Below are positions 1 to 64,000 of a stretch of 64,000 nucleotides of DNA, piece by piece. The stretch spans positions 2,356,001-2,420,000 of the forward strand of contig NZ_JAJJMO010000001.1 in the NCBI RefSeq assembly GCF_020905345.1, given 5' to 3'. Both the position numbers and the translations under genes were made by a program. Each line of letters starts with the position of its first letter. Positions within the stretch are counted from its first letter, which is position 1. The DNA is from Flavobacterium pisciphilum. Its GTDB lineage: Bacteria > Bacteroidota > Bacteroidia > Flavobacteriales > Flavobacteriaceae. The notes beneath the pieces were generated by a model that had not been told where the DNA came from, made no database searches, and saw only the letters and a list, made by a program, of their open reading frames with translations.

Positions 1-785
1 AATAATGGAAACTCATATAAGTTATACCAGATTCCTTTGGCGGTTCGTTTTTGTAAAACTGTATTCCCTATTTCGTCTTCTACTACTAGATAATTAAAAT
101 ACCGAGTAGTCACTTTTAGCTTTTTTGATTTTACTGGTAACAATTCAACTTTCTTCTTCTGTAATGCTGCACAACTCTCATTAAATACACAAATCAAACA
201 ATTCGGACTTTTAGGCACACATTGCAGCGCTCCAAACTCCATTATTGCCTGATTAAAAATCGCAGGATTATCTTTAGGCATTAATTCATAGGCCAAAGCA
301 GCAAATTCTTTTTTTGTCGAAGCCAAAGCAATATCTGTTTCAACATCAAAGTAACGTGATAAAACACGAAATACATTTCCATCAACAACTGGAACAGCTT
401 CGTTATAAGAAAATGATGCAATCGCTGCTGCTGTATATTCCCCTACTCCTTTTAGTTTTAATAGATCAACATAAGTTCCAGGAAAAACCCCATTTAATTC
501 ATTGGCGACGAATTTTGCGGTTTGATGCAAGTTTCTAGCTCGCGAATAATACCCTAATCCTTGCCAAAGTTTCAAAACTTGCTCTTCATCAGCGTTAGCC
601 AAATCAAAAACTGTAGGAAATTCTTTCGTAAAAGATAAAAAATAAGGCATTCCTTGCGCTACTCTTGTCTGTTGTAGCATTATTTCTGATAGCCAAATAG
701 GGTAAGAATCGACAGTATTTCGCCATGGCAAATCGCGTTTATTTTGTAAATACCATTTTATCAATTGTTTAGAAAAACTCATCAT
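1..785 (-). CDS. mutY: A/G-specific adenine glycosylase MutY (3' end beyond window)
   Basis: DNA repair glycosylase that removes adenine mispaired with 8-oxoguanine. The frame is open from about 785 to the window edge, so roughly 260 N-terminal residues are visible and the C-terminal NUDIX-like part is cut off. Visible marks are SEIMLQQTRV near residue 32, the helix-hairpin-helix GVGEYTAAAI, the catalytic aspartate in VPVVDGNVFR, and the iron-sulfur signature C-x6-C-x2-C-x5-C. Two adjacent ATGs (785 and 782) could start it. A TACTTTTG -7 box (800-807, minus strand) leaves a leader of only about 10 bases. It is divergent from the HU gene. The family call is secure; the exact start is not. Confidence 0.95.
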   Translation of the reverse strand, partial: MMSFSKQLIKWYLQNKRDLPWRNTVDSYPIWLSEIMLQQTRVAQGMPYFLSFTKEFPTVFDLANADEEQVLKLWQGLGYYSRARNLHQTAKFVANELNGVFPGTYVDLLKLKGVGEYTAAAIASFSYNEAVPVVDGNVFRVLSRYFDVETDIALASTKKEFAALAYELMPKDNPAIFNQAIMEFGALQCVPKSPNCLICVFNESCAALQKKKVELLPVKSKKLKVTTRYFNYLVVEDEIGNTVLQKRTAKGIWYNLYEFPL

Positions 786-799
786 TAAATATTAGACAA

Positions 800-807
800 C
801 AAAAGTA
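800..807 (-). promoter_or_regulatory. -7 element for mutY
   Basis: Minus-strand TACTTTTG matches the Bacteroidota TAnnTTTG -7 consensus and sits 15-18 bases before the mutY start codons. No clear -33 TTG is seen at the usual spacing. Confidence 0.5.
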
Positions 808-840
808 AAAGTTTATGTAATTAAAATTTAACGAATTAGC

Positions 841-872
841 TTGAATATTTGTTTTTTTAATTCCTATATTTG
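841..872 (+). promoter_or_regulatory. Bacteroidota promoter of the HU gene
   Basis: TTG at 841-843 and TATATTTG at 865-872 with a 21-base spacer match the -33/-7 promoter of Flavobacterium. Transcription would start near 879, about 35 bases before the HU start codon. Confidence 0.7.
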
Positions 873-913
873 CAAACTCAAAAAATAGTATACCATTATA
901 AATAGGAAAGAAA

Positions 914-1204
914 ATGACGAAAGCAGATATCGTAGCGAAAATTTCAGAAAAATTAGGTCTTGAAAAAGGTGATGTTCAAGCAACTGTAGAGACTTTTATG
1001 AATGAAGTAAAAACTTCATTAGAAACTGGAGACAATGTTTATTTAAGAGGTTTTGGTAGTTTTATTGTAAAAACCAGAGCTGAAAAGACTGGAAGAAACA
1101 TTTCTAAAAATACCACTATTAAAATTCCGGCACATAACATTCCTGCGTTTAAACCTGCAAAAGTTTTTGTAGAAGGAGTAAAAACAAATAACGAAGCAAA
1201 ATAA
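914..1204 (+). CDS. HU/IHF family DNA-binding protein
   Basis: Histone-like nucleoid protein that binds and bends DNA as a dimer. The 96-residue length is normal for the family. It begins MTKADIVAKIS, has the central GFGSF turn near residues 46-50 and the beta-arm ending in NIPAFKPAKVF, all typical of HU/IHF. The start is set by the promoter at 841-872. The next gene, 31 bases downstream, encodes a tiny basic protein and lies before a shared terminator, so the two are probably cotranscribed. Whether it acts as HU or as a more sequence-specific IHF-like subunit cannot be told from sequence. Confidence 0.95.
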   Translation: MTKADIVAKISEKLGLEKGDVQATVETFMNEVKTSLETGDNVYLRGFGSFIVKTRAEKTGRNISKNTTIKIPAHNIPAFKPAKVFVEGVKTNNEAK

Positions 1205-1235
1205 TACTATTAATTAATCATAAAATCGATAAGAT

Positions 1236-1328
1236 ATGCCAAGTGGTAAAAAAAGAAAGAGACATAAGGTAGCAACTCACAAACGTAAAAAAAGAGCGAG
1301 AGCTAACCGTCACAAAAAGAAAAAGTAG
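1236..1328 (+). CDS. 30-residue AURKAIP1/COX24-domain-like basic protein, probably ribosome-associated
   Basis: A tiny ORF of 30 residues, too short for usual gene callers. About 60% of residues are Lys, Arg or His; it starts MPSGKKRKRHK and ends NRHKKKK. This lysine/arginine/histidine pattern resembles the C-terminal segment of mitochondrial COX24/AURKAIP1 (mitoribosomal protein mS38), and small proteins of this type are annotated in Bacteroidota. Its place between an HU gene and RNase G, with a terminator overlapping its stop codon, supports a real expressed gene. The ribosomal role is inferred from family resemblance and composition only. Confidence 0.75.
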   Translation: MPSGKKRKRHKVATHKRKKRARANRHKKKK

Positions 1329-1350
1329 TTTTAAACTACTTTTTTCTTTT
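1321..1350 (+). terminator. Terminator of the HU / small basic protein unit
   Basis: AAAAGTAGTTT faces AAACTACTTTT around an AT centre and is followed by a T-rich run. The stop codon TAG lies inside the stem. Confidence 0.75.
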
Positions 1351-1377
1351 TAAACGTTCATTGAAATTGAAAATTAG

Positions 1378-1419
1378 TACTCAGTCATCAATACACAGTA
1401 TTCAGTCTACTGATTACAT
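1378..1419. repeat. Degenerate period-7 tandem repeat
   Basis: Six successive heptamers read TACTCAG, TCATCAA, TACACAG, TATTCAG, TCTACTG, ATTACAT. The 263-base gap between the small basic gene and RNase G otherwise shows no gene. Confidence 0.6.
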
Positions 1420-1498
1420 AGAAATGCTTGCTGCCAGCTAATTTTCCCCGGGTTCAATACCTGTTAAAAATATTGTTTAATCCATCCTTACAATTCAG

Positions 1499-1575
1499 TT
1501 ATGAGTTATATGTTATGAGTTTAAGAGTTGCAAAAGCTATGAACTGAAAACTGTGAACTGAAAACTAAAAAGTTC
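1499..1575. repeat. Degenerate period-7 tandem repeat, second tract
   Basis: Heptamers TTATGAG, TTATATG, TTATGAG, TTTAAGA, then GAACTGA, AAACTGT, GAACTGA, AAACTAA run in register up to just before the RNase G start at 1592. Confidence 0.65.
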
Positions 1576-1591
1576 GGATAAAAATTTACAA

Positions 1592-3136
1592 ATGAATAAA
1601 GAATTAATCATTAGATCAAGTTCTGATTTCGTAGATTTTGCCTTATTAAAAGATGGAAAACTAATTGAATTACACAAAGAAGAAGAGAAAAGCAATTTTC
1701 AAGTTGGTGATATTTTTATAGCCAAGATAAGAAAACCAGTTGCTGGACTTAATGCTGCTTTTGTAAATGTAGGCTTCGAAAAAGATGCCTTTTTACATTA
1801 TCACGACTTAGGACCTAACTTAGCTTCTCAATTGAAATTCATAAAACTTGTAAGCGCAGGTAAATTAAAAGATTTCTCCCTAAAAACCTTTCAGTTTGAA
1901 AAAGAGATTGATAAAGACGGCACCATTACTGATATTTTAAGTGCTAATCAATCTGTTTTAGTACAAGTCGTAAAAGAACCAATATCTACTAAAGGTCCAA
2001 GAATTAGTGCAGAACTATCTTTGGCTGGACGTTTTATTGTTCTTGTTCCTTTTTCTGATCGCGTCTCTATTTCACAAAAAATAGAAGACAAAAAAGAAAA
2101 GGATCGTTTAAAAAAACTTGTATTATCGATCAAACCTAAAGGATTTGGTGTTATTGTTCGCACAGTAGCCGAAGGCAAAAACGTAGCCGAATTAGAAAAA
2201 GATTTGCAGAACCTGCTTAGCAGATGGACTGCAATGTGTAAAAAATTACCAACTGCTCATCATCCATCCAAAGTATTAGGAGAACTCAATAGAGCTTCTT
2301 CAATATTGAGAGATGTATTTAATGATACCTTTAGTGGTATTCAAATTGATGATGAAGAGTTGTACCATCAAACGAAGGATTATCTGCAAGAAATTGCACC
2401 TTCAAAACAATCGATTGTTAAGTTTTATCAATCAAATGATACTCCCATTTTTGAGAAATACAACATTGAGAGACAAATCAAAACTTCTTTTGGGAGAACT
2501 GTTTCGATGAGCAAAGGGGCTTATCTTATTATCGAACACACTGAAGCTTTACACGTTATAGACGTAAATAGCGGAAACCGTTCTAATAAGGCCACTAATC
2601 AAGAAGATACAGCCATGGAAGTTAATATGATTGCTGCTGCCGAAATCGCTAGACAATTGCGTTTACGTGATATGGGTGGAATAATCGTAGTTGATTTTAT
2701 TGATATGTCTAATCCTGAAAACAGGAAGATTTTGTTCGACTTCTTGCGAGAAGAAATGAGCGACGATAAAGCAAAACATAAAATCTTACCACCTAGCAAA
2801 TTTGGATTAGTTCAAATTACAAGACAAAGAGTAAGACCCGAAGTAAACATTAAAACTAGAGAAGAAAATCCTAACAATGAAAATGGCGAAATTGAAGCGC
2901 CAATTTTAATCATTGACAGAATCACTGCTGATTTAGAAAGACATTTAAAAACCCACAAAAAAGTTGTGCTTAATACACACCCATTTGTGGCTGCATACCT
3001 CAGTAAAGGTTTTCCATCAATACGTTCAAAATGGTTTTTTGAATATAAAAAATGGGTGAAAATCATACCTCGTGACGCTTACACGTATTTAGAATATCAT
3101 TTCTATGATAAAGACGGAAATGTTATTAAAGAATAA
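1592..3136 (+). CDS. rng: Ribonuclease G/E family endoribonuclease
   Basis: Cytoplasmic endoribonuclease that cuts single-stranded RNA and matures rRNA. At 514 residues it matches RNase G rather than the long RNase E. An S1-like RNA-binding region lies near residues 35-110 (GDIFIAKIRKPVAGLNAAFV). The metal-binding aspartates fall in HVIDVNSGNR (D324) and IIVVDFIDM (D368), spaced like D303/D346 of Escherichia coli RNase E. After the TRQRVRPEV segment, the position normally holding the zinc-link CPxCxGxG reads NPNNENGEIE (about residues 426-435), so both cysteines are missing. A terminator follows the stop. Confidence 0.95.
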   Translation: MNKELIIRSSSDFVDFALLKDGKLIELHKEEEKSNFQVGDIFIAKIRKPVAGLNAAFVNVGFEKDAFLHYHDLGPNLASQLKFIKLVSAGKLKDFSLKTFQFEKEIDKDGTITDILSANQSVLVQVVKEPISTKGPRISAELSLAGRFIVLVPFSDRVSISQKIEDKKEKDRLKKLVLSIKPKGFGVIVRTVAEGKNVAELEKDLQNLLSRWTAMCKKLPTAHHPSKVLGELNRASSILRDVFNDTFSGIQIDDEELYHQTKDYLQEIAPSKQSIVKFYQSNDTPIFEKYNIERQIKTSFGRTVSMSKGAYLIIEHTEALHVIDVNSGNRSNKATNQEDTAMEVNMIAAAEIARQLRLRDMGGIIVVDFIDMSNPENRKILFDFLREEMSDDKAKHKILPPSKFGLVQITRQRVRPEVNIKTREENPNNENGEIEAPILIIDRITADLERHLKTHKKVVLNTHPFVAAYLSKGFPSIRSKWFFEYKKWVKIIPRDAYTYLEYHFYDKDGNVIKE

Positions 3137-3142
3137 AACAAG

Positions 3143-3174
3143 AAACCGCCTCTCGAAAGATTGGCGGTTTTTTT
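3143..3174 (+). terminator. Terminator after RNase G
   Basis: AAACCGCC / GGCGGTTT stem with a 12-base loop and a run of seven T, starting 7 bases after the rng stop codon. Confidence 0.9.
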
Positions 3175-3239
3175 GTACCTATAAATTAAAAACACCTATA
3201 AGTATCACAAATAAGTACAAGAAGTCAAAGCCTTTTTCT

Positions 3240-3247
3240 TACATTTG
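3240..3247 (+). promoter_or_regulatory. -7 element for the 3278 gene
   Basis: TACATTTG fits TAnnTTTG and is 30 bases before the start codon. No well-placed -33 TTG is seen. Confidence 0.45.
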
Positions 3248-3277
3248 AATCAGATTTAAATAGTCAAATTACCAAAA

Positions 3278-4048
3278 ATGCATTTATCAAAATACTTCTA
3301 TTATTTCATAATCTCTTTTATTTTACTCTCACCTAAAGCGGTAGCACAAAATGATACCATTTATTTTGACATAAATTGGAAAAACACTAACAAAGAATCA
3401 GCCCTTTATTACAGAGTCAAACCCGTAAAGATAAAGACCAAAAATGCCATTGGTTATAAAATAAACAATATCGATTCTGTTTATGCAATTAATGATTATT
3501 ACTTAAAAAGTGATAAAATACAATTTCAAGGTTACTCTGAAGACAAAGAAGGGAAATACCTTGTTGGCAAAGCAAAATGGTATAATGAAAATGAAATCCT
3601 TGTAGCTTCTAAAGATTATAATTACAAAGAGAGCAACAATTCCAGATTTAGAGTTCCTGAATGGCCAATTATTTATCTCGGTTATTCAATTGCAACCAAA
3701 AGCCAATTTACTGGCGGTTTAGAATTTTGCTTAGACTGTAAAAACAAAAACAAACTCTTTTTAGGCTTAGGATACGGAATCACTAGCTATGATGGTAAAT
3801 ACTACGGCTTGCCTGACTTACATTTATCTTATAACATTGAGGAATTCTTATTTATAAAAACTGGTGGTTCTGATAAAAATGCCTACGCATTGGCTGGCCT
3901 AACATTCTTAAACATGATTGATTTAGGCTTTGGTTATTCAGCATCATTCAATAAAGAAAAAACACCCGTAATTAAAGGATTTACCTTCGGCATAACTTTT
4001 AGAATTACAAACAACAAGGATGTATATGGAAAGTTAAAAATAATGTAA
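3278..4048 (+). CDS. Secreted or outer-membrane protein of unknown function
   Basis: A 256-residue protein that I do not recognise as a named family. The N terminus is a signal peptide (residues 1-23, hydrophobic core FIISFILLS, cleavage after AVA-Q). The N-terminal half is charged and soluble-looking. The C-terminal 120 residues alternate hydrophobic and polar/aromatic residues with many glycines (GGLEFCL, LFLGLGYGI, IDLGFGYSA, GFTFGITFR), suggesting beta strands of an outer-membrane barrel. It is monocistronic and convergent with pbpC, leaving only a few bases between the stops. Function unknown. Confidence 0.8.
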   Translation: MHLSKYFYYFIISFILLSPKAVAQNDTIYFDINWKNTNKESALYYRVKPVKIKTKNAIGYKINNIDSVYAINDYYLKSDKIQFQGYSEDKEGKYLVGKAKWYNENEILVASKDYNYKESNNSRFRVPEWPIIYLGYSIATKSQFTGGLEFCLDCKNKNKLFLGLGYGITSYDGKYYGLPDLHLSYNIEEFLFIKTGGSDKNAYALAGLTFLNMIDLGFGYSASFNKEKTPVIKGFTFGITFRITNNKDVYGKLKIM

Positions 4049-4057
4049 ACTCATATA

Positions 4058-6433
4058 TTATTCCCTCACAACCTCAACTTTCCGTCTAATTTCATTTCCA
4101 AATTCATCTACTACTGTAATGTAATGAAATCCAGCTGTCATAACAATTGGTTTTTCATGAAAGACTTTAGTCTCTCCTTTATAGACATTATCTACATACC
4201 AAAACAACTGACTTTCTCTTTGTGAATAGGCTACTTTTAAAATTACTGGCTGTACTTCGCTATTAAAGTTTTTAGTCAAATATATTTTGCTATTATTTTT
4301 AGGGTAAATAAAATCCATAGAAGCAGTTTGTGTCCCTACACAATTTTCTCTAAATGGTGGTAACGGCATATATTCAATATGTTTGCTTTTATAGTACCAT
4401 GCCATAACAGGAGGTAAAACAAACCAATTCTTCACAACCATATTTTCAATACTTTCACAACTACTATTAACTTGAAATTTTTCGGTTTGATCTAAATGTA
4501 CTGTTTTATGATATGGACAAATTGAAGTTGTCTTTCCTTTTAGTGTAACCCATTGTTTAATTTTTGGACAACCTTCTTTGGCCAAATGCCCACTTAAACG
4601 GCATACCTCAACCTCGTCTAAATCCTTGTGGGGAGTTGTAAACCATTTTTGTCTAGGCAACAAATTAAACACATCAAATAAAATTGGTGCTGCACTTGTA
4701 ACACCTGTCAATGTTGGCCTTCCCTCACCTGTAGCATTTCCTACCCAAATTCCAACTACATATCTGGAATTTGTTCCAATCGCCCAAGCATCCCGATTCC
4801 CAAAACTTGTACCTGTTTTCCATGCTATCTTAAGCGAACTGTCATAAAACTTCCAAGCCTCATCTCCTTCAGGTCTATTTACCTCTTCCATGGCGTTATA
4901 CGTCAACCAAATCGAACCAGCGCCTAATATGTTCTTCTGAGTGCTTTCATCTCCAAAATCGACCTCTAAATCGTTTTCATAATTCAACTCTGTAAATTCA
5001 TTTGTTCGGTACTTACCATTGCTTTTATTAAAATAATTTACTGTGGATGACATACCCGCATAACTACGACACAAATCCCATAAATTACTTTCAGCTCCAC
5101 CAAGAATAAGCGACAAGCCATAATGATCTGGTGGTTTTGAAATATTTTTTAATTTGAATTTTTGCAATTCTTCGTAGAATTTATTTACTCCAAAATCCTG
5201 CAGCATTAAAACGGAAGGAATATTAAGAGAACGAGCTAGCGCACGATGGGCAGGCACTGCGCCATCAAATGTTAAATTGAAATTTTGAGGTGTATATCCA
5301 GCAATTTGAGTTGGTACATCGGCAACCAAAGCATTAGGTAATAATTCGCCATCATCAAGCATTGCTGCATACAGCAAAGGCTTTAAGATACTCCCTGTAC
5401 TTCTTGGTGCATCTATAATATCAACATCTTTTTGATGGTCTCTATCGGTTGGAGAATTACCAACATAACTTATCACATTCCTATTAGAAACATCAATTAC
5501 CAAAATAGCCAGATTACTAACTTCATTCTGCTTATATTGATTGTAATAATATTTTGCAATTTGATTTACCCTATTCTGCAAAGCATAACCTACCGTAGTT
5601 TTCACCCTTGCTCCTTCTTGGTTTTTAGCGACACGCTGTAATAAATGCGGAGCTATTTGTGGTAAGTCATACGGTTTTCCCGGCAAAGGTTCTTCTACAG
5701 AAAGTTCATATGTTTGCTTATCAATAATTCCTTGCTCATTAAGCTTACGCAAAAGACGGTTGCGCTTCTCTAATAACTTTATTTGATTCTTTCCTGGGTA
5801 AATTAAGCTTGGAGCATTTGGCAAAACTGCTAACGTAGCATTCTCTGCCCATGACAATTGATTTGATTTGACTCCAAAATACCTCCACGAAGCCATTTCC
5901 AGACCTACAACATTACCTCCAAAAGGGGCGTGCGCCGCATATAATTCTAAGATTTCATCTTTTGAATACCCCAACTCCAATCTTGTTGCAAGAACTACTT
6001 CGACAAGTTTTTCTAAATAAGTTCTTCCTTTTCCTTTTCTTGATAATCGAATTACTTGCTGTGTAAGTGTACTACCTCCACGAACAACTTTTCCTGCTTT
6101 TCTATTTTGCTTGATTGCATTAACCATAGCAATTGGATTAAAACCCGGATGCTTATAGAAATATTCATCTTCAAAATAAACGATACATTTCTTGAATTTA
6201 TCTGGAACACTATCCTGTGCAGGAAATCGCCACTGACCGTCGCGAGCAATTTTTGCTCCCAGTAACTCTCCTTCCTTACTTTCTATAACTGTAGAATATG
6301 GCTCTTGAAATAAAGTACGTGGCAATGAAAAATAATAAATCACCACTAACAAAAATGCTAGTAGTGATTTTATCTTATTCTGTTTTATCCAATTTATAAT
6401 GCGTTGAAAGAACGCTTTTAATTTATTTTTCAA
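4058..6433 (-). CDS. pbpC: Penicillin-binding protein 1C, bifunctional transglycosylase/transpeptidase
   Basis: Inner-membrane peptidoglycan synthase of 791 residues. An N-terminal transmembrane helix (about 22-38) is followed by the GT51 glycosyltransferase domain, with EDEYFYKHPGF and GGSTLTQQ near residues 90-125. The transpeptidase domain has the SxxK nucleophile in STGSILK (S348) and the KTG motif in KTGTSFGNRDAWAIG. The C-terminal 100 residues are the PBP1C-type BiPBP_C domain. Its upstream neighbour is an alpha-2-macroglobulin lipoprotein, the same pairing as E. coli pbpC-yfhM, in which the macroglobulin is thought to guard the cell wall. Confidence 0.95.
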   Translation of the reverse strand: MKNKLKAFFQRIINWIKQNKIKSLLAFLLVVIYYFSLPRTLFQEPYSTVIESKEGELLGAKIARDGQWRFPAQDSVPDKFKKCIVYFEDEYFYKHPGFNPIAMVNAIKQNRKAGKVVRGGSTLTQQVIRLSRKGKGRTYLEKLVEVVLATRLELGYSKDEILELYAAHAPFGGNVVGLEMASWRYFGVKSNQLSWAENATLAVLPNAPSLIYPGKNQIKLLEKRNRLLRKLNEQGIIDKQTYELSVEEPLPGKPYDLPQIAPHLLQRVAKNQEGARVKTTVGYALQNRVNQIAKYYYNQYKQNEVSNLAILVIDVSNRNVISYVGNSPTDRDHQKDVDIIDAPRSTGSILKPLLYAAMLDDGELLPNALVADVPTQIAGYTPQNFNLTFDGAVPAHRALARSLNIPSVLMLQDFGVNKFYEELQKFKLKNISKPPDHYGLSLILGGAESNLWDLCRSYAGMSSTVNYFNKSNGKYRTNEFTELNYENDLEVDFGDESTQKNILGAGSIWLTYNAMEEVNRPEGDEAWKFYDSSLKIAWKTGTSFGNRDAWAIGTNSRYVVGIWVGNATGEGRPTLTGVTSAAPILFDVFNLLPRQKWFTTPHKDLDEVEVCRLSGHLAKEGCPKIKQWVTLKGKTTSICPYHKTVHLDQTEKFQVNSSCESIENMVVKNWFVLPPVMAWYYKSKHIEYMPLPPFRENCVGTQTASMDFIYPKNNSKIYLTKNFNSEVQPVILKVAYSQRESQLFWYVDNVYKGETKVFHEKPIVMTAGFHYITVVDEFGNEIRRKVEVVRE

Positions 6434-6447
6434 AGTTTAATTATTTA

Positions 6448-6486
6448 ACCACAAAGAGCACAAAGTAATTCGCAAAGTTCACAAAG
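6448..6486. repeat. Degenerate period-9 repeat (CACAAAG units)
   Basis: ACCACAAAG, AGCACAAAG, a 3-base insertion, TTCGCAAAG, TTCACAAAG in direct array just upstream of pbpC. Confidence 0.65.
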
Positions 6487-6797
6487 AATATTCTTTTAAA
6501 AGTTTTAACGTTGTGACATTTGGTTAAGTTAGGAATGTCGCAACAGCGTATTTTCTACTTAACGAAAATATGAAATAAACATTAGTTCCGCTGAACTCCA
6601 ATATCACCAAACTCCTGCTAACGGTTACGCTTTTAAGTTTAGTATTAACTTATCTTTTGCTCACATTATAATTCAACAGTTGCTTTTTTTGCCAACAATC
6701 AATACATAATGTTATCCCACTTTTCCCTAATCGTTTCATTTTTCAACATAACCACTAACACTCAGATTAAGAAGATTTTTTACAGGTCAGAATTAAA

Positions 6798-6828
6798 AAA
6801 AATCAGCCAAAATCAGCTTAATCTGCGT
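6798..6828. repeat. Degenerate period-9 repeat (AATCAGC units)
   Basis: Read on the minus strand as GCAGATTAA, GCTGATTTT, GGCTGATTT, placed directly downstream of the macroglobulin stop codon. Confidence 0.55.
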
Positions 6829-6839
6829 GCTATTTAATT

Positions 6840-9800
6840 TTACTTCACAACCTCAACCCAGAATCCTTTTGTTCTTGCTAAGAACGTATTATCATACATT
6901 GCTTCACATTGCAATCCTGGTAAATAATAATTACCTAAATAAGACGCATTCAATAAAATTTTAAACACTTTGCTTTCTCCAGCTTTTAATCCAAAATAGA
7001 AATTAGTTCTATCATCACGGATATCAATATAATCCGCAATATTATTGGTTGCATCTCCATAATCTGTGAAACGAGTATTTACAATTTCGAATCCTGAAGG
7101 CAGAATCTGCGTTAATGCCACATTCTCTACACGCTCATTTGTTTGATTTCTAACCGTTACCTCAGCCACAAATTCTGTTCCTTGTGTGATTCTTGACACA
7201 TTAATAACTCCGCCTTTTCTGTTTTTGAAAACTATAGCAGCCGAAACATTGCTCTGAATTACATTCTCCTGACCAATTGGCAAGATACCTGTATTTAGTA
7301 CACGAACATAAATCGTATTCTTTTTATTATTTTTTAAAGTAACACTATTCGAACCTGTTTTAACTACTAAGCTTCTATCGGCAACTGTTTTATTTGTTTT
7401 TATGCTTTGCGTTTTACCTGCTGAGCTAAACTGCACATCAATTCCTTTAACTCCATTATTCAAAGAGAACTTAGACATTGCATATAAAGAATAAGCTGTT
7501 GTTTGTGTACTCATCCATTGATCACTTGCCATATTCTTAGCCAATTTTGTAGCCATCGCAAATGCTTTTTGTTTTTGATTTAATAACAACATAGTTTCCA
7601 AAGCCATCGCACGATTTCTATCACTTGAACCATAATAGTAATAATTATAATTTGTAGACTCATCATCGATTTTACTACTCAATAGTAATGCTGAAGCAGC
7701 ACTTTTTTGTCCTGCTAAAACATAAGCTGCAGCTAGTCTTAATTTCGTTTCGTTAGAAATTCCCTTTGTTTCACGCAATCTATTCATTGAAGACAAATCT
7801 GAAGAACCTGCCAAAGCCAATGTATATAAACGATAGGCTTGTGCCAAATCATTGCCATAGCGAACCTCAAATCTCCATTGTTTGGCTTCTTTTTGTTGAT
7901 ACGAAAGCCATTTTGATTTAAAATTAATTGGCAAAATATATCCTTTTTTCTCTGCCTCTATCATAAAATGCCCTGCATAAGAACTTCCCCAATCATCGGC
8001 AATTGCATTTCCTTGCCAGTATGGAAGCCCTCCATTTGATAATTGAAAACTACCTAATCTTACAATTCCAGCTGTAACATTCTTTTGAATAAGTTGTTGT
8101 CTAGTCACATCAATATCTGCCACATCATTTAGGAATAATTGCGGAAATACCGATGAAGTAGTTTGCTCTACACATCCATGTGGATACTGAATAAGAAATT
8201 GCAGTCTTCCATTTAAATTAATCGTCGGCATTGACGATACTTCTAGTTTAGCTTTATTACTTCCTGACACTCCAAATGTTTTCCAAACAATAGTTTTAGA
8301 GCTATTTGGCTCCAAAATCACATCTGTATAGGTATTTGTCACAGGATTTGGATTCGTCATATCTATCTCAACATCATAAACGGATTTTTCTTTCCCTGAT
8401 GTAGCAATAACTTGCACTTTGGCAATCCCAGTTAAACTACCTACTTCTAAATTAAAGTAAGCCATTTTTTCGTCTGGCTGTGCAAATGTTAATCCCTGAG
8501 TTGAACTTCCTATTACTCTTAATCCACTACTTGTTTTTATTTGAACTGTAACGTTTTTAATATTTTTTTCCATAGCAAAAATTGTAACTGGAATCGTCAC
8601 TTTTTCTGATGGAGAAATTTTTCTTGGCAATGAAGCCAATACCATTAACGGACTACGAACTGGAGTCGCTTTTTCAACACTTCCGTAAGCACTTGTATTT
8701 GCATCACCTGCAACCACCATTGTTCTTACTGAACCAATATATTTTGGCAATTTAATTTGATGTGTCTTCGTTTCTCCTTTTTTCAATTTAAATGGCCCAA
8801 GATAAATAACCACTGGTTTAAAGCGGTTTGCCTTTTTAGCTTTACCTCCACCTAAATCCTGATCACCACCAATACTAAATATCTGATTTACTTTACCTCC
8901 ATAGGCACCAATTACATCATCATACACATCCCAAGTTTTTACACCCAAAGCTTCTCTAACATAAAAACTATCCCAAGCATTTGGTGTTTTAAAACGAGTT
9001 AGATCCAACAGACCTTCATCGACTACAGCAATTGTGTATGTCATTTCCTTTCCTGTTTTTTCACTTACTTTTACTGGGAAGGTTTGTTCTGGCTTCAACA
9101 CATCTGGCATTGATATCGCAGGCGCAAGAATTGTTGTCTTATCAATTACTTCAATTGGAACAATTCCATACATACGAATTGGCGAATCATTTTTAGTCGA
9201 AGCATGCGGCTGTAAAAGGGTTATATTAAAATACACATTCGGTGCCATAGCTCCTGTAATTGGAACATCAACTTTAGTCTCTCCTTTTTGAGTATTTACC
9301 CATAACGTCTGTACTACTTTCGAGCCATTTTCTATAGAAACCAATGCACGACCTCCCTCACTTGAAGGGAAAGATATTTGAGCTTTTTCACCTACTGCAT
9401 AATTCTTTTTATCTGTAGAAAAAACAAGCATATTTGCTGTAGAAGCATCTGTGTTTCTTGTTTTACCTGACCAAATTGGCCAATCGATATTTACAGTTAT
9501 TGCCGATGCATGTCCGCTAACTTCATCCGAAACACGAATTAAGTAACGTCCCCATTCTTCGTCTGTTAATGCAAATTGGAAACTTCCTTTTCCACTTGCA
9601 TCAGTGTTTACTCTAAATGTTTTGTACGATATTGTAGCATTCGACGAATTATAATTGGATAAATTATCACTCGAAGCATCCCACCACCAGCGCCATTCTG
9701 TTTTATAAACTTTTACCTCTAAATTCCTCACCGCTTTTGGTCTTCCATTTTCATCAACGGTTACAACATCAAATCGATTCATTTTACGGGTTTCAAGCAT

Positions 9801-12506
9801 ACCGTATTTTGTAGGCTCAGGCGATTTTACTCCCACATAAGTAGTATAAGGCGAATAGGTTGTCGAGATAACATCTGTACTAAAATCACCACCTTCTTCA
9901 TACACTTTGGTAATAAAAGCAGCTCTTAGCATTCCTGGTGCTTGTCCTTGTAATTTAGGTTCTATGTTTACAGATGCTCTTCCGTTTGCATCTAGTTTAC
10001 CTGAGAAAATATTAATTTCTTCAGTACTAAACTGACGTACTAAATCATCAAAAACATATTTCTCATAGCCTTTAAAAGTCGTACTCTGCTGTGAAAATTT
10101 TGCTTGCATTTCTACATTCAAATTTTTAGCAATAGCTCCATGAAGCCATGTAACTTCAAGATTACTTGTATTTGGATATGAAGAAGATAATATAGCTCTC
10201 TTGAAACTATTTTTAATTTTTAAACGGTTTGGCTTAATTGTTTCAATTTTTATGCTCTTGTAGTATTTTGCTCCCCCTACACTTACCATTGCTTCCCAAT
10301 TTCCAGTAGGCGCTTCTGCGTCTGTAGGCACTGTAAAGGCATAATGATTCAGTTCATTTGATTTTTGAACTGTTTGATAGGTTACTTTTCCATTAGGATC
10401 CGTTAATCTAAATTTTATCGGATGTGATTTTGGTAACTTATTTGCTGCATCATTAAGTATAAATGATAAATACAAATTATCCCCCGGACGCCAAACTCCA
10501 CGCTCACCGTAGATATATCCTTTTAATCCTTTTTGCAAAGTCTCTCCAGCAACATCAAAATTACTTACCGACAATGAATTCCCATCATCAAGTTTTACAT
10601 AAGTGGATTGAGTTCCTAAGGTAACAATAGCAAAATAAGCAAACTTATCTAATTGAAAAGAAGCAATTCCTTCGCTACTTGTTGTTCCTGTTGCTAATTT
10701 TTGTTGCTGAAAGCTATATAAATCTACTCTCGCATTCGAAACCGGCTCTGTAGTTATTATATTATTTACTACAAACAAATACGATTTATTCTCTCCTCTT
10801 TTGGCAATTACACCCAAATCTGAAGCTAGAATATTAGTTCCAATTTTTGCATTATAATAATAAGAACCTGTACAAGGATCTTGACTTTCTCTCCATTCGT
10901 AATCATCATAATAATAGTCATCGTATGAATTACCACTATAATTTACATCATTCTCATCAACATCTTCTTCTTCCGTTTCATCTGAATCAGGTTCGTTAGT
11001 TTCACATTTATACAATGAATATGCTTTTTTATAGGAGAACTCTACTCTATAAATTGCCCCTGGTTCTGGCGTAATTATTTTGGACAAATCCAAAGCATAC
11101 GTATTCCATTTAGTTGGATTAACTAAGGGGTTATCTTTAAGATTAAGTGTTGTTTTTGCAACAGGCTGAGCCACTCTTTTTAAATTTTGAGCGCCATTTA
11201 GTTCGTTATTCTGAAGAAATTGTAAGATATTGTTTTTATAAATCTTATAAACTTTTACATCTACAGCACCCAGATTTACTGCCTCAAAATTCAATTTTAA
11301 ATTATTGGAACTTGGCAAAATTGTTCCGTTTTTTATAAATCTAATATTTGGTTTTATTTGATCGAAAGAAATCTTCTCTGTATAATTCTCAGCCATTTTT
11401 CGACCATACTGACTCTCTATTCCTTGAAAAACTTCTAATAACAATTCACCTGTTACTATCTGGTCAGATACAGGTTCTTCTACAACTTCTTGCACTACTG
11501 GCTCAGCTACTGCAACACTGTCAACAGCACTGCTATCTACAGCAACTGCAGTTGTATCTACAACCGCAACTTCATGTACTACTTCTTGAACCTGAGCTTG
11601 TTTTTCGTTACTGAAATAAACTTTTAAGATATTTCCTTGAGTTGAAAATTTTAAATTGTTTGTATTTTGTATCGCTACCAATCCCTTAAAATCCTGTCCT
11701 TTCTCTAATGGCTCAGAAAAATTAATTAATACTGATTGATTATTTTCATCCGGAATTTCAACTTTTATAATTTTGAAGTCATTTATTGCAGTAATCGGAA
11801 AATCCATTTTTCCTTTTTGATCGATATCAAAATCGTTTCCGTCGTAAGAAATTTCAAGGTTACTTGCTGCCGAAAAACGCTGAATACTATCAATAATAAA
11901 CTTAAACTCTTTTCCTGAAGTAGCTGTTTTATCAAATTTAATATTGAGATTCTTTCCGTTTTGACTAGCCAAAACTAATTTCTTTGCTGTCTCTACATCT
12001 ATATTATCGGCTGTTTTTAATACACAATTTAGATATTGGTATTCCTTACTATAGGATTGCACATCCAAAGTATTTACTATAAAATCTTGTTTGATTGTTT
12101 TAACAGTAAAATTAAATTTAGAAAGGTCTTTATCATCATCTCCTTTTTTTGGAAGTGTAATAAGCTTATCCAAGTTTAATGTAACTTGATATTCTGTTCC
12201 TGCTTTCAGCTTTTTTTCTGGAATAAAAGCCACTGTATTACTCGAAAGTGCAATTACTTTTCCATCAACACTTGGTGAAATATCAAATAAGTCACTATCC
12301 AATTCCTGATTAATTTTCCAATCTTTTTTCTCAAAAGCCAAAACAACACGTATATCCGATTGAGACGAAACAATCCCTCCCGTAAAACTTGTTATATACT
12401 CTTTGAATAATGAAAAATCAGAATTGAAATCGGAAGCAGATTTTCTTCCACAAGCCTGAAAAATAAAAAACACAAAAAACACGTAAACTAATCCTCTTGT
12501 TTTCAA
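6840..12506 (-). CDS. Alpha-2-macroglobulin family lipoprotein with thioester motif
   Basis: Very large (1888 residues) periplasmic lipoprotein of the bacterial A2M family, thought to trap proteases after bait-region cleavage and paired with PBP1C. The signal peptide ends in the lipobox FQAC (Cys 19). Repeated macroglobulin beta domains fill the N-terminal two thirds. The thioester motif GCVEQ has its cysteine at residue 1445, followed by the alpha-helical toroid domain (LSSMNRLRETKG, AYVLAGQKSAAS). Two low-complexity insertions stand out: a Val/Ala/Asp/Ser-rich stretch near residues 306-350 and an acidic, tyrosine-rich stretch near 500-548 flanked by cysteines. It is upstream of pbpC on the same strand. 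Confidence 0.95.
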   Translation of the reverse strand: MKTRGLVYVFFVFFIFQACGRKSASDFNSDFSLFKEYITSFTGGIVSSQSDIRVVLAFEKKDWKINQELDSDLFDISPSVDGKVIALSSNTVAFIPEKKLKAGTEYQVTLNLDKLITLPKKGDDDKDLSKFNFTVKTIKQDFIVNTLDVQSYSKEYQYLNCVLKTADNIDVETAKKLVLASQNGKNLNIKFDKTATSGKEFKFIIDSIQRFSAASNLEISYDGNDFDIDQKGKMDFPITAINDFKIIKVEIPDENNQSVLINFSEPLEKGQDFKGLVAIQNTNNLKFSTQGNILKVYFSNEKQAQVQEVVHEVAVVDTTAVAVDSSAVDSVAVAEPVVQEVVEEPVSDQIVTGELLLEVFQGIESQYGRKMAENYTEKISFDQIKPNIRFIKNGTILPSSNNLKLNFEAVNLGAVDVKVYKIYKNNILQFLQNNELNGAQNLKRVAQPVAKTTLNLKDNPLVNPTKWNTYALDLSKIITPEPGAIYRVEFSYKKAYSLYKCETNEPDSDETEEEDVDENDVNYSGNSYDDYYYDDYEWRESQDPCTGSYYYNAKIGTNILASDLGVIAKRGENKSYLFVVNNIITTEPVSNARVDLYSFQQQKLATGTTSSEGIASFQLDKFAYFAIVTLGTQSTYVKLDDGNSLSVSNFDVAGETLQKGLKGYIYGERGVWRPGDNLYLSFILNDAANKLPKSHPIKFRLTDPNGKVTYQTVQKSNELNHYAFTVPTDAEAPTGNWEAMVSVGGAKYYKSIKIETIKPNRLKIKNSFKRAILSSSYPNTSNLEVTWLHGAIAKNLNVEMQAKFSQQSTTFKGYEKYVFDDLVRQFSTEEINIFSGKLDANGRASVNIEPKLQGQAPGMLRAAFITKVYEEGGDFSTDVISTTYSPYTTYVGVKSPEPTKYGMLETRKMNRFDVVTVDENGRPKAVRNLEVKVYKTEWRWWWDASSDNLSNYNSSNATISYKTFRVNTDASGKGSFQFALTDEEWGRYLIRVSDEVSGHASAITVNIDWPIWSGKTRNTDASTANMLVFSTDKKNYAVGEKAQISFPSSEGGRALVSIENGSKVVQTLWVNTQKGETKVDVPITGAMAPNVYFNITLLQPHASTKNDSPIRMYGIVPIEVIDKTTILAPAISMPDVLKPEQTFPVKVSEKTGKEMTYTIAVVDEGLLDLTRFKTPNAWDSFYVREALGVKTWDVYDDVIGAYGGKVNQIFSIGGDQDLGGGKAKKANRFKPVVIYLGPFKLKKGETKTHQIKLPKYIGSVRTMVVAGDANTSAYGSVEKATPVRSPLMVLASLPRKISPSEKVTIPVTIFAMEKNIKNVTVQIKTSSGLRVIGSSTQGLTFAQPDEKMAYFNLEVGSLTGIAKVQVIATSGKEKSVYDVEIDMTNPNPVTNTYTDVILEPNSSKTIVWKTFGVSGSNKAKLEVSSMPTINLNGRLQFLIQYPHGCVEQTTSSVFPQLFLNDVADIDVTRQQLIQKNVTAGIVRLGSFQLSNGGLPYWQGNAIADDWGSSYAGHFMIEAEKKGYILPINFKSKWLSYQQKEAKQWRFEVRYGNDLAQAYRLYTLALAGSSDLSSMNRLRETKGISNETKLRLAAAYVLAGQKSAASALLLSSKIDDESTNYNYYYYGSSDRNRAMALETMLLLNQKQKAFAMATKLAKNMASDQWMSTQTTAYSLYAMSKFSLNNGVKGIDVQFSSAGKTQSIKTNKTVADRSLVVKTGSNSVTLKNNKKNTIYVRVLNTGILPIGQENVIQSNVSAAIVFKNRKGGVINVSRITQGTEFVAEVTVRNQTNERVENVALTQILPSGFEIVNTRFTDYGDATNNIADYIDIRDDRTNFYFGLKAGESKVFKILLNASYLGNYYLPGLQCEAMYDNTFLARTKGFWVEVVK

Positions 12507-12655
12507 GTTAGTATCGAATTAAAAGTTACAAAATAAGATTACACATAAAGATCTTAACATTTTAAAATCAAAATATGATTTATTAAATGCCCTTTATATG
12601 TAATAAAAGTACTGTAAATTTTAATTACTTCTAAAAGAAAACCCAGTTGTTTAAA

Positions 12656-12763
12656 TTATTTCCTCCTTTTTGCAAAAAAACGCTTCATTAAATCCAAAAT
12701 TTGATTTACAACAACCCAGCGAATAAATACATAATCTCGAGAAGTTTCTAGTTTAAAAAACAT
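12656..12763 (-). pseudogene. Remnant duplicate of the tadA 3' end
   Basis: Minus-strand codons spell DLMKRFFAKRRK followed by stop, identical to the last 12 residues of TadA (13438-13881). The preceding residues (RWVVVNQIL against RGVMANEAA) are recognisably related but diverged. Nucleotides are nearly identical over the last 26 coding bases. The fragment reads back to an ATG at 12763 (35 residues) but lacks the deaminase core. It lies immediately downstream of the SUKH-like gene, so that gene sits between a full tadA and a copy of its tail. Confidence 0.75.
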
Positions 12764-12770
12764 CTTTATT

Positions 12771-13403
12771 CTAAAACTCTGTTCCTAGTTTAGACAAAAC
12801 TTTATCCATTTCTATAAAATGCTCTTTTGTGTTTGCAGAATAAAACAATTGATAATTACTCATAATCACAATTACATCATCATCATAATTACCATAAAAG
12901 CTTATTCCTTCAAGCCATTGCTTTAATGAAATACCTTTGTTTTTGAAATTTTTACTAATAAAATTCAACTCATGTTGTTCTAATTCAGAAAATGAATCGC
13001 ATGTAAATTCCAGCGCATAACTAGCCTGAAGAAAAGCCATTGCAGTAAAGAAATCCATTAAAGTTTCCGTTTCTAAGTTCCATTCTTTTTCATCAGTACT
13101 CATAAAAACCGGAGGATTCGGTTTTGACAAATCATCTTTATGAATTCCCCAAACACAAGCCTTCTGATTTTCAGAATAAAATATCAAATAATTATTATGC
13201 TTATAATATTGAAAACGCTCAGGAATAATTAATAAATCTTGTGTTTGATTTAAACTTTGAATTTTCCCCAATTCGGTATAATAATCAATAAATACCTGTG
13301 GAAGTTCCCCAAAGATATCTTTGACAATTTGAATCTCATCATTAGTAAAACCATTAGGTTCTACAATGTGAAATAGTTTTTTTATTATTGAAAAATCATT
13401 CAT
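12771..13403 (-). CDS. SMI1/KNR4 (SUKH)-like protein
   Basis: Cytoplasmic, 210 residues, no signal or membrane segment. The pattern fits the SUKH superfamily: an early FGELPQVFIDYYTELG helix (about residues 31-46), LIIPERFQYY, then NYLIFYSENQKACVWGI followed by DDLSKPNPPVFM. Many SUKH proteins are immunity proteins for contact-dependent toxins, but others are general, and no toxin gene is adjacent. It is flanked by tadA (35 bases upstream) and by the tadA 3' remnant downstream, suggesting insertion as a cassette. The family assignment rests on pattern recognition. Confidence 0.65.
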   Translation of the reverse strand: MNDFSIIKKLFHIVEPNGFTNDEIQIVKDIFGELPQVFIDYYTELGKIQSLNQTQDLLIIPERFQYYKHNNYLIFYSENQKACVWGIHKDDLSKPNPPVFMSTDEKEWNLETETLMDFFTAMAFLQASYALEFTCDSFSELEQHELNFISKNFKNKGISLKQWLEGISFYGNYDDDVIVIMSNYQLFYSANTKEHFIEMDKVLSKLGTEF

Positions 13404-13437
13404 AGTAATTATTTACAAGAGCAAAATAGGAACAAAA

Positions 13438-13881
13438 CTACTTCCTTCTTTTTGCAAAAAAACGCTTCATAAGATCTGCTGCTTCATTTGCCATTACTCC
13501 ACGAACAACAACTGTTTTAGGATGCAGTTGGGTTCCCATTTTTTCGTAACCTCGGTGTTCATCACTAGCTCCAAAAACAATTTTAGAAATCTGACTCCAA
13601 TATAAAGCACCTGCACACATCTGGCAAGGTTCCAGCGTTACATAAAGCGTACAATCTTTTAGATATTTTCCGCCTAAAAAATTAGCTGCTGCAGTTATAG
13701 CTTGCATTTCGGCATGAGCTGTAACATCATTTAACAATTCGGTTAAATTATGACTTCTTGCAATTACTTTATTATCAATTACAATAATAGCTCCAACAGG
13801 AATTTCATCTTTATCAAATGCCATTTCGGCTTCTTGTAAAGCCTTTTTCATAAAATACTCGTCAGTAAAAATATCTATCAT
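13438..13881 (-). CDS. tadA: tRNA-specific adenosine deaminase TadA
   Basis: Zinc enzyme that converts A34 to inosine in tRNA-Arg(ACG). At 147 residues it is of normal length. The zinc and catalytic motif TAHAEMQAI (HAE) and the second motif PCQMCAGAL (PCxxC) are both present, and the C terminus ends DLMKRFFAKRRK, the basic helix that contacts tRNA. It is divergent from the TonB-like gene. A tail duplicate of this gene occurs at 12656-12763. Confidence 0.93.
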   Translation of the reverse strand: MIDIFTDEYFMKKALQEAEMAFDKDEIPVGAIIVIDNKVIARSHNLTELLNDVTAHAEMQAITAAANFLGGKYLKDCTLYVTLEPCQMCAGALYWSQISKIVFGASDEHRGYEKMGTQLHPKTVVVRGVMANEAADLMKRFFAKRRK

Positions 13882-13942
13882 GAAACAAAAATACAGTTTT
13901 AGTAACTATTTATTATTACATTTATTTTTTGATATAAAAATT

Positions 13943-14806
13943 ATGGAGACAAAACATAAAATAACGATTCCAGAACCCTGCCATGAAAACTGGGACGAAA
14001 TGACTCCAAAAGACAATGGAAGATTCTGTTCGAGCTGTACAAAAACTGTAGTCGACTTCACAAAAATGCTGCCTAATGAAATTCAACATTTTTTTGCTGC
14101 AAATCAGAACAAAAGTGTTTGTGGGAGATTTAAAAATTCTCAATTAGACACGACAACCATTCAAATTCCAAGTCTCGTACTTTATTCACAAACACATTAT
14201 CACAAAATGTTTTTATTAGCTTTGTTTATCGCTATGGGAACTACATTGTTTAGCTGCCAAGATAAAAATGGAGATAAGAAAAAAATAAATAAAGTAGAAA
14301 TTGTCGGTAATTCCTCAACTCAGGAAAAAATTATGGTTGGAAAAATTAAAGTTAGTGGAAATGAATCAACTCAGATTCCGCCTCCACCACCTCCAAAAAA
14401 CAATCAGGTTAAATTTGTAAAACCATCTCCTATAAATCGTGTCGAAACCACTAAAGATAAAAAACAATCTTCAAATAAAATTAAAGAAGATGATTCCGTA
14501 TTTACTACAGGTGCAGTATTGCAGACAAATGCAGAATTCCCTGGAGGTATTGATCCATTTTACACCTTTTTTGGAAATGAATTTAAAGCACCGGAAAATA
14601 CAAATGCCAAAAATCTAAAAATTAGAATCTCCTTTGCAGTAGAAAAAAACGGAACTTTGTCATATATTGAATCAGTACCTGCTATTGATAAAACAATAGA
14701 AAATGAAATCATTAGAGTTTTAAACTTATCACCAAAATGGCAGCCGGGAGAATCTAATGGAAAAAAAATAAGAATGCAATATTCCTTACCAGTTGTATTG
14801 GAATGA
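13943..14806 (+). CDS. TonB C-terminal domain protein with N-terminal cysteine motif
   Basis: 287 residues from the METKHKITIPEPC start, which I prefer to an in-frame ATG at 13880 that would overlap the tadA start. The N-terminal cytoplasmic part has spaced cysteines (EPCHENW, RFCSSCTK, SVCGRF), a segment seen in many flavobacterial envelope proteins. One transmembrane helix follows (about residues 90-105, FLLALFIAMGTTLF), then a charged and proline-rich linker with PPPPPP, then a TonB_C-like domain from EFPGGIDPFY to YSLPVVLE. It probably spans the inner membrane and contacts outer-membrane partners. The actual client is unknown. Confidence 0.75.
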   Translation: METKHKITIPEPCHENWDEMTPKDNGRFCSSCTKTVVDFTKMLPNEIQHFFAANQNKSVCGRFKNSQLDTTTIQIPSLVLYSQTHYHKMFLLALFIAMGTTLFSCQDKNGDKKKINKVEIVGNSSTQEKIMVGKIKVSGNESTQIPPPPPPKNNQVKFVKPSPINRVETTKDKKQSSNKIKEDDSVFTTGAVLQTNAEFPGGIDPFYTFFGNEFKAPENTNAKNLKIRISFAVEKNGTLSYIESVPAIDKTIENEIIRVLNLSPKWQPGESNGKKIRMQYSLPVVLE

Positions 14807-14836
14807 GATCTCAGATAAAATTTAAATTTAAAACCG

Positions 14837-14844
14837 TAAATTTG
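14837..14844 (+). promoter_or_regulatory. -7 element for dxs
   Basis: TAAATTTG lies only 14 bases before the dxs ATG, so the transcript leader would be under 10 bases. Confidence 0.5.
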
Positions 14845-14858
14845 TTTTTTACTCAAAA

Positions 14859-16640
14859 ATGAAAAACAATTTACTTTCAACTATAAATAATCCAGCCGAT
14901 CTACGTCTGTTACAAGAAACACAACTTCCTCAAGTTGCTCAGGAATTACGTGATTTCATCATTGATATTGTTTCTGTAAAAGAAGGTCACTTAGGCGCTA
15001 GTCTTGGTGTTACTGAACTTACTATTGCATTGCATTACGTATTTAACACTCCTGATGATTTATTGGTTTGGGATGTTGGACATCAAGCTTACGGGCATAA
15101 AATATTGACTGAAAGAAGAGAAAACTTTCATACTAACCGTCAACTTCATGGTATTTCAGGCTTCCCTAAAAGAGCCGAAAGTATATATGATACCTTTGGC
15201 GTAGGTCATTCCTCTACCTCTATATCGGCAGCATTGGGAATGGCAATTGCATCTAACTTAAAAGGAGATTTCGACAAACATCATATTGCTGTAATTGGCG
15301 ATGCATCGATTGCATCGGGAATGGCTTTTGAAGGTTTAAATCATGCTGGGGTAACCGATGCTAATTTATTGGTTATTCTTAATGACAATGCTATCGGAAT
15401 AGACCCAAGTGTCGGTGCTCTTAAAAAATATCTTACTGCTGTAAAAGAAGGAAAAAACCCGAAGAAAAATAATATGATTAAATCATTGAATTTTGATTAT
15501 TCGGGACCTATTGATGGCCATGATCTTTTTGCTTTGATAAAAGAATTAAAACGATTAAAAAACACAAAAGGACCAAAATTCCTTCACATCGTAACAACCA
15601 AAGGAAAAGGATTACTGCAAGCCGAAGAAAATCAGGTTCAATATCATGCTCCTGGGAAATTTGATGCTTCGACTGGTGAAATCATTCCTAAAATCGAGGA
15701 CAATCTTCCTCCGAAATATCAAGATGTTTTTGGATTAACCATTTTAGATTTAGCGCAGAAGAATGAGAAAATTGTTGGTATTACACCTGCAATGCCCTCA
15801 GGAAGTTCTCTCAAATTTATGATGGATGCTTTTCCTAAACGCGCCTTTGATGTGGGTATTGCTGAACAGCATGCAGTAACACTTGCAGCTGGAATGGCTA
15901 CTCAAGGAATGATTGTGTATTGCAATATCTACTCTACTTTTTTACAACGTGCGTATGACCAAGTTATACATGATGTAGCTTTACAAGATTTACCAGTTAT
16001 ATTTTGCCTTGACAGAGCTGGTCTGGTTGGAGAAGATGGTGCAACTCACCATGGTGTTTTTGATATCGCTTATTTGCGTTGTATCCCTAACATGATAATT
16101 TATGCTCCACTAAACGAAATAGCATTACAAAACATTTTGTATACTGCACAATTAGGATTAAACCATTCAATTGCGATTCGATATCCTAGAGGACGTGGCG
16201 TAATTACTGATTGGCAAAAGAATTATTTTAAGAATTATGCTACAATCGAAATTGGAGCTGCAACTTGTCTTAAAGACGGTAGTCTAACTGCAGTTTTATC
16301 TTCTGGAACAATTGGAAATAATGTGATAACTGCATTGCAAAATAGCAATAATCCAAGTACTATTGCTCACTATGATTTCCCATTCATCAAACCATTAGAT
16401 GACAAATTATTACATTCTATTTTTGAAAAATTTAAAAACATAATTACTATTGAAGATGGGGTAATAAATGGTGGCTTTGGAACTGCAATTTTAGAGTTTT
16501 CTGCCCTTCATAATTACAATGCTAAAATAAAAACATTGGGGGTTCCTGACGCTTTTATTGAACATGGAACTGTTACCGAATTACAACAATTATGTAATAT
16601 TGACGTTAAAAGTTTAGAAAATCTTTTTTCTCTTGGTTAA
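14859..16640 (+). CDS. dxs: 1-deoxy-D-xylulose-5-phosphate synthase
   Basis: Cytoplasmic thiamine-diphosphate enzyme joining pyruvate and glyceraldehyde-3-phosphate, the first step of the MEP isoprenoid pathway. It has 593 residues, slightly shorter than the usual 620. Domain I contains WDVGHQAYGHKILTER and the ThDP/metal motif GDASIASGMAFEGLNH...NDN, where GDG is GDA. Domain II has the conserved glutamate in DVGIAEQHAVTLAAG and the RAGLVGEDGATHHGVFD loop. Domain III follows, from about residue 460. It is upstream of, and probably separate from, the DUF3078 gene. Confidence 0.96.
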   Translation: MKNNLLSTINNPADLRLLQETQLPQVAQELRDFIIDIVSVKEGHLGASLGVTELTIALHYVFNTPDDLLVWDVGHQAYGHKILTERRENFHTNRQLHGISGFPKRAESIYDTFGVGHSSTSISAALGMAIASNLKGDFDKHHIAVIGDASIASGMAFEGLNHAGVTDANLLVILNDNAIGIDPSVGALKKYLTAVKEGKNPKKNNMIKSLNFDYSGPIDGHDLFALIKELKRLKNTKGPKFLHIVTTKGKGLLQAEENQVQYHAPGKFDASTGEIIPKIEDNLPPKYQDVFGLTILDLAQKNEKIVGITPAMPSGSSLKFMMDAFPKRAFDVGIAEQHAVTLAAGMATQGMIVYCNIYSTFLQRAYDQVIHDVALQDLPVIFCLDRAGLVGEDGATHHGVFDIAYLRCIPNMIIYAPLNEIALQNILYTAQLGLNHSIAIRYPRGRGVITDWQKNYFKNYATIEIGAATCLKDGSLTAVLSSGTIGNNVITALQNSNNPSTIAHYDFPFIKPLDDKLLHSIFEKFKNIITIEDGVINGGFGTAILEFSALHNYNAKIKTLGVPDAFIEHGTVTELQQLCNIDVKSLENLFSLG

Positions 16641-16679
16641 AAATAATTATTTTGCGGACCCAAAACAAAAAGTGCCATA

Positions 16680-17675
16680 ATGAAATTATACCATTTACCT
16701 ATTTTAATATTTTTTTTATTTTGTTCATCTAAAAATTTCGCCCAGAAATCTTTAATTCAAACTCAATTAACGCCAGTAATTCAAACTCAATTACCAGACA
16801 CACAATCTAATTGGGCTAAAAAAAATAAATTAGGTTTTGACATTACTCAAATTGCTTTTGTTAACTGGAGTGCCGGAGGTACCAGCTCTATTTCAGGGCT
16901 GTTTAAAGGGGAATTTTCAAGAGTATACACAAAAGACAATCATAAATGGGCAAATGAACTTCTTTTGAAATATGGTTTAAATAAACAAGATGGAATTGAA
17001 TTACGTAAAACTGATGATGCTTTTCAATTTAACTCCACTTATGGTTTCAGAAGAGATACACTTTCAAATTGGTATTATTCAGCAAAATTTAATTTAAATT
17101 CACAATTCACTAATGGATATTCTTATCCAAATACTGATATTCCTATTTCCAAACTCTTTGCTCCAGCTTATGTGTTCTTAGGAGCAGGAGCTGAGAATGC
17201 TAATAAACAAAGAAATCGTACTTTTTATTTCTCACCAATTACTTTAAAAACCACATTGGTATTAGACCAAACTTTGGCAAACCAAGGAGCTTTTGGTGTT
17301 AGAAAAGCCACTTATATTGAAGACCCTCTAGATCCTAACAATAAGATTCTAATTGAAAATGGTCAGAAAATAAAAGCTGAATTTGGTATTTTATTAACTG
17401 CATACACGAAAAATGAAATTTTCAAAAATATATTTTTCGAAAACCGTCTAAGCTTATATACCGATTACCTCAATAGATTCGGAAATGTCGACATCGACTA
17501 TGACACTCGTTTAGACTTAGTTGTAAATCAATATGTGAAAGCTAACGTTGGTGTACATTTTGTTTATGACGACGACATTAAATCTAAAAAAGAAGTCGAT
17601 GGTGCACAAGTTACCCAAGGACCTAAAGCACAATTAAAACAAGTTCTAGGAGTTGGTGTTGTATATGCCTTCTAA
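16680..17675 (+). CDS. DUF3078 domain protein
   Basis: 331 residues with a signal peptide (residues 1-21, ILIFFLFCSSKNFA-Q). The conserved opening WAKKNKLGFDITQIAFVNW followed by SAGG is typical of DUF3078, a Bacteroidota envelope family predicted to form an outer-membrane beta-barrel. The C terminus ends in an aromatic strand (GVGVVYAF), as expected for BAM-inserted proteins. It lies 39 bases after dxs and converges with the dGTPase, whose stop is adjacent (17676). Molecular function unknown. Confidence 0.85.
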   Translation: MKLYHLPILIFFLFCSSKNFAQKSLIQTQLTPVIQTQLPDTQSNWAKKNKLGFDITQIAFVNWSAGGTSSISGLFKGEFSRVYTKDNHKWANELLLKYGLNKQDGIELRKTDDAFQFNSTYGFRRDTLSNWYYSAKFNLNSQFTNGYSYPNTDIPISKLFAPAYVFLGAGAENANKQRNRTFYFSPITLKTTLVLDQTLANQGAFGVRKATYIEDPLDPNNKILIENGQKIKAEFGILLTAYTKNEIFKNIFFENRLSLYTDYLNRFGNVDIDYDTRLDLVVNQYVKANVGVHFVYDDDIKSKKEVDGAQVTQGPKAQLKQVLGVGVVYAF

Positions 17676-19022
17676 CTAAGTTGTTTTTCTTCCGTTTATA
17701 GTTTCATACAATTCCAATGCATTTCCATCGGTTAACAATGAAACATAATGGCATATATGCAACAATCTTTCATACAATCCTTCTTTTTCTAAATGATGCT
17801 TTTCTGGTAGCATTTTTAGAATTAAAGTATCGTAGTTTGATGTCTCACCGTTGTATTTATTATTAAAGGCAGTTATAAATTTATCCAAAAGTGTCTGAAT
17901 GATTTGATAACCAACTATTTCTTTTTCAATCACTTCACGGCTTTGATATATATTTTGAACACTCAAGTTTATAATATCATTCATTTGGGCTTTATACTGA
18001 CTTTTATCCATCAATGCATACGGGAATTTCCCTGCAAGAATAGCTTCTTCATTGTCAATAAAAACTTTAACTGCATCATTTATTAAACTTCCAATTGCTA
18101 AAGCACGTAAATAACTAATTCGATCTTCTTTAGTGGTCAGTGTTTTATATTTGGCAACACCAATATTATCTTTTACAAGTTTAATCAAGTATTCCAAAGC
18201 ATAATCCTCTGAAACTAATCCAAGATTTATTCCATCTTCAAAATCAATAATAGTATAACAAATATCATCTGCTGCTTCTACTAAATATGCTAGAGGATGT
18301 CTTTCGAAACCAATATCATCTCCTGATTTATTAGATAGCATTCCCATATCAACAGCCACTTTATTAAAGAAGTCTTTATCTGTCTGGAAGAAACCGTATT
18401 TTTTATCCGCTATATTTTTGGTTGGTTTTTTAGGCAAACTTTCTTTTGGGTATTTCATGAATGCTCCTAATGTAGCGTATGAAATCCTTAAACCTCCCTC
18501 TATTCCTGGACGACTTGCTGTTAAAACAGAAAATCCGTTAGCATTACCTTCAAAATCTATTAAATCTTGCCATTCTTTTTCAGATAAATGCTTTTTGTAT
18601 TTTTGTCCATTTCCTATTGAGAAATATTCTCCAATTGCTTTTTCTCCTGAATGTCCAAAAGGTGGATTCCCAATATCATGTGCCAGAGAAGCTGCTGCAA
18701 CTATGGCTCCAAAATCGTTCATATGATACCCATGAATTTCTTTTAGATATGGATATTTTTCGATTATTTTTTTCCCTACTAAGCGTCCTATTGAACGTCC
18801 TACTACTGAAACCTCTAAACTATGTGTTAAACGAGTATGTACAAAATCTGTTTTTGAAAGTGGAATTACTTGAGTTTTATCTTGTAGACTTCTAAACGCT
18901 GCTGAAAATATTATTCGGTCGTAATCTACTTCAAATCCCAATCGCGTATCATCTTGTTCTACACGTAATCTTTTGCTAGTATCGCCTTGGCGTTTGAGTG
19001 ATAAAAGTTGTTCCCAGTTCAT
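17676..19022 (-). CDS. dgt: Deoxyguanosinetriphosphate triphosphohydrolase (dGTPase)
   Basis: HD-superfamily dNTP triphosphohydrolase of 448 residues that controls dNTP pools. The substrate-site signature RLTHSLEVSVVGRSIGR and the metal-binding AHDIGNPPFGHSGEKAI (HD pair, about residues 115-130) are intact, and a later VEAADDICYTIIDFED supplies the second metal aspartate. It starts MNWEQLLSLKRQGDTSKR. A classic TATCTTTG -7 box lies at 19048-19055. The dGTP preference is by family. Confidence 0.93.
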   Translation of the reverse strand: MNWEQLLSLKRQGDTSKRLRVEQDDTRLGFEVDYDRIIFSAAFRSLQDKTQVIPLSKTDFVHTRLTHSLEVSVVGRSIGRLVGKKIIEKYPYLKEIHGYHMNDFGAIVAAASLAHDIGNPPFGHSGEKAIGEYFSIGNGQKYKKHLSEKEWQDLIDFEGNANGFSVLTASRPGIEGGLRISYATLGAFMKYPKESLPKKPTKNIADKKYGFFQTDKDFFNKVAVDMGMLSNKSGDDIGFERHPLAYLVEAADDICYTIIDFEDGINLGLVSEDYALEYLIKLVKDNIGVAKYKTLTTKEDRISYLRALAIGSLINDAVKVFIDNEEAILAGKFPYALMDKSQYKAQMNDIINLSVQNIYQSREVIEKEIVGYQIIQTLLDKFITAFNNKYNGETSNYDTLILKMLPEKHHLEKEGLYERLLHICHYVSLLTDGNALELYETINGRKTT

Positions 19023-19047
19023 TGTAATTTTTTTCCAAATTTGTTTT

Positions 19048-19055
19048 CAAAGATA
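19048..19055 (-). promoter_or_regulatory. -7 element for dgt
   Basis: Minus-strand TATCTTTG, a strong TAnnTTTG match, 26 bases before the start codon. Confidence 0.55.
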
Positions 19056-19125
19056 CAGAAATAGATATGTTTTAAAGAAAAACTCGTTTTGTAATTCATC
19101 GTCTTTGCAAAATATCCAACAGAAC

Positions 19126-19587
19126 CTAAAATGTCAATGCTGTACTGTGTTTTATTTCTCCCATTACAAAAATACTATTTGTATTACCTATGTTCTCAAT
19201 GGTAGACAATTTATTCATTACAAAATCCTGATAACTAGTCATGTCCTGAACTAAAATCTTTAGCATAAAGTCATAATCTCCGGCAATATTATAGCATTCG
19301 ATAATTTCTGGAAGTGCAACAATGTCTTTTACAAAATTACTTCCCACGTTTTTTGCATGTTCTTTTAATCGAACATTACAAAAGACAATCATCCCCCTAT
19401 TCATCTTTTTCTTATCAAGTAATGCTACATATTTTGTAATATACCCATCTCTTTCCAATCGTTTTATGCGTTCATAAACTGGTGTAACAGTAAGAAATAA
19501 TTTGCTTGCCAAGTCTTTTGTATTGATATTTGAGTTCTCCTGAAGGTGTTTCAAGATCTCTAAATCTGTTTTATCTAGATTTTCCAT
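19126..19587 (-). CDS. Lrp/AsnC family transcriptional regulator
   Basis: 153 residues. The N-terminal winged helix-turn-helix runs KTDLEILKHLQENSNINTKD to VYERIKRLERDGYI (about residues 5-50); the C-terminal RAM/ligand domain contains GDYDFMLKILVQDMTSYQDF. Such proteins sense amino acids as multimers. It is divergently transcribed from metE, and the two promoters overlap within 36 bases, so control of metE, perhaps by methionine, is a natural inference. The ligand cannot be read from sequence. Confidence 0.9.
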   Translation of the reverse strand: MENLDKTDLEILKHLQENSNINTKDLASKLFLTVTPVYERIKRLERDGYITKYVALLDKKKMNRGMIVFCNVRLKEHAKNVGSNFVKDIVALPEIIECYNIAGDYDFMLKILVQDMTSYQDFVMNKLSTIENIGNTNSIFVMGEIKHSTALTF

Positions 19588-19683
19588 AGTAATTTTTACG
19601 GCTAAGGTTCGTTTTAAAAGGATTCGTCAGTATTATAATCTTCAAAAATCAACTTAATTAAGTTTATTTACTTAAATATAAGC

Positions 19684-19719
19684 CAAATATAAGTTTTAAA
19701 AACCAATACAATAAATTTG
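19684..19719. promoter_or_regulatory. Overlapping divergent promoters of lrp and metE
   Basis: On the minus strand TTG at 19709-19711 and TATATTTG at 19684-19691 (17-base spacer) serve the lrp gene. On the plus strand TAAATTTG at 19712-19719 serves metE. The lrp -33 element abuts the metE -7 element. A TCAGTA / TACTGA inverted repeat (19721-19737) follows at the metE transcription start and may be an operator. Confidence 0.6.
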
Positions 19720-19743
19720 TTCAGTAAAAAATACTGAAACAAA

Positions 19744-22068
19744 ATGAAAACAAATAATTTAGGTTATCCTCGAATCGGCAGTAACAGAGAATTAAAAAAA
19801 GCTAGTGAATTATACTGGGCTGGAAAAATTTCGGTTGAAGAACTTTTGGCAGTTGGAAAAAACATTCGTCAAGAAAACTGGCAATTACAAGCTGAATCTG
19901 GCATCGATTTAATCCCATCGAATGATTTCTCATTTTATGACCAAGTTTTAGATCTAACATTAACTTTGGGGGCAATTCCTGAACGTTATACTGATTTTAC
20001 AAGAACAAACTCTTCTATTGATTTATATTTTGCAATGGCAAGAGGTTCTCAAAAAAACGAACAAGATGTTGTTGCCATGGAAATGACAAAATGGTTTGAT
20101 ACAAACTACCATTATATCGTTCCTGAATTTACCAAAAACCAAAAGTTTACTTTATTTTCAGAAAAAATAATCAATGAATTTAAGGAAGCCAATGATTTAG
20201 GTATTACCACAAAACCAGTACTTATAGGGCCTATCTCATACTTACTTTTAGGAAAAGAAAAAGAAGAAGGCTTTCATAGAATCGATCTTATTGATTCATT
20301 ACTTCCTGTATATTTTGAAATTTTCAAAAAATTAGAAGCCGAAAATGCAACTTACATCCAACTAGACGAACCTTTCTTGGCTTTGAATTTGACTGATAAA
20401 GAACGAGCTACTTACACGAAAGTATACACTGAAATCAACAAACGTTTTCCCAACATTAAAATCATTCTCGCTAATTATTTTGACTGTTTTGGAGAAAACC
20501 TAGCTACAGTATTGGCACTACCAGTTGATACACTACATTTAGATTTAGTTCGCTGTCCATTACAATTAGATGATATTTTAGAATCTAATCAATTATTACC
20601 AAATGTAAATCTTTCTCTTGGTTTAGTAGACGGAAGAAACATCTGGAAAAACGACTTTAAAAATTCATTGCCAATTATCGAGAAGGCTGTAACTGCTCTT
20701 GGCAAAAACAGAATATTAATTGCTCCTTCTTGTTCATTAATTCACAGTCCATGCGATTTAGAATTGGAAACAAACAACGAGACTCTTACTCCCGAAATCA
20801 AACAATGGTTGGCTTTTGCTAAACAGAAAATACAAGAAGTTGTTTTATTAAAACAGTTTGCTGCTAAAGAAATAGACACTACAAACTCTATTCGTTTTGC
20901 AGAAAACACTTTGGCAAATGAAAACAGAAAAACATCCAAGCTTATTCATAACGAATCGGTTAAAAATCGTGTAGCAAACATTGCTACTAATGATGACAAA
21001 CGTAAAAACACTTTTGCTATTCGTCGTAAAAAGCAAATAGATGCATTAAACCTTCCTTTGTTCCCAACAACAACAATCGGTTCGTTTCCGCAAACTCCTG
21101 AGGTTCGTAGTTGGAGAGCAAAATTTAAAAAAGGGGATTTATCCCAACAACAATACGACGATTTAATAAAGAAAGAAACCGAAGAAACGATTCGTTTTCA
21201 AGAAGAAACTGGAATTGACGTTCTTGTTCATGGTGAATTTGAGCGCAACGACATGGTCGAATATTTTGGTGAGCAATTAGACGGATTTACATTCACCAAA
21301 AATGGCTGGGTACAAAGTTATGGTAGCCGTTGTGTAAAACCTCCTGTAATTTATGGAGATGTTTCTAGACCAAAACCAATGACTGTAAAATGGTCTGAGT
21401 ATGCACAATCGCTAACTCCAAAATGGTTAAAAGGAATGTTAACTGGTCCTGTAACAATCTTGCAATGGTCGTTTGTACGTAACGATCAACCACGTTCTCA
21501 AACTTGTACTCAAATTGCTTTGGCTATAAGAGATGAAGTAGTCGATTTAGAAAATGCTGGAATTAAAATAATCCAAATTGATGAACCTGCTATTCGTGAA
21601 GGATTACCATTGCGTAAGGAAGAATGGGCAACTTACTTAGATTGGGCTGTAAAAGCATTCCGTATTTCGGCTAGTGGTGTTAAAGACGATACACAAATCC
21701 ACACCCATATGTGTTACAGTGAATTTAATGATATCATCCAAAATATCGCCGATATGGATGCTGATGTAATCACTATCGAATGTTCGCGTTCACAAATGGA
21801 ATTACTAGATGCTTTTGCCGATTTTAAATATCCTAATGAAATTGGTCCTGGAGTTTACGACATTCACTCTCCTCGCGTTCCTTCTAGCAAAGAGATGGTA
21901 AAGCTACTTGAGAAAGCTTCGGCTGTTATTCCGGTAAATCAACTTTGGGTTAATCCTGATTGTGGCTTAAAAACGCGTCATTGGGATGAAACTAAAAAAG
22001 CACTAATCGAAATGGTTGCTGCAGCTCAAGAAATGAGAGCAACTGTTGAAACCGAAGTAAGCCTATAA
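19744..22068 (+). CDS. metE: Cobalamin-independent methionine synthase
   Basis: Cytoplasmic zinc enzyme of 774 residues that methylates homocysteine with 5-methyltetrahydrofolate triglutamate. The N-terminal barrel begins NLGYPRIGSNRELKKASE. The C-terminal catalytic barrel starts near residue 440 (LPLFPTTTIGSFPQTPEVR) and carries the zinc ligands in HTHMCYSEF and the late NPDCGLKTR, plus IQIDEPAIREGLP. A B12-dependent MetH is also encoded in the window (36879-40721), so the organism can make methionine with or without cobalamin. The leader is about 20 bases, too short for a riboswitch; control by the divergent Lrp-type regulator is more likely. Confidence 0.97.
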   Translation: MKTNNLGYPRIGSNRELKKASELYWAGKISVEELLAVGKNIRQENWQLQAESGIDLIPSNDFSFYDQVLDLTLTLGAIPERYTDFTRTNSSIDLYFAMARGSQKNEQDVVAMEMTKWFDTNYHYIVPEFTKNQKFTLFSEKIINEFKEANDLGITTKPVLIGPISYLLLGKEKEEGFHRIDLIDSLLPVYFEIFKKLEAENATYIQLDEPFLALNLTDKERATYTKVYTEINKRFPNIKIILANYFDCFGENLATVLALPVDTLHLDLVRCPLQLDDILESNQLLPNVNLSLGLVDGRNIWKNDFKNSLPIIEKAVTALGKNRILIAPSCSLIHSPCDLELETNNETLTPEIKQWLAFAKQKIQEVVLLKQFAAKEIDTTNSIRFAENTLANENRKTSKLIHNESVKNRVANIATNDDKRKNTFAIRRKKQIDALNLPLFPTTTIGSFPQTPEVRSWRAKFKKGDLSQQQYDDLIKKETEETIRFQEETGIDVLVHGEFERNDMVEYFGEQLDGFTFTKNGWVQSYGSRCVKPPVIYGDVSRPKPMTVKWSEYAQSLTPKWLKGMLTGPVTILQWSFVRNDQPRSQTCTQIALAIRDEVVDLENAGIKIIQIDEPAIREGLPLRKEEWATYLDWAVKAFRISASGVKDDTQIHTHMCYSEFNDIIQNIADMDADVITIECSRSQMELLDAFADFKYPNEIGPGVYDIHSPRVPSSKEMVKLLEKASAVIPVNQLWVNPDCGLKTRHWDETKKALIEMVAAAQEMRATVETEVSL

Positions 22069-22081
22069 TTTTTGTTTTTTA

Positions 22082-22146
22082 TTGCCAACAAGTGAAATCG
22101 AAAATCTTGTAGTTATGATTTATTCCGGCTTCACTTTAGTTGGCAT
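22082..22146. repeat. Long inverted repeat after metE
   Basis: TGCCAAC-A-AGTGAA faces TTCACT-TTA-GTTGGCA across a loop of about 35 bases, a few bases after the metE stop and before the terminator. It could form a 3'-UTR hairpin. Confidence 0.5.
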
Positions 22147-22173
22147 TAAAACTGTATTATTTGCTAAAAAATA

Positions 22174-22199
22174 AAAAAGCACCCCAATGGGGTGCTTTT
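22174..22199. terminator. Bidirectional terminator between metE and the 22221 gene
   Basis: AAAAGCACCCC / GGGGTGCTTTT stem with a three-base loop, T-rich on both strands, between convergent genes. Confidence 0.9.
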
Positions 22200-22220
22200 A
22201 AATTGAAAACTAATCTAAGA

Positions 22221-22799
22221 TTAGAAATTCTTAGAAATTCCAATGCTAGCAGTTCTACCGAAATTGAAATAAAATTCATTAATATCTCTTCCGTTATTAT
22301 CATAACTTAATGTTTCGTATCCTAAACCTCCAATACTAAAGTTTAAACCAAAACCATTTTTCATGTTAATGAAAAGAGCTGGTGTAACACCAACATACAT
22401 ACCATCAGCTTTTGCTTTTGTAGAAAGATTTCCAGTATATGACTTATCTGTTTGATTTTTGAAACCTGCACCCATATCAGCAAAAACAGAAAAAGTTGAG
22501 CTTAATGGCACTGAATAACGTACAAAAGCTCCTAATTTGAAAGCATTAGTTTTGTATTCAGTCATTCCTTGATCATCTTTAGAAGAAGATACACTAAATT
22601 CACCTCCAACAGTCCAATTATCATTAAATTGGTAACCTACTTTAGGAGAAAAACCAAATTCGCTTTGTTTTCTTTCAACACCTTGGAAATCTGTAGTTTT
22701 AGAAGTGTAATCAATGTTTCCACCAACTAAGATTGATCCTTTTTGAGCATTTGCAAAGCTACAGATAGCTAATGTAGCAATAAGTAAAAATTTTTTCAT
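22221..22799 (-). CDS. Small outer-membrane beta-barrel protein
   Basis: 192 residues. The signal peptide is residues 1-19 (KKFLLIATLAICSFANA-Q). The mature part alternates hydrophobic and polar residues (ILVGGNIDY, FGFSPKVGYQFND, WTVGGEFSV, AFKLGAFVRYSVP, FADMGAGFK) and ends in aromatic SIGISKNF, typical of an 8-10 strand OmpA/OmpW-like barrel (OMP_b-brl type). No specific function can be assigned. It converges with metE. Confidence 0.85.
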   Translation of the reverse strand: MKKFLLIATLAICSFANAQKGSILVGGNIDYTSKTTDFQGVERKQSEFGFSPKVGYQFNDNWTVGGEFSVSSSKDDQGMTEYKTNAFKLGAFVRYSVPLSSTFSVFADMGAGFKNQTDKSYTGNLSTKAKADGMYVGVTPALFINMKNGFGLNFSIGGLGYETLSYDNNGRDINEFYFNFGRTASIGISKNF

Positions 22800-22925
22800 T
22801 TTGTTTGTTTGTTTTTAAAAATTCAGATTCGATTTAACAATAACAATGCCGTCATTACTGATAATTTATATTTATTTTAAGAATTCTTTGAAAGACAATT
22901 TTTAGTAATCAATCGGATTTCTGTT

Positions 22926-22933
22926 TACTTTTG
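22926..22933 (+). promoter_or_regulatory. -7 element for gldA
   Basis: TACTTTTG fits TAnnTTTG, 17 bases upstream of the start codon at 22951. Confidence 0.5.
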
Positions 22934-22950
22934 CAACAAATAAAAAAGCC

Positions 22951-23847
22951 ATGTCAATAGAAGTAAACAGCATATCAAAAAGTTACGGTACTCAAAAAGC
23001 TTTAGACGAAATTTCGTTTTCGATTAAAAAGGGAGAAATTGTTGGATTTCTTGGTCCAAATGGAGCAGGAAAATCTACTCTAATGAAAATTTTGACTACT
23101 TATTTACTTGCCGATAGTGGTTCAGCACTTGTAAATAGTCATGATGTCATGACAAACGCTAAAGCAGTACAACTATCTATTGGCTATTTACCAGAACACA
23201 ATCCACTGTATTTAGATTTGTATGTTCGTGAGTATTTGGCTTTTAATGCCGATGTTTATCATGTGACAAAATCAAGAATTGAAGAAGTCATTCAACTGAC
23301 AGGCCTGTCAGCTGAAAGTCATAAAAAAATAGGACAGTTGTCTAAAGGATATCGTCAGCGTGTAGGATTGGCAAATGCATTATTGCATAATCCTGATGTT
23401 TTAATTCTTGATGAACCAACAACTGGTCTAGATCCCAACCAGTTAATAGAAATTAGAAATGTTATTAAGAATGTAGGTAAAGACAAAACTGTTTTTTTAT
23501 CTACTCACATTATGCAAGAAGTTGAAGCTATTTGTGACAGAGTTATTATTATTAACAACGGAAAAATCGTTACTGACAAGAAACTTGATAAATTAATTTC
23601 TGAAGATAAGGAACAAGTTATCGAAGTTGAGTTTGATTATCAGGTAGAAGAACAGTTACTTGCCAAACTAGAAAACATTAGTTCATATAAAAATACTCAT
23701 GACATGATTTGGGAACTGACATTTGTTACTGAAAAAGATATGCGACCTGCTATTTTTGATTTTGCAACTGCCAATGGATTAAAAACATTACAGCTCAATC
23801 AAAAAAATAAAAACTTAGAAGCTGTATTTAGAGAAATCACTAAATAA
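22951..23847 (+). CDS. gldA: Gliding motility ABC transporter ATP-binding subunit GldA
   Basis: 298-residue ABC ATPase. The Walker A motif is GPNGAGKS (about residues 36-43), the signature is LSKGYRQRVGLANAL, Walker B is LILDEPTTGLD and the H-loop is STHIMQEVEAICD. Sequence and length match GldA of Flavobacterium, which with GldF and GldG forms the transporter needed for gliding. gldF and gldG are not adjacent here, consistent with the known separate location of gldA. A terminator follows. A general ABC-2 exporter ATPase is the alternative. Confidence 0.88.
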   Translation: MSIEVNSISKSYGTQKALDEISFSIKKGEIVGFLGPNGAGKSTLMKILTTYLLADSGSALVNSHDVMTNAKAVQLSIGYLPEHNPLYLDLYVREYLAFNADVYHVTKSRIEEVIQLTGLSAESHKKIGQLSKGYRQRVGLANALLHNPDVLILDEPTTGLDPNQLIEIRNVIKNVGKDKTVFLSTHIMQEVEAICDRVIIINNGKIVTDKKLDKLISEDKEQVIEVEFDYQVEEQLLAKLENISSYKNTHDMIWELTFVTEKDMRPAIFDFATANGLKTLQLNQKNKNLEAVFREITK

Positions 23848-23911
23848 GTCAACTGTCTCCGTATTTAGTTTACAATCTCAGTTTACATTTTACATTTCAA
23901 CAGTTACTTAT

Positions 23912-23951
23912 AAAAACTCCAATTCATTTTATAGAATGAATTGGAGTTTTT
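23912..23951 (+). terminator. Terminator after gldA
   Basis: A 17-base perfect stem beginning AAAAACTCCAATTC, with a six-base loop and a T-run on the plus strand. Confidence 0.88.
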
Positions 23952-24120
23952 CATTTAACGATACCTCCTCAAACCATATTTTTACAGATATTATCTCTTG
24001 ATTCCTTCTTAAAATTAGCCTAAAAAACAAACCCAACAATACCATTTAAGCCTTATTTAAAACTCCGTAGCTTCTAATTACTAGAGGGTTATCATCTACA
24101 ATGAAATTTTGAATTATTTT

Positions 24121-24153
24121 TATTTAGACTTGTTACAAATAGTATTATATTTG
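24121..24153 (+). promoter_or_regulatory. Promoter and possible metal-responsive operator of the 24418 receptor
   Basis: TATATTTG (24146-24153) matches the -7 element. Just upstream, 24121-24141 is an imperfect inverted repeat, TATTTAGAC facing TTACAAATA, resembling TATTTAGA/TCTAAATA sites seen before iron-uptake genes in Flavobacteria. The operator reading is an inference. Confidence 0.4.
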
Positions 24154-24417
24154 AAGTTTAAAATTTATAAATAATACACAATCATGTTTTTATTTTACCC
24201 ATCAAAAATCATCTCCCCTGCGCTTTTAAACAGCACATTTTATCTTCAAAAAAATTACTCTGATGTAATCATTAAAATGATTTTCGTTCCAATTAAAGAT
24301 TCCATTTTCTTATTCCGAATTCTATCTCTTTAAAACAAGATACATTATAGAGCAACTATACATTTTAGGCTTAATTCAAAAGCCATTTTATTATTCCCAT
24401 AAATTAAAACAAATAAT

Positions 24418-26532
24418 ATGAAAAATATTATAACATCCATTATGCTTGCATTTTCTGTTTATGCCTCGGCACAAACTGAGAAAGAAAAAGATAGTATTAT
24501 CGAAACATCAATAAATGCATTAGATGAAATCATAATTGTAAAAAAGAAAGTTCTTTATACCCAAAAATCAGATCGCATGGTTTTTAACGTAGAGAACAGC
24601 ATTGTAGCTGAAGGAGGAACTGCACTAGATGTATTAATGCGTGCTCCTGGCGTTGTGGTGTCTCAGGACGGAGAATTATCTATTAGAGGGCAACAAGGTG
24701 TTGGCGTAATGATAAATGGCAAATTAACACAGCTTTCGCAGAAAGAACTCGCAAACTATTTGAAATCGACAACCTCATCCAATATAAAACAAATAGAAGT
24801 TATTACTAATCCATCTTCTAAATATGATGCCACTGGTAAAGCTGGAATGATTAATATTATATTAAAAAAGCCAAGTACGTCTGGAATAAAAGGAACCGTA
24901 TTCTCTAGTTATGGAAGAGGTAGAAAAAACAGAACCAACTCTGGAATGAATTTAAGCTACAACAAAGACAAATTTGGTGTTTATGGTAATTACAGCTATA
25001 CCTTTAGAGGAGAAGAGGAACGTAAAAAATTTGAACAAATTCAATTCAAAGATAGTAATAGACAAGAAGTCGCTACAACGAACCACCAATACTCGACAAC
25101 AAACGAACCTCTTACATCCAATAATTTTAAAATTGGAACGTCTTATGAAGTTTCTTCTAAAACAAATTTAGAAGTTTCGCTTGACGCAAAAATTGGTCGC
25201 TATCAAAATATTGCCAACGGTGGAAATTCTTTATTTAATAACTTAAATCAATTAGAATTTAATGCTTTAACATACAATGACAGTAAAGAAAAGTGGTTTG
25301 ATTACACCTATGCTCTTTCAGGAGTTCACAAATTTAATACTGAAGGTAAAAATATGACCTTTGATTTTGAATATGAAACCTCAAAATTTAGATCTAATCA
25401 ATTTCAAAGCGCCTACAATTTAATTCCTAGTACTCCAATAAATGACCGAAGAGGTTATATACCTTCTCATCTAAAAGTTTTCACTGGAAAAGTAGATTTT
25501 ACAAATCCAATAAAAGAGAAACAAACTCTAGAATGGGGGTTTAAAGCAAGTGTAAAAAATAATGACAACCCTTCTGTTTATGAATATTATAATAACGAAT
25601 GGATTGTTGATCTTAATTCAACAAATCATTTTGTATATGACGAACAGATTTATGCTGCCTACGCTAACTACAAATACAAACTAGAAAATCTTAGCATTCA
25701 AGGTGGAATAAGAACCGAATACACTGCAATTGATATTAACCAAAAAACATTAGATGAGAATCACAAAGATGATTATTTAAAATGGTTCCCTAGCCTAGCA
25801 TTAAAATATGAAATGAACACGAATCATTCTGTACACGCATCTTACAGCAAGAGAATCAACAGACCAAGTCAGTTTGATTTAAATCCTTTCCGTTTTTACG
25901 ATGACTCATTTAATTATTCGCAAGGAAATCCTGATCTGATTCCAGAAATTACTCATTCAACAGAGATAGGGTATTCTTGGAAAAGTGCATTTATGGCTTC
26001 TGTATATTTTAACCAAACTAAAAATGTTTTCACAGAAATATATGTTTATAATCCAGTAGATAACACAACAGTAACGTCACAAATCAATGCTAAAAAATCT
26101 TTTAATTATGGTGTAAACATAACCAATACTACCGAAGTCTATAAATGGTGGTCTGTAAATACATTGTTGAATGTTTTTGAAAATAAATTTGAAGGAAACA
26201 TGATTAATACAAATAAAATTGATCCTATAGTAACCTTAAATTTAAATGTTCAAAATTCATTTACTATTACTGATAGCTGGAAGGCTGAAGCTAATGCTCA
26301 GTATCAATCAAAATCAAATGTTGGGATTTATGAAAGAGATAGCTTCTTTGATTTCAGCATCGGATTGTCAAAACAAGTTCTTGCTAATAAAGGCAGTATA
26401 AAGTTTAATGTTACTGATATTTTTAATACTAATAAATACAATATCAATTCGGTTATCGGACAAACTAGCATAGACAAAAGATACAACCTTGATAGTCGTG
26501 TAGCAACAATCTCTTTTACTTACAGAATCTAA
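24418..26532 (+). CDS. TonB-dependent receptor, outer-membrane beta-barrel family
   Basis: 704 residues. Signal peptide 1-19 (SIMLAFSVYASA-Q). A plug-like domain spans about residues 40-150 (LDVLMRAPGVVVSQDGELSI, KQIEVITNPSSKYDATGKAG), followed by a large barrel ending ISFTYRI. The pattern matches the OMP_b-brl_3 group of TonB-type receptors; the leading carboxypeptidase-like domain usual in this group is absent or very short. It is monocistronic, with its own terminator. The substrate is unknown; neighbouring iron-related genes and the possible operator hint at metal or siderophore uptake. Confidence 0.88.
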   Translation: MKNIITSIMLAFSVYASAQTEKEKDSIIETSINALDEIIIVKKKVLYTQKSDRMVFNVENSIVAEGGTALDVLMRAPGVVVSQDGELSIRGQQGVGVMINGKLTQLSQKELANYLKSTTSSNIKQIEVITNPSSKYDATGKAGMINIILKKPSTSGIKGTVFSSYGRGRKNRTNSGMNLSYNKDKFGVYGNYSYTFRGEEERKKFEQIQFKDSNRQEVATTNHQYSTTNEPLTSNNFKIGTSYEVSSKTNLEVSLDAKIGRYQNIANGGNSLFNNLNQLEFNALTYNDSKEKWFDYTYALSGVHKFNTEGKNMTFDFEYETSKFRSNQFQSAYNLIPSTPINDRRGYIPSHLKVFTGKVDFTNPIKEKQTLEWGFKASVKNNDNPSVYEYYNNEWIVDLNSTNHFVYDEQIYAAYANYKYKLENLSIQGGIRTEYTAIDINQKTLDENHKDDYLKWFPSLALKYEMNTNHSVHASYSKRINRPSQFDLNPFRFYDDSFNYSQGNPDLIPEITHSTEIGYSWKSAFMASVYFNQTKNVFTEIYVYNPVDNTTVTSQINAKKSFNYGVNITNTTEVYKWWSVNTLLNVFENKFEGNMINTNKIDPIVTLNLNVQNSFTITDSWKAEANAQYQSKSNVGIYERDSFFDFSIGLSKQVLANKGSIKFNVTDIFNTNKYNINSVIGQTSIDKRYNLDSRVATISFTYRI

Positions 26533-26551
26533 AAAGACATAATTACAATAT

Positions 26552-26584
26552 AAAAGCCCATGAGAAATCATGGGCTTTCTTTGT
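26552..26584 (+). terminator. Terminator after the 24418 receptor
   Basis: AAAGCCCATGA / TCATGGGCTTT stem with a GAAA loop, then CTTTGTTTT. Confidence 0.9.
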
Positions 26585-26764
26585 TTTATATAGCTATCTC
26601 AGTAAACGCAATCACTATTTTGATTAACAAATCATGTCTTTTTAAACTGTGTTTCAAACTAGATGATAAAGGATCAAAAGGGTGCTTTTAGCTAAGTATT
26701 ATCCTTAAATAGAAGCTAAGCTAGAGTCAATAAAATCACACTAATTGAATTCTGTTTATAACAT

Positions 26765-26806
26765 AAAAAAGTCTTTTGAAAAGTACGAATACTTTCAAAA
26801 GACTTT
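26765..26806 (-). terminator. Terminator after the PepSY gene
   Basis: Minus-strand AAAGTCTTTTGAAA / TTTCAAAAGACTTT stem ending in TTTTTT, 32 bases after the PepSY stop codon. Confidence 0.88.
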
Positions 26807-26837
26807 AACTAACTAAAAATATGTAAAAAAAGTAATC

Positions 26838-28010
26838 TTAAATTTTAACTCCAGGTTTTGTTTTTTTCTTTCTACCCCACCAAATATAAAAACCTGTAAC
26901 TGGTAAACTGGCACATATTAAACTAGCCGTAAAATATAGAATCTTAGTTGGTATTCCTCCAATAGCCCCAATGTGAAGACTATAATTGGATCGCATAAGC
27001 CATTTTGAGAAACGCTCATTGTCTATATATTTTTGTGAATTTGGCTGTAATTCCAATGTTTTTGAATCAAAGTACAAATCCCTCCAAATCCCTTTATTCA
27101 TGTCTGTACAAGCATAAAAATCATCTTCTGGTTCATCTGGTAGGTGAATGATAATTGCTTCTTTATTTTCTTTAGCAATTTCCTTTCTTACTTTGTTCCA
27201 AATAATATCGGCTGCAGCAAGCATATCTATTTCTTTTATAGATAAAGTATCTTTTACAGCAGTAATAACTTGTTCTTTTTTATCTTTTCCATCAGCCCAA
27301 CCACCACTTATCCAGTACGTGCTTGCTCTGATCCATTGAAAACTCATCACCAATCCTGTAAAAGAAATAAGCACTGCTAGTATGATAGCGTAAAATCCCA
27401 TTACATTGTGCAGATCATAATTCAAGCGCTTGAATTTAGCATCCCATTTTATCTTAAAACTAGCATTTCTAGTAGTTTTATTCCATTTTTTAGGAAACCA
27501 AAGTATAAGACCACTTATAAGTAAGAAAAAGAAAATTAAGGTTCCCCATGCTGTTACTTGCGAACCAATATCACGACCTAACCATACATAGCGATGTCCT
27601 TCATCCATAATGTGAAAAAAATCTTCATGATCTACCATTCCAGTAATAGCTCCATTATACGGATTTACATAAATCAAAGAATCTGATTCTACATCAACTT
27701 TTATTGTTTTATCTAAACCATTATACCAGAAACCATGAATCTCTTTATTAGGCAATGCTTTACTAACTGCTTTATATATTTTAGAGGGTGGTAATACTTT
27801 ATCTGATTCTTGGGCTTCTACATTTAACCAAGGTGATGTTGCATGTTTGATTTCTTGTTCAAAAACCAAAATACAACCTGTAATCCCCATTATCAATACA
27901 ACAAGTCCCGAAGCAAGTCCCAACCATAAATGCAACCAAGCATTGATTTTACTAAAACGTGATTTTCCTTTATTTGGTGGCTTATTTGTACGGCTTTTGA
28001 TAGTAGTCAT
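26838..28010 (-). CDS. PepSY-associated transmembrane protein (iron uptake, PiuB-like)
   Basis: 390 residues with four predicted membrane helices: near residue 30-50 (WLHLWLGLASGLVVLIMGIT), about 150 (VTAWGTLIFFFLLISGLI), about 205 (GFYAIILAVLISFTGLV) and near the C terminus (ILYFTASLICASLPVTGFYI). PepSY regions lie between them. Such proteins sit in the inner membrane beside siderophore receptors and are thought to reduce iron or process the siderophore. The upstream DUF4374 and TonB-receptor genes on the same strand support this. The last residues are WWGRKKKTKPGVKI. Confidence 0.88.
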   Translation of the reverse strand: MTTIKSRTNKPPNKGKSRFSKINAWLHLWLGLASGLVVLIMGITGCILVFEQEIKHATSPWLNVEAQESDKVLPPSKIYKAVSKALPNKEIHGFWYNGLDKTIKVDVESDSLIYVNPYNGAITGMVDHEDFFHIMDEGHRYVWLGRDIGSQVTAWGTLIFFFLLISGLILWFPKKWNKTTRNASFKIKWDAKFKRLNYDLHNVMGFYAIILAVLISFTGLVMSFQWIRASTYWISGGWADGKDKKEQVITAVKDTLSIKEIDMLAAADIIWNKVRKEIAKENKEAIIIHLPDEPEDDFYACTDMNKGIWRDLYFDSKTLELQPNSQKYIDNERFSKWLMRSNYSLHIGAIGGIPTKILYFTASLICASLPVTGFYIWWGRKKKTKPGVKI

Positions 28011-28063
28011 GGGAGTATAATTTTATAGGTAATAGTTTTTTTGGGCAAAAAAGGCATATAAAA

Positions 28064-28092
28064 TGGCTTGAGGCATTATAATCCTCAAGCCA
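28064..28092 (-). terminator. Terminator between the DUF4374 and PepSY genes
   Basis: TGGCTTGAGG / CCTCAAGCCA perfect stem with a nine-base loop; the minus-strand run after it is TTTTAT. It may partly separate the two genes' transcripts. Confidence 0.7.
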
Positions 28093-28109
28093 CATAAATC
28101 ATAATTAAT

Positions 28110-29351
28110 TTATCGGGTAAGTTTTCCGATTGCAGGCAAGTAAAGTCCTTCTTTAATAACGGCTCCAGCTTTGGCAGTACCTGTTGCAATATCTATTTGA
28201 TAAACACGAGCCACATCACCAACTACAAAACTTTTATATGCTTTTCCATTTTCTACAAACATGCTGCCTAACCCAAAAAACTCATCTCCACCATGATCAG
28301 GTAATCCTGTAACTGGCAAAATTGTTTTAGCTGCTAAATCAAGAATTGCAGATTTGAATATAGCTTTTGTTCCCAAAAAATTATAATATGTATCCTTTGA
28401 ATCTACATTATTAGGAATATAAGATATAAAAACCTTTTCTCCTCCTAATGGATATGCTGCTAGCACTTTTCCATCAAGAGAACTTTCCTGAATATTAAAG
28501 AAATAATTTGCATCAAATTTGTCTTCTCCTTTTTTAATACGCAATATACCTGAAGAAACAGCAGTAGGAGGATAACCACCAGCATGTGCATTAGATGAAA
28601 ATGTATAGATATCTCCAGATCCAGTTTGTACAATTCCAGTATTCTCATAATAAATACCAATAGCAGCTGTTCTAGTATCTTTAATAGTATTTATATATTC
28701 CAAAGAAGGATATTTATAAACTTTAATAACTGCATCAGATGATAGTACTACATTCTTTTTGTCTTTAACATTTTTCATGTAAACTGGCACAAATAGTCTA
28801 TCTCCCGAAACAGCTGCTCCAGTTGGCCAATACAATATATCTTTATCTCCAGGAGTAACACTAAAATCGTTAGTCTTACGGTTTTCAATAGAAACTTTTG
28901 CTGGATTGTAAATCATTAATTCACAATCAGAAGAACTACCATCCCAAGTAGCTGCTATATTAATTAGTTTTTTATCATCTGTGTAACCAACAGCATAAGA
29001 TGATTCTAAAGCAAGCTTAGATCCTGCTGTTAACTTTCCTGCATCATTAAGAAAAAATGACACAGATCCTTCATCACTAGTACTTAAAGCAAAAAATGTA
29101 TTCTCGACAGGAAAGCAACTCCCTCCTTGTTCTTTACCAACACCTTTTGCACTTATTTCTCCTGTCATTAATTGGTCAATAGAATTAAAATCTAATATAT
29201 ACTGTGTATAGTCTGCTAACCAATATGAAGCAACGTACTTAGAACCTGTAAAAGCTGTTTCGTCTTTTGGGGCAGCATCATCACTACTACAAGAAAAAAT
29301 AGATAACGATAGGAATGCTAAAGCAAAACCTTTTTGAAATTTGTTTATCAT
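28110..29351 (-). CDS. DUF4374 lipoprotein
   Basis: 413 residues. The lipobox SIFSC puts the lipidated cysteine near residue 21, followed by SSDD, an acidic stretch like the lipoprotein export signal that sends Bacteroidota lipoproteins to the cell surface. The remainder is beta-rich and propeller-like (LFVPVYMKN, YTFSSNAHAGGYP, VFISYIPNN), as in DUF4374. This family is regularly found between a TonB receptor and a PepSY protein, exactly the arrangement here, and probably binds the imported ligand at the surface. Function inferred from context. Confidence 0.85.
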   Translation of the reverse strand: MINKFQKGFALAFLSLSIFSCSSDDAAPKDETAFTGSKYVASYWLADYTQYILDFNSIDQLMTGEISAKGVGKEQGGSCFPVENTFFALSTSDEGSVSFFLNDAGKLTAGSKLALESSYAVGYTDDKKLINIAATWDGSSSDCELMIYNPAKVSIENRKTNDFSVTPGDKDILYWPTGAAVSGDRLFVPVYMKNVKDKKNVVLSSDAVIKVYKYPSLEYINTIKDTRTAAIGIYYENTGIVQTGSGDIYTFSSNAHAGGYPPTAVSSGILRIKKGEDKFDANYFFNIQESSLDGKVLAAYPLGGEKVFISYIPNNVDSKDTYYNFLGTKAIFKSAILDLAAKTILPVTGLPDHGGDEFFGLGSMFVENGKAYKSFVVGDVARVYQIDIATGTAKAGAVIKEGLYLPAIGKLTR

Positions 29352-29394
29352 GATTTATAATTATTAAGGGGTTATTATTAAAATTGAATATTAC

Positions 29395-31740
29395 TTATTG
29401 AAGAAAATATCTAAACTTAACTGAAAAAGCACGTCCTGGCTTCTGAACTTTAAAATAGTCATACACCTTTACATCAGTAATATTTCTACATTCAAAAGCA
29501 AAATTGTATTTGCCGTTTAAAAAAGAATAGGAAACCATTGCATTTTGAGTAAACTGCTCTGGGATTGCTTTTTTAGTTTCTAGTTCACCTAATATTGGCC
29601 AAGTCAAATAAAAAGCATCAATATAATTAGCACTAACATTTACCGAAAATTGGTCGTGCTTGTACTTGATATTTTTAAAATTAAAAGTTAAATCCGCATT
29701 ACCATAAAAAATGGGAACGTTAGGTAATTGCGCATCATATAATTCATCTGGAATAGTAGTTCCTAATTTAAATTTATTTTTGTTAAGACTTTTTTGATAG
29801 GTACTGTTTATTTCGAATGTAAGTAAATCACCGTATCCATATCGAAAAACACCATCAATACCAGTTACTTGCACACTTTGAATATTCTCATTAACACTTG
29901 CATTACCAACTCGTCTTTCTTGTATGAAATCCTTAGCTTGTCTATAAATTAAACTGGTTTCGGCACTAAACTGATGTTTGTTTTTTTGAGTAAGAAAAGC
30001 AAGTCCAAAATTGGCATTATCACTGCTTTCTGGTCGCAAACCTATATTGCTATTTATCGTTAATCCATCACCTAACATTTCTACACCCAAAGGCAAACGA
30101 TACGCATGTTCATAAGAAGCTTTTATTTGTAATTTATCAAATAAATAATATGCAGCTGTGGCACCATAACCATAATCAGTTGAAGACGACGATAGTGTTT
30201 CGTCTTTAGTAATCATCTTTGTATCTAAAGTAAAGATTTTACCAAATGCAGAAATTGCCAGCCTATTGTCTAATCCACTAAAATTATAAGCTATCCCAGT
30301 AATATTTTTATTAATCGAAGGTTTTCCGAGCGAGAGATTCTCTTTATACTCATCAGTTTCTTTTCGGCTATATCCTATATATGAATAATTTAAACTTACC
30401 GAATGCTGTTCATGAATTTGATATCTTAAATTTGCAGCAGCTTGTAAATTTTCTTCATCGTAAACAAATATTGTTTTATCTGCCAACTCTCCTCTGTCGT
30501 TATTTCCTGCAAATTGTCTGTAGGTATAATTTCCCGACCAATCATAAACTCTTGAAGAAGTATCTACAGAACGATTATTTACCAAAGCGTAAGTAGTATT
30601 AAAATTAAATGATAATCCTTTAGTAAAAAGATTGTCTTTTTTATATTTTAAAGAAGATATAAAACTTTCACTATCGGTAAAAGCTTGTCCAACTACTTTA
30701 TCCATCGTTTTACCTTGTTGAATTTCTTTTTTGTTCCCAGACATCCCAAAACCAACAAGTAAATAATCGGCATATTTTTTATTCTTAAATCCAGCTTCTG
30801 CCATTATTGTCCCCGACTTATAACCATCATGAAAGTGTTTGTACTTTTGTTCTGGTAAATATTTTGAAGTATTTTTATCAACAATACTCACATCAACTTT
30901 ATAATCATTATCTGAGTAATTAGTAAAAGCGTTTATATTGGCAATAAATCCATCTTTACCAGAAAACCTTGTGTTTATTGCAGCTCTATGTGTATTAAAT
31001 GAACCATAACTATAAGAGGCATCAATGTATCTATTCACACTTTTATTAGTTATAATATTAACTGCACCTCCTAAAGCATCTGCACCCAGTTCAATAGGAA
31101 CAACCCCTTTGTATACATCAATTCTTTCAGCCATATTTACAGGAATATTATTCAGTGTAAGCGAAGAACCATAACTATCCATAGGAATTCCGTCTAAAAA
31201 GAACTTAACCTGATTACCAGAGAACCCGTTTAATGAAAAATTAAAAGCCGATCCCATCCCTCCATATTCACGAATACGTACCCCTGTCGTTTTATTAAGA
31301 ACTTGGTTTAAGTCAGCATTAGTATTGTATGTTTTTTTAAGATCGACAGCCGTAATATTATAAGCTTGTTCTCTTACTCGCTGTACTTTAGATTTTCCTT
31401 TTACAGCTACTTCATTCAAGGCAGCCATATCTTCCTGCATAGTGATATCCGAAACTATTTTACCTCCTTGCTTTAAAGTAATTGCAGTATGTGTCGTTTT
31501 GTAACCAACGTAAGTAACGACAAGAATATAATTACCTGGTTCGGCACTCATCTTATATTCTCCCTTGCTATTTGTGAGTGTAGCATACGCCGTTCCCTTT
31601 AAAGCTACCGAAACTGCTTCCCCTGGCATCTGATTGCTTATCAAAACAATTCCCGATATAGTTGATTTATTTTTTTGTGAAAAAACCTGCATGGTGGTCA
31701 TTAAAACCAATAATAGAATTCCTATTTTATGTAGTCGCAT
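29395..31740 (-). CDS. TonB-dependent receptor (probable siderophore receptor)
   Basis: 781 residues. Signal peptide 1-21 (ILLLVLMTTMQVFS-Q), a carboxypeptidase-regulatory-like domain at about 27-108 (SGIVLISNQMPGEAVSVALK), a plug at about 120-235 (LNQVLNKTTGVRIREYGGMG, RIDVYKGVVPIELGADALGG), and a 22-strand barrel ending in an aromatic strand (RAFSVKFRYFLQ). It is first in a unit with the DUF4374 lipoprotein and PepSY protein, so iron-siderophore or heme import is the likely role. The exact ligand cannot be deduced. Confidence 0.9.
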   Translation of the reverse strand: MRLHKIGILLLVLMTTMQVFSQKNKSTISGIVLISNQMPGEAVSVALKGTAYATLTNSKGEYKMSAEPGNYILVVTYVGYKTTHTAITLKQGGKIVSDITMQEDMAALNEVAVKGKSKVQRVREQAYNITAVDLKKTYNTNADLNQVLNKTTGVRIREYGGMGSAFNFSLNGFSGNQVKFFLDGIPMDSYGSSLTLNNIPVNMAERIDVYKGVVPIELGADALGGAVNIITNKSVNRYIDASYSYGSFNTHRAAINTRFSGKDGFIANINAFTNYSDNDYKVDVSIVDKNTSKYLPEQKYKHFHDGYKSGTIMAEAGFKNKKYADYLLVGFGMSGNKKEIQQGKTMDKVVGQAFTDSESFISSLKYKKDNLFTKGLSFNFNTTYALVNNRSVDTSSRVYDWSGNYTYRQFAGNNDRGELADKTIFVYDEENLQAAANLRYQIHEQHSVSLNYSYIGYSRKETDEYKENLSLGKPSINKNITGIAYNFSGLDNRLAISAFGKIFTLDTKMITKDETLSSSSTDYGYGATAAYYLFDKLQIKASYEHAYRLPLGVEMLGDGLTINSNIGLRPESSDNANFGLAFLTQKNKHQFSAETSLIYRQAKDFIQERRVGNASVNENIQSVQVTGIDGVFRYGYGDLLTFEINSTYQKSLNKNKFKLGTTIPDELYDAQLPNVPIFYGNADLTFNFKNIKYKHDQFSVNVSANYIDAFYLTWPILGELETKKAIPEQFTQNAMVSYSFLNGKYNFAFECRNITDVKVYDYFKVQKPGRAFSVKFRYFLQ

Positions 31741-32057
31741 TAACTTTTAATTAAAAATGAACAATAGATATGTAAATTAATTTATGACAAAATTAACTGT
31801 TAGACATAAAAGAATCAAGCTTGTTTTTAATTATTCTAAATAAGTATAGTATTTAACTTTTATAATAGTTTTTATTTAATAAAATGAACATTTCTTAAAC
31901 TTTTTGTAAATTTTAAACTTAAAAAATTCCAAAGTGAATCTAATATTTCATTAAAATAGTAGAGTAATCACATTAATAAGAACTTGCCAATACATAAAAA
32001 AGTAGCCCGTTTAAAATTAAACGGGCTACTTTTAAAAGAGTCTGCAATGATATTGAT
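31741..32057. other. Intergenic region upstream of the iron-uptake unit
   Basis: Very AT-rich. 31823-31845 contains TTATTCTAAATAAG, half of a TATTTAGA/TCTAAATA palindrome, a possible metal-responsive site for the receptor at 31740. The terminator of the PLP-decarboxylase gene occupies 31995-32036. No gene is seen. Confidence 0.4.
31995..32036 (-). terminator. Terminator after the PLP decarboxylase gene
   Basis: A 16-base stem, AAAAGTAGCCCGTTTA against TAAACGGGCTACTTTT, with a T-run on the minus strand. Confidence 0.9.
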
Positions 32058-33467
32058 CTAAATTTTTAATTCCGAAATTGTCTTTTTCATTTCCTCAATT
32101 ACTATTTCAACATCTTCTTTATTGGTTCTCCAATTTACAAATGAAGCACGAATTCCTTTGCGATTTTGATAAACTGTAGGCGTCATAAAAACTTTTCCAG
32201 TATCGTTAAGATGCACTAAAAATAAATTTACTTTGTCCTGATTATGATCTCCTGATAATGTAAAACACACATTATTTAATCTCGTTGGAGCTAATAATTC
32301 AAAATTCTCATTATTAGTAATAAAAGCATCAAATTGCAATGCAAGATCAACACTATTCTCAACTATATGCTGATATCCCTCTTTTCCGTATGCCAATAAA
32401 GAAAACCAAACTGGTAATGCTTTTAATCTTCGTGAATTTTCGGGTAAGAAATTCAGAAAACTAAAATTTTCTAATGGATCTCCTAAATAAGGTGCATTAG
32501 AATTTTGAAATGTTTCTATCTGTAATATCTTATGTTCCTCTTTTATCAAATAAAAAGCACTTTCGTAAGGCACATTTAGCCATTTGTGGCAATCTATAGT
32601 AATACTATCCGCATTCTCCCATCCGTTCAACAAATGTTTGTATTTAGGTGAACAAGCTGCAAATCCTCCAAAAGCAGCGTCTATATGCCACCAGAATTTA
32701 TACTTCTCCTTTAATTTATTTATTGCAATAAAATCATCAAAATCTGCAGTATTTACTGTTGCTGCACTTGTTATTACAATAAAAGGCTTCCCGTCTAAAC
32801 TTTCGATATTTTTTTCTAAATCGGCTATATCAATTGCTTCACGATTACCTTCAAGAGTTTTTATCTTTATGAAATTCTGGCTTCCTATTCCTAGCATCGC
32901 TAGACACTTTATAGAAGATGAATGTGGAGTTGCAGAGAAAATTGTGATGGGCTCAGATATTCCATTCTTAGCAAAGTCCTTTCCTAGCTGCTTTCCGAAC
33001 CATTGTCTCGCAACTCCCAAAGAGGTAAAATTAGACATTGTTGCGCCTGTCACAAATCCGCCAAGGAATGATTTTGGCAAATCTAATAATTGTAGTAATA
33101 AATTAATCGTTTCAATTTCTATTAAAGCCGAAACTCCGCCTTGTGCTTTTACTGCTTGTGTGTTTTGGTCATAAATAGTCGTTAACCAATCACCAACAAT
33201 TGAAGCTGGTGTACTTCCACCAGTTACAAATCCCCAATATCTTGGCCCCGGTGATGCAATCATTAAAGGAGCCAATCGCTGATTAAATTCTTCCAATGCT
33301 GATAATGCACCTAAACCTGATTCATTTAGACTTCTGTTGGTTGTTATTGTATTTGAATTTGAAGTTGGAATAGTATCTAGGGAATTCAAGAATTCTACCC
33401 CTTGTTGTTTTATTTTGTCAAGTATATTTTCAATATCATTTAAATCTTGTTGAAGCGTTGTATTCAT
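32058..33467 (-). CDS. PLP-dependent group II decarboxylase
   Basis: 469-residue pyridoxal-phosphate enzyme of the glutamate / aromatic amino-acid / diaminobutyrate decarboxylase fold. HIDAAFGGFAACSP holds the aspartate that binds the PLP ring, and ITIDCHKWLNVPYES holds the Schiff-base lysine after CHK (about residue 295). GFVTGGSTPAS and GFVTGATMSNFTSLG are phosphate-binding turns. Residues that would fix the substrate are not obvious. It has its own terminator and no pathway partners next to it. Confidence 0.85.
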   Translation of the reverse strand: MNTTLQQDLNDIENILDKIKQQGVEFLNSLDTIPTSNSNTITTNRSLNESGLGALSALEEFNQRLAPLMIASPGPRYWGFVTGGSTPASIVGDWLTTIYDQNTQAVKAQGGVSALIEIETINLLLQLLDLPKSFLGGFVTGATMSNFTSLGVARQWFGKQLGKDFAKNGISEPITIFSATPHSSSIKCLAMLGIGSQNFIKIKTLEGNREAIDIADLEKNIESLDGKPFIVITSAATVNTADFDDFIAINKLKEKYKFWWHIDAAFGGFAACSPKYKHLLNGWENADSITIDCHKWLNVPYESAFYLIKEEHKILQIETFQNSNAPYLGDPLENFSFLNFLPENSRRLKALPVWFSLLAYGKEGYQHIVENSVDLALQFDAFITNNENFELLAPTRLNNVCFTLSGDHNQDKVNLFLVHLNDTGKVFMTPTVYQNRKGIRASFVNWRTNKEDVEIVIEEMKKTISELKI

Positions 33468-33590
33468 TTTTAGTACTCTTTTATGTAGTTAATAGAAACG
33501 TTCTCTCCACAAAAACAGTAAATAGATTATACTATTAATGCGAATTATAAAATAATTTTAAATTGAAATTAGAAACGATGGTTCTCTCCC

Positions 33591-34814
33591 CTACCATTTC
33601 GTTTTCTCCGAAAATCGGGAGACCATCATTGACGAAATTACATCGCCATTAGCATTTAGTAAAGTAGCAATTGGATCGACAAGTGTGCCCAAAATCATAG
33701 CTACTGGTAAGGCTTCTGCCATTGGAAAACCATAGACTGTTATAGCCAAAACTTCTCCAATATATCCTCCATTTGGAATCCCCCCTTCTACAATCGATAC
33801 TATTACAGTAATTCCCAATGCTAAAAGTATGGTACTTGGTTCTGTAAAATCTTTTCCAAACATGGTAAACAAAACTGTAATTTTTAAGATAGATGACATA
33901 CTCGAACCATCTTTGTGCAATGGTGCTCCTAGTGGAATAACCACATTGCGGACATGAGCAGGAATTCCCATTTTTTCGGTTGCCTTAAGGTTAGCAGGGA
34001 TAGTTGCAATACTACTACAGGTACCTATAGCTGTAAGAGCTGGTGTGATATTATTACTCCAAAATACCATAAAAGCTCTTTTCCCTCCAGCTACTAAAGC
34101 ATACAAACTAAAGAAAACAAAGAAATAAAAGATGCAGGCTCCATAATAAATCCCTAATGGTTTGGCATAAACTCCAAATAACTGTGGTCCATAAAAACTA
34201 ACCTGATATGCAAAGTAAGCTCCTAATCCTATTGGAGCCATTTTCATAATAATATTCAACAGCTGCTTCATTACTTCGTTTCCAGAATCTAAAAAACTCT
34301 TAAAACTATTTCCTTTTTCTCCCGATTGCAAAGTTGCAAATCCAATTAGAAATGAAAAAATAATAAGTGCCAACATACTTTTTCGCGACAATAATTCGAA
34401 GAAATCATTTGTTGTAAGCAATTGTGCAATTTGATCTCCAACATTTCCTGTCGCAATGTTCTCTAGTGGAATTTTTGAAACTATAATATTCTGATGAATA
34501 GGAAAAAGAGAAACTGCTATAATCATGACTATAGCTGAAATAAGAAGTGTTCCTAAAAAAACGGCTATCATCACTACAAATAACCTCCCCAGCCTTTCTG
34601 TCTTTTCTAAATTGGCAATAGAAGAGGTAATTGTAAAAAAGATTAATGGAATGATTGCTGTAAAAAGCAAGTTCAAGAAAATATCTCCTATGGGTTTTAT
34701 TATCTCTATGTCCTTACCAAAGACTAATCCCAGAATACTTCCTGCAACAATACCACCTAGAAGCAAAAGAATACTACTATAATTTTTTACAAAATTAATT
34801 TTTTTAGTCTCCAT
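33591..34814 (-). CDS. Dicarboxylate/amino acid:cation symporter (DAACS family)
   Basis: 407-residue integral inner-membrane transporter of the GltP/DctA type. It has repeated hydrophobic helices, the serine-rich re-entrant loop (TAIGTCSSIATIPANL, near residue 265), a second loop (VEGGIPNGGYIGEV, about 345) and the conserved LNANGDVIS near residue 390 in place of the usual NMxGD-type segment. It imports glutamate, aspartate or C4-dicarboxylates with H+ or Na+. The substrate is undetermined. It lies between the decarboxylase and methyltransferase genes, with no evident operon. Confidence 0.9.
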   Translation of the reverse strand: METKKINFVKNYSSILLLLGGIVAGSILGLVFGKDIEIIKPIGDIFLNLLFTAIIPLIFFTITSSIANLEKTERLGRLFVVMIAVFLGTLLISAIVMIIAVSLFPIHQNIIVSKIPLENIATGNVGDQIAQLLTTNDFFELLSRKSMLALIIFSFLIGFATLQSGEKGNSFKSFLDSGNEVMKQLLNIIMKMAPIGLGAYFAYQVSFYGPQLFGVYAKPLGIYYGACIFYFFVFFSLYALVAGGKRAFMVFWSNNITPALTAIGTCSSIATIPANLKATEKMGIPAHVRNVVIPLGAPLHKDGSSMSSILKITVLFTMFGKDFTEPSTILLALGITVIVSIVEGGIPNGGYIGEVLAITVYGFPMAEALPVAMILGTLVDPIATLLNANGDVISSMMVSRFSEKTKW

Positions 34815-34889
34815 AATTAAAAAGCATTAGTCTTTTAAAAGACAATTAAATTACGCTAAAATGTGTTCAAAATTAACAACATTGCTTTT

Positions 34890-35543
34890 TTATTTTTCTA
34901 AAACAATAGTGGTGAATTCTCTATCGACAAGCTCTCCTGTTTTACTTTTTACTTTTTCACTTTGATTTTCAGCCTTGATAATTTTAAAAGGAGTTTGACG
35001 GATTAGTTTTTCAACTTTTTCAGTGTCATAAAGTTCGAATTCAAATTCGGTAAATGGAAGTTTTTTCATAAAACTTTCCTGTGCAAATGTCAAACTAAAG
35101 ATTCCTTTATTGCCTAGCACTCTATATATTTCCAAAAGAAATTTTAGAGGTTCTTGCCAAAAATATAAAGTATTCACCGTGAATACTTTATTAAAATGTG
35201 CATCTGGAAATGGAATTGTATTTCCGTCATATAGCAAAAAGAAAGCTTGTTTTTGAGAAACATAATTTCTGTTGATCTGGCGCGCTTCTTTAAACATGAG
35301 TTCTGACATTTCGAGCCCATAATACTTTACATTAGAACTCTGTTGCATCAAATACTCTAAATGAGCTGCATTTCCATGACCGATTTCTAGTATGATATCG
35401 TCTTGGGAGATATCTAGATTTCGGATTGAGCTTAGCGTCATATTGATGTTTGTTTCATGCATCATATTAGCCATTTCAATTCCTTTTTCTCCTTCAGGCT
35501 TTTTTAATTGAGAGGCGATTGATTGTAATTCTTCTTTTTTCAT
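34890..35543 (-). CDS. Class I SAM-dependent methyltransferase
   Basis: 217 residues. SAM-binding motif I is ILEIGHGNAAHLEYL (about residues 47-61), followed by YYGLEMSELMFKEA and the post-motif VFTVNTLYFWQEP, all typical of the Methyltransf_11 group. It lacks membrane or signal segments. The substrate is unknown. It is separated from the metF terminator by a dispersed repeat, so it is probably not part of the methionine unit despite using SAM. Confidence 0.88.
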   Translation of the reverse strand: MKKEELQSIASQLKKPEGEKGIEMANMMHETNINMTLSSIRNLDISQDDIILEIGHGNAAHLEYLMQQSSNVKYYGLEMSELMFKEARQINRNYVSQKQAFFLLYDGNTIPFPDAHFNKVFTVNTLYFWQEPLKFLLEIYRVLGNKGIFSLTFAQESFMKKLPFTEFEFELYDTEKVEKLIRQTPFKIIKAENQSEKVKSKTGELVDREFTTIVLEK

Positions 35544-35582
35544 AATTGCTGAAACTAGTATAAATTGAAATTAAAAACACCT

Positions 35583-35690
35583 AATGCCTCTAGCCCAGAT
35601 GGGAGCGGCATCCTTTTTATCTGCTTTTTTGCGGATAAAAAGATATAGCAGACAGCTGGAAAAACTCCTTCTGTCGACTATGCTCAAGAT
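35583..35690. repeat. Dispersed intergenic repeat, copy 1
   Basis: Contains TAGCCC near its left end, a hairpin (TTTTTATCTGC facing GCGGATAAAAA) and the segment ATATAGCAGACAGCTGGAA (35643-35661). A second copy lies at 40798-40920, sharing 17 of 19 bases in that segment and the same hairpin-then-segment order. Confidence 0.6.
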
Positions 35691-35697
35691 AGAATCA

Positions 35698-35738
35698 TTA
35701 AGAAATTAAGTTACATCAAGTGCTCCTTAATTTCTTAA
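35698..35738 (-). terminator. Terminator after metF
   Basis: Perfect 13-base inverted repeat TTAAGAAATTAAG / CTTAATTTCTTAA with a 15-base loop, 22 bases after the metF stop. The T-run is weak. Confidence 0.6.
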
Positions 35739-35759
35739 TAGTAATTTTGAAAAGTAAAT

Positions 35760-36716
35760 TTAGAAAACTTTACTCGCTATTTGGCGAATATTTTCAGATT
35801 TTCCCATTGAGTAGTAATGCAAAACAGGAACTCCTGCAGCTTTAAGCTCTAATGATTGCTGAATTGCCCATTCGATTCCAACCTGACGAATTTCAGCATT
35901 ATTCTTGCATTTATCCACTTCATGAATTAAATCTTCTGGTAAATCGATACGGAAAATTTGAGGTAATACCTGTAAATGTTTCTGAACTGCGATGGGTTTA
36001 ATTCCTGGAATAATAGGAACAGTAATTCCCATTTCACGTGCTTTATTCACAAATTCAAAATATTTTGAATTATCAAAGAACATTTGTGTTACTACATAAT
36101 CAGCACCAGCATCTACTTTTTCTTTTAATCTTTTTAAATCAGAAGTCAATGAAGGAGACTCTAAGTGTTTCTCTGGATATCCTGCTACTCCAATACAAAA
36201 ATTCGGCTTGTTGTCAATATCCATTACTTCATGCAGGTATTTCCCTTGATTAAGCTCATAAATTTGCCCTACTAAATCAACAGCATAACAATTCCCACCA
36301 TCTTTAGGTAAAAAATATTGCTCGTCTTTCATCGCATCTCCACGCAAAGCCATCACGTTATCAATTCCTAAATAGTTACAATCTACTAGTAAATATTCCG
36401 TTTCTTCTTTGGTAAATCCACCACATAGTACGTGAGGAACAGTATCTACATTATATTTATGCTTTATAGAAGCACAAATCCCTAATGTTCCCGGACGCAT
36501 TCTGGTTAATTTTTTATCCAATAATCCGTTGCCTTTATCAATATAAATATACTCTTCTCGAGATGTCGTTACATCAATAAAAGGTGGTTTAAACTCCATC
36601 AATGGATCGATATTATCGTATAATTCCTGAATGTTTTTCCCTTTTTGAGGTGGTATAATTTCAAATGAGAATAATGTATTCCCTTTGGCGTTTTCTATAT
36701 GTTTGGTTACTTTCAT
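35760..36716 (-). CDS. metF: Methylenetetrahydrofolate reductase
   Basis: 318-residue FAD-dependent TIM-barrel enzyme that makes 5-methyltetrahydrofolate, the methyl donor for MetE and MetH. Marks: FSFEIIPPQKG with the catalytic glutamate near residue 19, DVTTSREEYIY, NVMALRGD, GVAGYPEKHLESP and DYVVTQMFFDNSKYFEFV. It lies 162 bases downstream of the large metH gene on the same strand and is probably in the SAM-I-controlled unit. Confidence 0.96.
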   Translation of the reverse strand: MKVTKHIENAKGNTLFSFEIIPPQKGKNIQELYDNIDPLMEFKPPFIDVTTSREEYIYIDKGNGLLDKKLTRMRPGTLGICASIKHKYNVDTVPHVLCGGFTKEETEYLLVDCNYLGIDNVMALRGDAMKDEQYFLPKDGGNCYAVDLVGQIYELNQGKYLHEVMDIDNKPNFCIGVAGYPEKHLESPSLTSDLKRLKEKVDAGADYVVTQMFFDNSKYFEFVNKAREMGITVPIIPGIKPIAVQKHLQVLPQIFRIDLPEDLIHEVDKCKNNAEIRQVGIEWAIQQSLELKAAGVPVLHYYSMGKSENIRQIASKVF

Positions 36717-36727
36717 TTTTAAAGTTT

Positions 36728-36762
36728 TGAATTATGAATTATGAGTTTTGAATTGTCAATGG
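36728..36762. repeat. Period-7 tandem repeat (TGAATTA)
   Basis: TGAATTA, TGAATTA, TGAGTTT, TGAATTG, TCAATGG between metF and metH. The same gap ends with an AGGTTTCAA / TTGAAACCT inverted repeat (about 36828-36858). Confidence 0.6.
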
Positions 36763-36878
36763 TGTAAAAAATCTGAAATCAAAAAACGTAAATCAATTAT
36801 CTTCTTTGGTTTGTTTTATTTTATTTCAGGTTTCAAATTGTTTGGTAAAACTTGAAACCTAAAACTTTAAACATTTTT

Positions 36879-39554
36879 TTAATCTGCTATGTTTGGATTT
36901 AGCCATTTCATGGCTTTATCAGTTGAAATACTTCGTCGTTTAGCGTAATCAACAACTTGGTCTTCTTTTATTTTTCCTAATCCAAAATATTTACTCTTTG
37001 GGTTTCCAAAATAATATCCTGATACCGATGACGCTGGCCACATCGCCATACTTTCAGTTAGGGTTACCCCTATCTCATCTTCTACATTTAATAATTTCCA
37101 GATAGTTGGTTTTTCTAAATGATCTGGACAAGCAGGATACCCTGGTGCTGGACGAATTCCTTTATAATTTTCTTCGATTAAATCTTCAGTTGATAATGAC
37201 TCTTCAGCATCATAACCCCAAAAATCTTTACGAACTTCTTCGTGTAAATATTCAGCAAATGCCTCTGCAAAACGATCTGCCAATGCTTTTACCATAATCG
37301 AATTATAATCGTCTAAATCTTTCTCAAATTCAGCCGCCCATTCATCTACACCAAAACCTGTTGTTACACAAAATGCACCTATATAATCCGTCACTCCTGA
37401 GTCTTTTGGCAAAATAAAATCAGACAATGCTATATTTGGCGCCCCTTTCGTTTTCTGCGATTGCTGGCGGAGTGTTAAGAATTTTTCTAATATTACCCCG
37501 TTTTCATCACGCAATTCGATATCATCATCATCTACTTGGTTAGCAGGGAAAATTCCGTAAATTCCTTTTGCTGTTAGTTTTTTCTCTTTCAAGATTACTT
37601 CTAGCATTTCTTGCGCATCTTTAAAAACTGAAGTTGCCTCATTTCCTACCACCTCATCGGTCAAAATTGCTGGGTATTTACCAAACAATTCCCATGTTCT
37701 AAAAAATGGTGTCCAGTCGATATAAGGAACTAAAACGTCTAATTCTACTTCGACAACTTTTGCTCCTATAAATTTTGGTTTAGTCGGAGTATATTCGCTC
37801 CAATCCAATTGCAATTTATTTTTACGTGCTTGTTCAATTGTTAAGAAGTTTTTATCTCGCGAACGATTTAAAAATGTTTCTCTAAAAGCATCGTAATCTG
37901 CACGAATATCACTTGCATATATTTTGCGATTATGATCTAACAGATTCCCTGCAACAGTAACGGCTCTTGAAGCATCGTTTACGTGAATTACAGTCTCTCT
38001 ATATTGCGGAGCGATTTTCACAGCTGTATGCGCACGCGAAGTTGTTGCTCCTCCAATCATAATTGGAATTTTAATTCCTTGTTTGTCTAATTCTTTGGCC
38101 AAATAAACCATTTCGTCAAGCGAAGGAGTAATCAACCCGCTTAATCCAATAATGTCTACTTCGTGTTCAATTGCTGCCGCAATAATCTTTTCTGGAGGCA
38201 CCATTACACCTAAATCAACTATTTCGTAATTGTTACATGCCAGTACTACCGAAACAATGTTTTTACCAATATCATGTACATCTCCTTTTACAGTTGCCAT
38301 AAGGATTTTTCCGTTTCCTTGTTTGTCTCCTGCTTGCTTACTTGCTTCAATAAATGGTAATAAATATGCCACTGCTTTTTTCATTACACGTGCCGATTTT
38401 ACTACCTGTGGTAAGAACATTTTTCCGCTTCCGAATAAATCTCCCACGACATTCATTCCTGTCATTAAGTTAATTTCGATAACTTCAATAGGTTTCACTG
38501 CTGCCAAACGGGCTTCTTCCACATCTTCTTCGATAAAAGCATCGATACCTTTAACTAGTGAATGTGTAATACGCTCCTGAACCGTTCCTAAACGCCACTC
38601 TTGAATTGCTTTTTCATCTGTCTTTACTTCTCCTTTTACATTCTCTGCAAAATCCAAAAGTCTTTCGGTAGCATCATCACGACGGTTAAGAATTACATCT
38701 TCTACATGTTCTAATAAATCTTTAGGAATGTCATCGTATATCGAAAGCATTTCTGGATTTACAATTCCCATTGTCATTCCATTCTGGATTGCATGGTACA
38801 AAAACACAGAGTGCATTGCCTCACGAACAGTATCGTTTCCTCTAAATGAGAACGAAACGTTACTTACTCCACCACTAATATGTGCATGTGGCAAATTATC
38901 ACGAACCCACTTTGTTCCTCTAAAAAAGTCCAACGCATTTAAGCGGTGTTCTTCCATTCCAGTTGCAACTGGAAAAATATTTAAATCGAAAATAATATCC
39001 TGTGGTGGAAAACCAACTTTATCAACTAATATATCATACGAGCGTTGGCAAATTTCGACTCTTCGTTCAAAATTATCAGCTTGCCCAACCTCATCAAAAG
39101 CCATGATAATTGCTGCAGCTCCATAACGTTTAATAAGTTTAGCATGATGAATAAAAGCTTCTTCCCCTTCTTTTAAAGAGATTGAGTTTACAACACTTTT
39201 TCCTTGTACGACTTTAAGACCTGCTTCGATGATTTCCCATTTCGAGCTGTCAATCATAATTGGCACTCTCGAAATATCCGGTTCGGATGCAATTAAATTC
39301 AGGAATTTAGTCATTGCCTGAACTCCATCAAGCATTCCTTCATCCATATTAATATCGATGATTTGTGCTCCTCCTTCTACTTGTTGTCTTGCAATATCAA
39401 GTGCTTCGTCATATTTCTCTTCCTTGATTAAACGCAAGAATTTTCTTGATCCAGTTACGTTCGTACGTTCTCCAATGTTTACAAAAACACTAGTTGGCGT
39501 AATAATTAACGGTTCTAATCCTGCTAATACAAGGTCTCTTCTATTTTCTGCCAT
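36879..39554 (-). CDS. metH: Cobalamin-dependent methionine synthase, folate/B12/activation part
   Basis: 891 residues covering three of the four MetH modules. The pterin-binding barrel is at about 15-280 ([29 protein letters not shown]), the B12 cap and Rossmann domain at about 315-560 ([16 protein letters not shown] with the cobalt-ligating histidine), and the AdoMet-binding reactivation domain at about 580-891 ([20 protein letters not shown]). The homocysteine-binding module is encoded separately by the next gene upstream (39720-40721), so the enzyme is split. Transcription starts beyond that gene under a SAM-I riboswitch. Confidence 0.96.
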
Positions 39555-39664
39555 TTCTTTTTTAAGTTACTAAGCCTCTATCCCGATAGCTATCGGGACT
39601 TAGATTCTGAGTTTTTTTTATTTTAGGTTCTAAGTTGCTAAAATTCTTAGCCGCTTAGGTTTTT
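39555..39664. repeat. Period-8 tandem repeats with a perfect 18-base palindrome
   Basis: The metH split gap carries GGTTCTAA, GTTGCTAA, AATTCTTA, GCCGCTTA (39625-39656) and, at 39581-39598, the perfect palindrome TCCCGATAGCTATCGGGA flanked by further NNCTAAG-like units. Confidence 0.65.
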
Positions 39665-39719
39665 CCTTCCTTTTACAATCTATGCCTACTACAAGGTTCA
39701 AAAAACCTTATGAGAAACG

Positions 39720-40721
39720 TTATTCAAAAACTGGCGCTACTCTCGGCTTATAATCTTTTGCTACTTCGGCAATTAATCGAATATGATCTGGAGTTGTTCC
39801 GCAACAACCACCGATGATATTAATTAAATTATCATCTAAATATTCTTTGATGAATGCCTGAGTTTGCTCAGGTGTTTCGTCATATTGCCCGAACGCATTC
39901 GGTAAACCTGCATTAGGATGCGCCGAAACATTAAAACTTGTATGTTGTGCCAATGTTTTTAAATACGGTTTCAATAAATCAGCTCCTAAAGCGCAATTAA
40001 ATCCTACGCTTAATAACGGAATATGTGATACTGAAATAAGGAAAGCTTCTACCGTTTGCCCTGAAAGTGTTCTTCCTGAAGCATCAGTAATTGTTCCTGA
40101 AACCATGATTGGAATTTCAATGTTACGCTCTTCCTTTACTTCTTCGATTGCAAAAAGTGCTGCTTTAGCATTTAAAGTATCAAAAATAGTTTCTACCAAC
40201 AGTAAATCGCAGCCACCATCCATTAGGGCTTCTACTTGTTGTTTGTAAGCAATGCGTAAATCATCAAAAGTTACCGCTCTGTAACCCGGGTCGTTTACAT
40301 CGGGCGACATACTTGCTGTACGGTTTGTTGGACCGATTGAGCCAGCTACAAAACGGGGTTTGTTTGGGTTTTTAGCTGTAAATTCATCAGCTACTTCTCT
40401 AGCCAATTTTGCCGATTCGTAATTTAATTCATAAACAAAATCTTCAAGGAAATAATCGGCCATACCGATTGTTGTACCCGAAAAGGTATTTGTTTCTACG
40501 ATGTCGGCACCCGCTTCATAGTAAGCGGAGTGGACATCGCGAATTGCTTGTGGTTGTGTTATGGATAGTAAATCGTTGTTTCCTTTTAATGGATGCAGAA
40601 AGTCTTTGAAACGCTCTCCTCTAAAATCTTCTTCTGAGAAATTATAGCGTTGCAACATCGTTCCCATTGCTCCATCAAGGATTAGGATATTTTTTTTTAT
40701 TGCTTCTTGAATTGTTGACAT
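39720..40721 (-). CDS. metH: Homocysteine S-methyltransferase module of split methionine synthase
   Basis: 333 residues forming the zinc-dependent homocysteine barrel of Met[16 protein letters not shown] is at the N terminus, with zinc cysteines in GFNCALGAD and [16 protein letters not shown]. It precedes the large metH gene by 165 bases and needs it to act as methionine synthase. Both halves have intact starts and domain borders, so this is gene fission rather than a frameshift. It is the first gene after the SAM-I riboswitch at 41024-41132. Confidence 0.93.
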
Positions 40722-40797
40722 TTTCTTCTTTTTCTAGCTATGCCCCTAAGGAGCAAGGCTTTTATTAAATATTACCAAAGTTTCAATATCATAGCTC

Positions 40798-40920
40798 TTT
40801 AGCCCCTATTGCTTCACCTAATTTCTATTTTCATAGAAGTTTAGTGAACTACGTTTGTAGTACAATCTTTTTTCTGGAATCCAGAAAAAATGACATATAG
40901 CAGAAAGCGGGAATGTTATG
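40798..40920. repeat. Dispersed intergenic repeat, copy 2
   Basis: Has TAGCCCC near the left end, a TTTTTTCTGGA / TCCAGAAAAAA hairpin and ATATAGCAGAAAGCGGGAA (40895-40913), matching copy 1 at 35583-35690. It lies between the SAM-I aptamer and the metH start, so it would be transcribed as part of the leader. Confidence 0.6.
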
Positions 40921-41023
40921 GGCAAAATGCGCCAATAATTCGCTGCTGATACTGAAATTAGCTCAGTTACATATCGATAAGTTTGTCAAGAAAAGTTTTG
41001 AGAAATACATTGCTGTATTATGT

Positions 41024-41132
41024 GTTATCTATCTTTAATACTATGAATGTATAAAGTAGAATGTAGCACCTTCTTTATGATAAAGGGTTGCTAAGGTTTC
41101 AATGGGTCTATCCCTCCGCCTTTCGTGATAAC
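41024..41132 (-). ncRNA. SAM-I (S-box) riboswitch of metH
   Basis: Read on the minus strand: GTTATC, GAAAGGCGGAGGGAT, AGACCCATTGAAACC, TTAGCAACCC, an insertion hairpin, then AAGGTGCTACATTCTAC and GATAAC closing P1. These are the conserved S-box blocks (AGGG..., GAAxCC, GCAACC, GGTGCTAxxTTC) in order. Rising SAM should switch off metH and probably metF. The 300-base stretch to the start codon contains a dispersed repeat with a hairpin, and the expression platform is not clear. Confidence 0.95.
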
Positions 41133-41155
41133 TTTCAATAAATATATGAACGCTG

Positions 41156-41186
41156 CAAAGTAAAGACATAACCTGAACAATTGCAA
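41156..41186 (-). promoter_or_regulatory. Possible promoter of the metH riboswitch RNA
   Basis: TTG at 41184-41186 and a relaxed -7 element TACTTTG at 41156-41162, 21 bases apart on the minus strand. Transcription would start about 16 bases before the aptamer. Confidence 0.4.
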
Positions 41187-41200
41187 GTGTTTTTATAAGT

Positions 41201-41239
41201 TTCTGAGTTCCTAAGTGTCTTAGGCTCTAAGATCCTACC
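41201..41239. repeat. Period-8 tandem repeat
   Basis: TTCTGAGT, TCCTAAGT, GTCTTAGG, CTCTAAGA, TCCTACCG in register, just downstream of the TfoX-like gene. Confidence 0.7.
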
Positions 41240-41270
41240 GTTTTAAGCCTAAATCTGTGATATAGTTGGA

Positions 41271-41630
41271 TTATTTTTTCTTACTTGATTTTGCAATTGG
41301 ATTAAAGTCTAAACATTTCTGTAGCCAAAAAGCTAAGTCTTGCCTACTATGCCAACCATTCTCTATGATAAAAACATAGTTTTTCATTGCTCTTTCAGAA
41401 TTTGGCATTGGAAGAACATCGTCTCTTTCTAATGCGCTTAAGTAAGCAGCATCATCAATCCGGCACAATAAAAGACTTTCTCCACTTTGCTTGTCAAGCC
41501 GTGTTCCGCAACACATTTTATCATCAACCATAAAAACAATACCTCCAAACATTTGTTTTTCGAAGAATGCTGCTTCTTTGTGCTGAAGAAACGTTCTGAT
41601 TCTTTGGGCATTATCTTCGTCGAAAGCCAT
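41271..41630 (-). CDS. TfoX N-terminal domain protein
   Basis: 119 residues consisting only of the TfoX_N domain: an N-terminal helix (NAQRIRTFLQHKEAAF) then FEKQMFGGIVFMVDDKMCCGTR, the signature MFGG/CG core. In gammaproteobacteria the two-domain Sxy/TfoX protein regulates competence; single-domain TfoX_N proteins in Bacteroidota have no settled role. It is flanked by period-8 repeats on both sides. Low sequence constraint on function. Confidence 0.8.
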   Translation of the reverse strand: MAFDEDNAQRIRTFLQHKEAAFFEKQMFGGIVFMVDDKMCCGTRLDKQSGESLLLCRIDDAAYLSALERDDVLPMPNSERAMKNYVFIIENGWHSRQDLAFWLQKCLDFNPIAKSSKKK

Positions 41631-41640
41631 TTTTTTGAGG

Positions 41641-41672
41641 TTCTAAGGTTCTGAGTTGCTAAGGTACTAAGT
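41641..41672. repeat. Period-8 tandem repeat
   Basis: TTCTAAGG, TTCTGAGT, TGCTAAGG, TACTAAGT. An inverted counterpart lies at 41850-41886. Confidence 0.7.
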
Positions 41673-41802
41673 CAATGTCATTAAGTTAAGATATTTTTTT
41701 ACATTCTATAAAAACTCCGGAGGAATACTATCTTACCCCACTGGGGTTCTTGCCAGTAATCATTATTAATACTATAAATATAATATTCCAATGGGATTAA
41801 AA

Positions 41803-41840
41803 CTAAAAAGCTCAAACTGTGTTACAAGTTTGAGCTTTCT
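41803..41840 (-). terminator. Terminator after the ferredoxin-NADP reductase gene
   Basis: Minus-strand AAAGCTCAAACT / AGTTTGAGCTTT stem ending in TTTTTAGTTTT. Confidence 0.85.
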
Positions 41841-41849
41841 ATATAAAAA

Positions 41850-41886
41850 ATCTTAGAACCTTAGTCGCTTAGCAACTTAGAACCTC
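41850..41886. repeat. Period-8 tandem repeat, inverted orientation
   Basis: On the minus strand GGTTCTAA, GTTGCTAA, GCGACTAA, GGTTCTAA, beginning just after the reductase stop codon. Confidence 0.7.
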
Positions 41887-41889
41887 AAA

Positions 41890-42942
41890 TTAAACTATCG
41901 CCTTAACAACTGCTTTCGGAGCTTCTTTACGAGTTCCATCAAATCCGTCTACACCTGATACAGTAGTATATTTAAGCACATACTTTTTACCAGGGTTGAT
42001 AATTTGATATGCTGCCTGACACATAAGTGTTGCTTCGTGGAATCCACAAAGAATCAATTTTAATTTTCCTGGATATGTATTTACATCCCCAATAGCAAAG
42101 ATTCCCGGAATATTAGTTTGGTAGTCTAATGAATTATTTACTTTAATTGCATTTTTCTCGATTTCTAATCCCCAATCTCCAATTGGACCTAACTTTGGTG
42201 TTAATCCGAAAAGTGGAATAAAATAATCTGTTTCGATTGTACGGTGCGCACCATTTTCTTCAATAACTAATGATTCAATATGCTCAGCTCCGTTTAATCC
42301 GATTACTTCCGCTGGTGTAATTAACTTAATTTTTCCAGCAGTTTTTAATTCTTGTACTTTTTCTACAGAATCTAAAGCTCCTCTAAATTCATTTCTACGG
42401 TGAATTAAAGTTACTTCTGAAGCTATATTTGCAAGGAATATACTCCAGTCTAAAGCTGAATCTCCTCCACCTGCTATTACAACTCTTTTATCTCTGAATT
42501 TTTCTGGATTCTTGATGAAGTATTTTACTCCTTTATTTTCATAAAACTCAATATCTTCAATAAGAGGCTTACGTGGTTCAAAACTTCCTAAACCTCCTGC
42601 AATAGCAATAACCGGTGCATGAAATTTAGTTCCTTTATTTGAGGTTACGATAAAACTTCCGTCTTCTTGTTTCTCAATTGTTTCTGCACGCTCTCCTAAT
42701 GTATAACCTGGTTCAAATTGTTTAATTTGCTCTTGTAAGTTATCAATTAAATCTCCTGCTAATACTTCTGGAAAACCAGGAATATCGTAAATAGGCTTCT
42801 TTGGATATAATTCTGACAGTTGCCCTCCTGCTTGTGGTAGCGCATCTAAAATATGACATTTTAATTTTAACAATCCTGCCTCAAAAACGGCAAATAAACC
42901 AGTTGGCCCAGCTCCTATTATAAGTATGTCTGTTTTAATCAT
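41890..42942 (-). CDS. Ferredoxin-NADP reductase, thioredoxin-reductase-like type
   Basis: 350 residues from the MIKTDILIIGAGPTG start at 42942; an in-frame ATG at 42978 adds 12 residues unlike the family. It has an FAD dinucleotide fold (GAGPTGLFAVFEAGLL), an NADPH fold (VVIAGGGDSALDWSIFL) and a C-terminal FAD motif (IPGIFAIGDVNTY), with no redox-active CxxC, as in YumC-type reductases. It probably supplies reduced ferredoxin to the sulfite reductase encoded at 44466-46556, a sensible partner in this cluster. Confidence 0.9.
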   Translation of the reverse strand: MIKTDILIIGAGPTGLFAVFEAGLLKLKCHILDALPQAGGQLSELYPKKPIYDIPGFPEVLAGDLIDNLQEQIKQFEPGYTLGERAETIEKQEDGSFIVTSNKGTKFHAPVIAIAGGLGSFEPRKPLIEDIEFYENKGVKYFIKNPEKFRDKRVVIAGGGDSALDWSIFLANIASEVTLIHRRNEFRGALDSVEKVQELKTAGKIKLITPAEVIGLNGAEHIESLVIEENGAHRTIETDYFIPLFGLTPKLGPIGDWGLEIEKNAIKVNNSLDYQTNIPGIFAIGDVNTYPGKLKLILCGFHEATLMCQAAYQIINPGKKYVLKYTTVSGVDGFDGTRKEAPKAVVKAIV

Positions 42943-43046
42943 TTTATTGTTGTTTATAATCATTCTTAATAAATACAAAGAAACAAATAATTTACACTAT
43001 TTTCAATGATTTTTATCATTCATTTCTTCCTTTGCTCAAAAAAAAC

Positions 43047-43628
43047 TTATTGTTTATTTTTTAGTGAAGCGGTAATCTCATTCATTTTTTTAACCTTGTC
43101 CTCAAAGTTTCCTTTTAGTGTTTTCCTATATTCATTTAGGTTTTCAACCATTTTATTAATGTCTTCTGGAATAACTTCTTCAAAAAACTCTCGAAGCCTT
43201 TTGGCTGTTGTTGGTGATTTACCATTTGTAGAAATAGCAATTTTAACATTCCCTTTGGTTACGATTCCACCTAAATAGTAGTCACATAATTCGGGAGTAT
43301 CAGCAATATTGCAAATCAGATATCTTTCTCTTGATAAATCATATATCTTTTTGTTTACCAACAAATCGTCGGTACAAGCAATAACCATATGCCGTTTCTT
43401 AAGCATTTTCTTTTTAAACTTTGCTTTTGTCAACGTTAGATTATTGTAGTTTACTCCCAAGATTTCAATTTCTGGCAAAAAGGTAGTAGCAACAACCTCA
43501 ACATTAGCATTAGGACTAGATTTTAATAAAAAAGAAAGCTTTTCTAATCCCACATTTCCACCACCTACAATAAGCACATTAAGCTTATGCAGTTTTAAAA
43601 ATATTGGATATAATTCGTTTCTTTCCAT
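43047..43628 (-). CDS. Precorrin-2 dehydrogenase / sirohydrochlorin ferrochelatase, Met8-like
   Basis: 193 residues matching the N-terminal part of CysG: a Rossmann NAD-binding motif (VLIVGGGNVGLEKLSFLL), VIACTDDLLVNKKIY and CNIADTPELCDYYLGGIVTKGNVKIAISTNGKSP. It oxidises precorrin-2 and inserts iron to give siroheme for sulfite reductase. The methyltransferase half is the separate gene upstream (43700-44461), an unfused version of CysG. A separate ferrochelatase elsewhere cannot be excluded. Confidence 0.92.
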   Translation of the reverse strand: MERNELYPIFLKLHKLNVLIVGGGNVGLEKLSFLLKSSPNANVEVVATTFLPEIEILGVNYNNLTLTKAKFKKKMLKKRHMVIACTDDLLVNKKIYDLSRERYLICNIADTPELCDYYLGGIVTKGNVKIAISTNGKSPTTAKRLREFFEEVIPEDINKMVENLNEYRKTLKGNFEDKVKKMNEITASLKNKQ

Positions 43629-43699
43629 TGCAATCGTATTTTTCTCGCCCTAGCCCTTTCCATAGAAAAGAGAACCAAGTCTTATTTATGTTTATTATA

Positions 43700-44461
43700 T
43701 TATGCTATTTTACTTGAAATAAATTCTTCGTAAAAGCCTTTTAGCTTCGTACTTTCTCTAACTACTTCTCCAATGATAATAATTGCTGGTGAACCTAATT
43801 TATTCTCTGCAGCAATTTCCTGAATTGTATTTATAGTTCCAATTCCCACTTTCTCATCTGGAGTTGTTCCATTTTGAATAATGGCAATCGGTGTTTCTCC
43901 TTTTAATTCTTTCTGAAACAAAGCAACTATCTGTGCTAGCTTACTCATCCCCATCAAAATAACTACTGTAGCCGAAGATTGTGCTGCAAGTGCAACATCT
44001 GAAGATAATTTTCTATCTGAAGTCGTTCCTGTAATTGCCCAAAAGCTCTCTGAAACTCCTCTTTTGGTTATCGAAATTCCTAAATAAGCTGGAACTGCAA
44101 TTACCGATGATATTCCTGGCACTACAAATGTAGGGATTCCAAAACTCTCCACATATTCTATTTCTTCACTTCCACGACCAAACACAAACGGATCTCCTCC
44201 TTTTAGACGTACTACATTTCCATAAGTTAATGCATTATCGACTATCAATTGATTAATCTGATCTTGAGTGTAGGCATGATTTCCTATTCGCTTTCCAACA
44301 AAAATTCGGATTGCATTCTTAGGAGCATACTCCAGAATTTCTTCATTTGCCAAAGCATCATACAAAACCACATTTGCTTCAGCAAGTGCTTTTACACCTT
44401 TTAAAGTCATCAAATCAGGATCACCAGGACCTGCTCCGACTAAAGTTACTTTGGGTTTCAT
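43700..44461 (-). CDS. cobA: Uroporphyrinogen-III C-methyltransferase
   Basis: About 253 residues from the MKPKVTLVGAGPGDPDLMT start. An earlier ATG at 44473 overlaps the sulfite reductase stop and adds four residues, so either may be used. Signatures are VTLVGAGPGDPDL, RLKGGDPFVFGRGSEE and the SAM site VPGISSVIAVPAYLGI. It methylates uroporphyrinogen III to precorrin-2 for siroheme. It is translationally coupled to or closely follows the sulfite reductase gene. Confidence 0.94.
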   Translation of the reverse strand: MKPKVTLVGAGPGDPDLMTLKGVKALAEANVVLYDALANEEILEYAPKNAIRIFVGKRIGNHAYTQDQINQLIVDNALTYGNVVRLKGGDPFVFGRGSEEIEYVESFGIPTFVVPGISSVIAVPAYLGISITKRGVSESFWAITGTTSDRKLSSDVALAAQSSATVVILMGMSKLAQIVALFQKELKGETPIAIIQNGTTPDEKVGIGTINTIQEIAAENKLGSPAIIIIGEVVRESTKLKGFYEEFISSKIA

Positions 44462-44465
44462 TGTA

Positions 44466-46556
44466 TTAAGCATTAGCTAATTCTTGAGCTCTATATTTTT
44501 CGATTGTATCAAAAAATGAAATTCCTTCTTGGATATATTGTTTTGCAAATGCTTCTGAAGGTTCCACTTGATTGATTTGATAAACTAATTCTCTGAATGT
44601 TGTTGGTAATTCAATTTTAGAAGTTGCTATAAAAACAATATCAAACAAATCAACAATACCTGCGTGATTATTTGTTTTTTCATTCTCAGAAAGCAACAAT
44701 GCTTTAGCACCATTTACAAATCCTGCATAAGCATGGTAAATAGCATCTGACCATTTATTTTCATCAAATGATTCTTGAGCAAATGTCAATTTATCTTTTG
44801 CTTCTAATAACAAAGTAGCTACTAAATCAATAACAACACCAGCACATTCTCCAACTCCTACTGCTTTTACATAGTTATCGGCATTACCCCAATCTACAAA
44901 ATCAGCTTCGGTTAAATTGGTTACATCTGCGAAAGGCTTTAATATTTCATAAAAATATTTCTCTCCTTTTGCATCATAATAATTAAGGAATTTTTCTCCA
45001 TTTGCATTAGCATCAAAATCATTTAAGATTGTACGCAATGCATCAGGCCCTCTACGGCTTGGAATTTTTATTACTTTATCAGCAAAACGTCCTGCACCAT
45101 TACCTAATCTTCCTCCTCCCAACAAAACTTGTAACGCTGGCGCTACCAATTTTCCTGAGTTAATTGACATTCCTTGGAATCCAATTGCTGACATATTGTG
45201 TTGTCCACAAGCATTCATACAACCACTAATTTTTATTTCAATTTCATGATTGTTGCTGTATTGAGGATACTCAGCATTTAGAACTTTCTCTAATTCTTCT
45301 GCAATTCCGGTACTACTTGCTATCCCTAGATTACAAGTATCTGTTCCTGGACAAGCAGTAATATCTGCAGTTGAATTATATCCTAAATTCACGAATCCTA
45401 ATTTTGCTAATTCCTGATAAAAGAAAGGCAGATTTGCTTCTTTTACGTGACGAATTACAATATTTTGACGCAATGAAAAACGCAGTTCATTTGCTGCATA
45501 ATTTTTAATCAAATCAGCTAATATTCTAGCTTTATCTGTATAGAAATCCCCTAGTAAAACTTTAATTCCAATAGCAAAATATCCTTCTTGCTTTTGAGCA
45601 ATTACATTCGATTTTTTCCATGCTTCATAAGCTGCTGTATCTTCAATAGTAACTACTGGAACTGCTAGCAATGGCTCCGCAATAGGAGCATCAAATGCTG
45701 TTGTATCTATTTCGTATGTTTCAAAAGCAATTGCTTTTTTCTCTTTTTCAACCAAATCCAAAAAGGCATCTTTTCCTATTTCTTTGATTAAAAATTTCAT
45801 ACGTGCTTTCATTCTTTTTGCACGTTCACCGTATCTATCAAAAATACGGATCACTCCTTCAGCTGTTGGGATAATTTGATTAGCAGGCACAAATTCCGAA
45901 AGTAATTCGGCATGTGCTGGTTGCGAACCTAATCCTCCACCTAACATTATTTTGAATCCACGAACACCATCCACAATTTTTGGAATAAATCCTAAATCGT
46001 GTAAATAGCTCAAAGCAGTATCTTCATCTGATGATGAGAACGAAATTTTAAATTTACGTCCCATTTCCTGACAAATCGGATTTCTTAGTAAATACTGAAA
46101 TAAACCATGTGCATAAGGCGAAACATCAAATGGCTCGTTTACATCTACACCGGCTAATTCGCTAGCTGTAATATTACGAACGGTGTTACCACAAGCTTCA
46201 CGCAATGTAACATCGTCTTTGGCTAAATTTGCCCAAAGCTCTGGAGTTCTATCTAAACTTACATAGTGAATCTGAATGTCCTGACGTGTTGTAATATGCA
46301 AACGCCCTGTAGAATATTCATCAGAAACTTTAGTAATACGTATTAATTGCTCACTAGTAACTTTACCAAAAGGCAATTTAATACGAATCATTTGAACGCC
46401 TTCTTGACGTTGTCCATAAATTCCACGTGCTAAACGAAGACTACGAAAACGTTCATCATCAATTTTTCCGCCACGGAATAAGTGAATCTTTTTTTCTAGA
46501 TCAATAATTTCTTTTTGAACTATCGGATTTTCTATTTCTGTTCTAAAACTTTCCAT
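44466..46556 (-). CDS. Siroheme sulfite reductase with C-terminal HEPN-like extension
   Basis: 696 residues. Two ferredoxin-like half domains and two 4Fe-4S/siroheme segments are present; the cluster cysteines are ACPGTDTC (C-x5-C) and SGCMNACGQH (C-x3-C), near residues 405-450. It reduces sulfite to sulfide, probably with ferredoxin. The usual reductase ends near residue 560; the last 130 residues are an extra helical region containing YAGFVNGAKALLLSENE and NNHAGIVDLFD, a pattern like HEPN domains. It is followed by the siroheme genes. Nitrite reductase is less likely given the sulfur context. Confidence 0.93.
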   Translation of the reverse strand: MESFRTEIENPIVQKEIIDLEKKIHLFRGGKIDDERFRSLRLARGIYGQRQEGVQMIRIKLPFGKVTSEQLIRITKVSDEYSTGRLHITTRQDIQIHYVSLDRTPELWANLAKDDVTLREACGNTVRNITASELAGVDVNEPFDVSPYAHGLFQYLLRNPICQEMGRKFKISFSSSDEDTALSYLHDLGFIPKIVDGVRGFKIMLGGGLGSQPAHAELLSEFVPANQIIPTAEGVIRIFDRYGERAKRMKARMKFLIKEIGKDAFLDLVEKEKKAIAFETYEIDTTAFDAPIAEPLLAVPVVTIEDTAAYEAWKKSNVIAQKQEGYFAIGIKVLLGDFYTDKARILADLIKNYAANELRFSLRQNIVIRHVKEANLPFFYQELAKLGFVNLGYNSTADITACPGTDTCNLGIASSTGIAEELEKVLNAEYPQYSNNHEIEIKISGCMNACGQHNMSAIGFQGMSINSGKLVAPALQVLLGGGRLGNGAGRFADKVIKIPSRRGPDALRTILNDFDANANGEKFLNYYDAKGEKYFYEILKPFADVTNLTEADFVDWGNADNYVKAVGVGECAGVVIDLVATLLLEAKDKLTFAQESFDENKWSDAIYHAYAGFVNGAKALLLSENEKTNNHAGIVDLFDIVFIATSKIELPTTFRELVYQINQVEPSEAFAKQYIQEGISFFDTIEKYRAQELANA

Positions 46557-46644
46557 TTTTCTTTTTTGCTTTAGGCTTTTTTTTGGCTTTAAGCATTAGG
46601 TAATAGACCTTAAGCTTAAAATATAATATCTTGTTATACAGTTT

Positions 46645-46679
46645 TGCTTACAGCTTACAGCCTAAAGCATATTGCTTCT
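46645..46679. repeat. Period-7 tandem repeat
   Basis: GCTTACA, GCTTACA, GCCTAAA, GCATATT, GCTTCTT; a more degenerate stretch in the same register begins near 46567. Lies between cysN and the sulfite reductase gene. Confidence 0.6.
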
Positions 46680-47923
46680 TATCGAATAAATCCTACTCCT
46701 GCTGTTGTATTTGTAGCAGTATCAATTAGGATAAAAGCTCCATTTGATTTATTATCATTGTAAGCATCAAAATATAAAGGCTTACTTAATTTAATATTTA
46801 CTTCTCCTATTTCATTTATCGCTAATTGAGTTGCTGGAGTTGTTCCTGAATAATCTGTTGCGATTGTATTTTTAATACTCTCTACTTTAGCCAAAATTCT
46901 ATTTGTATTATGCTGAACGATATATTTTGTTCCTGGAACTAATTTTTTAGAGTCCATCCAACAAACTGTCGTTGTGATATCTTTCTCTATTTTTGGAAGC
47001 TCTGTTGATTTCACAATCATATCTCCTCTGGTAACATTGATATCATTTTCTAATTCAATTGTTATCGAAGAACCAGCAATTGCTTCGTCAAATTGTTTAT
47101 CAAAAAAGTGAATGTTTTTTACTTTAGATTCTGTTAATGAAGGCAAAACAGTTACAGCATCTCCTACTTTAATTGAATTTCCGTATAATTTACCAGCATA
47201 TCCTCTAAAATCATGATACTCTTCTGTCTTCGGACGAATTACGGTTTGAACTGGAAAACGCGCTTGTCCTTTTTCAAATACATCTGTTGGCTCTAAAGCT
47301 TCTAAATGTTCCAAAACAGTTTGCCCATCGTACCATTTCATGTTTTCAGATTTATCAACAACGTTCCCACCGTTGATAGCACTTAACGGAATGTAACTTA
47401 CATTTTGTTCCTTAAAAGTACTTTTAGCATTTAATGCCTGAAAATCAGCTTTGATTTTATTAAAAACTTCTTCTGAATAATCAACTAAGTCCATTTTGTT
47501 AATCGCAACAATTACCTCTTTTACTCTCAATAAATTATTGATAAAAAAGTGACGGTATGTTTGTTCGATTACTCCTTTTCTAGCATCAATCAAAATGATC
47601 GAAACTTGCGAAGTCGAAGCTCCCGTAACCATGTTACGTGTATATTCTACGTGTCCCGGAGTATCTGCAATAATGTAACTTTTCTTAGCAGTCGAAAAAT
47701 AAATATGTGCTACATCTATAGTAATTCCTTGTTCTCTTTCTGCTACTAATCCATCAGTTGCAAGAGAAAAATCCAAGTAATCATATCCTCTTAGTTTACT
47801 GCTTTTTTCGATTGCTTCGATTTTATCTGTAGTCAATGACTTTGTATCATACAATAATCTTCCGATTAAAGTACTCTTTCCGTCATCTACGCTTCCTGCT
47901 GTTGCTATTTTTAAAACTTCCAT
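46679..47923 (-). CDS. cysN: Sulfate adenylyltransferase subunit 1, GTPase CysN
   Basis: 414 residues. Elongation-factor-like GTPase: P-loop GSVDDGKSTLIGRLLYD, DTPGHVEYTRNM (G3), INKMDLVDY (G4), then two beta-barrel domains. It couples GTP hydrolysis to APS formation by CysD. There is no fused CysC APS-kinase domain, and no cysC is seen, which fits a reductase that acts directly on APS. Upstream is cysD, 101 bases away. Confidence 0.95.
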   Translation of the reverse strand: MEVLKIATAGSVDDGKSTLIGRLLYDTKSLTTDKIEAIEKSSKLRGYDYLDFSLATDGLVAEREQGITIDVAHIYFSTAKKSYIIADTPGHVEYTRNMVTGASTSQVSIILIDARKGVIEQTYRHFFINNLLRVKEVIVAINKMDLVDYSEEVFNKIKADFQALNAKSTFKEQNVSYIPLSAINGGNVVDKSENMKWYDGQTVLEHLEALEPTDVFEKGQARFPVQTVIRPKTEEYHDFRGYAGKLYGNSIKVGDAVTVLPSLTESKVKNIHFFDKQFDEAIAGSSITIELENDINVTRGDMIVKSTELPKIEKDITTTVCWMDSKKLVPGTKYIVQHNTNRILAKVESIKNTIATDYSGTTPATQLAINEIGEVNIKLSKPLYFDAYNDNKSNGAFILIDTATNTTAGVGFIR

Positions 47924-48024
47924 TCTGTATATTTTGTTTCAAGTTTAGTTTCAAGTTGATTGACATTGAACTAAAGTTTAAAATTTATTTTTTGCTTTTT
48001 ACTTTTTACAATTAACCGTTTCGA

Positions 48025-48924
48025 TTAAAAGTAACCTTGTTGTTTTCTTTTTTCCATTGCTGCTTCAGAACGTTTATCGTCAATTCTAGCCCCTCTTTCA
48101 GAAATTGTAGAGGTTCTGATTTCTCCAACTACTTCCTGAATTGTTGCTGCATACGAATCAACTGCTGCTGTACAAGTCATATCACCAACAGTTCTAAAAC
48201 GAACAATTCTTTCTTCGATTTGCTCATCTTCCTCCTGATATACAAATTCTGAATGTGACCATATTAAACCGTCTCTCAAGAAAACTTTACGTTTGTGTGA
48301 AAAGTAAATAGATGGAATTTCAATTTTTTCTTGCTCTATATAACTCCAAACATCTAATTCAGTCCAGTTTGAAATTGGGAAAACACGTACGTTTTGTCCA
48401 TTTTCAATTTTCCCATTTAGAATATCAAATAACTCTGGGCGTTGATTTTTTTCATCCCATTGTCCAAAATCATCACGAACAGAAAAAATACGTTCTTTAG
48501 CTCTTGCTTTTTCTTCATCTCTACGCGCACCACCAATACAAGCATCAAATTTGAATTCTTCAATAGCGTCCAAAAGTGTGGTAGTCTGCAAGCTGTTTCT
48601 ACTAGAATATTTACCTGTTTCTTCTACAACTTTCCCTTCGTCAATAGCATCTTGAACATTTCTTACGATCAATTCCAATCCCAACTCTTCTACTAATTTA
48701 TCTCTAAATTCAATTGTTTCAGGAAAGTTATGCCCTGTATCAACATGCAATAATGGGAACGGAATTTTAGCTGGGAAAAATGCTTTTTGTGCTAAACGTA
48801 CTAAAGTAATCGAATCTTTTCCTCCAGAAAAAAGTAAGACTGGTTTATCAAATTGTGATATTACTTCTCTGAAAATGTATATTGCTTCACTCTCTAAAGC
48901 ATTTGTTTTTAATACTGAACTCAT
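48025..48924 (-). CDS. cysD: Sulfate adenylyltransferase subunit 2
   Basis: 299 residues of the PP-loop ATPase family. The PP-loop is LLFSGGKDSITLVRLA; VDTGHNFPETIEFRD, GGARRDEEKARAKERIFS and FPISNWTELDVWSYI are typical of CysD. With CysN it converts sulfate and ATP to adenosine 5'-phosphosulfate. It lies between cysH and cysN in one minus-strand unit. Confidence 0.96.
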   Translation of the reverse strand: MSSVLKTNALESEAIYIFREVISQFDKPVLLFSGGKDSITLVRLAQKAFFPAKIPFPLLHVDTGHNFPETIEFRDKLVEELGLELIVRNVQDAIDEGKVVEETGKYSSRNSLQTTTLLDAIEEFKFDACIGGARRDEEKARAKERIFSVRDDFGQWDEKNQRPELFDILNGKIENGQNVRVFPISNWTELDVWSYIEQEKIEIPSIYFSHKRKVFLRDGLIWSHSEFVYQEEDEQIEERIVRFRTVGDMTCTAAVDSYAATIQEVVGEIRTSTISERGARIDDKRSEAAMEKRKQQGYF

Positions 48925-49028
48925 TATTTTTTATTTAAAGTTTAAAAAATCGAGGTTATTGTGAGCTACCTTAAAATCTTTCAAACTATTATTTATTCTC
49001 TTGTTTTTTGTCTTTTATTCTGTAATCT

Positions 49029-49739
49029 CTATTCTTTCTTTGCGCTATGCAAACCACATTCTTTATGACTGGATTCCCAGTACCATCTTCCTGCTCTAAT
49101 ATCTTCTTCTGGCAAAATTGCTCTTGTGCATGGTGCACAACCTATACTTACAAACCCCTTTTTGTGTAATGCATTTTGGGGTACACTATGTTCTTGTAAA
49201 TAATCTTCTACTTCCTGTAAAGACCATTTTAATAATGGATTGAATTTGATTATTTCGAAATTTCCATCATATTCAAACAGTTGTAAATCATTTCTATTCT
49301 CAGATTGTTCTGCTCGTAAACCTGTAATCCAAACTGCATTTCCTGCTAAAGCTTTTTTAAGAGGAACCACTTTACGAATAAAACAACATTCTTTTCTGTT
49401 CTCAACCGATTCATAAAAGCTATTTGGTCCTTTGGTTTTTAGCAAATTTTCTACAGCCGTTGCTTCTGGAAAATAAACTTCAATATGTTTTTTATACTTC
49501 TTTAATGTTCTGTGAAAAACATCGTATGTTTCCTGAAATAATCTACCTGTATCTAATGTGAAAATGGTAATATCAATATTGTTTTTAGCAATAAAGTCGG
49601 TAATAACCTGATCTTCCTGACCAAATGAAGTCGAAAAAACGACTTTGTCCTTATATTCATTAGCCAAAAAAGACAATGTTTCTTCTAAAGAAAAGTCCTT
49701 TGTTTTAACTAATAAAGATGTAATATCTGTTGCACTCAT
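49029..49739 (-). CDS. cysH: Assimilatory APS/PAPS reductase with 4Fe-4S cysteines
   Basis: 236 residues. The substrate motif VFSTSFGQEDQVI is followed by a tandem cysteine pair in RKECCFIRK, CAPC, and the C-terminal catalytic ECGLH. The CC...CxxC set is diagnostic of the 4Fe-4S type that usually reduces APS rather than PAPS. The lack of an APS kinase in the cluster agrees with APS as substrate. Product is sulfite for the siroheme reductase. Confidence 0.93.
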   Translation of the reverse strand: MSATDITSLLVKTKDFSLEETLSFLANEYKDKVVFSTSFGQEDQVITDFIAKNNIDITIFTLDTGRLFQETYDVFHRTLKKYKKHIEVYFPEATAVENLLKTKGPNSFYESVENRKECCFIRKVVPLKKALAGNAVWITGLRAEQSENRNDLQLFEYDGNFEIIKFNPLLKWSLQEVEDYLQEHSVPQNALHKKGFVSIGCAPCTRAILPEEDIRAGRWYWESSHKECGLHSAKKE

Positions 49740-49764
49740 ATTCTTAATGTTTTCTAAATAATCC

Positions 49765-50667
49765 TTACAATAATTTAGATAATGTTTTTAAACTCAAAAG
49801 GATAATTAATATTCCTACTGCCACCATCATTGGTTTTCTTTTAATCTTATTTACTAAGAAAGCAGCAAGAGGAGCAGCGATTACGCCACCCAAAATCAAA
49901 CCTATAATAACTTGCCATCCATGGATTCCTCCAAAAAGCATAAATGTTACCCCACTTGCAAATGAAACTGCAAACTCAGCAGCGTTAACTGATCCAATTG
50001 TATAGCGAGGATTTCTACCTCTTCCTAACAATGTAGAAGTTACAATTGGCCCCCAACCTCCACCTCCAACAGAATCCATAAATCCTCCGAAGGTTGCTAG
50101 AATCCCAAGACGCTTGGTTTTCTTTTTAATTATATTTTTATTTAATGCTTTTCTGATAATTATAATTGCCAATACAATCATATAAACCGCAATAAATGGC
50201 TTTATAACATCGCCGTCAATTACATCTGATAATAGATAAGCTCCTGTAATTGACCCCAAAACTCCTGGTATCAATAAGTTCTTAACCAATTTTTTGTTGA
50301 TATTTCCAAACTTATGATGTGATATCGCTGACGCTCCAGTGGTAAACATCTCGGCTACGTGAACCCCACCGCTACTAACTACTGGAGAAACTCCATAAGC
50401 CAATAAAAAAGATGTTGATGTTGCTCCATAACCCATACCTAATGTTCCATCTACTAACTGAGCAAAAGCACCAATTAAGAAAAACACTAAAAACTCTTGA
50501 TTAAATCCATCTAGGAAAGCTTGCCAAGAAAACTCTGCATGATGATTATAAATTAATACTGAAATCAAACCCAACAATAAAACAGCAGGAATAATTACCC
50601 ATAATTGTTTCGAAAACGATCCGCCTGATTTTATCGCTACGGTATTTAATTCCAACTCTTTTTCCAT
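49765..50667 (-). CDS. TSUP family sulfite/sulfate transporter (TauE/SafE)
   Basis: 300 residues with about eight membrane helices after a short cytoplasmic N terminus. VDGTLGMGYGATSTSFLLA and the repeated GGFMDSVGGGGWGPIVTSTLLG are TSUP signatures. It opens the cysH-cysD-cysN-sulfite-reductase unit, so sulfate import or sulfite handling is likely. The direction of transport cannot be read from sequence. A palindrome lies in its leader. Confidence 0.88.
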   Translation of the reverse strand: MEKELELNTVAIKSGGSFSKQLWVIIPAVLLLGLISVLIYNHHAEFSWQAFLDGFNQEFLVFFLIGAFAQLVDGTLGMGYGATSTSFLLAYGVSPVVSSGGVHVAEMFTTGASAISHHKFGNINKKLVKNLLIPGVLGSITGAYLLSDVIDGDVIKPFIAVYMIVLAIIIIRKALNKNIIKKKTKRLGILATFGGFMDSVGGGGWGPIVTSTLLGRGRNPRYTIGSVNAAEFAVSFASGVTFMLFGGIHGWQVIIGLILGGVIAAPLAAFLVNKIKRKPMMVAVGILIILLSLKTLSKLL

Positions 50668-50693
50668 ATTCCTAGTATGCGTTTTTATTTTAA

Positions 50694-50722
50694 AATCTAT
50701 TACCCTATCGGGTTACTAGATT
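50694..50722 (-). promoter_or_regulatory. Near-perfect palindrome in the leader of the sulfate assimilation unit
   Basis: Half sites AATCTATTACCC and AATCTAGTAACC (minus strand) face each other around CGATA, matching at 10 of 14 positions per half. It starts at the predicted transcription start and would block initiation if bound. The Rrf2 regulator at 51830-52240 is the obvious candidate protein. Confidence 0.6.
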
Positions 50723-50728
50723 ACAATG

Positions 50729-50757
50729 CAAAATTAATACTTATTTCTAAATATCAA
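50729..50757 (-). promoter_or_regulatory. Promoter of the sulfate assimilation unit
   Basis: Minus-strand TTG (50755-50757) and TAATTTTG (50729-50736) are separated by 18 bases, matching the Bacteroidota consensus. Predicted start near 50722. Confidence 0.65.
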
Positions 50758-50977
50758 AACAATATTTGATTTTTTTACACCTCTTATTATCTTATAGTTA
50801 CACATAAGCCTCTTTAAGTAATTAACCAAATTGATTTTAAAAACAAAAAACGCAATTATCTATAAATCAACAATATAAAGATACGACTCTTTTTTATTTT
50901 TAAAATACATTTTCTAATGTCTACCATATCTATAGGATAATTATGAAATAGTTATTATTTTTACGGAAATTTTATTT

Positions 50978-51760
50978 ATGGATTTTCAAATAGGACTTGT
51001 AATTGCAGGTTTACTTGTGGGCTTTGTGGTTGGATTAACAGGTGTTGGAGGCGGTTCTTTAATGACTCCAATTTTATTATGGTTTGGTATCCCCCCGACA
51101 ACTGCAGTAGGTACTGATTTGTTATATGCAGCATTTACCAAAATGGGTGGCGTATTTGTACACCACAAAAAAGGCAACATAAATTGGTCTATTACAGGCT
51201 GGCTTACTCTAGGCAGTGTTCCAGCAGCCTTACTCACGCTATGGATATTAAATAGTATTAAAACTGACATTACAACTATAAACGCTGTAATAAAATATAG
51301 CTTAGGCTGGGCGTTACTTTTTACATCAATAGCCATTTTATTCAAAAAGAAACTATTAGTGTTTTCACAAAAACATGCGGGAGACAAATTTCATAGCGAA
51401 AGCAGAACTCAAAACCTATTAACGGTTGCAATTGGCATATTATTAGGAGCAACGGTAACACTTACTTCGATAGGTGCAGGCGCTTTAGGTACAGTTACAT
51501 TATTCTTTCTTTACCCTCTTTTACCAACACCTCGCTTAGTAGGAACTGAGATTGCACATGCTGTTCCACTTACCCTTGTTGCAGGAATAGGTCATGCCTC
51601 AATGGGTAATTTAGATTTAACTTTATTAGCTCAATTATTAATGGGGTCACTTCCTGGAATTTTCATAGGAAGTATGTTAAGCGGAAAAGTACCTGATTTA
51701 TTTCTAAGAAATGCCATCGCTGTAATGCTTTTTTTAGCTGGATACAAATTGATTTTTTAG
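50978..51760 (+). CDS. TSUP family transporter (TauE/SafE), second copy
   Basis: 260 residues with seven to eight helices. VVGLTGVGGGSLMTPIL at residues 15-31 and the internal repeat TLTSIGAGALGTVTLFFLYPL mark the TSUP family. It is divergent from the first TSUP gene and convergent with the Rrf2 gene, so it has separate expression. The two TSUP proteins differ in N terminus and length and may serve different steps, for instance sulfate entry and sulfite export; this is inference. Confidence 0.87.
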   Translation: MDFQIGLVIAGLLVGFVVGLTGVGGGSLMTPILLWFGIPPTTAVGTDLLYAAFTKMGGVFVHHKKGNINWSITGWLTLGSVPAALLTLWILNSIKTDITTINAVIKYSLGWALLFTSIAILFKKKLLVFSQKHAGDKFHSESRTQNLLTVAIGILLGATVTLTSIGAGALGTVTLFFLYPLLPTPRLVGTEIAHAVPLTLVAGIGHASMGNLDLTLLAQLLMGSLPGIFIGSMLSGKVPDLFLRNAIAVMLFLAGYKLIF

Positions 51761-51776
51761 ACTAAAAATTTAAACA

Positions 51777-51813
51777 TAAAAAAAGACCATTTCAATGAAA
51801 TGGTCTTTTTTTA
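51777..51813. terminator. Bidirectional terminator between TSUP and Rrf2 genes
   Basis: AAAAAAGACCATTTCA / TGAAATGGTCTTTTTT, T-rich on both strands between convergent genes. Confidence 0.9.
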
Positions 51814-51829
51814 TTTATCTATATCTTAT

Positions 51830-52240
51830 TTAAAAAGCAATATCTGCTAGAGAATTATTCTCCAAAACTTTTAAAGTATTATCTCTAATTTCTGTCATTA
51901 AACGTCTTGCAGCACATCTCGCTTCATCTTCACAATCATCACATTTTTCATAAAAATTATGACTTGCGCATGGAAGCAATGCAATTGGCCCTTCGAGAAT
52001 ACGATATACCTTTGCCATGCTAATGTCTTTAGGATCTTTTATTAAGTAGTAACCACCACCTTTTCCTTTTTTGGCTCCAAGAAACCCAGAATTACGAAGC
52101 AACAACAAGATACTCTCTAGAAATTTTATAGAAATATTTTCACTTCTAGCAATTTCAGCAATTTGCACAGGAGTTTGATCTTCCTGTCGAGCCAAAAAAG
52201 TAAGTGCTTTAATTCCGTATTTTGTTTTCTTTGAAAGCAT
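51830..52240 (-). CDS. Rrf2 family transcriptional regulator with four clustered cysteines
   Basis: 136 residues. The winged helix is KYGIKALTFLARQ...IAEIARSENISIKFLESILLLL (residues 6-45), then GFLGAKKGKGGGYYL, the Rrf2 wing. Near residues 90-112 a cluster C-x8-C-x2-C-x5-C could bind an iron-sulfur cluster, with one more cysteine than the usual three of IscR. Its location next to the sulfate genes suggests a CymR/CysR-like repressor of sulfate assimilation, responding to cysteine or cluster status. The palindrome at 50694-50722 may be its site. Confidence 0.9.
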   Translation of the reverse strand: MLSKKTKYGIKALTFLARQEDQTPVQIAEIARSENISIKFLESILLLLRNSGFLGAKKGKGGGYYLIKDPKDISMAKVYRILEGPIALLPCASHNFYEKCDDCEDEARCAARRLMTEIRDNTLKVLENNSLADIAF

Positions 52241-52369
52241 TTTAAAATTATTTTAAGATTGCTAATTAAAAACGATCGCTTTTTGATGAATTAAAATCTT
52301 ATTGTCGCTACGTCTTTTTGCAACAACAAAAATATACTTTTTGAGTGAAGAATAACAAAAGAATAAAAA

Positions 52370-52900
52370 TCAATCTAAAACTTGTAGAATTTCACTACAA
52401 ATTAAAGAGGCCTTTTCTTCTTCTAAATACAATTGATGATTAGCGTTTTCAAAAATATAATTTGAAACTTTTAAATCTAAAAACCATTTTGTATTTGGTA
52501 TGTTTAAATCTTTCTCCCCAAAATACATTTTAATTTTACAATTTGGAATTTCAGTTTCAAAACGCAATCTTGTTGATGAGACTGTAAACAACCAATCTAC
52601 TTTTAATCCCTTTAAACAAGATTTCCACGCAATTGTTCCTCCAATACTAAATCCCAAAACAACTACTTTCTCTCTTTCAAGATTCAATAAATTTTCAACT
52701 GCTTTGTCAATTCCTCCGTTTAAAAATTGATTATGAATGCTCGTTTCATCAAAATCACTTACATCAATATCAGCCAACTTAAGAACATCATAATATTGAA
52801 TATCAAATTTAGATTCTACTATTTCGATATAATAATTAATCCATTTTGGACTTACACCACCAAATAAATCCGACAAAATAATCAATCTTGGTTTTATCAT
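52370..52900 (-). CDS. Small alpha/beta hydrolase
   Basis: 176 residues. VVLGFSIGGTIAWKS carries the nucleophile elbow GxSxGG (about residue 82), and the late NANHQLYLEEE supplies the histidine. The overall size fits a minimal lid-less hydrolase. The substrate is unknown. It sits between the Rrf2 gene and metZ and shows no sulfur-specific features. Confidence 0.75.
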   Translation of the reverse strand: MIKPRLIILSDLFGGVSPKWINYYIEIVESKFDIQYYDVLKLADIDVSDFDETSIHNQFLNGGIDKAVENLLNLEREKVVVLGFSIGGTIAWKSCLKGLKVDWLFTVSSTRLRFETEIPNCKIKMYFGEKDLNIPNTKWFLDLKVSNYIFENANHQLYLEEEKASLICSEILQVLD

Positions 52901-52954
52901 AATTTAAACTCTAGAAGCTAAAACTCATTTTTTATCAAAGCAAAATTCCAGATA

Positions 52955-52991
52955 CTAAAAAGGGCTATCCAAAACAAATAGCCCTTTTTAT
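52955..52991 (-). terminator. Terminator after metZ
   Basis: AAAAAGGGCTAT / ATAGCCCTTTTT stem with a nine-base loop, T-run on the minus strand. Confidence 0.88.
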
Positions 52992-53008
52992 CTTTCCTAA
53001 GATTATAT

Positions 53009-54181
53009 TTAAGATAGTGCTTGCTCTAAATCAGCAATTACATCTTTTACCGTTTCCAAACCAACAGAAACACGCACTAAACCTTGTGTGATACCTACTG
53101 CTAATTGATCTTCTTCAGACAATTTACTATGCGTAGTTGAAGCTGGATGCGTAACAATTGTTCTTGTATCGCCAATATTAGCTGACAATGAACATAATTT
53201 TATTTTATTCAAAAATTTTCTACCAGCTTCTATTCCTCCATTAATCTCAAAAGCAATAATATTTCCACCTAAAAGCATTTGTTTTTTGGCGATTTCATAT
53301 TGTGGGTGCGATTTCAAGAATGGGTATTTTATACTTTTCACACTTGGATGTCCTTCAAGGAACTCAGCAACTTTTAATGCATTTTCACAATGTTTCTCAA
53401 CACGCACAACCAAAGTTTCTAAACTTTTAGATAAAATCCAAGCATTAAAAGGAGACAATGCCGGACCTGTATTTCTTGAAAACAAATAAATCTGTCTTAT
53501 TAAATCTTCATTTCCAACTGTTACTCCTCCTAAAACACGACCTTGACCATCAATTAATTTAGTAGCAGAATGCACTACCAAATGCGCTCCGTGTTTTATA
53601 GGCTGCTGAATGTATGGTGTTGCAAAACAGTTATCAATGATTAAAATCAAATTGTGTTTCTTAGCAATTGTTCCTAACAACTCCAAATCGATTACATCAA
53701 CTCCAGGGTTTGTAGGCGACTCAGCATACAATATTTTTGTATTGGGTTTAATAAAACTCTCAATAGTTTCAGGTTTATTAATATCAAAATACGAAGTCTC
53801 AATATTCCACTTTGGGAAATAGGTAACAAACAACGCATGAGTTGAACCAAAAACACTACTTGCAGACACAATATGGTCACCTGCATTTAATAAAGCTGCA
53901 AAAGTAGAATACACCGCTGCCATTCCAGTTGCAAAAGCATAACCCGCTTCTGCCCCTTCCATTTTGCAAATTTTATCTACAAACTCAGTTGTGTTTGGAT
54001 TGCTAAAACGGCTGTAAATATTTCTTTCTTTTTCTTCTGTAAAAGAAGCTCGCATATCTTCGGCATCTTCAAATACAAAACTTGATGATAAGTACAATGG
54101 CACCGAATGCTCTAAATACTGTGATCTTTCTAATTGTGTTCTTATGGCTTGAGTTTCAAAGCCAAATTCTTGTTCGTTCAT
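53009..54181 (-). CDS. metZ: Cys/Met metabolism PLP enzyme, probably O-succinyl/acetylhomoserine sulfhydrylase MetZ
   Basis: 390 residues of the trans-sulfuration PLP family. The Schiff-base lysine is in HSATKLIDGQGRVLGG; YSRFSNPNTTEFVDKICKMEGAE and AFATGMAAVYSTFAALL are typical. DGQGR after the lysine and SPFNAWILSKSLETL fit the MetZ branch better than cystathionine beta-lyase. It would join sulfide to activated homoserine, giving homocysteine. metY (61395-62687) is a second such enzyme. MetB-type cystathionine synthase activity is the main alternative. Confidence 0.85.
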   Translation of the reverse strand: MNEQEFGFETQAIRTQLERSQYLEHSVPLYLSSSFVFEDAEDMRASFTEEKERNIYSRFSNPNTTEFVDKICKMEGAEAGYAFATGMAAVYSTFAALLNAGDHIVSASSVFGSTHALFVTYFPKWNIETSYFDINKPETIESFIKPNTKILYAESPTNPGVDVIDLELLGTIAKKHNLILIIDNCFATPYIQQPIKHGAHLVVHSATKLIDGQGRVLGGVTVGNEDLIRQIYLFSRNTGPALSPFNAWILSKSLETLVVRVEKHCENALKVAEFLEGHPSVKSIKYPFLKSHPQYEIAKKQMLLGGNIIAFEINGGIEAGRKFLNKIKLCSLSANIGDTRTIVTHPASTTHSKLSEEDQLAVGITQGLVRVSVGLETVKDVIADLEQALS

Positions 54182-54256
54182 TGTGTGTTTTTTTGTTTTT
54201 CTAGTTTAAAGTTTCAGGTTCTGGTAATAACCAAAATCAGACTTTATATAATTAAA

Positions 54257-54682
54257 CTATAGTGATACGTTGTTTAAAACAACTTTGTATTTAATTGTAG
54301 CTGTAGGCTCAACTGTTTTTGCAACCGAACAGTATTTCTCAAAAGAAAGTTGTGCAGCACGTTGTGCTTTTTCTGGATTAATATCTCCCTCTAAGTAAAA
54401 AACCACAAAGATTTCTTTAAAAGGTTTTGCCTCTCCAACTTGTACACGTTCACCCTCTACCTCAGCTTTAAATGAAGTTATTTCCTGACGTTGCTTCTTT
54501 AAAATTGAAATCATATCAATTGCGCTACAACCTGCAACTCCCATCAATACAAGTTCCATTGGACTTGCTCCTAAATCACTTCCACCAAATTCGGCTCTAC
54601 TATCTACATCAACTACATGTCCACGTTCATTTTTGAGCTTAAAATGAAACGCATCGTTTACTCTGTCTAAGGTTACTTTCAT
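54257..54682 (-). CDS. OsmC family protein
   Basis: 141 residues. The OsmC fold is shown by DVDSRAEFGGSDLGASPMELVLMGVAGCSAIDMISIL, carrying one cysteine near residue 52, and ends with SFEKYCSVAKTVEPTA bearing the second cysteine. These two cysteines form the thiol peroxidase centre of OsmC/Ohr proteins. It is 75 bases upstream of metZ on the same strand and may be cotranscribed, giving peroxide protection or thiol handling in the methionine unit. Confidence 0.88.
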   Translation of the reverse strand: MKVTLDRVNDAFHFKLKNERGHVVDVDSRAEFGGSDLGASPMELVLMGVAGCSAIDMISILKKQRQEITSFKAEVEGERVQVGEAKPFKEIFVVFYLEGDINPEKAQRAAQLSFEKYCSVAKTVEPTATIKYKVVLNNVSL

Positions 54683-54696
54683 GTTTTTTGTTTTTT

Positions 54697-54888
54697 TTAT
54701 TCTATATCTGAATCAAAATTTCTCACTTCTTCTATAACATTGATTTTATTCTCTATATCGATATGTAAACATTTACTAAGTAAAATTATAATACCTATGG
54801 CCCATATAATAACAATAATCCAAGTTGCTTCTTTTGATGTATATCTTGGCTTATTATTTTCATCAACACCTTTTATAAAATTTTTAAT
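54697..54888 (-). CDS. Predicted 63-residue single-pass membrane protein, non-canonical start
   Basis: An open minus-strand frame with protein-like composition: a charged N terminus (NFIKGVDENNKPRYTSKEA), one hydrophobic helix (TWIIVIIWAIGIIILL, about residues 22-37) and an acidic tail ending RNFDSDIE. No ATG, GTG or TTG lies in frame; after the upstream stop, ATT at 54888 is the best start. It could be a true small gene with an ATT start, or a decayed one. It lies between the OsmC and 54937 genes. Confidence 0.4.
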   Translation of the reverse strand: MKNFIKGVDENNKPRYTSKEATWIIVIIWAIGIIILLSKCLHIDIENKINVIEEVRNFDSDIE

Positions 54889-54936
54889 CTTTTTTTAAAT
54901 TTAATGATGATACTTCTTTAACAAAGCAAAAACAAT

Positions 54937-55494
54937 TTATTTATCTTTTTTATCTAATTTATTCCAATACTCCAGAATTTTGGCCTTATAGATTTCACTC
55001 AAAGAATCAAAATTAGAGGAGAATTTATCAGTCTCAAAATTATCCGAGACACTCGATTCTATAGTGTAAAGCTGCTCTTTTTGCGAAAAAATCAAATGAA
55101 CTGACTGCTGTTTGAAATTAGCATCATAAAGTCCATAAATAAAAAGGGCATCAATACTTTTATCTTTATCAAAATCCCAAAATGCTTTTCTACTTCCCCA
55201 AGCCGAAATGATTCCGCTATGATTTACTTCGAGAATAGATTTCACAACCCATTTATCATTAACTTTTGTAAACCGCTGAAAATACATTTTATCAGGATTT
55301 GCATTTTTTTCTATCTTCGAAAAAACAAATACATTATCCTCATTTCCTGGAGAGTTCACCTCATCTATTTGAATTGCTCTAACTCCTTTGTATGGAAAAA
55401 CTTCTTGCGTATAACTGTCTTTGTTTCTAACAATACTCGAAACTTGGGCTGTAATTACATTAGTAACTAATAAAAGTAAAAAAAGTTTTTTCAT
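54937..55494 (-). CDS. Secreted protein of unknown function
   Basis: 185 residues from MKKLFLLLLVTNVITA-Q at 55494, a clear signal peptide; a longer frame from 55527 would extend back to the thrA stop and is less likely. The mature part is mostly beta and includes YKGVRAIQIDEVN, VFVFSKIEKN, WGSRKAFWDFDKDKSIDALFIYGLYD, which suggests a small periplasmic or surface protein. It follows thrA by 35 bases and could be read as part of that unit, but no role in methionine synthesis is evident. Confidence 0.7.
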   Translation of the reverse strand: MKKLFLLLLVTNVITAQVSSIVRNKDSYTQEVFPYKGVRAIQIDEVNSPGNEDNVFVFSKIEKNANPDKMYFQRFTKVNDKWVVKSILEVNHSGIISAWGSRKAFWDFDKDKSIDALFIYGLYDANFKQQSVHLIFSQKEQLYTIESSVSDNFETDKFSSNFDSLSEIYKAKILEYWNKLDKKDK

Positions 55495-55528
55495 CTTTTT
55501 AATATGTGAATTTAATGATTCTCGCAAA

Positions 55529-57943
55529 CTATTCTTTATCAGATAATCTCAGGATATCTCCAAAGACACCTCTCGCAGTTACTGCCGAACCAGCACCAGC
55601 TCCTTGTATTACTATTGGCCTATCTCCGTAAGATTCAGTATAAATCTCAAAGAAAGAATCTGATCCTTTTAATCCTCCCAAAGCTGTATCCGAAGGTACA
55701 GAAACTAATTTTACCTCCAAGATCCCTTTGTCATTTTGCAAATCCCCAGACAACTCACCTATGTATCGCAATACGTGATTTGGCTTTTGATCCTTTTTTA
55801 TCTTGTCATAAATGGGGTCAAATTCTTTTAATTTAGTCAAGAAATCAGAAACATTTCCTTCACGCAAATGTTCTGGAATTAAATTCTGAATCGAAATTTC
55901 TTCAAACTCATTCTGTAAATCTAATTCTCTAGCTAAAATTAATAATTTTCTACCAACATCATTACCACATAAATCCTCACGTGGATCTGGTTCTGTATAT
56001 CCATTATCAATTGCTTCTTGCAAAATCTGGCTAAATGGCAACTCTTTGGCTGAGAAATTATTAAATAAATAACTCAATGTCCCTGAGAAAACACCTTTTA
56101 TTTTTGTGATATTTTCACCAGAAAGGTGCAATAATTTGATTGTGTCAATTAGTGGCAACCCAGCTCCAACATTAGTTTCATACAAATAATTCTTTTGATT
56201 ATTTGCCAATGCTTTTCTTAGCTCCTTATAGAAGCCATAACTAAGTGTGTTTGCAACTTTATTTGACGAAATCAAATCAAAACTACTCTCTATCAAAGAA
56301 ATATAATTCTCTACAAAAGTGGCACTAGCAGTATTGTCAATAGCAATTAAATTCTCCAAATGATGCTCATTAGCGTAAGCAATAACATCATTGATTGTGT
56401 ATGCAACACCATTGTCTTCAACATCTTTTTTCCAATTTGTAGTAACTCCATTTTTATTTAGAAGCACCTTTTTTGAATTAGCAATAGCAAAAACATTCAA
56501 TTTAATATCTTTACGTTTTTCGATACTTGCTGCTGATTCTAAAATTTGATTTATTAAAGTTCCACCAACCAATCCGTGTCCAAAAACAGCAATATTGATT
56601 TTCTTTGAAACTCCAAAAATCTCTCCGTGGATTACATTTAAAGCTTTATTTAATTCTGATTTTTTAACTACCAAACTCACGTTTTTACCTGTAACTGTAT
56701 TGTTAAATAAAATCGGAACAATCTTATTTTTAATTAAAGCTGTATAAGGTTTGTGAAAAGTACTTAAATCTTGTCCGATTATAGAAATAACCGAAACATT
56801 ATCTGTTACTGTAATCTGATTAACATCTTTAGAATAAAAGTCATTTTCAAACTCTTTTTCTAATTCAATCATTGCAGTAGTCGCTTTATCTGTAGCAACC
56901 ACAAGACCAATTCCTCTTTCTGATGAACCCTGTGAAATGATACTAACGCTAATATCATTATCTCCCATTACTTTAAAAATACGAGCATCCACTCCTGCTT
57001 TACCAAGTAACCCACGACCTTCTAGATTAACCAATGACAAGTTCTCTAGCACCGAAAGTGTTTTAATTCCTTCTTTGGCAGAATCTGATGTGATTAATGT
57101 TCCTCGGTTTTCATGATTAAACGTATTTAAAATACGAAGTGGTATACTCTTTTCGATTAACGGAATTATGGTTTTAGCATGCAAAATAGTAGCTCCAAAA
57201 TTTGCTAGCTCATTTGCTTCATTGAATGATAAATATTCAATTTTTTTAGCATCACTTACTAAATCTGGATTTGCTGTATAAATACCATCAACATGTGTGA
57301 AATTCTGAAGTTCTTCAGCATCTAAATAATTTGCCAATAGAGAAGCAGTGTAATTACTACCATTTCTTCCTAAAGTAGTTGTATCGTTATTGTTGTTTGA
57401 ACCAATAAAGCCCGTTACAACATTAACAGTAGAGCCGTTGTATTGTTTGAAATAGTTGATTACATTTTTCTTTGATAATTGCTCCAATAGTTGTGCATCA
57501 CCAAATTTAGAATCTGTTTTAAGCAACTCTCTAGAATCAGCAAAATTTGCAGGAACTCCTTTTTCAATCAAAATTGCAGTTAGTAATTTAGCCGAAAGCA
57601 ATTCTCCTTTTGAAAGAATCTGATCTTTTATCTTCTTACTATAATCTCCAATTAAACTAACCCCTTCAAAAAGCTTGTCCAAAACCTCAAATTCTTCTGA
57701 GAAATCAACATTCTTATATTCAGAAATCTGATATGTTTTAAAACTCTCTAATAAGGGTTTATAATTTCCATTTTTAGAAGCTATTGTCAATATATCTTCT
57801 AATTCATCTGTTGCGTTTCCACGAGCAGAAACGACTACGGCAATTTTCTCACCTTGATTTATTTTATCAATAATTATCGAAACTACTTTATTAAGTCCTT
57901 CTCCGTTTGATAATGATTTACCTCCAAATTTTAATATTTTCAT
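55529..57943 (-). CDS. thrA: Bifunctional aspartokinase / homoserine dehydrogenase I
   Basis: 804 residues. The N-terminal aspartokinase (about 1-290) begins KILKFGGKSLSNGEG and has VVVSARGNATDELEDIL and FGATILHAKTIIPL; ACT regulatory domains follow (about 300-440), then homoserine dehydrogenase (about 450-804) with GHGLVGGTLINQIL, GVFSGTLSYLFNNFS, EPDPREDLCGNDVGRKLLILAREL and VIQGAGAGSAVTARGV. It makes aspartyl-phosphate and reduces aspartate semialdehyde to homoserine. metX lies 28 bases upstream, so both are under the SAM-I riboswitch at 59016-59119. The catalytic glutamate missing from the paralogue at 60166 is present here. Confidence 0.96.
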   Translation of the reverse strand: MKILKFGGKSLSNGEGLNKVVSIIIDKINQGEKIAVVVSARGNATDELEDILTIASKNGNYKPLLESFKTYQISEYKNVDFSEEFEVLDKLFEGVSLIGDYSKKIKDQILSKGELLSAKLLTAILIEKGVPANFADSRELLKTDSKFGDAQLLEQLSKKNVINYFKQYNGSTVNVVTGFIGSNNNNDTTTLGRNGSNYTASLLANYLDAEELQNFTHVDGIYTANPDLVSDAKKIEYLSFNEANELANFGATILHAKTIIPLIEKSIPLRILNTFNHENRGTLITSDSAKEGIKTLSVLENLSLVNLEGRGLLGKAGVDARIFKVMGDNDISVSIISQGSSERGIGLVVATDKATTAMIELEKEFENDFYSKDVNQITVTDNVSVISIIGQDLSTFHKPYTALIKNKIVPILFNNTVTGKNVSLVVKKSELNKALNVIHGEIFGVSKKINIAVFGHGLVGGTLINQILESAASIEKRKDIKLNVFAIANSKKVLLNKNGVTTNWKKDVEDNGVAYTINDVIAYANEHHLENLIAIDNTASATFVENYISLIESSFDLISSNKVANTLSYGFYKELRKALANNQKNYLYETNVGAGLPLIDTIKLLHLSGENITKIKGVFSGTLSYLFNNFSAKELPFSQILQEAIDNGYTEPDPREDLCGNDVGRKLLILARELDLQNEFEEISIQNLIPEHLREGNVSDFLTKLKEFDPIYDKIKKDQKPNHVLRYIGELSGDLQNDKGILEVKLVSVPSDTALGGLKGSDSFFEIYTESYGDRPIVIQGAGAGSAVTARGVFGDILRLSDKE

Positions 57944-57970
57944 TGTGTCTGTGTTGTATTTTATGTTGCT

Positions 57971-58966
57971 CTAAAAAATAGATGCAAGCAAATTATCTAA
58001 TTGTTTGTACTCGATTAAAAAAGCATCATGTCCGTGAACTGAATCTATCTCGCTATAAGAAACATTCTCCTTGAACTTTTTTAATTCTTGATAAGTCTCC
58101 TGATTTTCCTTTGCTGTAAAAAACAGATCCGAATTAATTCCTATGATGTGAATATCAGCAGTTGTCTTTGATAGTAAGGTTTTAAAATCAGCTGTATTCC
58201 TTGTTATATCAATTGTTTTTAGCAACTGATTCATTAATTTATATGATGAGATTTGATACCTTTTTTGCAACTTTTTCCCATGATGTCCCAACCAGCTTTC
58301 TACATTAAAAACAGCTAATTCTTCATTTTTAGTTCTTTGGAACTTCTCTTTTAAAGAATCTGGTGAACGGTAACATAACATCGCGTGAATTCTTGCATCT
58401 TCTATTGGCTTAGAAGAGTTTTTTAGGATTTGCTCTTGCAAATAGCAGTTTGCAATTAACCAATCGGTAGCTTTCCAATCAGTTGCAATCGGTATTAAAT
58501 GTTTAGTAATTTGAGGTTCTAATGCTAGTATTTCCCATGCAATTCCTCCACCTACTGAACCGCCTATAATTGCATATAACTGGTCGATTTTTAGGAACTC
58601 AATTCCTTTTATAAAAATTCGAGCAATATCTCTAGCGGTAAAGTCTGCATGATTCTCAATTGAGGTGCCATTATATCCATTTCCAGGAACATTAAAGGCT
58701 AGAATTGTATATTTAGTAGTATCGATGGTTTTTGCATCACCAATCAAGTCATTCCACCAACCATCTTCGCCCGTAACTTGAGCATTTCCTGTTAATGCAT
58801 GATTTACCAAAACTATAGGTGCAGTGTGTAGCGGCAAACCAAAAAGTTCATAACTTAGGTTTATCGTTGCATACGAAGCGCCACTTTCGGTGACAAAATT
58901 GCTTAATGTAATCGGGTTGGTTTTATTTTCCAATTTCAAATCTTTTGTAATTTTTGATTTGTACAT
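57971..58966 (-). CDS. metX: Homoserine O-acetyltransferase
   Basis: 331 residues of the alpha/beta hydrolase fold. VNHALTGNAQV, WWNDLIGD, the nucleophile serine in IIGGSVGGGIAWE (S137), and the charge-relay DSVHGHDAFLIE near the C terminus are all present; the protein is slightly shorter than typical 360-residue MetX, common in Flavobacteria. It transfers acetyl to homoserine for MetY or MetZ. A succinyltransferase activity cannot be ruled out. The SAM-I riboswitch ends 50 bases before the start. Confidence 0.93.
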   Translation of the reverse strand: MYKSKITKDLKLENKTNPITLSNFVTESGASYATINLSYELFGLPLHTAPIVLVNHALTGNAQVTGEDGWWNDLIGDAKTIDTTKYTILAFNVPGNGYNGTSIENHADFTARDIARIFIKGIEFLKIDQLYAIIGGSVGGGIAWEILALEPQITKHLIPIATDWKATDWLIANCYLQEQILKNSSKPIEDARIHAMLCYRSPDSLKEKFQRTKNEELAVFNVESWLGHHGKKLQKRYQISSYKLMNQLLKTIDITRNTADFKTLLSKTTADIHIIGINSDLFFTAKENQETYQELKKFKENVSYSEIDSVHGHDAFLIEYKQLDNLLASIF

Positions 58967-59015
58967 GGAAATATTAAAAAGAAAAAACTAGAGCTAGGCT
59001 AGAGAAATTCTTTGT

Positions 59016-59119
59016 GTTATCTTTCCACGTTGGGCGTGGTAGAATGCAGCACCTTCTTCGATTTATCGAAGGGTTGCTAAGGATTCATAGGGTCTAATCC
59101 CTCGTCCTTTCTTTATAAC
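59016..59119 (-). ncRNA. SAM-I (S-box) riboswitch of metX-thrA
   Basis: On the minus strand: GTTAT, AAAGAAAGGACGAGGGATT, AGACCCTATGAATCC, TTAGCAACCC, a CTTCGATaaATCGAAG hairpin, AAGGTGCTGCATTCTACC, a CCACG..CGTGG hairpin, AAAGATAAC. These are the S-box conserved blocks and P1-P4 pairings. Only 50 bases remain to the metX start, holding a short CTAG-rich hairpin and a T-run (about 58970-58996) that could be the terminator. Confidence 0.95.
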
Positions 59120-59148
59120 ATTTCAATACGTTTTTGAACTTAACGGCA

Positions 59149-59179
59149 CAAATAAACTACTATTTTCTTAAACGACCAA
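59149..59179 (-). promoter_or_regulatory. Weak candidate promoter of the metX riboswitch
   Basis: TTG at 59177-59179 and a degraded -7 element TTATTTG at 59149-59155. If real, metX-thrA has its own promoter besides any read-through from the upstream leader A. Deviates from TAnnTTTG. Confidence 0.25.
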
Positions 59180-59237
59180 ATTTTTTATTCATTTGATTTT
59201 GGTTCGTTTACAAAATAGTTCAAGCAAAACAATCACG

Positions 59238-59290
59238 TACAAGCAACCACTGGACACGTATATCCAGAAAAAATTTGTTGTTGGCTTGTA
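59238..59290 (-). other. Structured element downstream of small protein A
   Basis: TACAAGC-C-AAC faces GTTGCTTGTA, with an inner CTGGA / TCCAG hairpin, between the stop of small protein A and the SAM-I riboswitch. No T-run follows. Confidence 0.45.
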
Positions 59291-59309
59291 TTTTATTTAA
59301 AGTTTTAAT

Positions 59310-59513
59310 TTAAATAAATAAGGTTTCATTCTCTGTAGAATACATCAAGAAAAGCAAAGAATTAGGTGCTTTTTTTCCTGCAGTCTCATCTGTAGTTTCC
59401 ATGCCAAATCTTGAATCTGCCAATTCATTTGTTGTTTGGATGATTGTACTTTTTTTAGTTCTAAAGAATTTAAAGAATCCGAACCTTTTTGCTAAGTAAT
59501 TTTGAGTGCTCAT
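59310..59513 (-). CDS. Small protein A (67 residues), member of a pair with 62750-62938
   Basis: A 67-residue protein with no signal or membrane helix. Its basic, Phe-rich N terminus (RFGFFKFFRTKK) leads to an acidic linker and a C-terminal NSLLFLMYSTENETLFI. The last 17 residues closely match those of the protein at 62750-62938 (NSLLFQMYAHEDEDLFI), with both stops at the same place, while codons differ, which is strong evidence that both are real proteins. It lies after an attenuator-like leader (59584-59693) and before the SAM-I riboswitch. The function is unknown. Confidence 0.65.
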   Translation of the reverse strand: MSTQNYLAKRFGFFKFFRTKKSTIIQTTNELADSRFGMETTDETAGKKAPNSLLFLMYSTENETLFI

Positions 59514-59583
59514 AACGTGCGTTTTAATAATTTTTTATTTGTGTTTATTTGTTTTTTACTTTATTAAATGAATCTCGATATCA

Positions 59584-59620
59584 TAAAAAAACCCTTTTGG
59601 AAATTATACCAAAAGGGTTT
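59584..59620 (-). terminator. Terminator of leader A
   Basis: Minus-strand AAACCCTTTTGG / CCAAAAGGGTTT stem with loop TATAATTT and a T-run of seven. It precedes small protein A by 70 bases, so it would act as an attenuator rather than a gene end. Its 5' arm CTTTTGG can instead pair with CCAAAAG at 59642-59648. Confidence 0.85.
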
Positions 59621-59651
59621 AAGTCGTTTGAACTTATTATACTTTTGGAAA

Positions 59652-59693
59652 TCAATGGGTGCGTGCGCAAATAAGCGCGACATTCTGCATCAT
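59652..59693 (-). CDS. Leader peptide A, 13 residues
   Basis: Short ORF MMQNVALICARTH ending TGA, three bases before CCAAAAG (59642-59648). It aligns with the last 13 residues of leader peptide B (MMRMCIPICYCQK): MM start, IC at positions 8-9, same length. It has one Cys and one non-initiator Met, so the control-codon content is weaker. Being so short, its reality rests on the paralogous arrangement. Confidence 0.5.
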   Translation of the reverse strand: MMQNVALICARTH

Positions 59694-59765
59694 CTTAAAC
59701 TTCGAGTTATAATTCATTTTGATATTATTTTTTATTTTAAAAAATTTCAATATTTATATTATCCA

Positions 59766-59806
59766 AAAAAAAAAGCCCCCAAGATTATTGGAAGGCTTTG
59801 CTATAT
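59766..59806 (-). terminator. Terminator-like hairpin not attached to an ORF
   Basis: Minus-strand AAAGCC-T-TCCAA faces TTGG-GGGCTTT with a run of ten T. Lies 360 bases after the nearest upstream gene, whose own terminator is at 60129-60157. Confidence 0.6.
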
Positions 59807-60128
59807 ATACTGTATAGATATAATTCTAAGCAACAGACTTCCCAACGGATTTCTCCGACATGACCTTAATCGTTTTACAAATATTAAAATTCATCTTAAT
59901 TGGTATCTTTTTGGTTTAACAAATATGCAACATATTTTCGGATTAACCAAGCCGGAACCCTTATTTTAATGGTAAAATCACGTTAAATTTGCATTAAAAA
60001 ACAAAAAAACGACGAAATGTTATTTTTTAACGACTAAATGCATCTCAATAGGCTATAAATTTAGCCTTCAGCGATTTAAAAACCCCTCTACTAAACATGA
60101 ATTTCAAAGAACATCAAACTTTAAATCA

Positions 60129-60157
60129 AAAAAAAATTGAATATAAAATTCAATTTT
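60129..60157 (-). terminator. Terminator after the homoserine dehydrogenase paralogue
   Basis: Minus-strand AAAATTGAAT / ATTCAATTTT with a TTTAT loop and a T-run of nine, directly after the stop codon. Confidence 0.8.
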
Positions 60158-60165
60158 AAAAATTT

Positions 60166-61266
60166 CTAAGCCCAAATAGCTTCTTTATTTTTTATCTTTT
60201 CGGCAACTTTTAGAATGTCTGTTATAACTCCTCTGGCTATAGCTTCTCTTCCTGCGGCTGCACTTTGAATAACTATCGGAATGTTTCCGTAAGATTGTGT
60301 ATAAATTTCAAAAACTGTATCTGATCCTTTTAATTGTCCAATTGCCGTTTTGGTAGATTCTGAAACTAATTTTACCTCTAGTTTATTATCTAAAACATTA
60401 TACTCCCCAACATATCTTAAGACATGATTATCGGCCTGTGTGATTTTTGCAATTTTAAAAGACTTATCCAATACCTCTTTATTGAGTACTCGTTTTGTTT
60501 TTGCATTTATATCATATTGATTGTGATCTAAAATCGGTGTAGTTTTTATATCTGAGAATTCAAAATCCTTCCCAATCTCTCTAATTAGAATAAGTAGTTT
60601 CTCTGCCACATCATTACCTGATAAATCTCTCTCATAATCAGAGGTTATTAGTTGTAATTTTTCGGCATCTTTTAACACCTCTGAAAAACAAGTTTCTTCC
60701 GACGAAAATCGATTAAAAACATAACTTAATGAATCTGAAAAAACACCTCTTATTTTGGTTATTTTCTCTCCCGAATTGTACAAATCTCTAATTGTTTGCA
60801 ATACTGGGAAACCAGTATCTACAGAGGTCTCATACAAAAACTCTTTATCGTATTTTTTAAGGTTCTCTCTTAATTCTTTATAAAAATTAATTGGCAATGT
60901 ATTGGCTTTTTTATTTACTGCCACGATATTAAATCCGTTTTGGATTAATGGAATATAATGATCTACCAATTCATCGCTTGCAGTTGCATCTACAGCAATT
61001 AAGTTTTCGAATGCATTTTCTTTTGCAAAAGCAATAATATCCTCTACTTTAAATGGAATAGCAAGATGTACAAAATTAGCTTCCCATGCATTCTCTGCCC
61101 CTTCCTTTTCAAAAAACGCCAATGTTGAATTGGTTATGATAGGAAATCTCAAATCAATGCTTTTATTTTCGCTAAAAAATGCTTGGCTTTCGATTATCTG
61201 ATTTATTAATGTACTTCCAATATTTCCTATTCCAAAAAGGATGATATTTATTTTAAGCTTTGACAT
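60166..61266 (-). CDS. Homoserine dehydrogenase-like protein with altered active site
   Basis: 366 residues from MSKLKINIILFGIGNIG at 61266 (an upstream ATG at 61326 adds 20 residues). It is a stand-alone relative of the dehydrogenase half of ThrA. The NAD-binding GIGNIG is intact, and D219 and K223 (equivalent to the yeast Hom6 catalytic pair) are kept, but the glutamate at 208 is threonine (TSDYERD against EPDPRED), GVFSGTLSY is GVFSDSLSY, and QGAGAGSA is QSAAAGRE. Reduced or changed activity is likely. It follows metY by 69 bases and is probably cotranscribed. Confidence 0.85.
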   Translation of the reverse strand: MSKLKINIILFGIGNIGSTLINQIIESQAFFSENKSIDLRFPIITNSTLAFFEKEGAENAWEANFVHLAIPFKVEDIIAFAKENAFENLIAVDATASDELVDHYIPLIQNGFNIVAVNKKANTLPINFYKELRENLKKYDKEFLYETSVDTGFPVLQTIRDLYNSGEKITKIRGVFSDSLSYVFNRFSSEETCFSEVLKDAEKLQLITSDYERDLSGNDVAEKLLILIREIGKDFEFSDIKTTPILDHNQYDINAKTKRVLNKEVLDKSFKIAKITQADNHVLRYVGEYNVLDNKLEVKLVSESTKTAIGQLKGSDTVFEIYTQSYGNIPIVIQSAAAGREAIARGVITDILKVAEKIKNKEAIWA

Positions 61267-61394
61267 AATTTCTTTTTTTATGGTATTCTGGAGCTGGTTG
61301 TGTGTATTCCTTTTTTTGAAAATCACCTTTAACCCTGCTCACGTGGTTAAAGGCAATTTTTCTAACAAAAAACAAAAAAACCTAACTTTCTAAC

Positions 61395-62687
61395 TTATGC
61401 TAATTGAGCACTTTTTATATTTTTGAAAACCGCTTGTAAATCGGCTATTAAATCATCGATATCTTCAATTCCTACTGAAAGTCGAATCAAATCTTTTGAA
61501 ACTCCTGTTGAAGCTTGTTCTTCTTCTGATAATTGTTGGTGCGTTGTACTAGCTGGGTGGATAATTAATGACTTGGTATCTCCAATATTTGCCAGAAGCG
61601 AGAATAGCTTAGTTTCATCAGCTACTTTTTTGGCAGCTTCAAAACCTCCTTTTAATCCAAAAGTGATAATTCCACTTTGTCCTTTTGGTAAATATTTCTG
61701 TCCTAAGTCATAATATTTATTTGATTTTAAACCTGGATAATTTACCCAAACTACATCATCTTGTAATTCTAGCCAAGATGCCAATGCCAATGCGTTTTCG
61801 CTATGCTTCTTAATACGAATTGGCAACGTCTCTAATCCTTGAATAATCTGGAAAGCATTAAACGGGCTCAATGCCGAACCAAAATCACGCAATCCTTCTA
61901 TACGTGCTTTGGCTATAAATGCAGCATTTCCTAATACTTCATTATATATTAATCCGTGGTAACCTGCAGATGGTTCTGTAAATTCAGGAAATTTACCGTT
62001 TGCCCAATCAAAAGTACCTGCATCGATTATTGCTCCTCCTAAAGACGTTCCATTTCCTGAAATATATTTAGTCAATGAATGAATTACAATATTTGCTCCA
62101 TATTCAATCGGATTAAGTAAATAGGGAGTTGGCACTGTATTATCGACTATAAATGGCACTTTAAATGCTTTGGCTTCTGTCGAAATTGCTTTTAAATCCA
62201 GTACATCTAATTTTGGATTCCCTAATGACTCTACAAAAAACACTCTGGTATTTTCCTTTGCCGCTTTGGTAAAATTTTCTGCTTTTGATGGATCTACAAA
62301 TGTGGTTGTAATTCCTAATCTTGGCAAAGTAACTTTTAATAAATTATAAGTTCCTCCATATAGACTATTCGAAGCTACGATATGATCTCCTGCTTTTAGT
62401 AAGGTTAACAAAGTCGTTGCAATTGCCGATGCTCCTGATGCTGTAACAACAGCTCCAATACCTCCTTCTAATGCTGCCAAACGTTGTTCTAAAACATCAT
62501 TTGTTGGGTTGTTTAGTCTTGTGTATATAAAACCTGCTTCGGCAAGACTAAATAAATTGGACGCATGATCTGAGTTATTAAAAACATAAGAAGATGTTTG
62601 ATAAATTGGAACAGCTCGTGTACTTCCATTTTTAGTAACGTCATGTCCTGCGTGTAGTGCGTTTGTTGCAAATTTTTGTGTGCTCAT
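61395..62687 (-). CDS. metY: O-acetylhomoserine sulfhydrylase (aminocarboxypropyltransferase)
   Basis: 430 residues of the trans-sulfuration PLP family. MSTQKFATNALHAGHD, TSSYVFNNSDHASNLF, YTRLNNPTNDVLEQRLAALEGG and the Schiff-base SLTKYISGNGTSLGGAI are MetY-specific, and the protein is longer than MetZ, as expected. It condenses O-acetylhomoserine with sulfide to homocysteine, the direct sulfhydrylation route. It sits downstream of the Met/Cys-rich leader peptide, its terminator and small protein B, so it is the likely target of attenuation. Confidence 0.95.
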   Translation of the reverse strand: MSTQKFATNALHAGHDVTKNGSTRAVPIYQTSSYVFNNSDHASNLFSLAEAGFIYTRLNNPTNDVLEQRLAALEGGIGAVVTASGASAIATTLLTLLKAGDHIVASNSLYGGTYNLLKVTLPRLGITTTFVDPSKAENFTKAAKENTRVFFVESLGNPKLDVLDLKAISTEAKAFKVPFIVDNTVPTPYLLNPIEYGANIVIHSLTKYISGNGTSLGGAIIDAGTFDWANGKFPEFTEPSAGYHGLIYNEVLGNAAFIAKARIEGLRDFGSALSPFNAFQIIQGLETLPIRIKKHSENALALASWLELQDDVVWVNYPGLKSNKYYDLGQKYLPKGQSGIITFGLKGGFEAAKKVADETKLFSLLANIGDTKSLIIHPASTTHQQLSEEEQASTGVSKDLIRLSVGIEDIDDLIADLQAVFKNIKSAQLA

Positions 62688-62749
62688 GATTTTTAATTTT
62701 TTTAGTTAATTAATAGGTTGTGTATTTATATTTCGTGATTATGTTTTGT

Positions 62750-62938
62750 TCATATAAAAAGATCTTCGTCTTCGTGAGCATACATTTGAAACAATAATGA
62801 ATTTGATTCGCTTGAATATAATTCTCCTTTTATTTCGACTGTACCAACTCCTTTATTTTGTATTATGCTGAAATCTCTTTTGAAATATGTCTTTAATAAT
62901 GACTGAATTGTTTTTGAAATTATATGTAGTGTTTTCAT
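62750..62938 (-). CDS. Small protein B (62 residues), paired with 59310-59513
   Basis: 62 residues without signal peptide. Basic N-terminal half (KTIQSLLKTYFKRDFSIIQNKG), a GTVEIKGELYSSES segment, then NSLLFQMYAHEDEDLFI shared with small protein A. It begins 22 bases after the attenuator terminator and ends 62 bases before metY, so it is the first gene expressed when the terminator is bypassed. I do not recognise the family. A regulatory or metY-partner role is only a guess. Confidence 0.7.
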   Translation of the reverse strand: MKTLHIISKTIQSLLKTYFKRDFSIIQNKGVGTVEIKGELYSSESNSLLFQMYAHEDEDLFI

Positions 62939-62960
62939 GATTATAATTTTAGTTATAGAA

Positions 62961-62998
62961 TAAAAAAAAGCCCTTTCGGATGGCTACCAAAAGGGCTT
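62961..62998 (-). terminator. Terminator of leader B (attenuator of metY)
   Basis: Minus-strand AAGCCCTTTTGG / CCGAAAGGGCTT stem (one G-U pair), seven-base loop, then a run of eight or nine T. It lies before small protein B and metY. Its 5' arm CTTTTGG-TAGC can pair with GCTA..CCAAAAG (63033-63046). Confidence 0.9.
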
Positions 62999-63029
62999 AT
63001 AGTTCTAACTATAACAAAGATTTAATCTT

Positions 63030-63086
63030 TCACTTTTGGCAATAGCAAATTGGGATGCACATACGCATCATACAACACATCATCAT
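63030..63086 (-). CDS. Met/Cys-rich leader peptide B, 18 residues
   Basis: ATG at 63086 to TGA at 63030. The peptide is MMMCCMMRMCIPICYCQK: 6 Met and 5 Cys out of 18, far above chance. The CCAAAAG anti-terminator strand (63033-63039) covers its last codons and stop. Ribosomes short of charged Met-tRNA or Cys-tRNA would stall upstream and free CCAAAAG to pair with the terminator's 5' arm, allowing metY expression. This is the classic attenuator layout. Confidence 0.75.
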   Translation of the reverse strand: MMMCCMMRMCIPICYCQK

Positions 63087-63183
63087 TTTATTTGCTATTG
63101 TATTCATTTTATAAATTGTTTTGTTTGTTTTTTTAATTCTACTAATTCTATAGAGTAAATGTAATTACTATATTTCTAACTAC

Positions 63184-63191
63184 CAAATCTA
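63184..63191 (-). promoter_or_regulatory. -7 element of the metY leader
   Basis: Minus-strand TAGATTTG fits TAnnTTTG; the start would be near 63177, giving a 5' leader of about 90 bases before leader peptide B. The nearest TTG upstream is only 14 bases away, shorter than usual. Confidence 0.45.
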
Positions 63192-63285
63192 AAGTTACTT
63201 TTTTACAATTATTTTTTTCTAACAGAAGAATCTCTTGTAAATACTGCCTAAACTGGGCTGCTAACTACTGATTTTTTTTTTTAAA

Positions 63286-63347
63286 CCACCAAGTAATGTA
63301 AGTTCGTTAAAGTAAAATCTTAAATACTCTTACATTACTTAGATGGT
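63286..63347. repeat. Long inverted repeat between the partial TonB receptor and leader B
   Basis: AAGTAATGTAAG faces CTTACATTACTT (12 perfect pairs) with partial outer ACCA / TGGT pairing and a loop of about 25 bases. A T-run follows on the plus strand (AGAT-ATCT then six T). Confidence 0.55.
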
Positions 63348-63423
63348 TACTATCTTTTTTAATAAGATCGCTGAGTGTATTTATATCTCTATTTTTAAAT
63401 TTCAACACTAAACACTCAACAAA

Positions 63424-64000
63424 TTATATTTTAAAACTCAAACGAGCGAAACCAAATCTTCCGTTTAATCCAAATTGCGATACGGCTCTAGAATAAGCAA
63501 ATTGATTTGCATTACTTAAATCTGTACTAGGTGCTGGTGACAATGTTGGTGTTGTATTTGTAAAAGCTGGTGTTGCTGGATTATTTCTATCTGGATAAAC
63601 ATCTCCAATATTATTAACCCCAAGCGTCAGTCTTAAATGTTCGTTTACCTGATATCCGAAAGATAAATCAGTAACTAATTTGCCACTATATTCTGGGTGC
63701 TCATAAACAGAAGAGAAACCATCCAAGTTTACATCTGTTGCTCCTGGATCAGTAACTTTTCCAAAATAACTGTTTCTTAAATAAATATCCAGTTTTTTAA
63801 TACTGAAAGTTGTCATTAAGTTGGCTTTTAATTTAGGAATTGCTTCTTCTAAATAAATTCTGCTTGACTCTGGGAAAAACGAATATTTATATGGATCTCC
63901 ACCTGCATTTATAATTGATTGTGGCACATTTAATTCTCCAACTCTTTTTGTCGTATTATAACTTAAAGCAAAATCATTTCTGATTGTGAAATCTTGGATA
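63424..64000 (-). CDS. TonB-dependent receptor, C-terminal part (5' end beyond window)
   Basis: The frame is open to the window edge, giving about 192 visible residues of the receptor C terminus; a GTG at 63927 is not a genuine start. Barrel features are NDFALSYNTTKRVG, KLDIYLRNSYFGKV, KLVTDLSFGYQVNEHLRLTLGV, NNIGDVYPDRNN, and the terminal FGLNGRFGFARLSFKI ending in an aromatic-rich beta strand for BAM recognition. NNIGDVYPD is the common TonB-receptor C-terminal motif. The ligand is unknown. Confidence 0.88.
   Translation of the reverse strand, partial: IQDFTIRNDFALSYNTTKRVGELNVPQSIINAGGDPYKYSFFPESSRIYLEEAIPKLKANLMTTFSIKKLDIYLRNSYFGKVTDPGATDVNLDGFSSVYEHPEYSGKLVTDLSFGYQVNEHLRLTLGVNNIGDVYPDRNNPATPAFTNTTPTLSPAPSTDLSNANQFAYSRAVSQFGLNGRFGFARLSFKI

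Follow-up and report, generated by a model that had tools for sequence, protein, structure and literature searches.

A leader rich in methionine and cysteine codons before metY of Flavobacterium pisciphilum: a probable ribosome-mediated transcription attenuator

The metY gene of Flavobacterium pisciphilum is preceded by a short open reading frame (ORF) rich in Met and Cys codons and by an intrinsic terminator whose 5′ arm can alternatively pair with the end of that ORF. On the strength of the sequence and its relatives, we consider it very likely (probability about 0.87) that this leader is a transcription attenuator of the ribosome-mediated trp/his type, which would sense the supply of Met, and probably of Cys, through tRNA charging. 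Control of methionine genes in bacteria is usually ascribed to repressors, SAM riboswitches, or T-boxes. The leader lies in the stretch of 64,000 nucleotides analyzed here (the window), to whose positions the coordinates refer.

On the minus strand, the order is TonB-dependent receptor, promoter-like sequence, leader ORF, terminator, small protein B, metY, and a homoserine dehydrogenase-like gene. Farther along the same strand lie two related units (59894-59765 and 59717-59584), small protein A, a SAM-I riboswitch, and metX. The individual features are the following.

63156..63187, minus strand: promoter-like pair, TTTG (63187-63184) and TACATTTA (63163-63156), 20 nt spacing; read in the sequence
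63138..63153, minus strand: CTATAGAATTAGTAGA, conserved motif by the presumed start site; from comparison of upstream regions
63030..63107, minus strand: predicted leader ORF, 25 codons plus stop, MNTIANKMMMCCMMRMCIPICYCQK; from reading frame, alignment, and codon content
63090..63100, minus strand: strand 1, CAATAGCAAAT; from folding and alignment
63057..63086, minus strand: codons 8 to 17 (MMMCCMMRMC), presumed control codons; from their folding position relative to strand 2
63033..63050, minus strand: strand 2, ATTTGCTATTG (pairs with strand 1), overlapping GCTATTGCCAAAAG (pairs with strand 3); from alignment and folding
62983..62997, minus strand: strand 3, terminator 5′ arm (AGCCCTTTTGG) and loop TAGC; from alignment
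62962..62979, minus strand: strand 4, terminator 3′ arm (CCGAAAGGGCT) and U-run; from alignment and hairpin folding
62750..62938, minus strand: small protein B, 62 amino acids (aa); ORF with no Pfam or NCBIfam match
61395..62687, minus strand: metY, O-acetylhomoserine sulfhydrylase (TIGR01326); family match
60166..61266, minus strand: homoserine dehydrogenase-like gene; family match
59765..59894, minus strand: type-1 family unit, ORF 59894-59826 (MNFNICKTIKVMSEKSVGKSVA) and terminator; model R2, E 5.6e-13
59584..59717, minus strand: related unit before small protein A, ORF 59717-59652 (MNYNSKFKMMQNVALICARTH) and terminator; model R1, E 9.5e-7
59310..59513, minus strand: small protein A, 67 aa; ORF
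59014..59121, minus strand: SAM-I riboswitch before metX (58966-57971); Rfam

The original prediction described an 18-residue ORF with 6 Met and 5 Cys. Reading of the minus strand confirmed this frame and its content (63086-63033 plus stop, MMMCCMMRMCIPICYCQK), but not its length: the full ORF runs from 63107 to 63030 and starts seven codons farther upstream. Its in-frame ATG at 63107 is kept in 15/15 aligned relatives and is a better start than 63086. With the start codon excluded, Met and Cys occupy 11 of 24 codons (binomial P, ~2e-8), the highest number among the 437 short ORFs of the window (15 to 45 aa, both strands), where the runner-up has 6. The maximum per short ORF was likewise 6 in each of five mononucleotide-shuffled windows, and the chance expectation is about 1. 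Moreover, a script located 21 terminators in the window, and only two of them follow a short ORF with at least 3 Met/Cys: those of the metY leader (11) and of the related unit at 59717 (3). Codon content and conservation of the frame thus point to a short ORF rich in codons of the pathway, which we predict to be translated.

As in trp-type attenuators, an intrinsic terminator stands between the leader and the first gene. It consists of AGCCCTTTTGG-TAGCCAT-CCGAAAGGGCT followed by a U-run (62997-62962, minus strand), and its hairpin of -17.1 kcal/mol confirms the terminator that had been noted ahead of the genes; the 211-nt leader region folds with a z of -4.6. The alternative pairing of the terminator 5′ arm with the end of the leader ORF, GCTA..CCAAAAG with CTTTTGG-TAGC, is present in the sequence exactly as described earlier. 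An 11-bp helix that did not figure in that description (1:2) joins the start and the end of the leader ORF (CAATAGCAAAT/ATTTGCTATTG).

The region ahead of the ORF, with the promoter-like TTTG/TAnATTTA (which we take to match the promoter consensus) and an A-rich stretch, recurs with small differences in 11 of 13 printed upstream regions, including that of the window. The conserved CTATnRAATTAGTAGA at 63138-63153, which in this genome also precedes two genes for SusC-like receptors, is possibly an operator or an element of the initial transcript. We rejected CTATNRAATTAGTAGA as a Met-specific operator: it occurs at 10 places of the same genome with at most one mismatch, 3 of them exact (the metY leader and two SusC-like receptors), and it is therefore not specific to Met genes.

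To place the leader among its relatives, we used a metY scan of named genomes, in which 517 candidates encoded relatives and the best 80 loci were taken; the closest named metY among those 80, from F. frigoritolerans, is 98% identical. By script, a locus was counted when a short ORF with at least 3 Met/Cys ended no more than 60 nt from a terminator and no more than 1 kb from metY. Such a unit lies upstream of metY in 81/81 loci (the 80 from the scan and the window), so the Met/Cys codons expected in orthologous leaders are indeed kept. Two units stand in tandem in 33 of the 81. Proximal leaders have a median of 11 Met/Cys (range, 3 to 14), well above the low threshold of 3. Among 72 distinct proximal peptides, Met makes up 18.9% and Cys 18.7% of residues, versus 1.6% and 0.6% in the long ORFs of the window.

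The leaders fall into two families. Type 2, with 76 proximal leaders, has CTTTTGG or a similar sequence as its arm; type 1, with 38 leaders, has CTCTGC or one of its relatives. Ahead of the last 8 residues, every one of the 76 type-2 leaders carries 2 or more Met and 2 or more Cys (medians, 5 and 3), and these last 8 residues are free of Met in 67/76; Met codons thus lie mostly upstream of strand 2. The order of residues is scrambled among 67 type-2 peptides, with pairwise identity as low as 14% (compare MNVTVKNMMMNFMMMHMMCCRMCTPCYQKLNT, MNNLQQKLMNKCNVKSMICTKSMMFICVC, and MKTIARKNMMCCSMMQMCIPTCCCQK), while Met/Cys content is kept. Two leaders (L071 and L099) have their tail in another reading frame and retain the Met/Cys run, and an MCC or CCxM core recurs in many. 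Inside the leader ORF, 3/3 gap events have a length of 3; from the stop codon on, 6 events have lengths of 1 to 3. Codon content that is kept while the peptide is scrambled is a clear trace of selection on codons. Some rows were left out, L001 and L013 before A1 (same loci as L002 and L003) and L109 (irregular) and L146 (missed by the script) before A3. An exact DNA pattern for MMMCCMM was found in 5/199 genus genomes and proved too strict as a search; covariance models were used instead. Model R1 matched 192/299 genus genomes at E 0.01, a count that includes weak rows and hence gives no frequency estimate.

We then compared the pairings across alignments. Among 15 aligned sequences, the terminator is 100% paired, and double changes occur at 4 pairs of helix 1:2. 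The metY antiterminator (2:3) is paired in 96.4% of cells and is nearly invariant; owing to this near-invariance, it displays no covariation in the 15-sequence alignment, and 353/500 shuffles pair equally well. The sister antiterminator of type 1, also 96.4% paired, has 13 double-change cells in a 33-sequence alignment and a covariation score of 0.290 (shuffled mean, 0.077; best slid, 0.086). Its terminator scores 0.278, with arms that covary with the antiterminator. Strands 2 and 3 occur as GCAGAG/CTCTGC, GCAGCG/CGCTGC, and GCAGGG/CCCTGC, and a fourth group has TGTGGG, with its partner shifted into the loop. Two of the five measures for the type-1 antiterminator were matched by some shuffles (62/500 and 11/500), and relatedness among the type-1 sequences limits what shuffles prove. 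Covariation was preferred over a per-sequence shuffle test of the 2:3 duplex, which is weak (45/114 leaders at ≤5/100). The pairing foreseen for orthologous leaders is therefore kept (96.4%), and its covariation is seen in the sister leader but not in the metY leader. These alignments argue for an antiterminator that shares the terminator 5′ arm, conserved before metY and covarying in the sister leader. Together, the 81/81 loci, the retained pairing, and the covariation in the sister leader support the attenuator reading of the metY leader.

For the folding model, the transcript ended at the terminator loop, and its 5′ part was hidden under an assumed ribosome footprint of 13 nt from the start of the A site. 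Helix 2:3 formed for all tested A-site codons up to 19 and was absent at codons 21, 23, 25, and 26. This places codons 8 to 17 on the read-through side and the Cys codons 21 and 23 on the termination side; since a ribosome at these last two Cys codons covers strand 2, they are probably not control codons. In the model, the control codons would be positioned such that a stalled ribosome frees strand 2 and a finished one covers it. Once strand 4 was included, 2:3 was less stable than the terminator in each of the three states tested, which means that antitermination has to be kinetic. In ribosome-free RNA before strand 4, 1:2 forms (0.88), and so does the 7-bp core of 2:3 (0.99). Because the two are compatible, 1:2 is a weak protector; it overlaps strand 2 only in part, and a ribosome-free transcript is thus not clearly forced to terminate.

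In the mechanism that we infer, RNA polymerase would start upstream of 63140 and be followed by a ribosome that translates the 25-codon leader; the signal would be tRNA charging. With ample Met-tRNA and Cys-tRNA, the ribosome would reach the stop codon and cover strand 2, the terminator (3:4) would form, and transcription would end. When charged tRNA is short, the ribosome would stall in MMMCCMMRMC and 2:3 would pair before strand 4 is made. This pairing would pre-empt the terminator, and small protein B, metY, and the homoserine dehydrogenase-like gene would be transcribed.

The same RNA switch could be operated by the peptide itself, either by binding a metal or a thiol reagent or by a nascent chain that arrests the ribosome when a ligand, for instance SAM, binds. 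Peptides rich in Met and Cys are able to bind soft metals, and the recurrent MCC or CCxM core would suit such a sensor. We nevertheless regard it as improbable, since the order of residues is not conserved among the 67 type-2 peptides (identity down to 14%), the tail frame differs in L071 and L099, and the associated genes are those of Met biosynthesis. A copper peptide in particular was rejected on the scrambled order and the nature of the genes. That the ORF is incidental to a translation-free RNA element, such as an unrecognized riboswitch for SAM, Met, or another ligand, strikes us as highly improbable: the RNA is strongly conserved around two small hairpins and the terminator, and SAM-I occupies the same place in other genera, but indels keep the reading frame, Met/Cys codons are enriched, and the leader has no Rfam match. 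At the gathering score, the Rfam scan of the window gave three matches, none of them a T-box, with SAM-I only at 59014-59121 and 41022-41134 and neither SAM-I nor SAM-II at the metY leader. The second SAM-I riboswitch precedes a homocysteine S-methyltransferase gene by some 300 nt, and a Flavo-1 RNA lies at 35588-35666.

We give even less credence to a chance ORF beside a terminator belonging to the TonB-dependent receptor gene. This receptor does lie upstream on the same strand, as one 948-aa ORF ending at 63424, but it is followed by an inverted repeat with an A/T run of its own at ~63350-63270, the unit recurs before metY in 81/81 loci, and the ORF has 11 Met/Cys versus ~1 by chance. Against the attenuator reading itself stands the unit at 59894, which is not Met/Cys-rich: after the start, ORF 59894-59826 has just one Cys and one Met.

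Ribosome-mediated attenuation, the reading that we prefer, was followed into other genera. In the family sample, 201/299 genomes have metY, and 199 of the 201 belong to other genera. Upstream regions were examined for 88 metY loci of Flavobacteriaceae outside the genus (L134-L221), which mostly have the most similar metY, with some rows skipped, and are not a random sample. Rfam tables place SAM-I directly upstream, on the metY strand, in 76 of these and SAM-II in 1 (L206). Met/Cys leaders precede metY in 9 (L141, L143, L145, L146, L150, L154, L161, L166, and L173). Neither riboswitch nor leader was found in 2, L159 (contig end) and L180; farther upstream, L180 shows a doubtful Met/Cys ORF with terminator. 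The leader scan is invalid for L136 and L159, both at contig ends. SAM-I and a leader were not seen together before metY among the 88 loci. L150, with its leader before metY, has SAM-I downstream, and 7 of 10 named Flavobacterium-type loci scanned with Rfam have SAM-I, always downstream of metY.

At E ≤1.5e-5, the gene-blind type-1 model R2 matched 25 genomes of the family sample that lie outside the genus, all 25 with a Met-rich leader ORF. The leader precedes metY in 22 of them and a MetX-like gene in 2 (L226 and L243); in the remaining case (L236), it is followed by a transposase-like ORF at a contig end. R2 had been built with 7 of these 25, and the other 18 include 15 before metY and 2 before metX. 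Among genera with a more distant metY, leaders are thus more frequent than one would judge from the 88 loci. At E 0.01, R2 matched 124/299 family and 41/296 phylum genomes, with many weak rows matching the terminator half of the model only. Among 10 inspected rows outside the family, 1 has a Met/Cys-rich ORF at the model start: L269, from another family of the phylum, where (at 1465-3013) MKQNKVNSAINTMMMAMCMCMNTYPPAEEIA and a terminator are followed first by an ORF ending CLMYCCCCC and next by a sulfate-binding protein gene.

The metY leader is one of a family of leaders. An own-genome search retrieved the following paralogue.

G000:C1:2422336-2422458, 2.3 kb past the window end: Met/Cys leader MKFTVNNMMSCMMPEYSAEILL and terminator

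It stands before the 948-aa TonB-dependent receptor gene that precedes metY, divergent from metK. A weaker paralogue, MMQCCHMKIPPCCRSCYCLYDTI with a terminator, precedes a glutamate dehydrogenase gene (G000:C1:1025776-1025896; L130), and a similar unit with a terminator was found in 1/39 other genomes searched. Within the window, the units at 59894-59765 and 59717-59584 stand in tandem before small protein A, and their peptides (MNFNICKTIKVMSEKSVGKSVA and MNYNSKFKMMQNVALICARTH) are poor in Met/Cys. Such a tandem pair sits before a second metY copy in L096. Small proteins A and B, which have no Pfam match, have a common LLFxMYxxExExLFI-like C-terminal end, and relatives of small protein A in other loci end in the same way. 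Used as an anchor, small protein B was found in 12/199 genomes, and the leader is thus independent of it.

We lean, by a narrow measure, toward a wider picture in which Met/Cys leader attenuators form a regulon of the Flavobacteriaceae. Its two sequence families, often in tandem, would read amino acid supply at the ribosome and swap with SAM-I before the same gene. Here, they would act before metY, before the TonB-dependent receptor divergent from metK, and before the small-protein gene by metX. One sulfur locus would then combine sensors of tRNA charging and of SAM, with tandem units as a two-step gate.

Leaders of the enterobacterial trp, his, thr, leu, ilv, and phe operons consist of a short ORF with runs of pathway codons, an overlapping antiterminator, and an intrinsic terminator before the biosynthetic operon. 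The metY leader has the same codon runs, overlapping antiterminator, and intrinsic terminator. It differs from them in that its codons are Met and Cys, its units are often in tandem, its helix 1:2 overlaps the antiterminator just in part, and its phylum is Bacteroidota. If confirmed, a trp-type Met/Cys attenuator would enlarge the classical set of attenuated pathways, and would do so in a phylum in which attenuation has been little studied. Our search of the main text of open-access papers, among them PMC7366714, PMC2965389, and PMC4833913, found no published description of a methionine leader attenuator. Strong clues of leader-peptide attenuation before amino acid operons have been described in Flavobacterium psychrophilum, of the same genus (PMC9723704); the main-text passages of that report name neither a Met/Cys leader nor metY (0 occurrences each of methionine and metY), and its Table S7 may list the element. 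Cys codons before a sulfur or Cys-tRNA gene are common to the metY leader, the cysteine leader ORFs of actinobacterial cys operons (PMC1262725), and uORFC-8-2, with tandem Cys codons, before cysS in Rhodobacterales (PMC8632094). Both belong to other phyla; as described in the passages seen, the mycobacterial cys leaders are without a conserved terminator and uORFC-8-2 has no reported Met run, unlike the metY leader. The 5′ untranslated region (UTR) of the Xanthomonas met operon likewise exerts feedback on Met genes, described as mainly translational, with no leader ORF reported in the passages concerned (PMC6230763). Finally, the SAM-I riboswitch (RF00162) holds the same position, directly before metY in 76/88 other-genus loci, and precedes metX in the window; unlike the metY leader, it is a SAM aptamer without an ORF. 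If our reading is correct, a small-molecule sensor and a translation sensor have been exchanged naturally before the same gene, which makes it testable when sensing SAM pays and when sensing the charged amino acid does.
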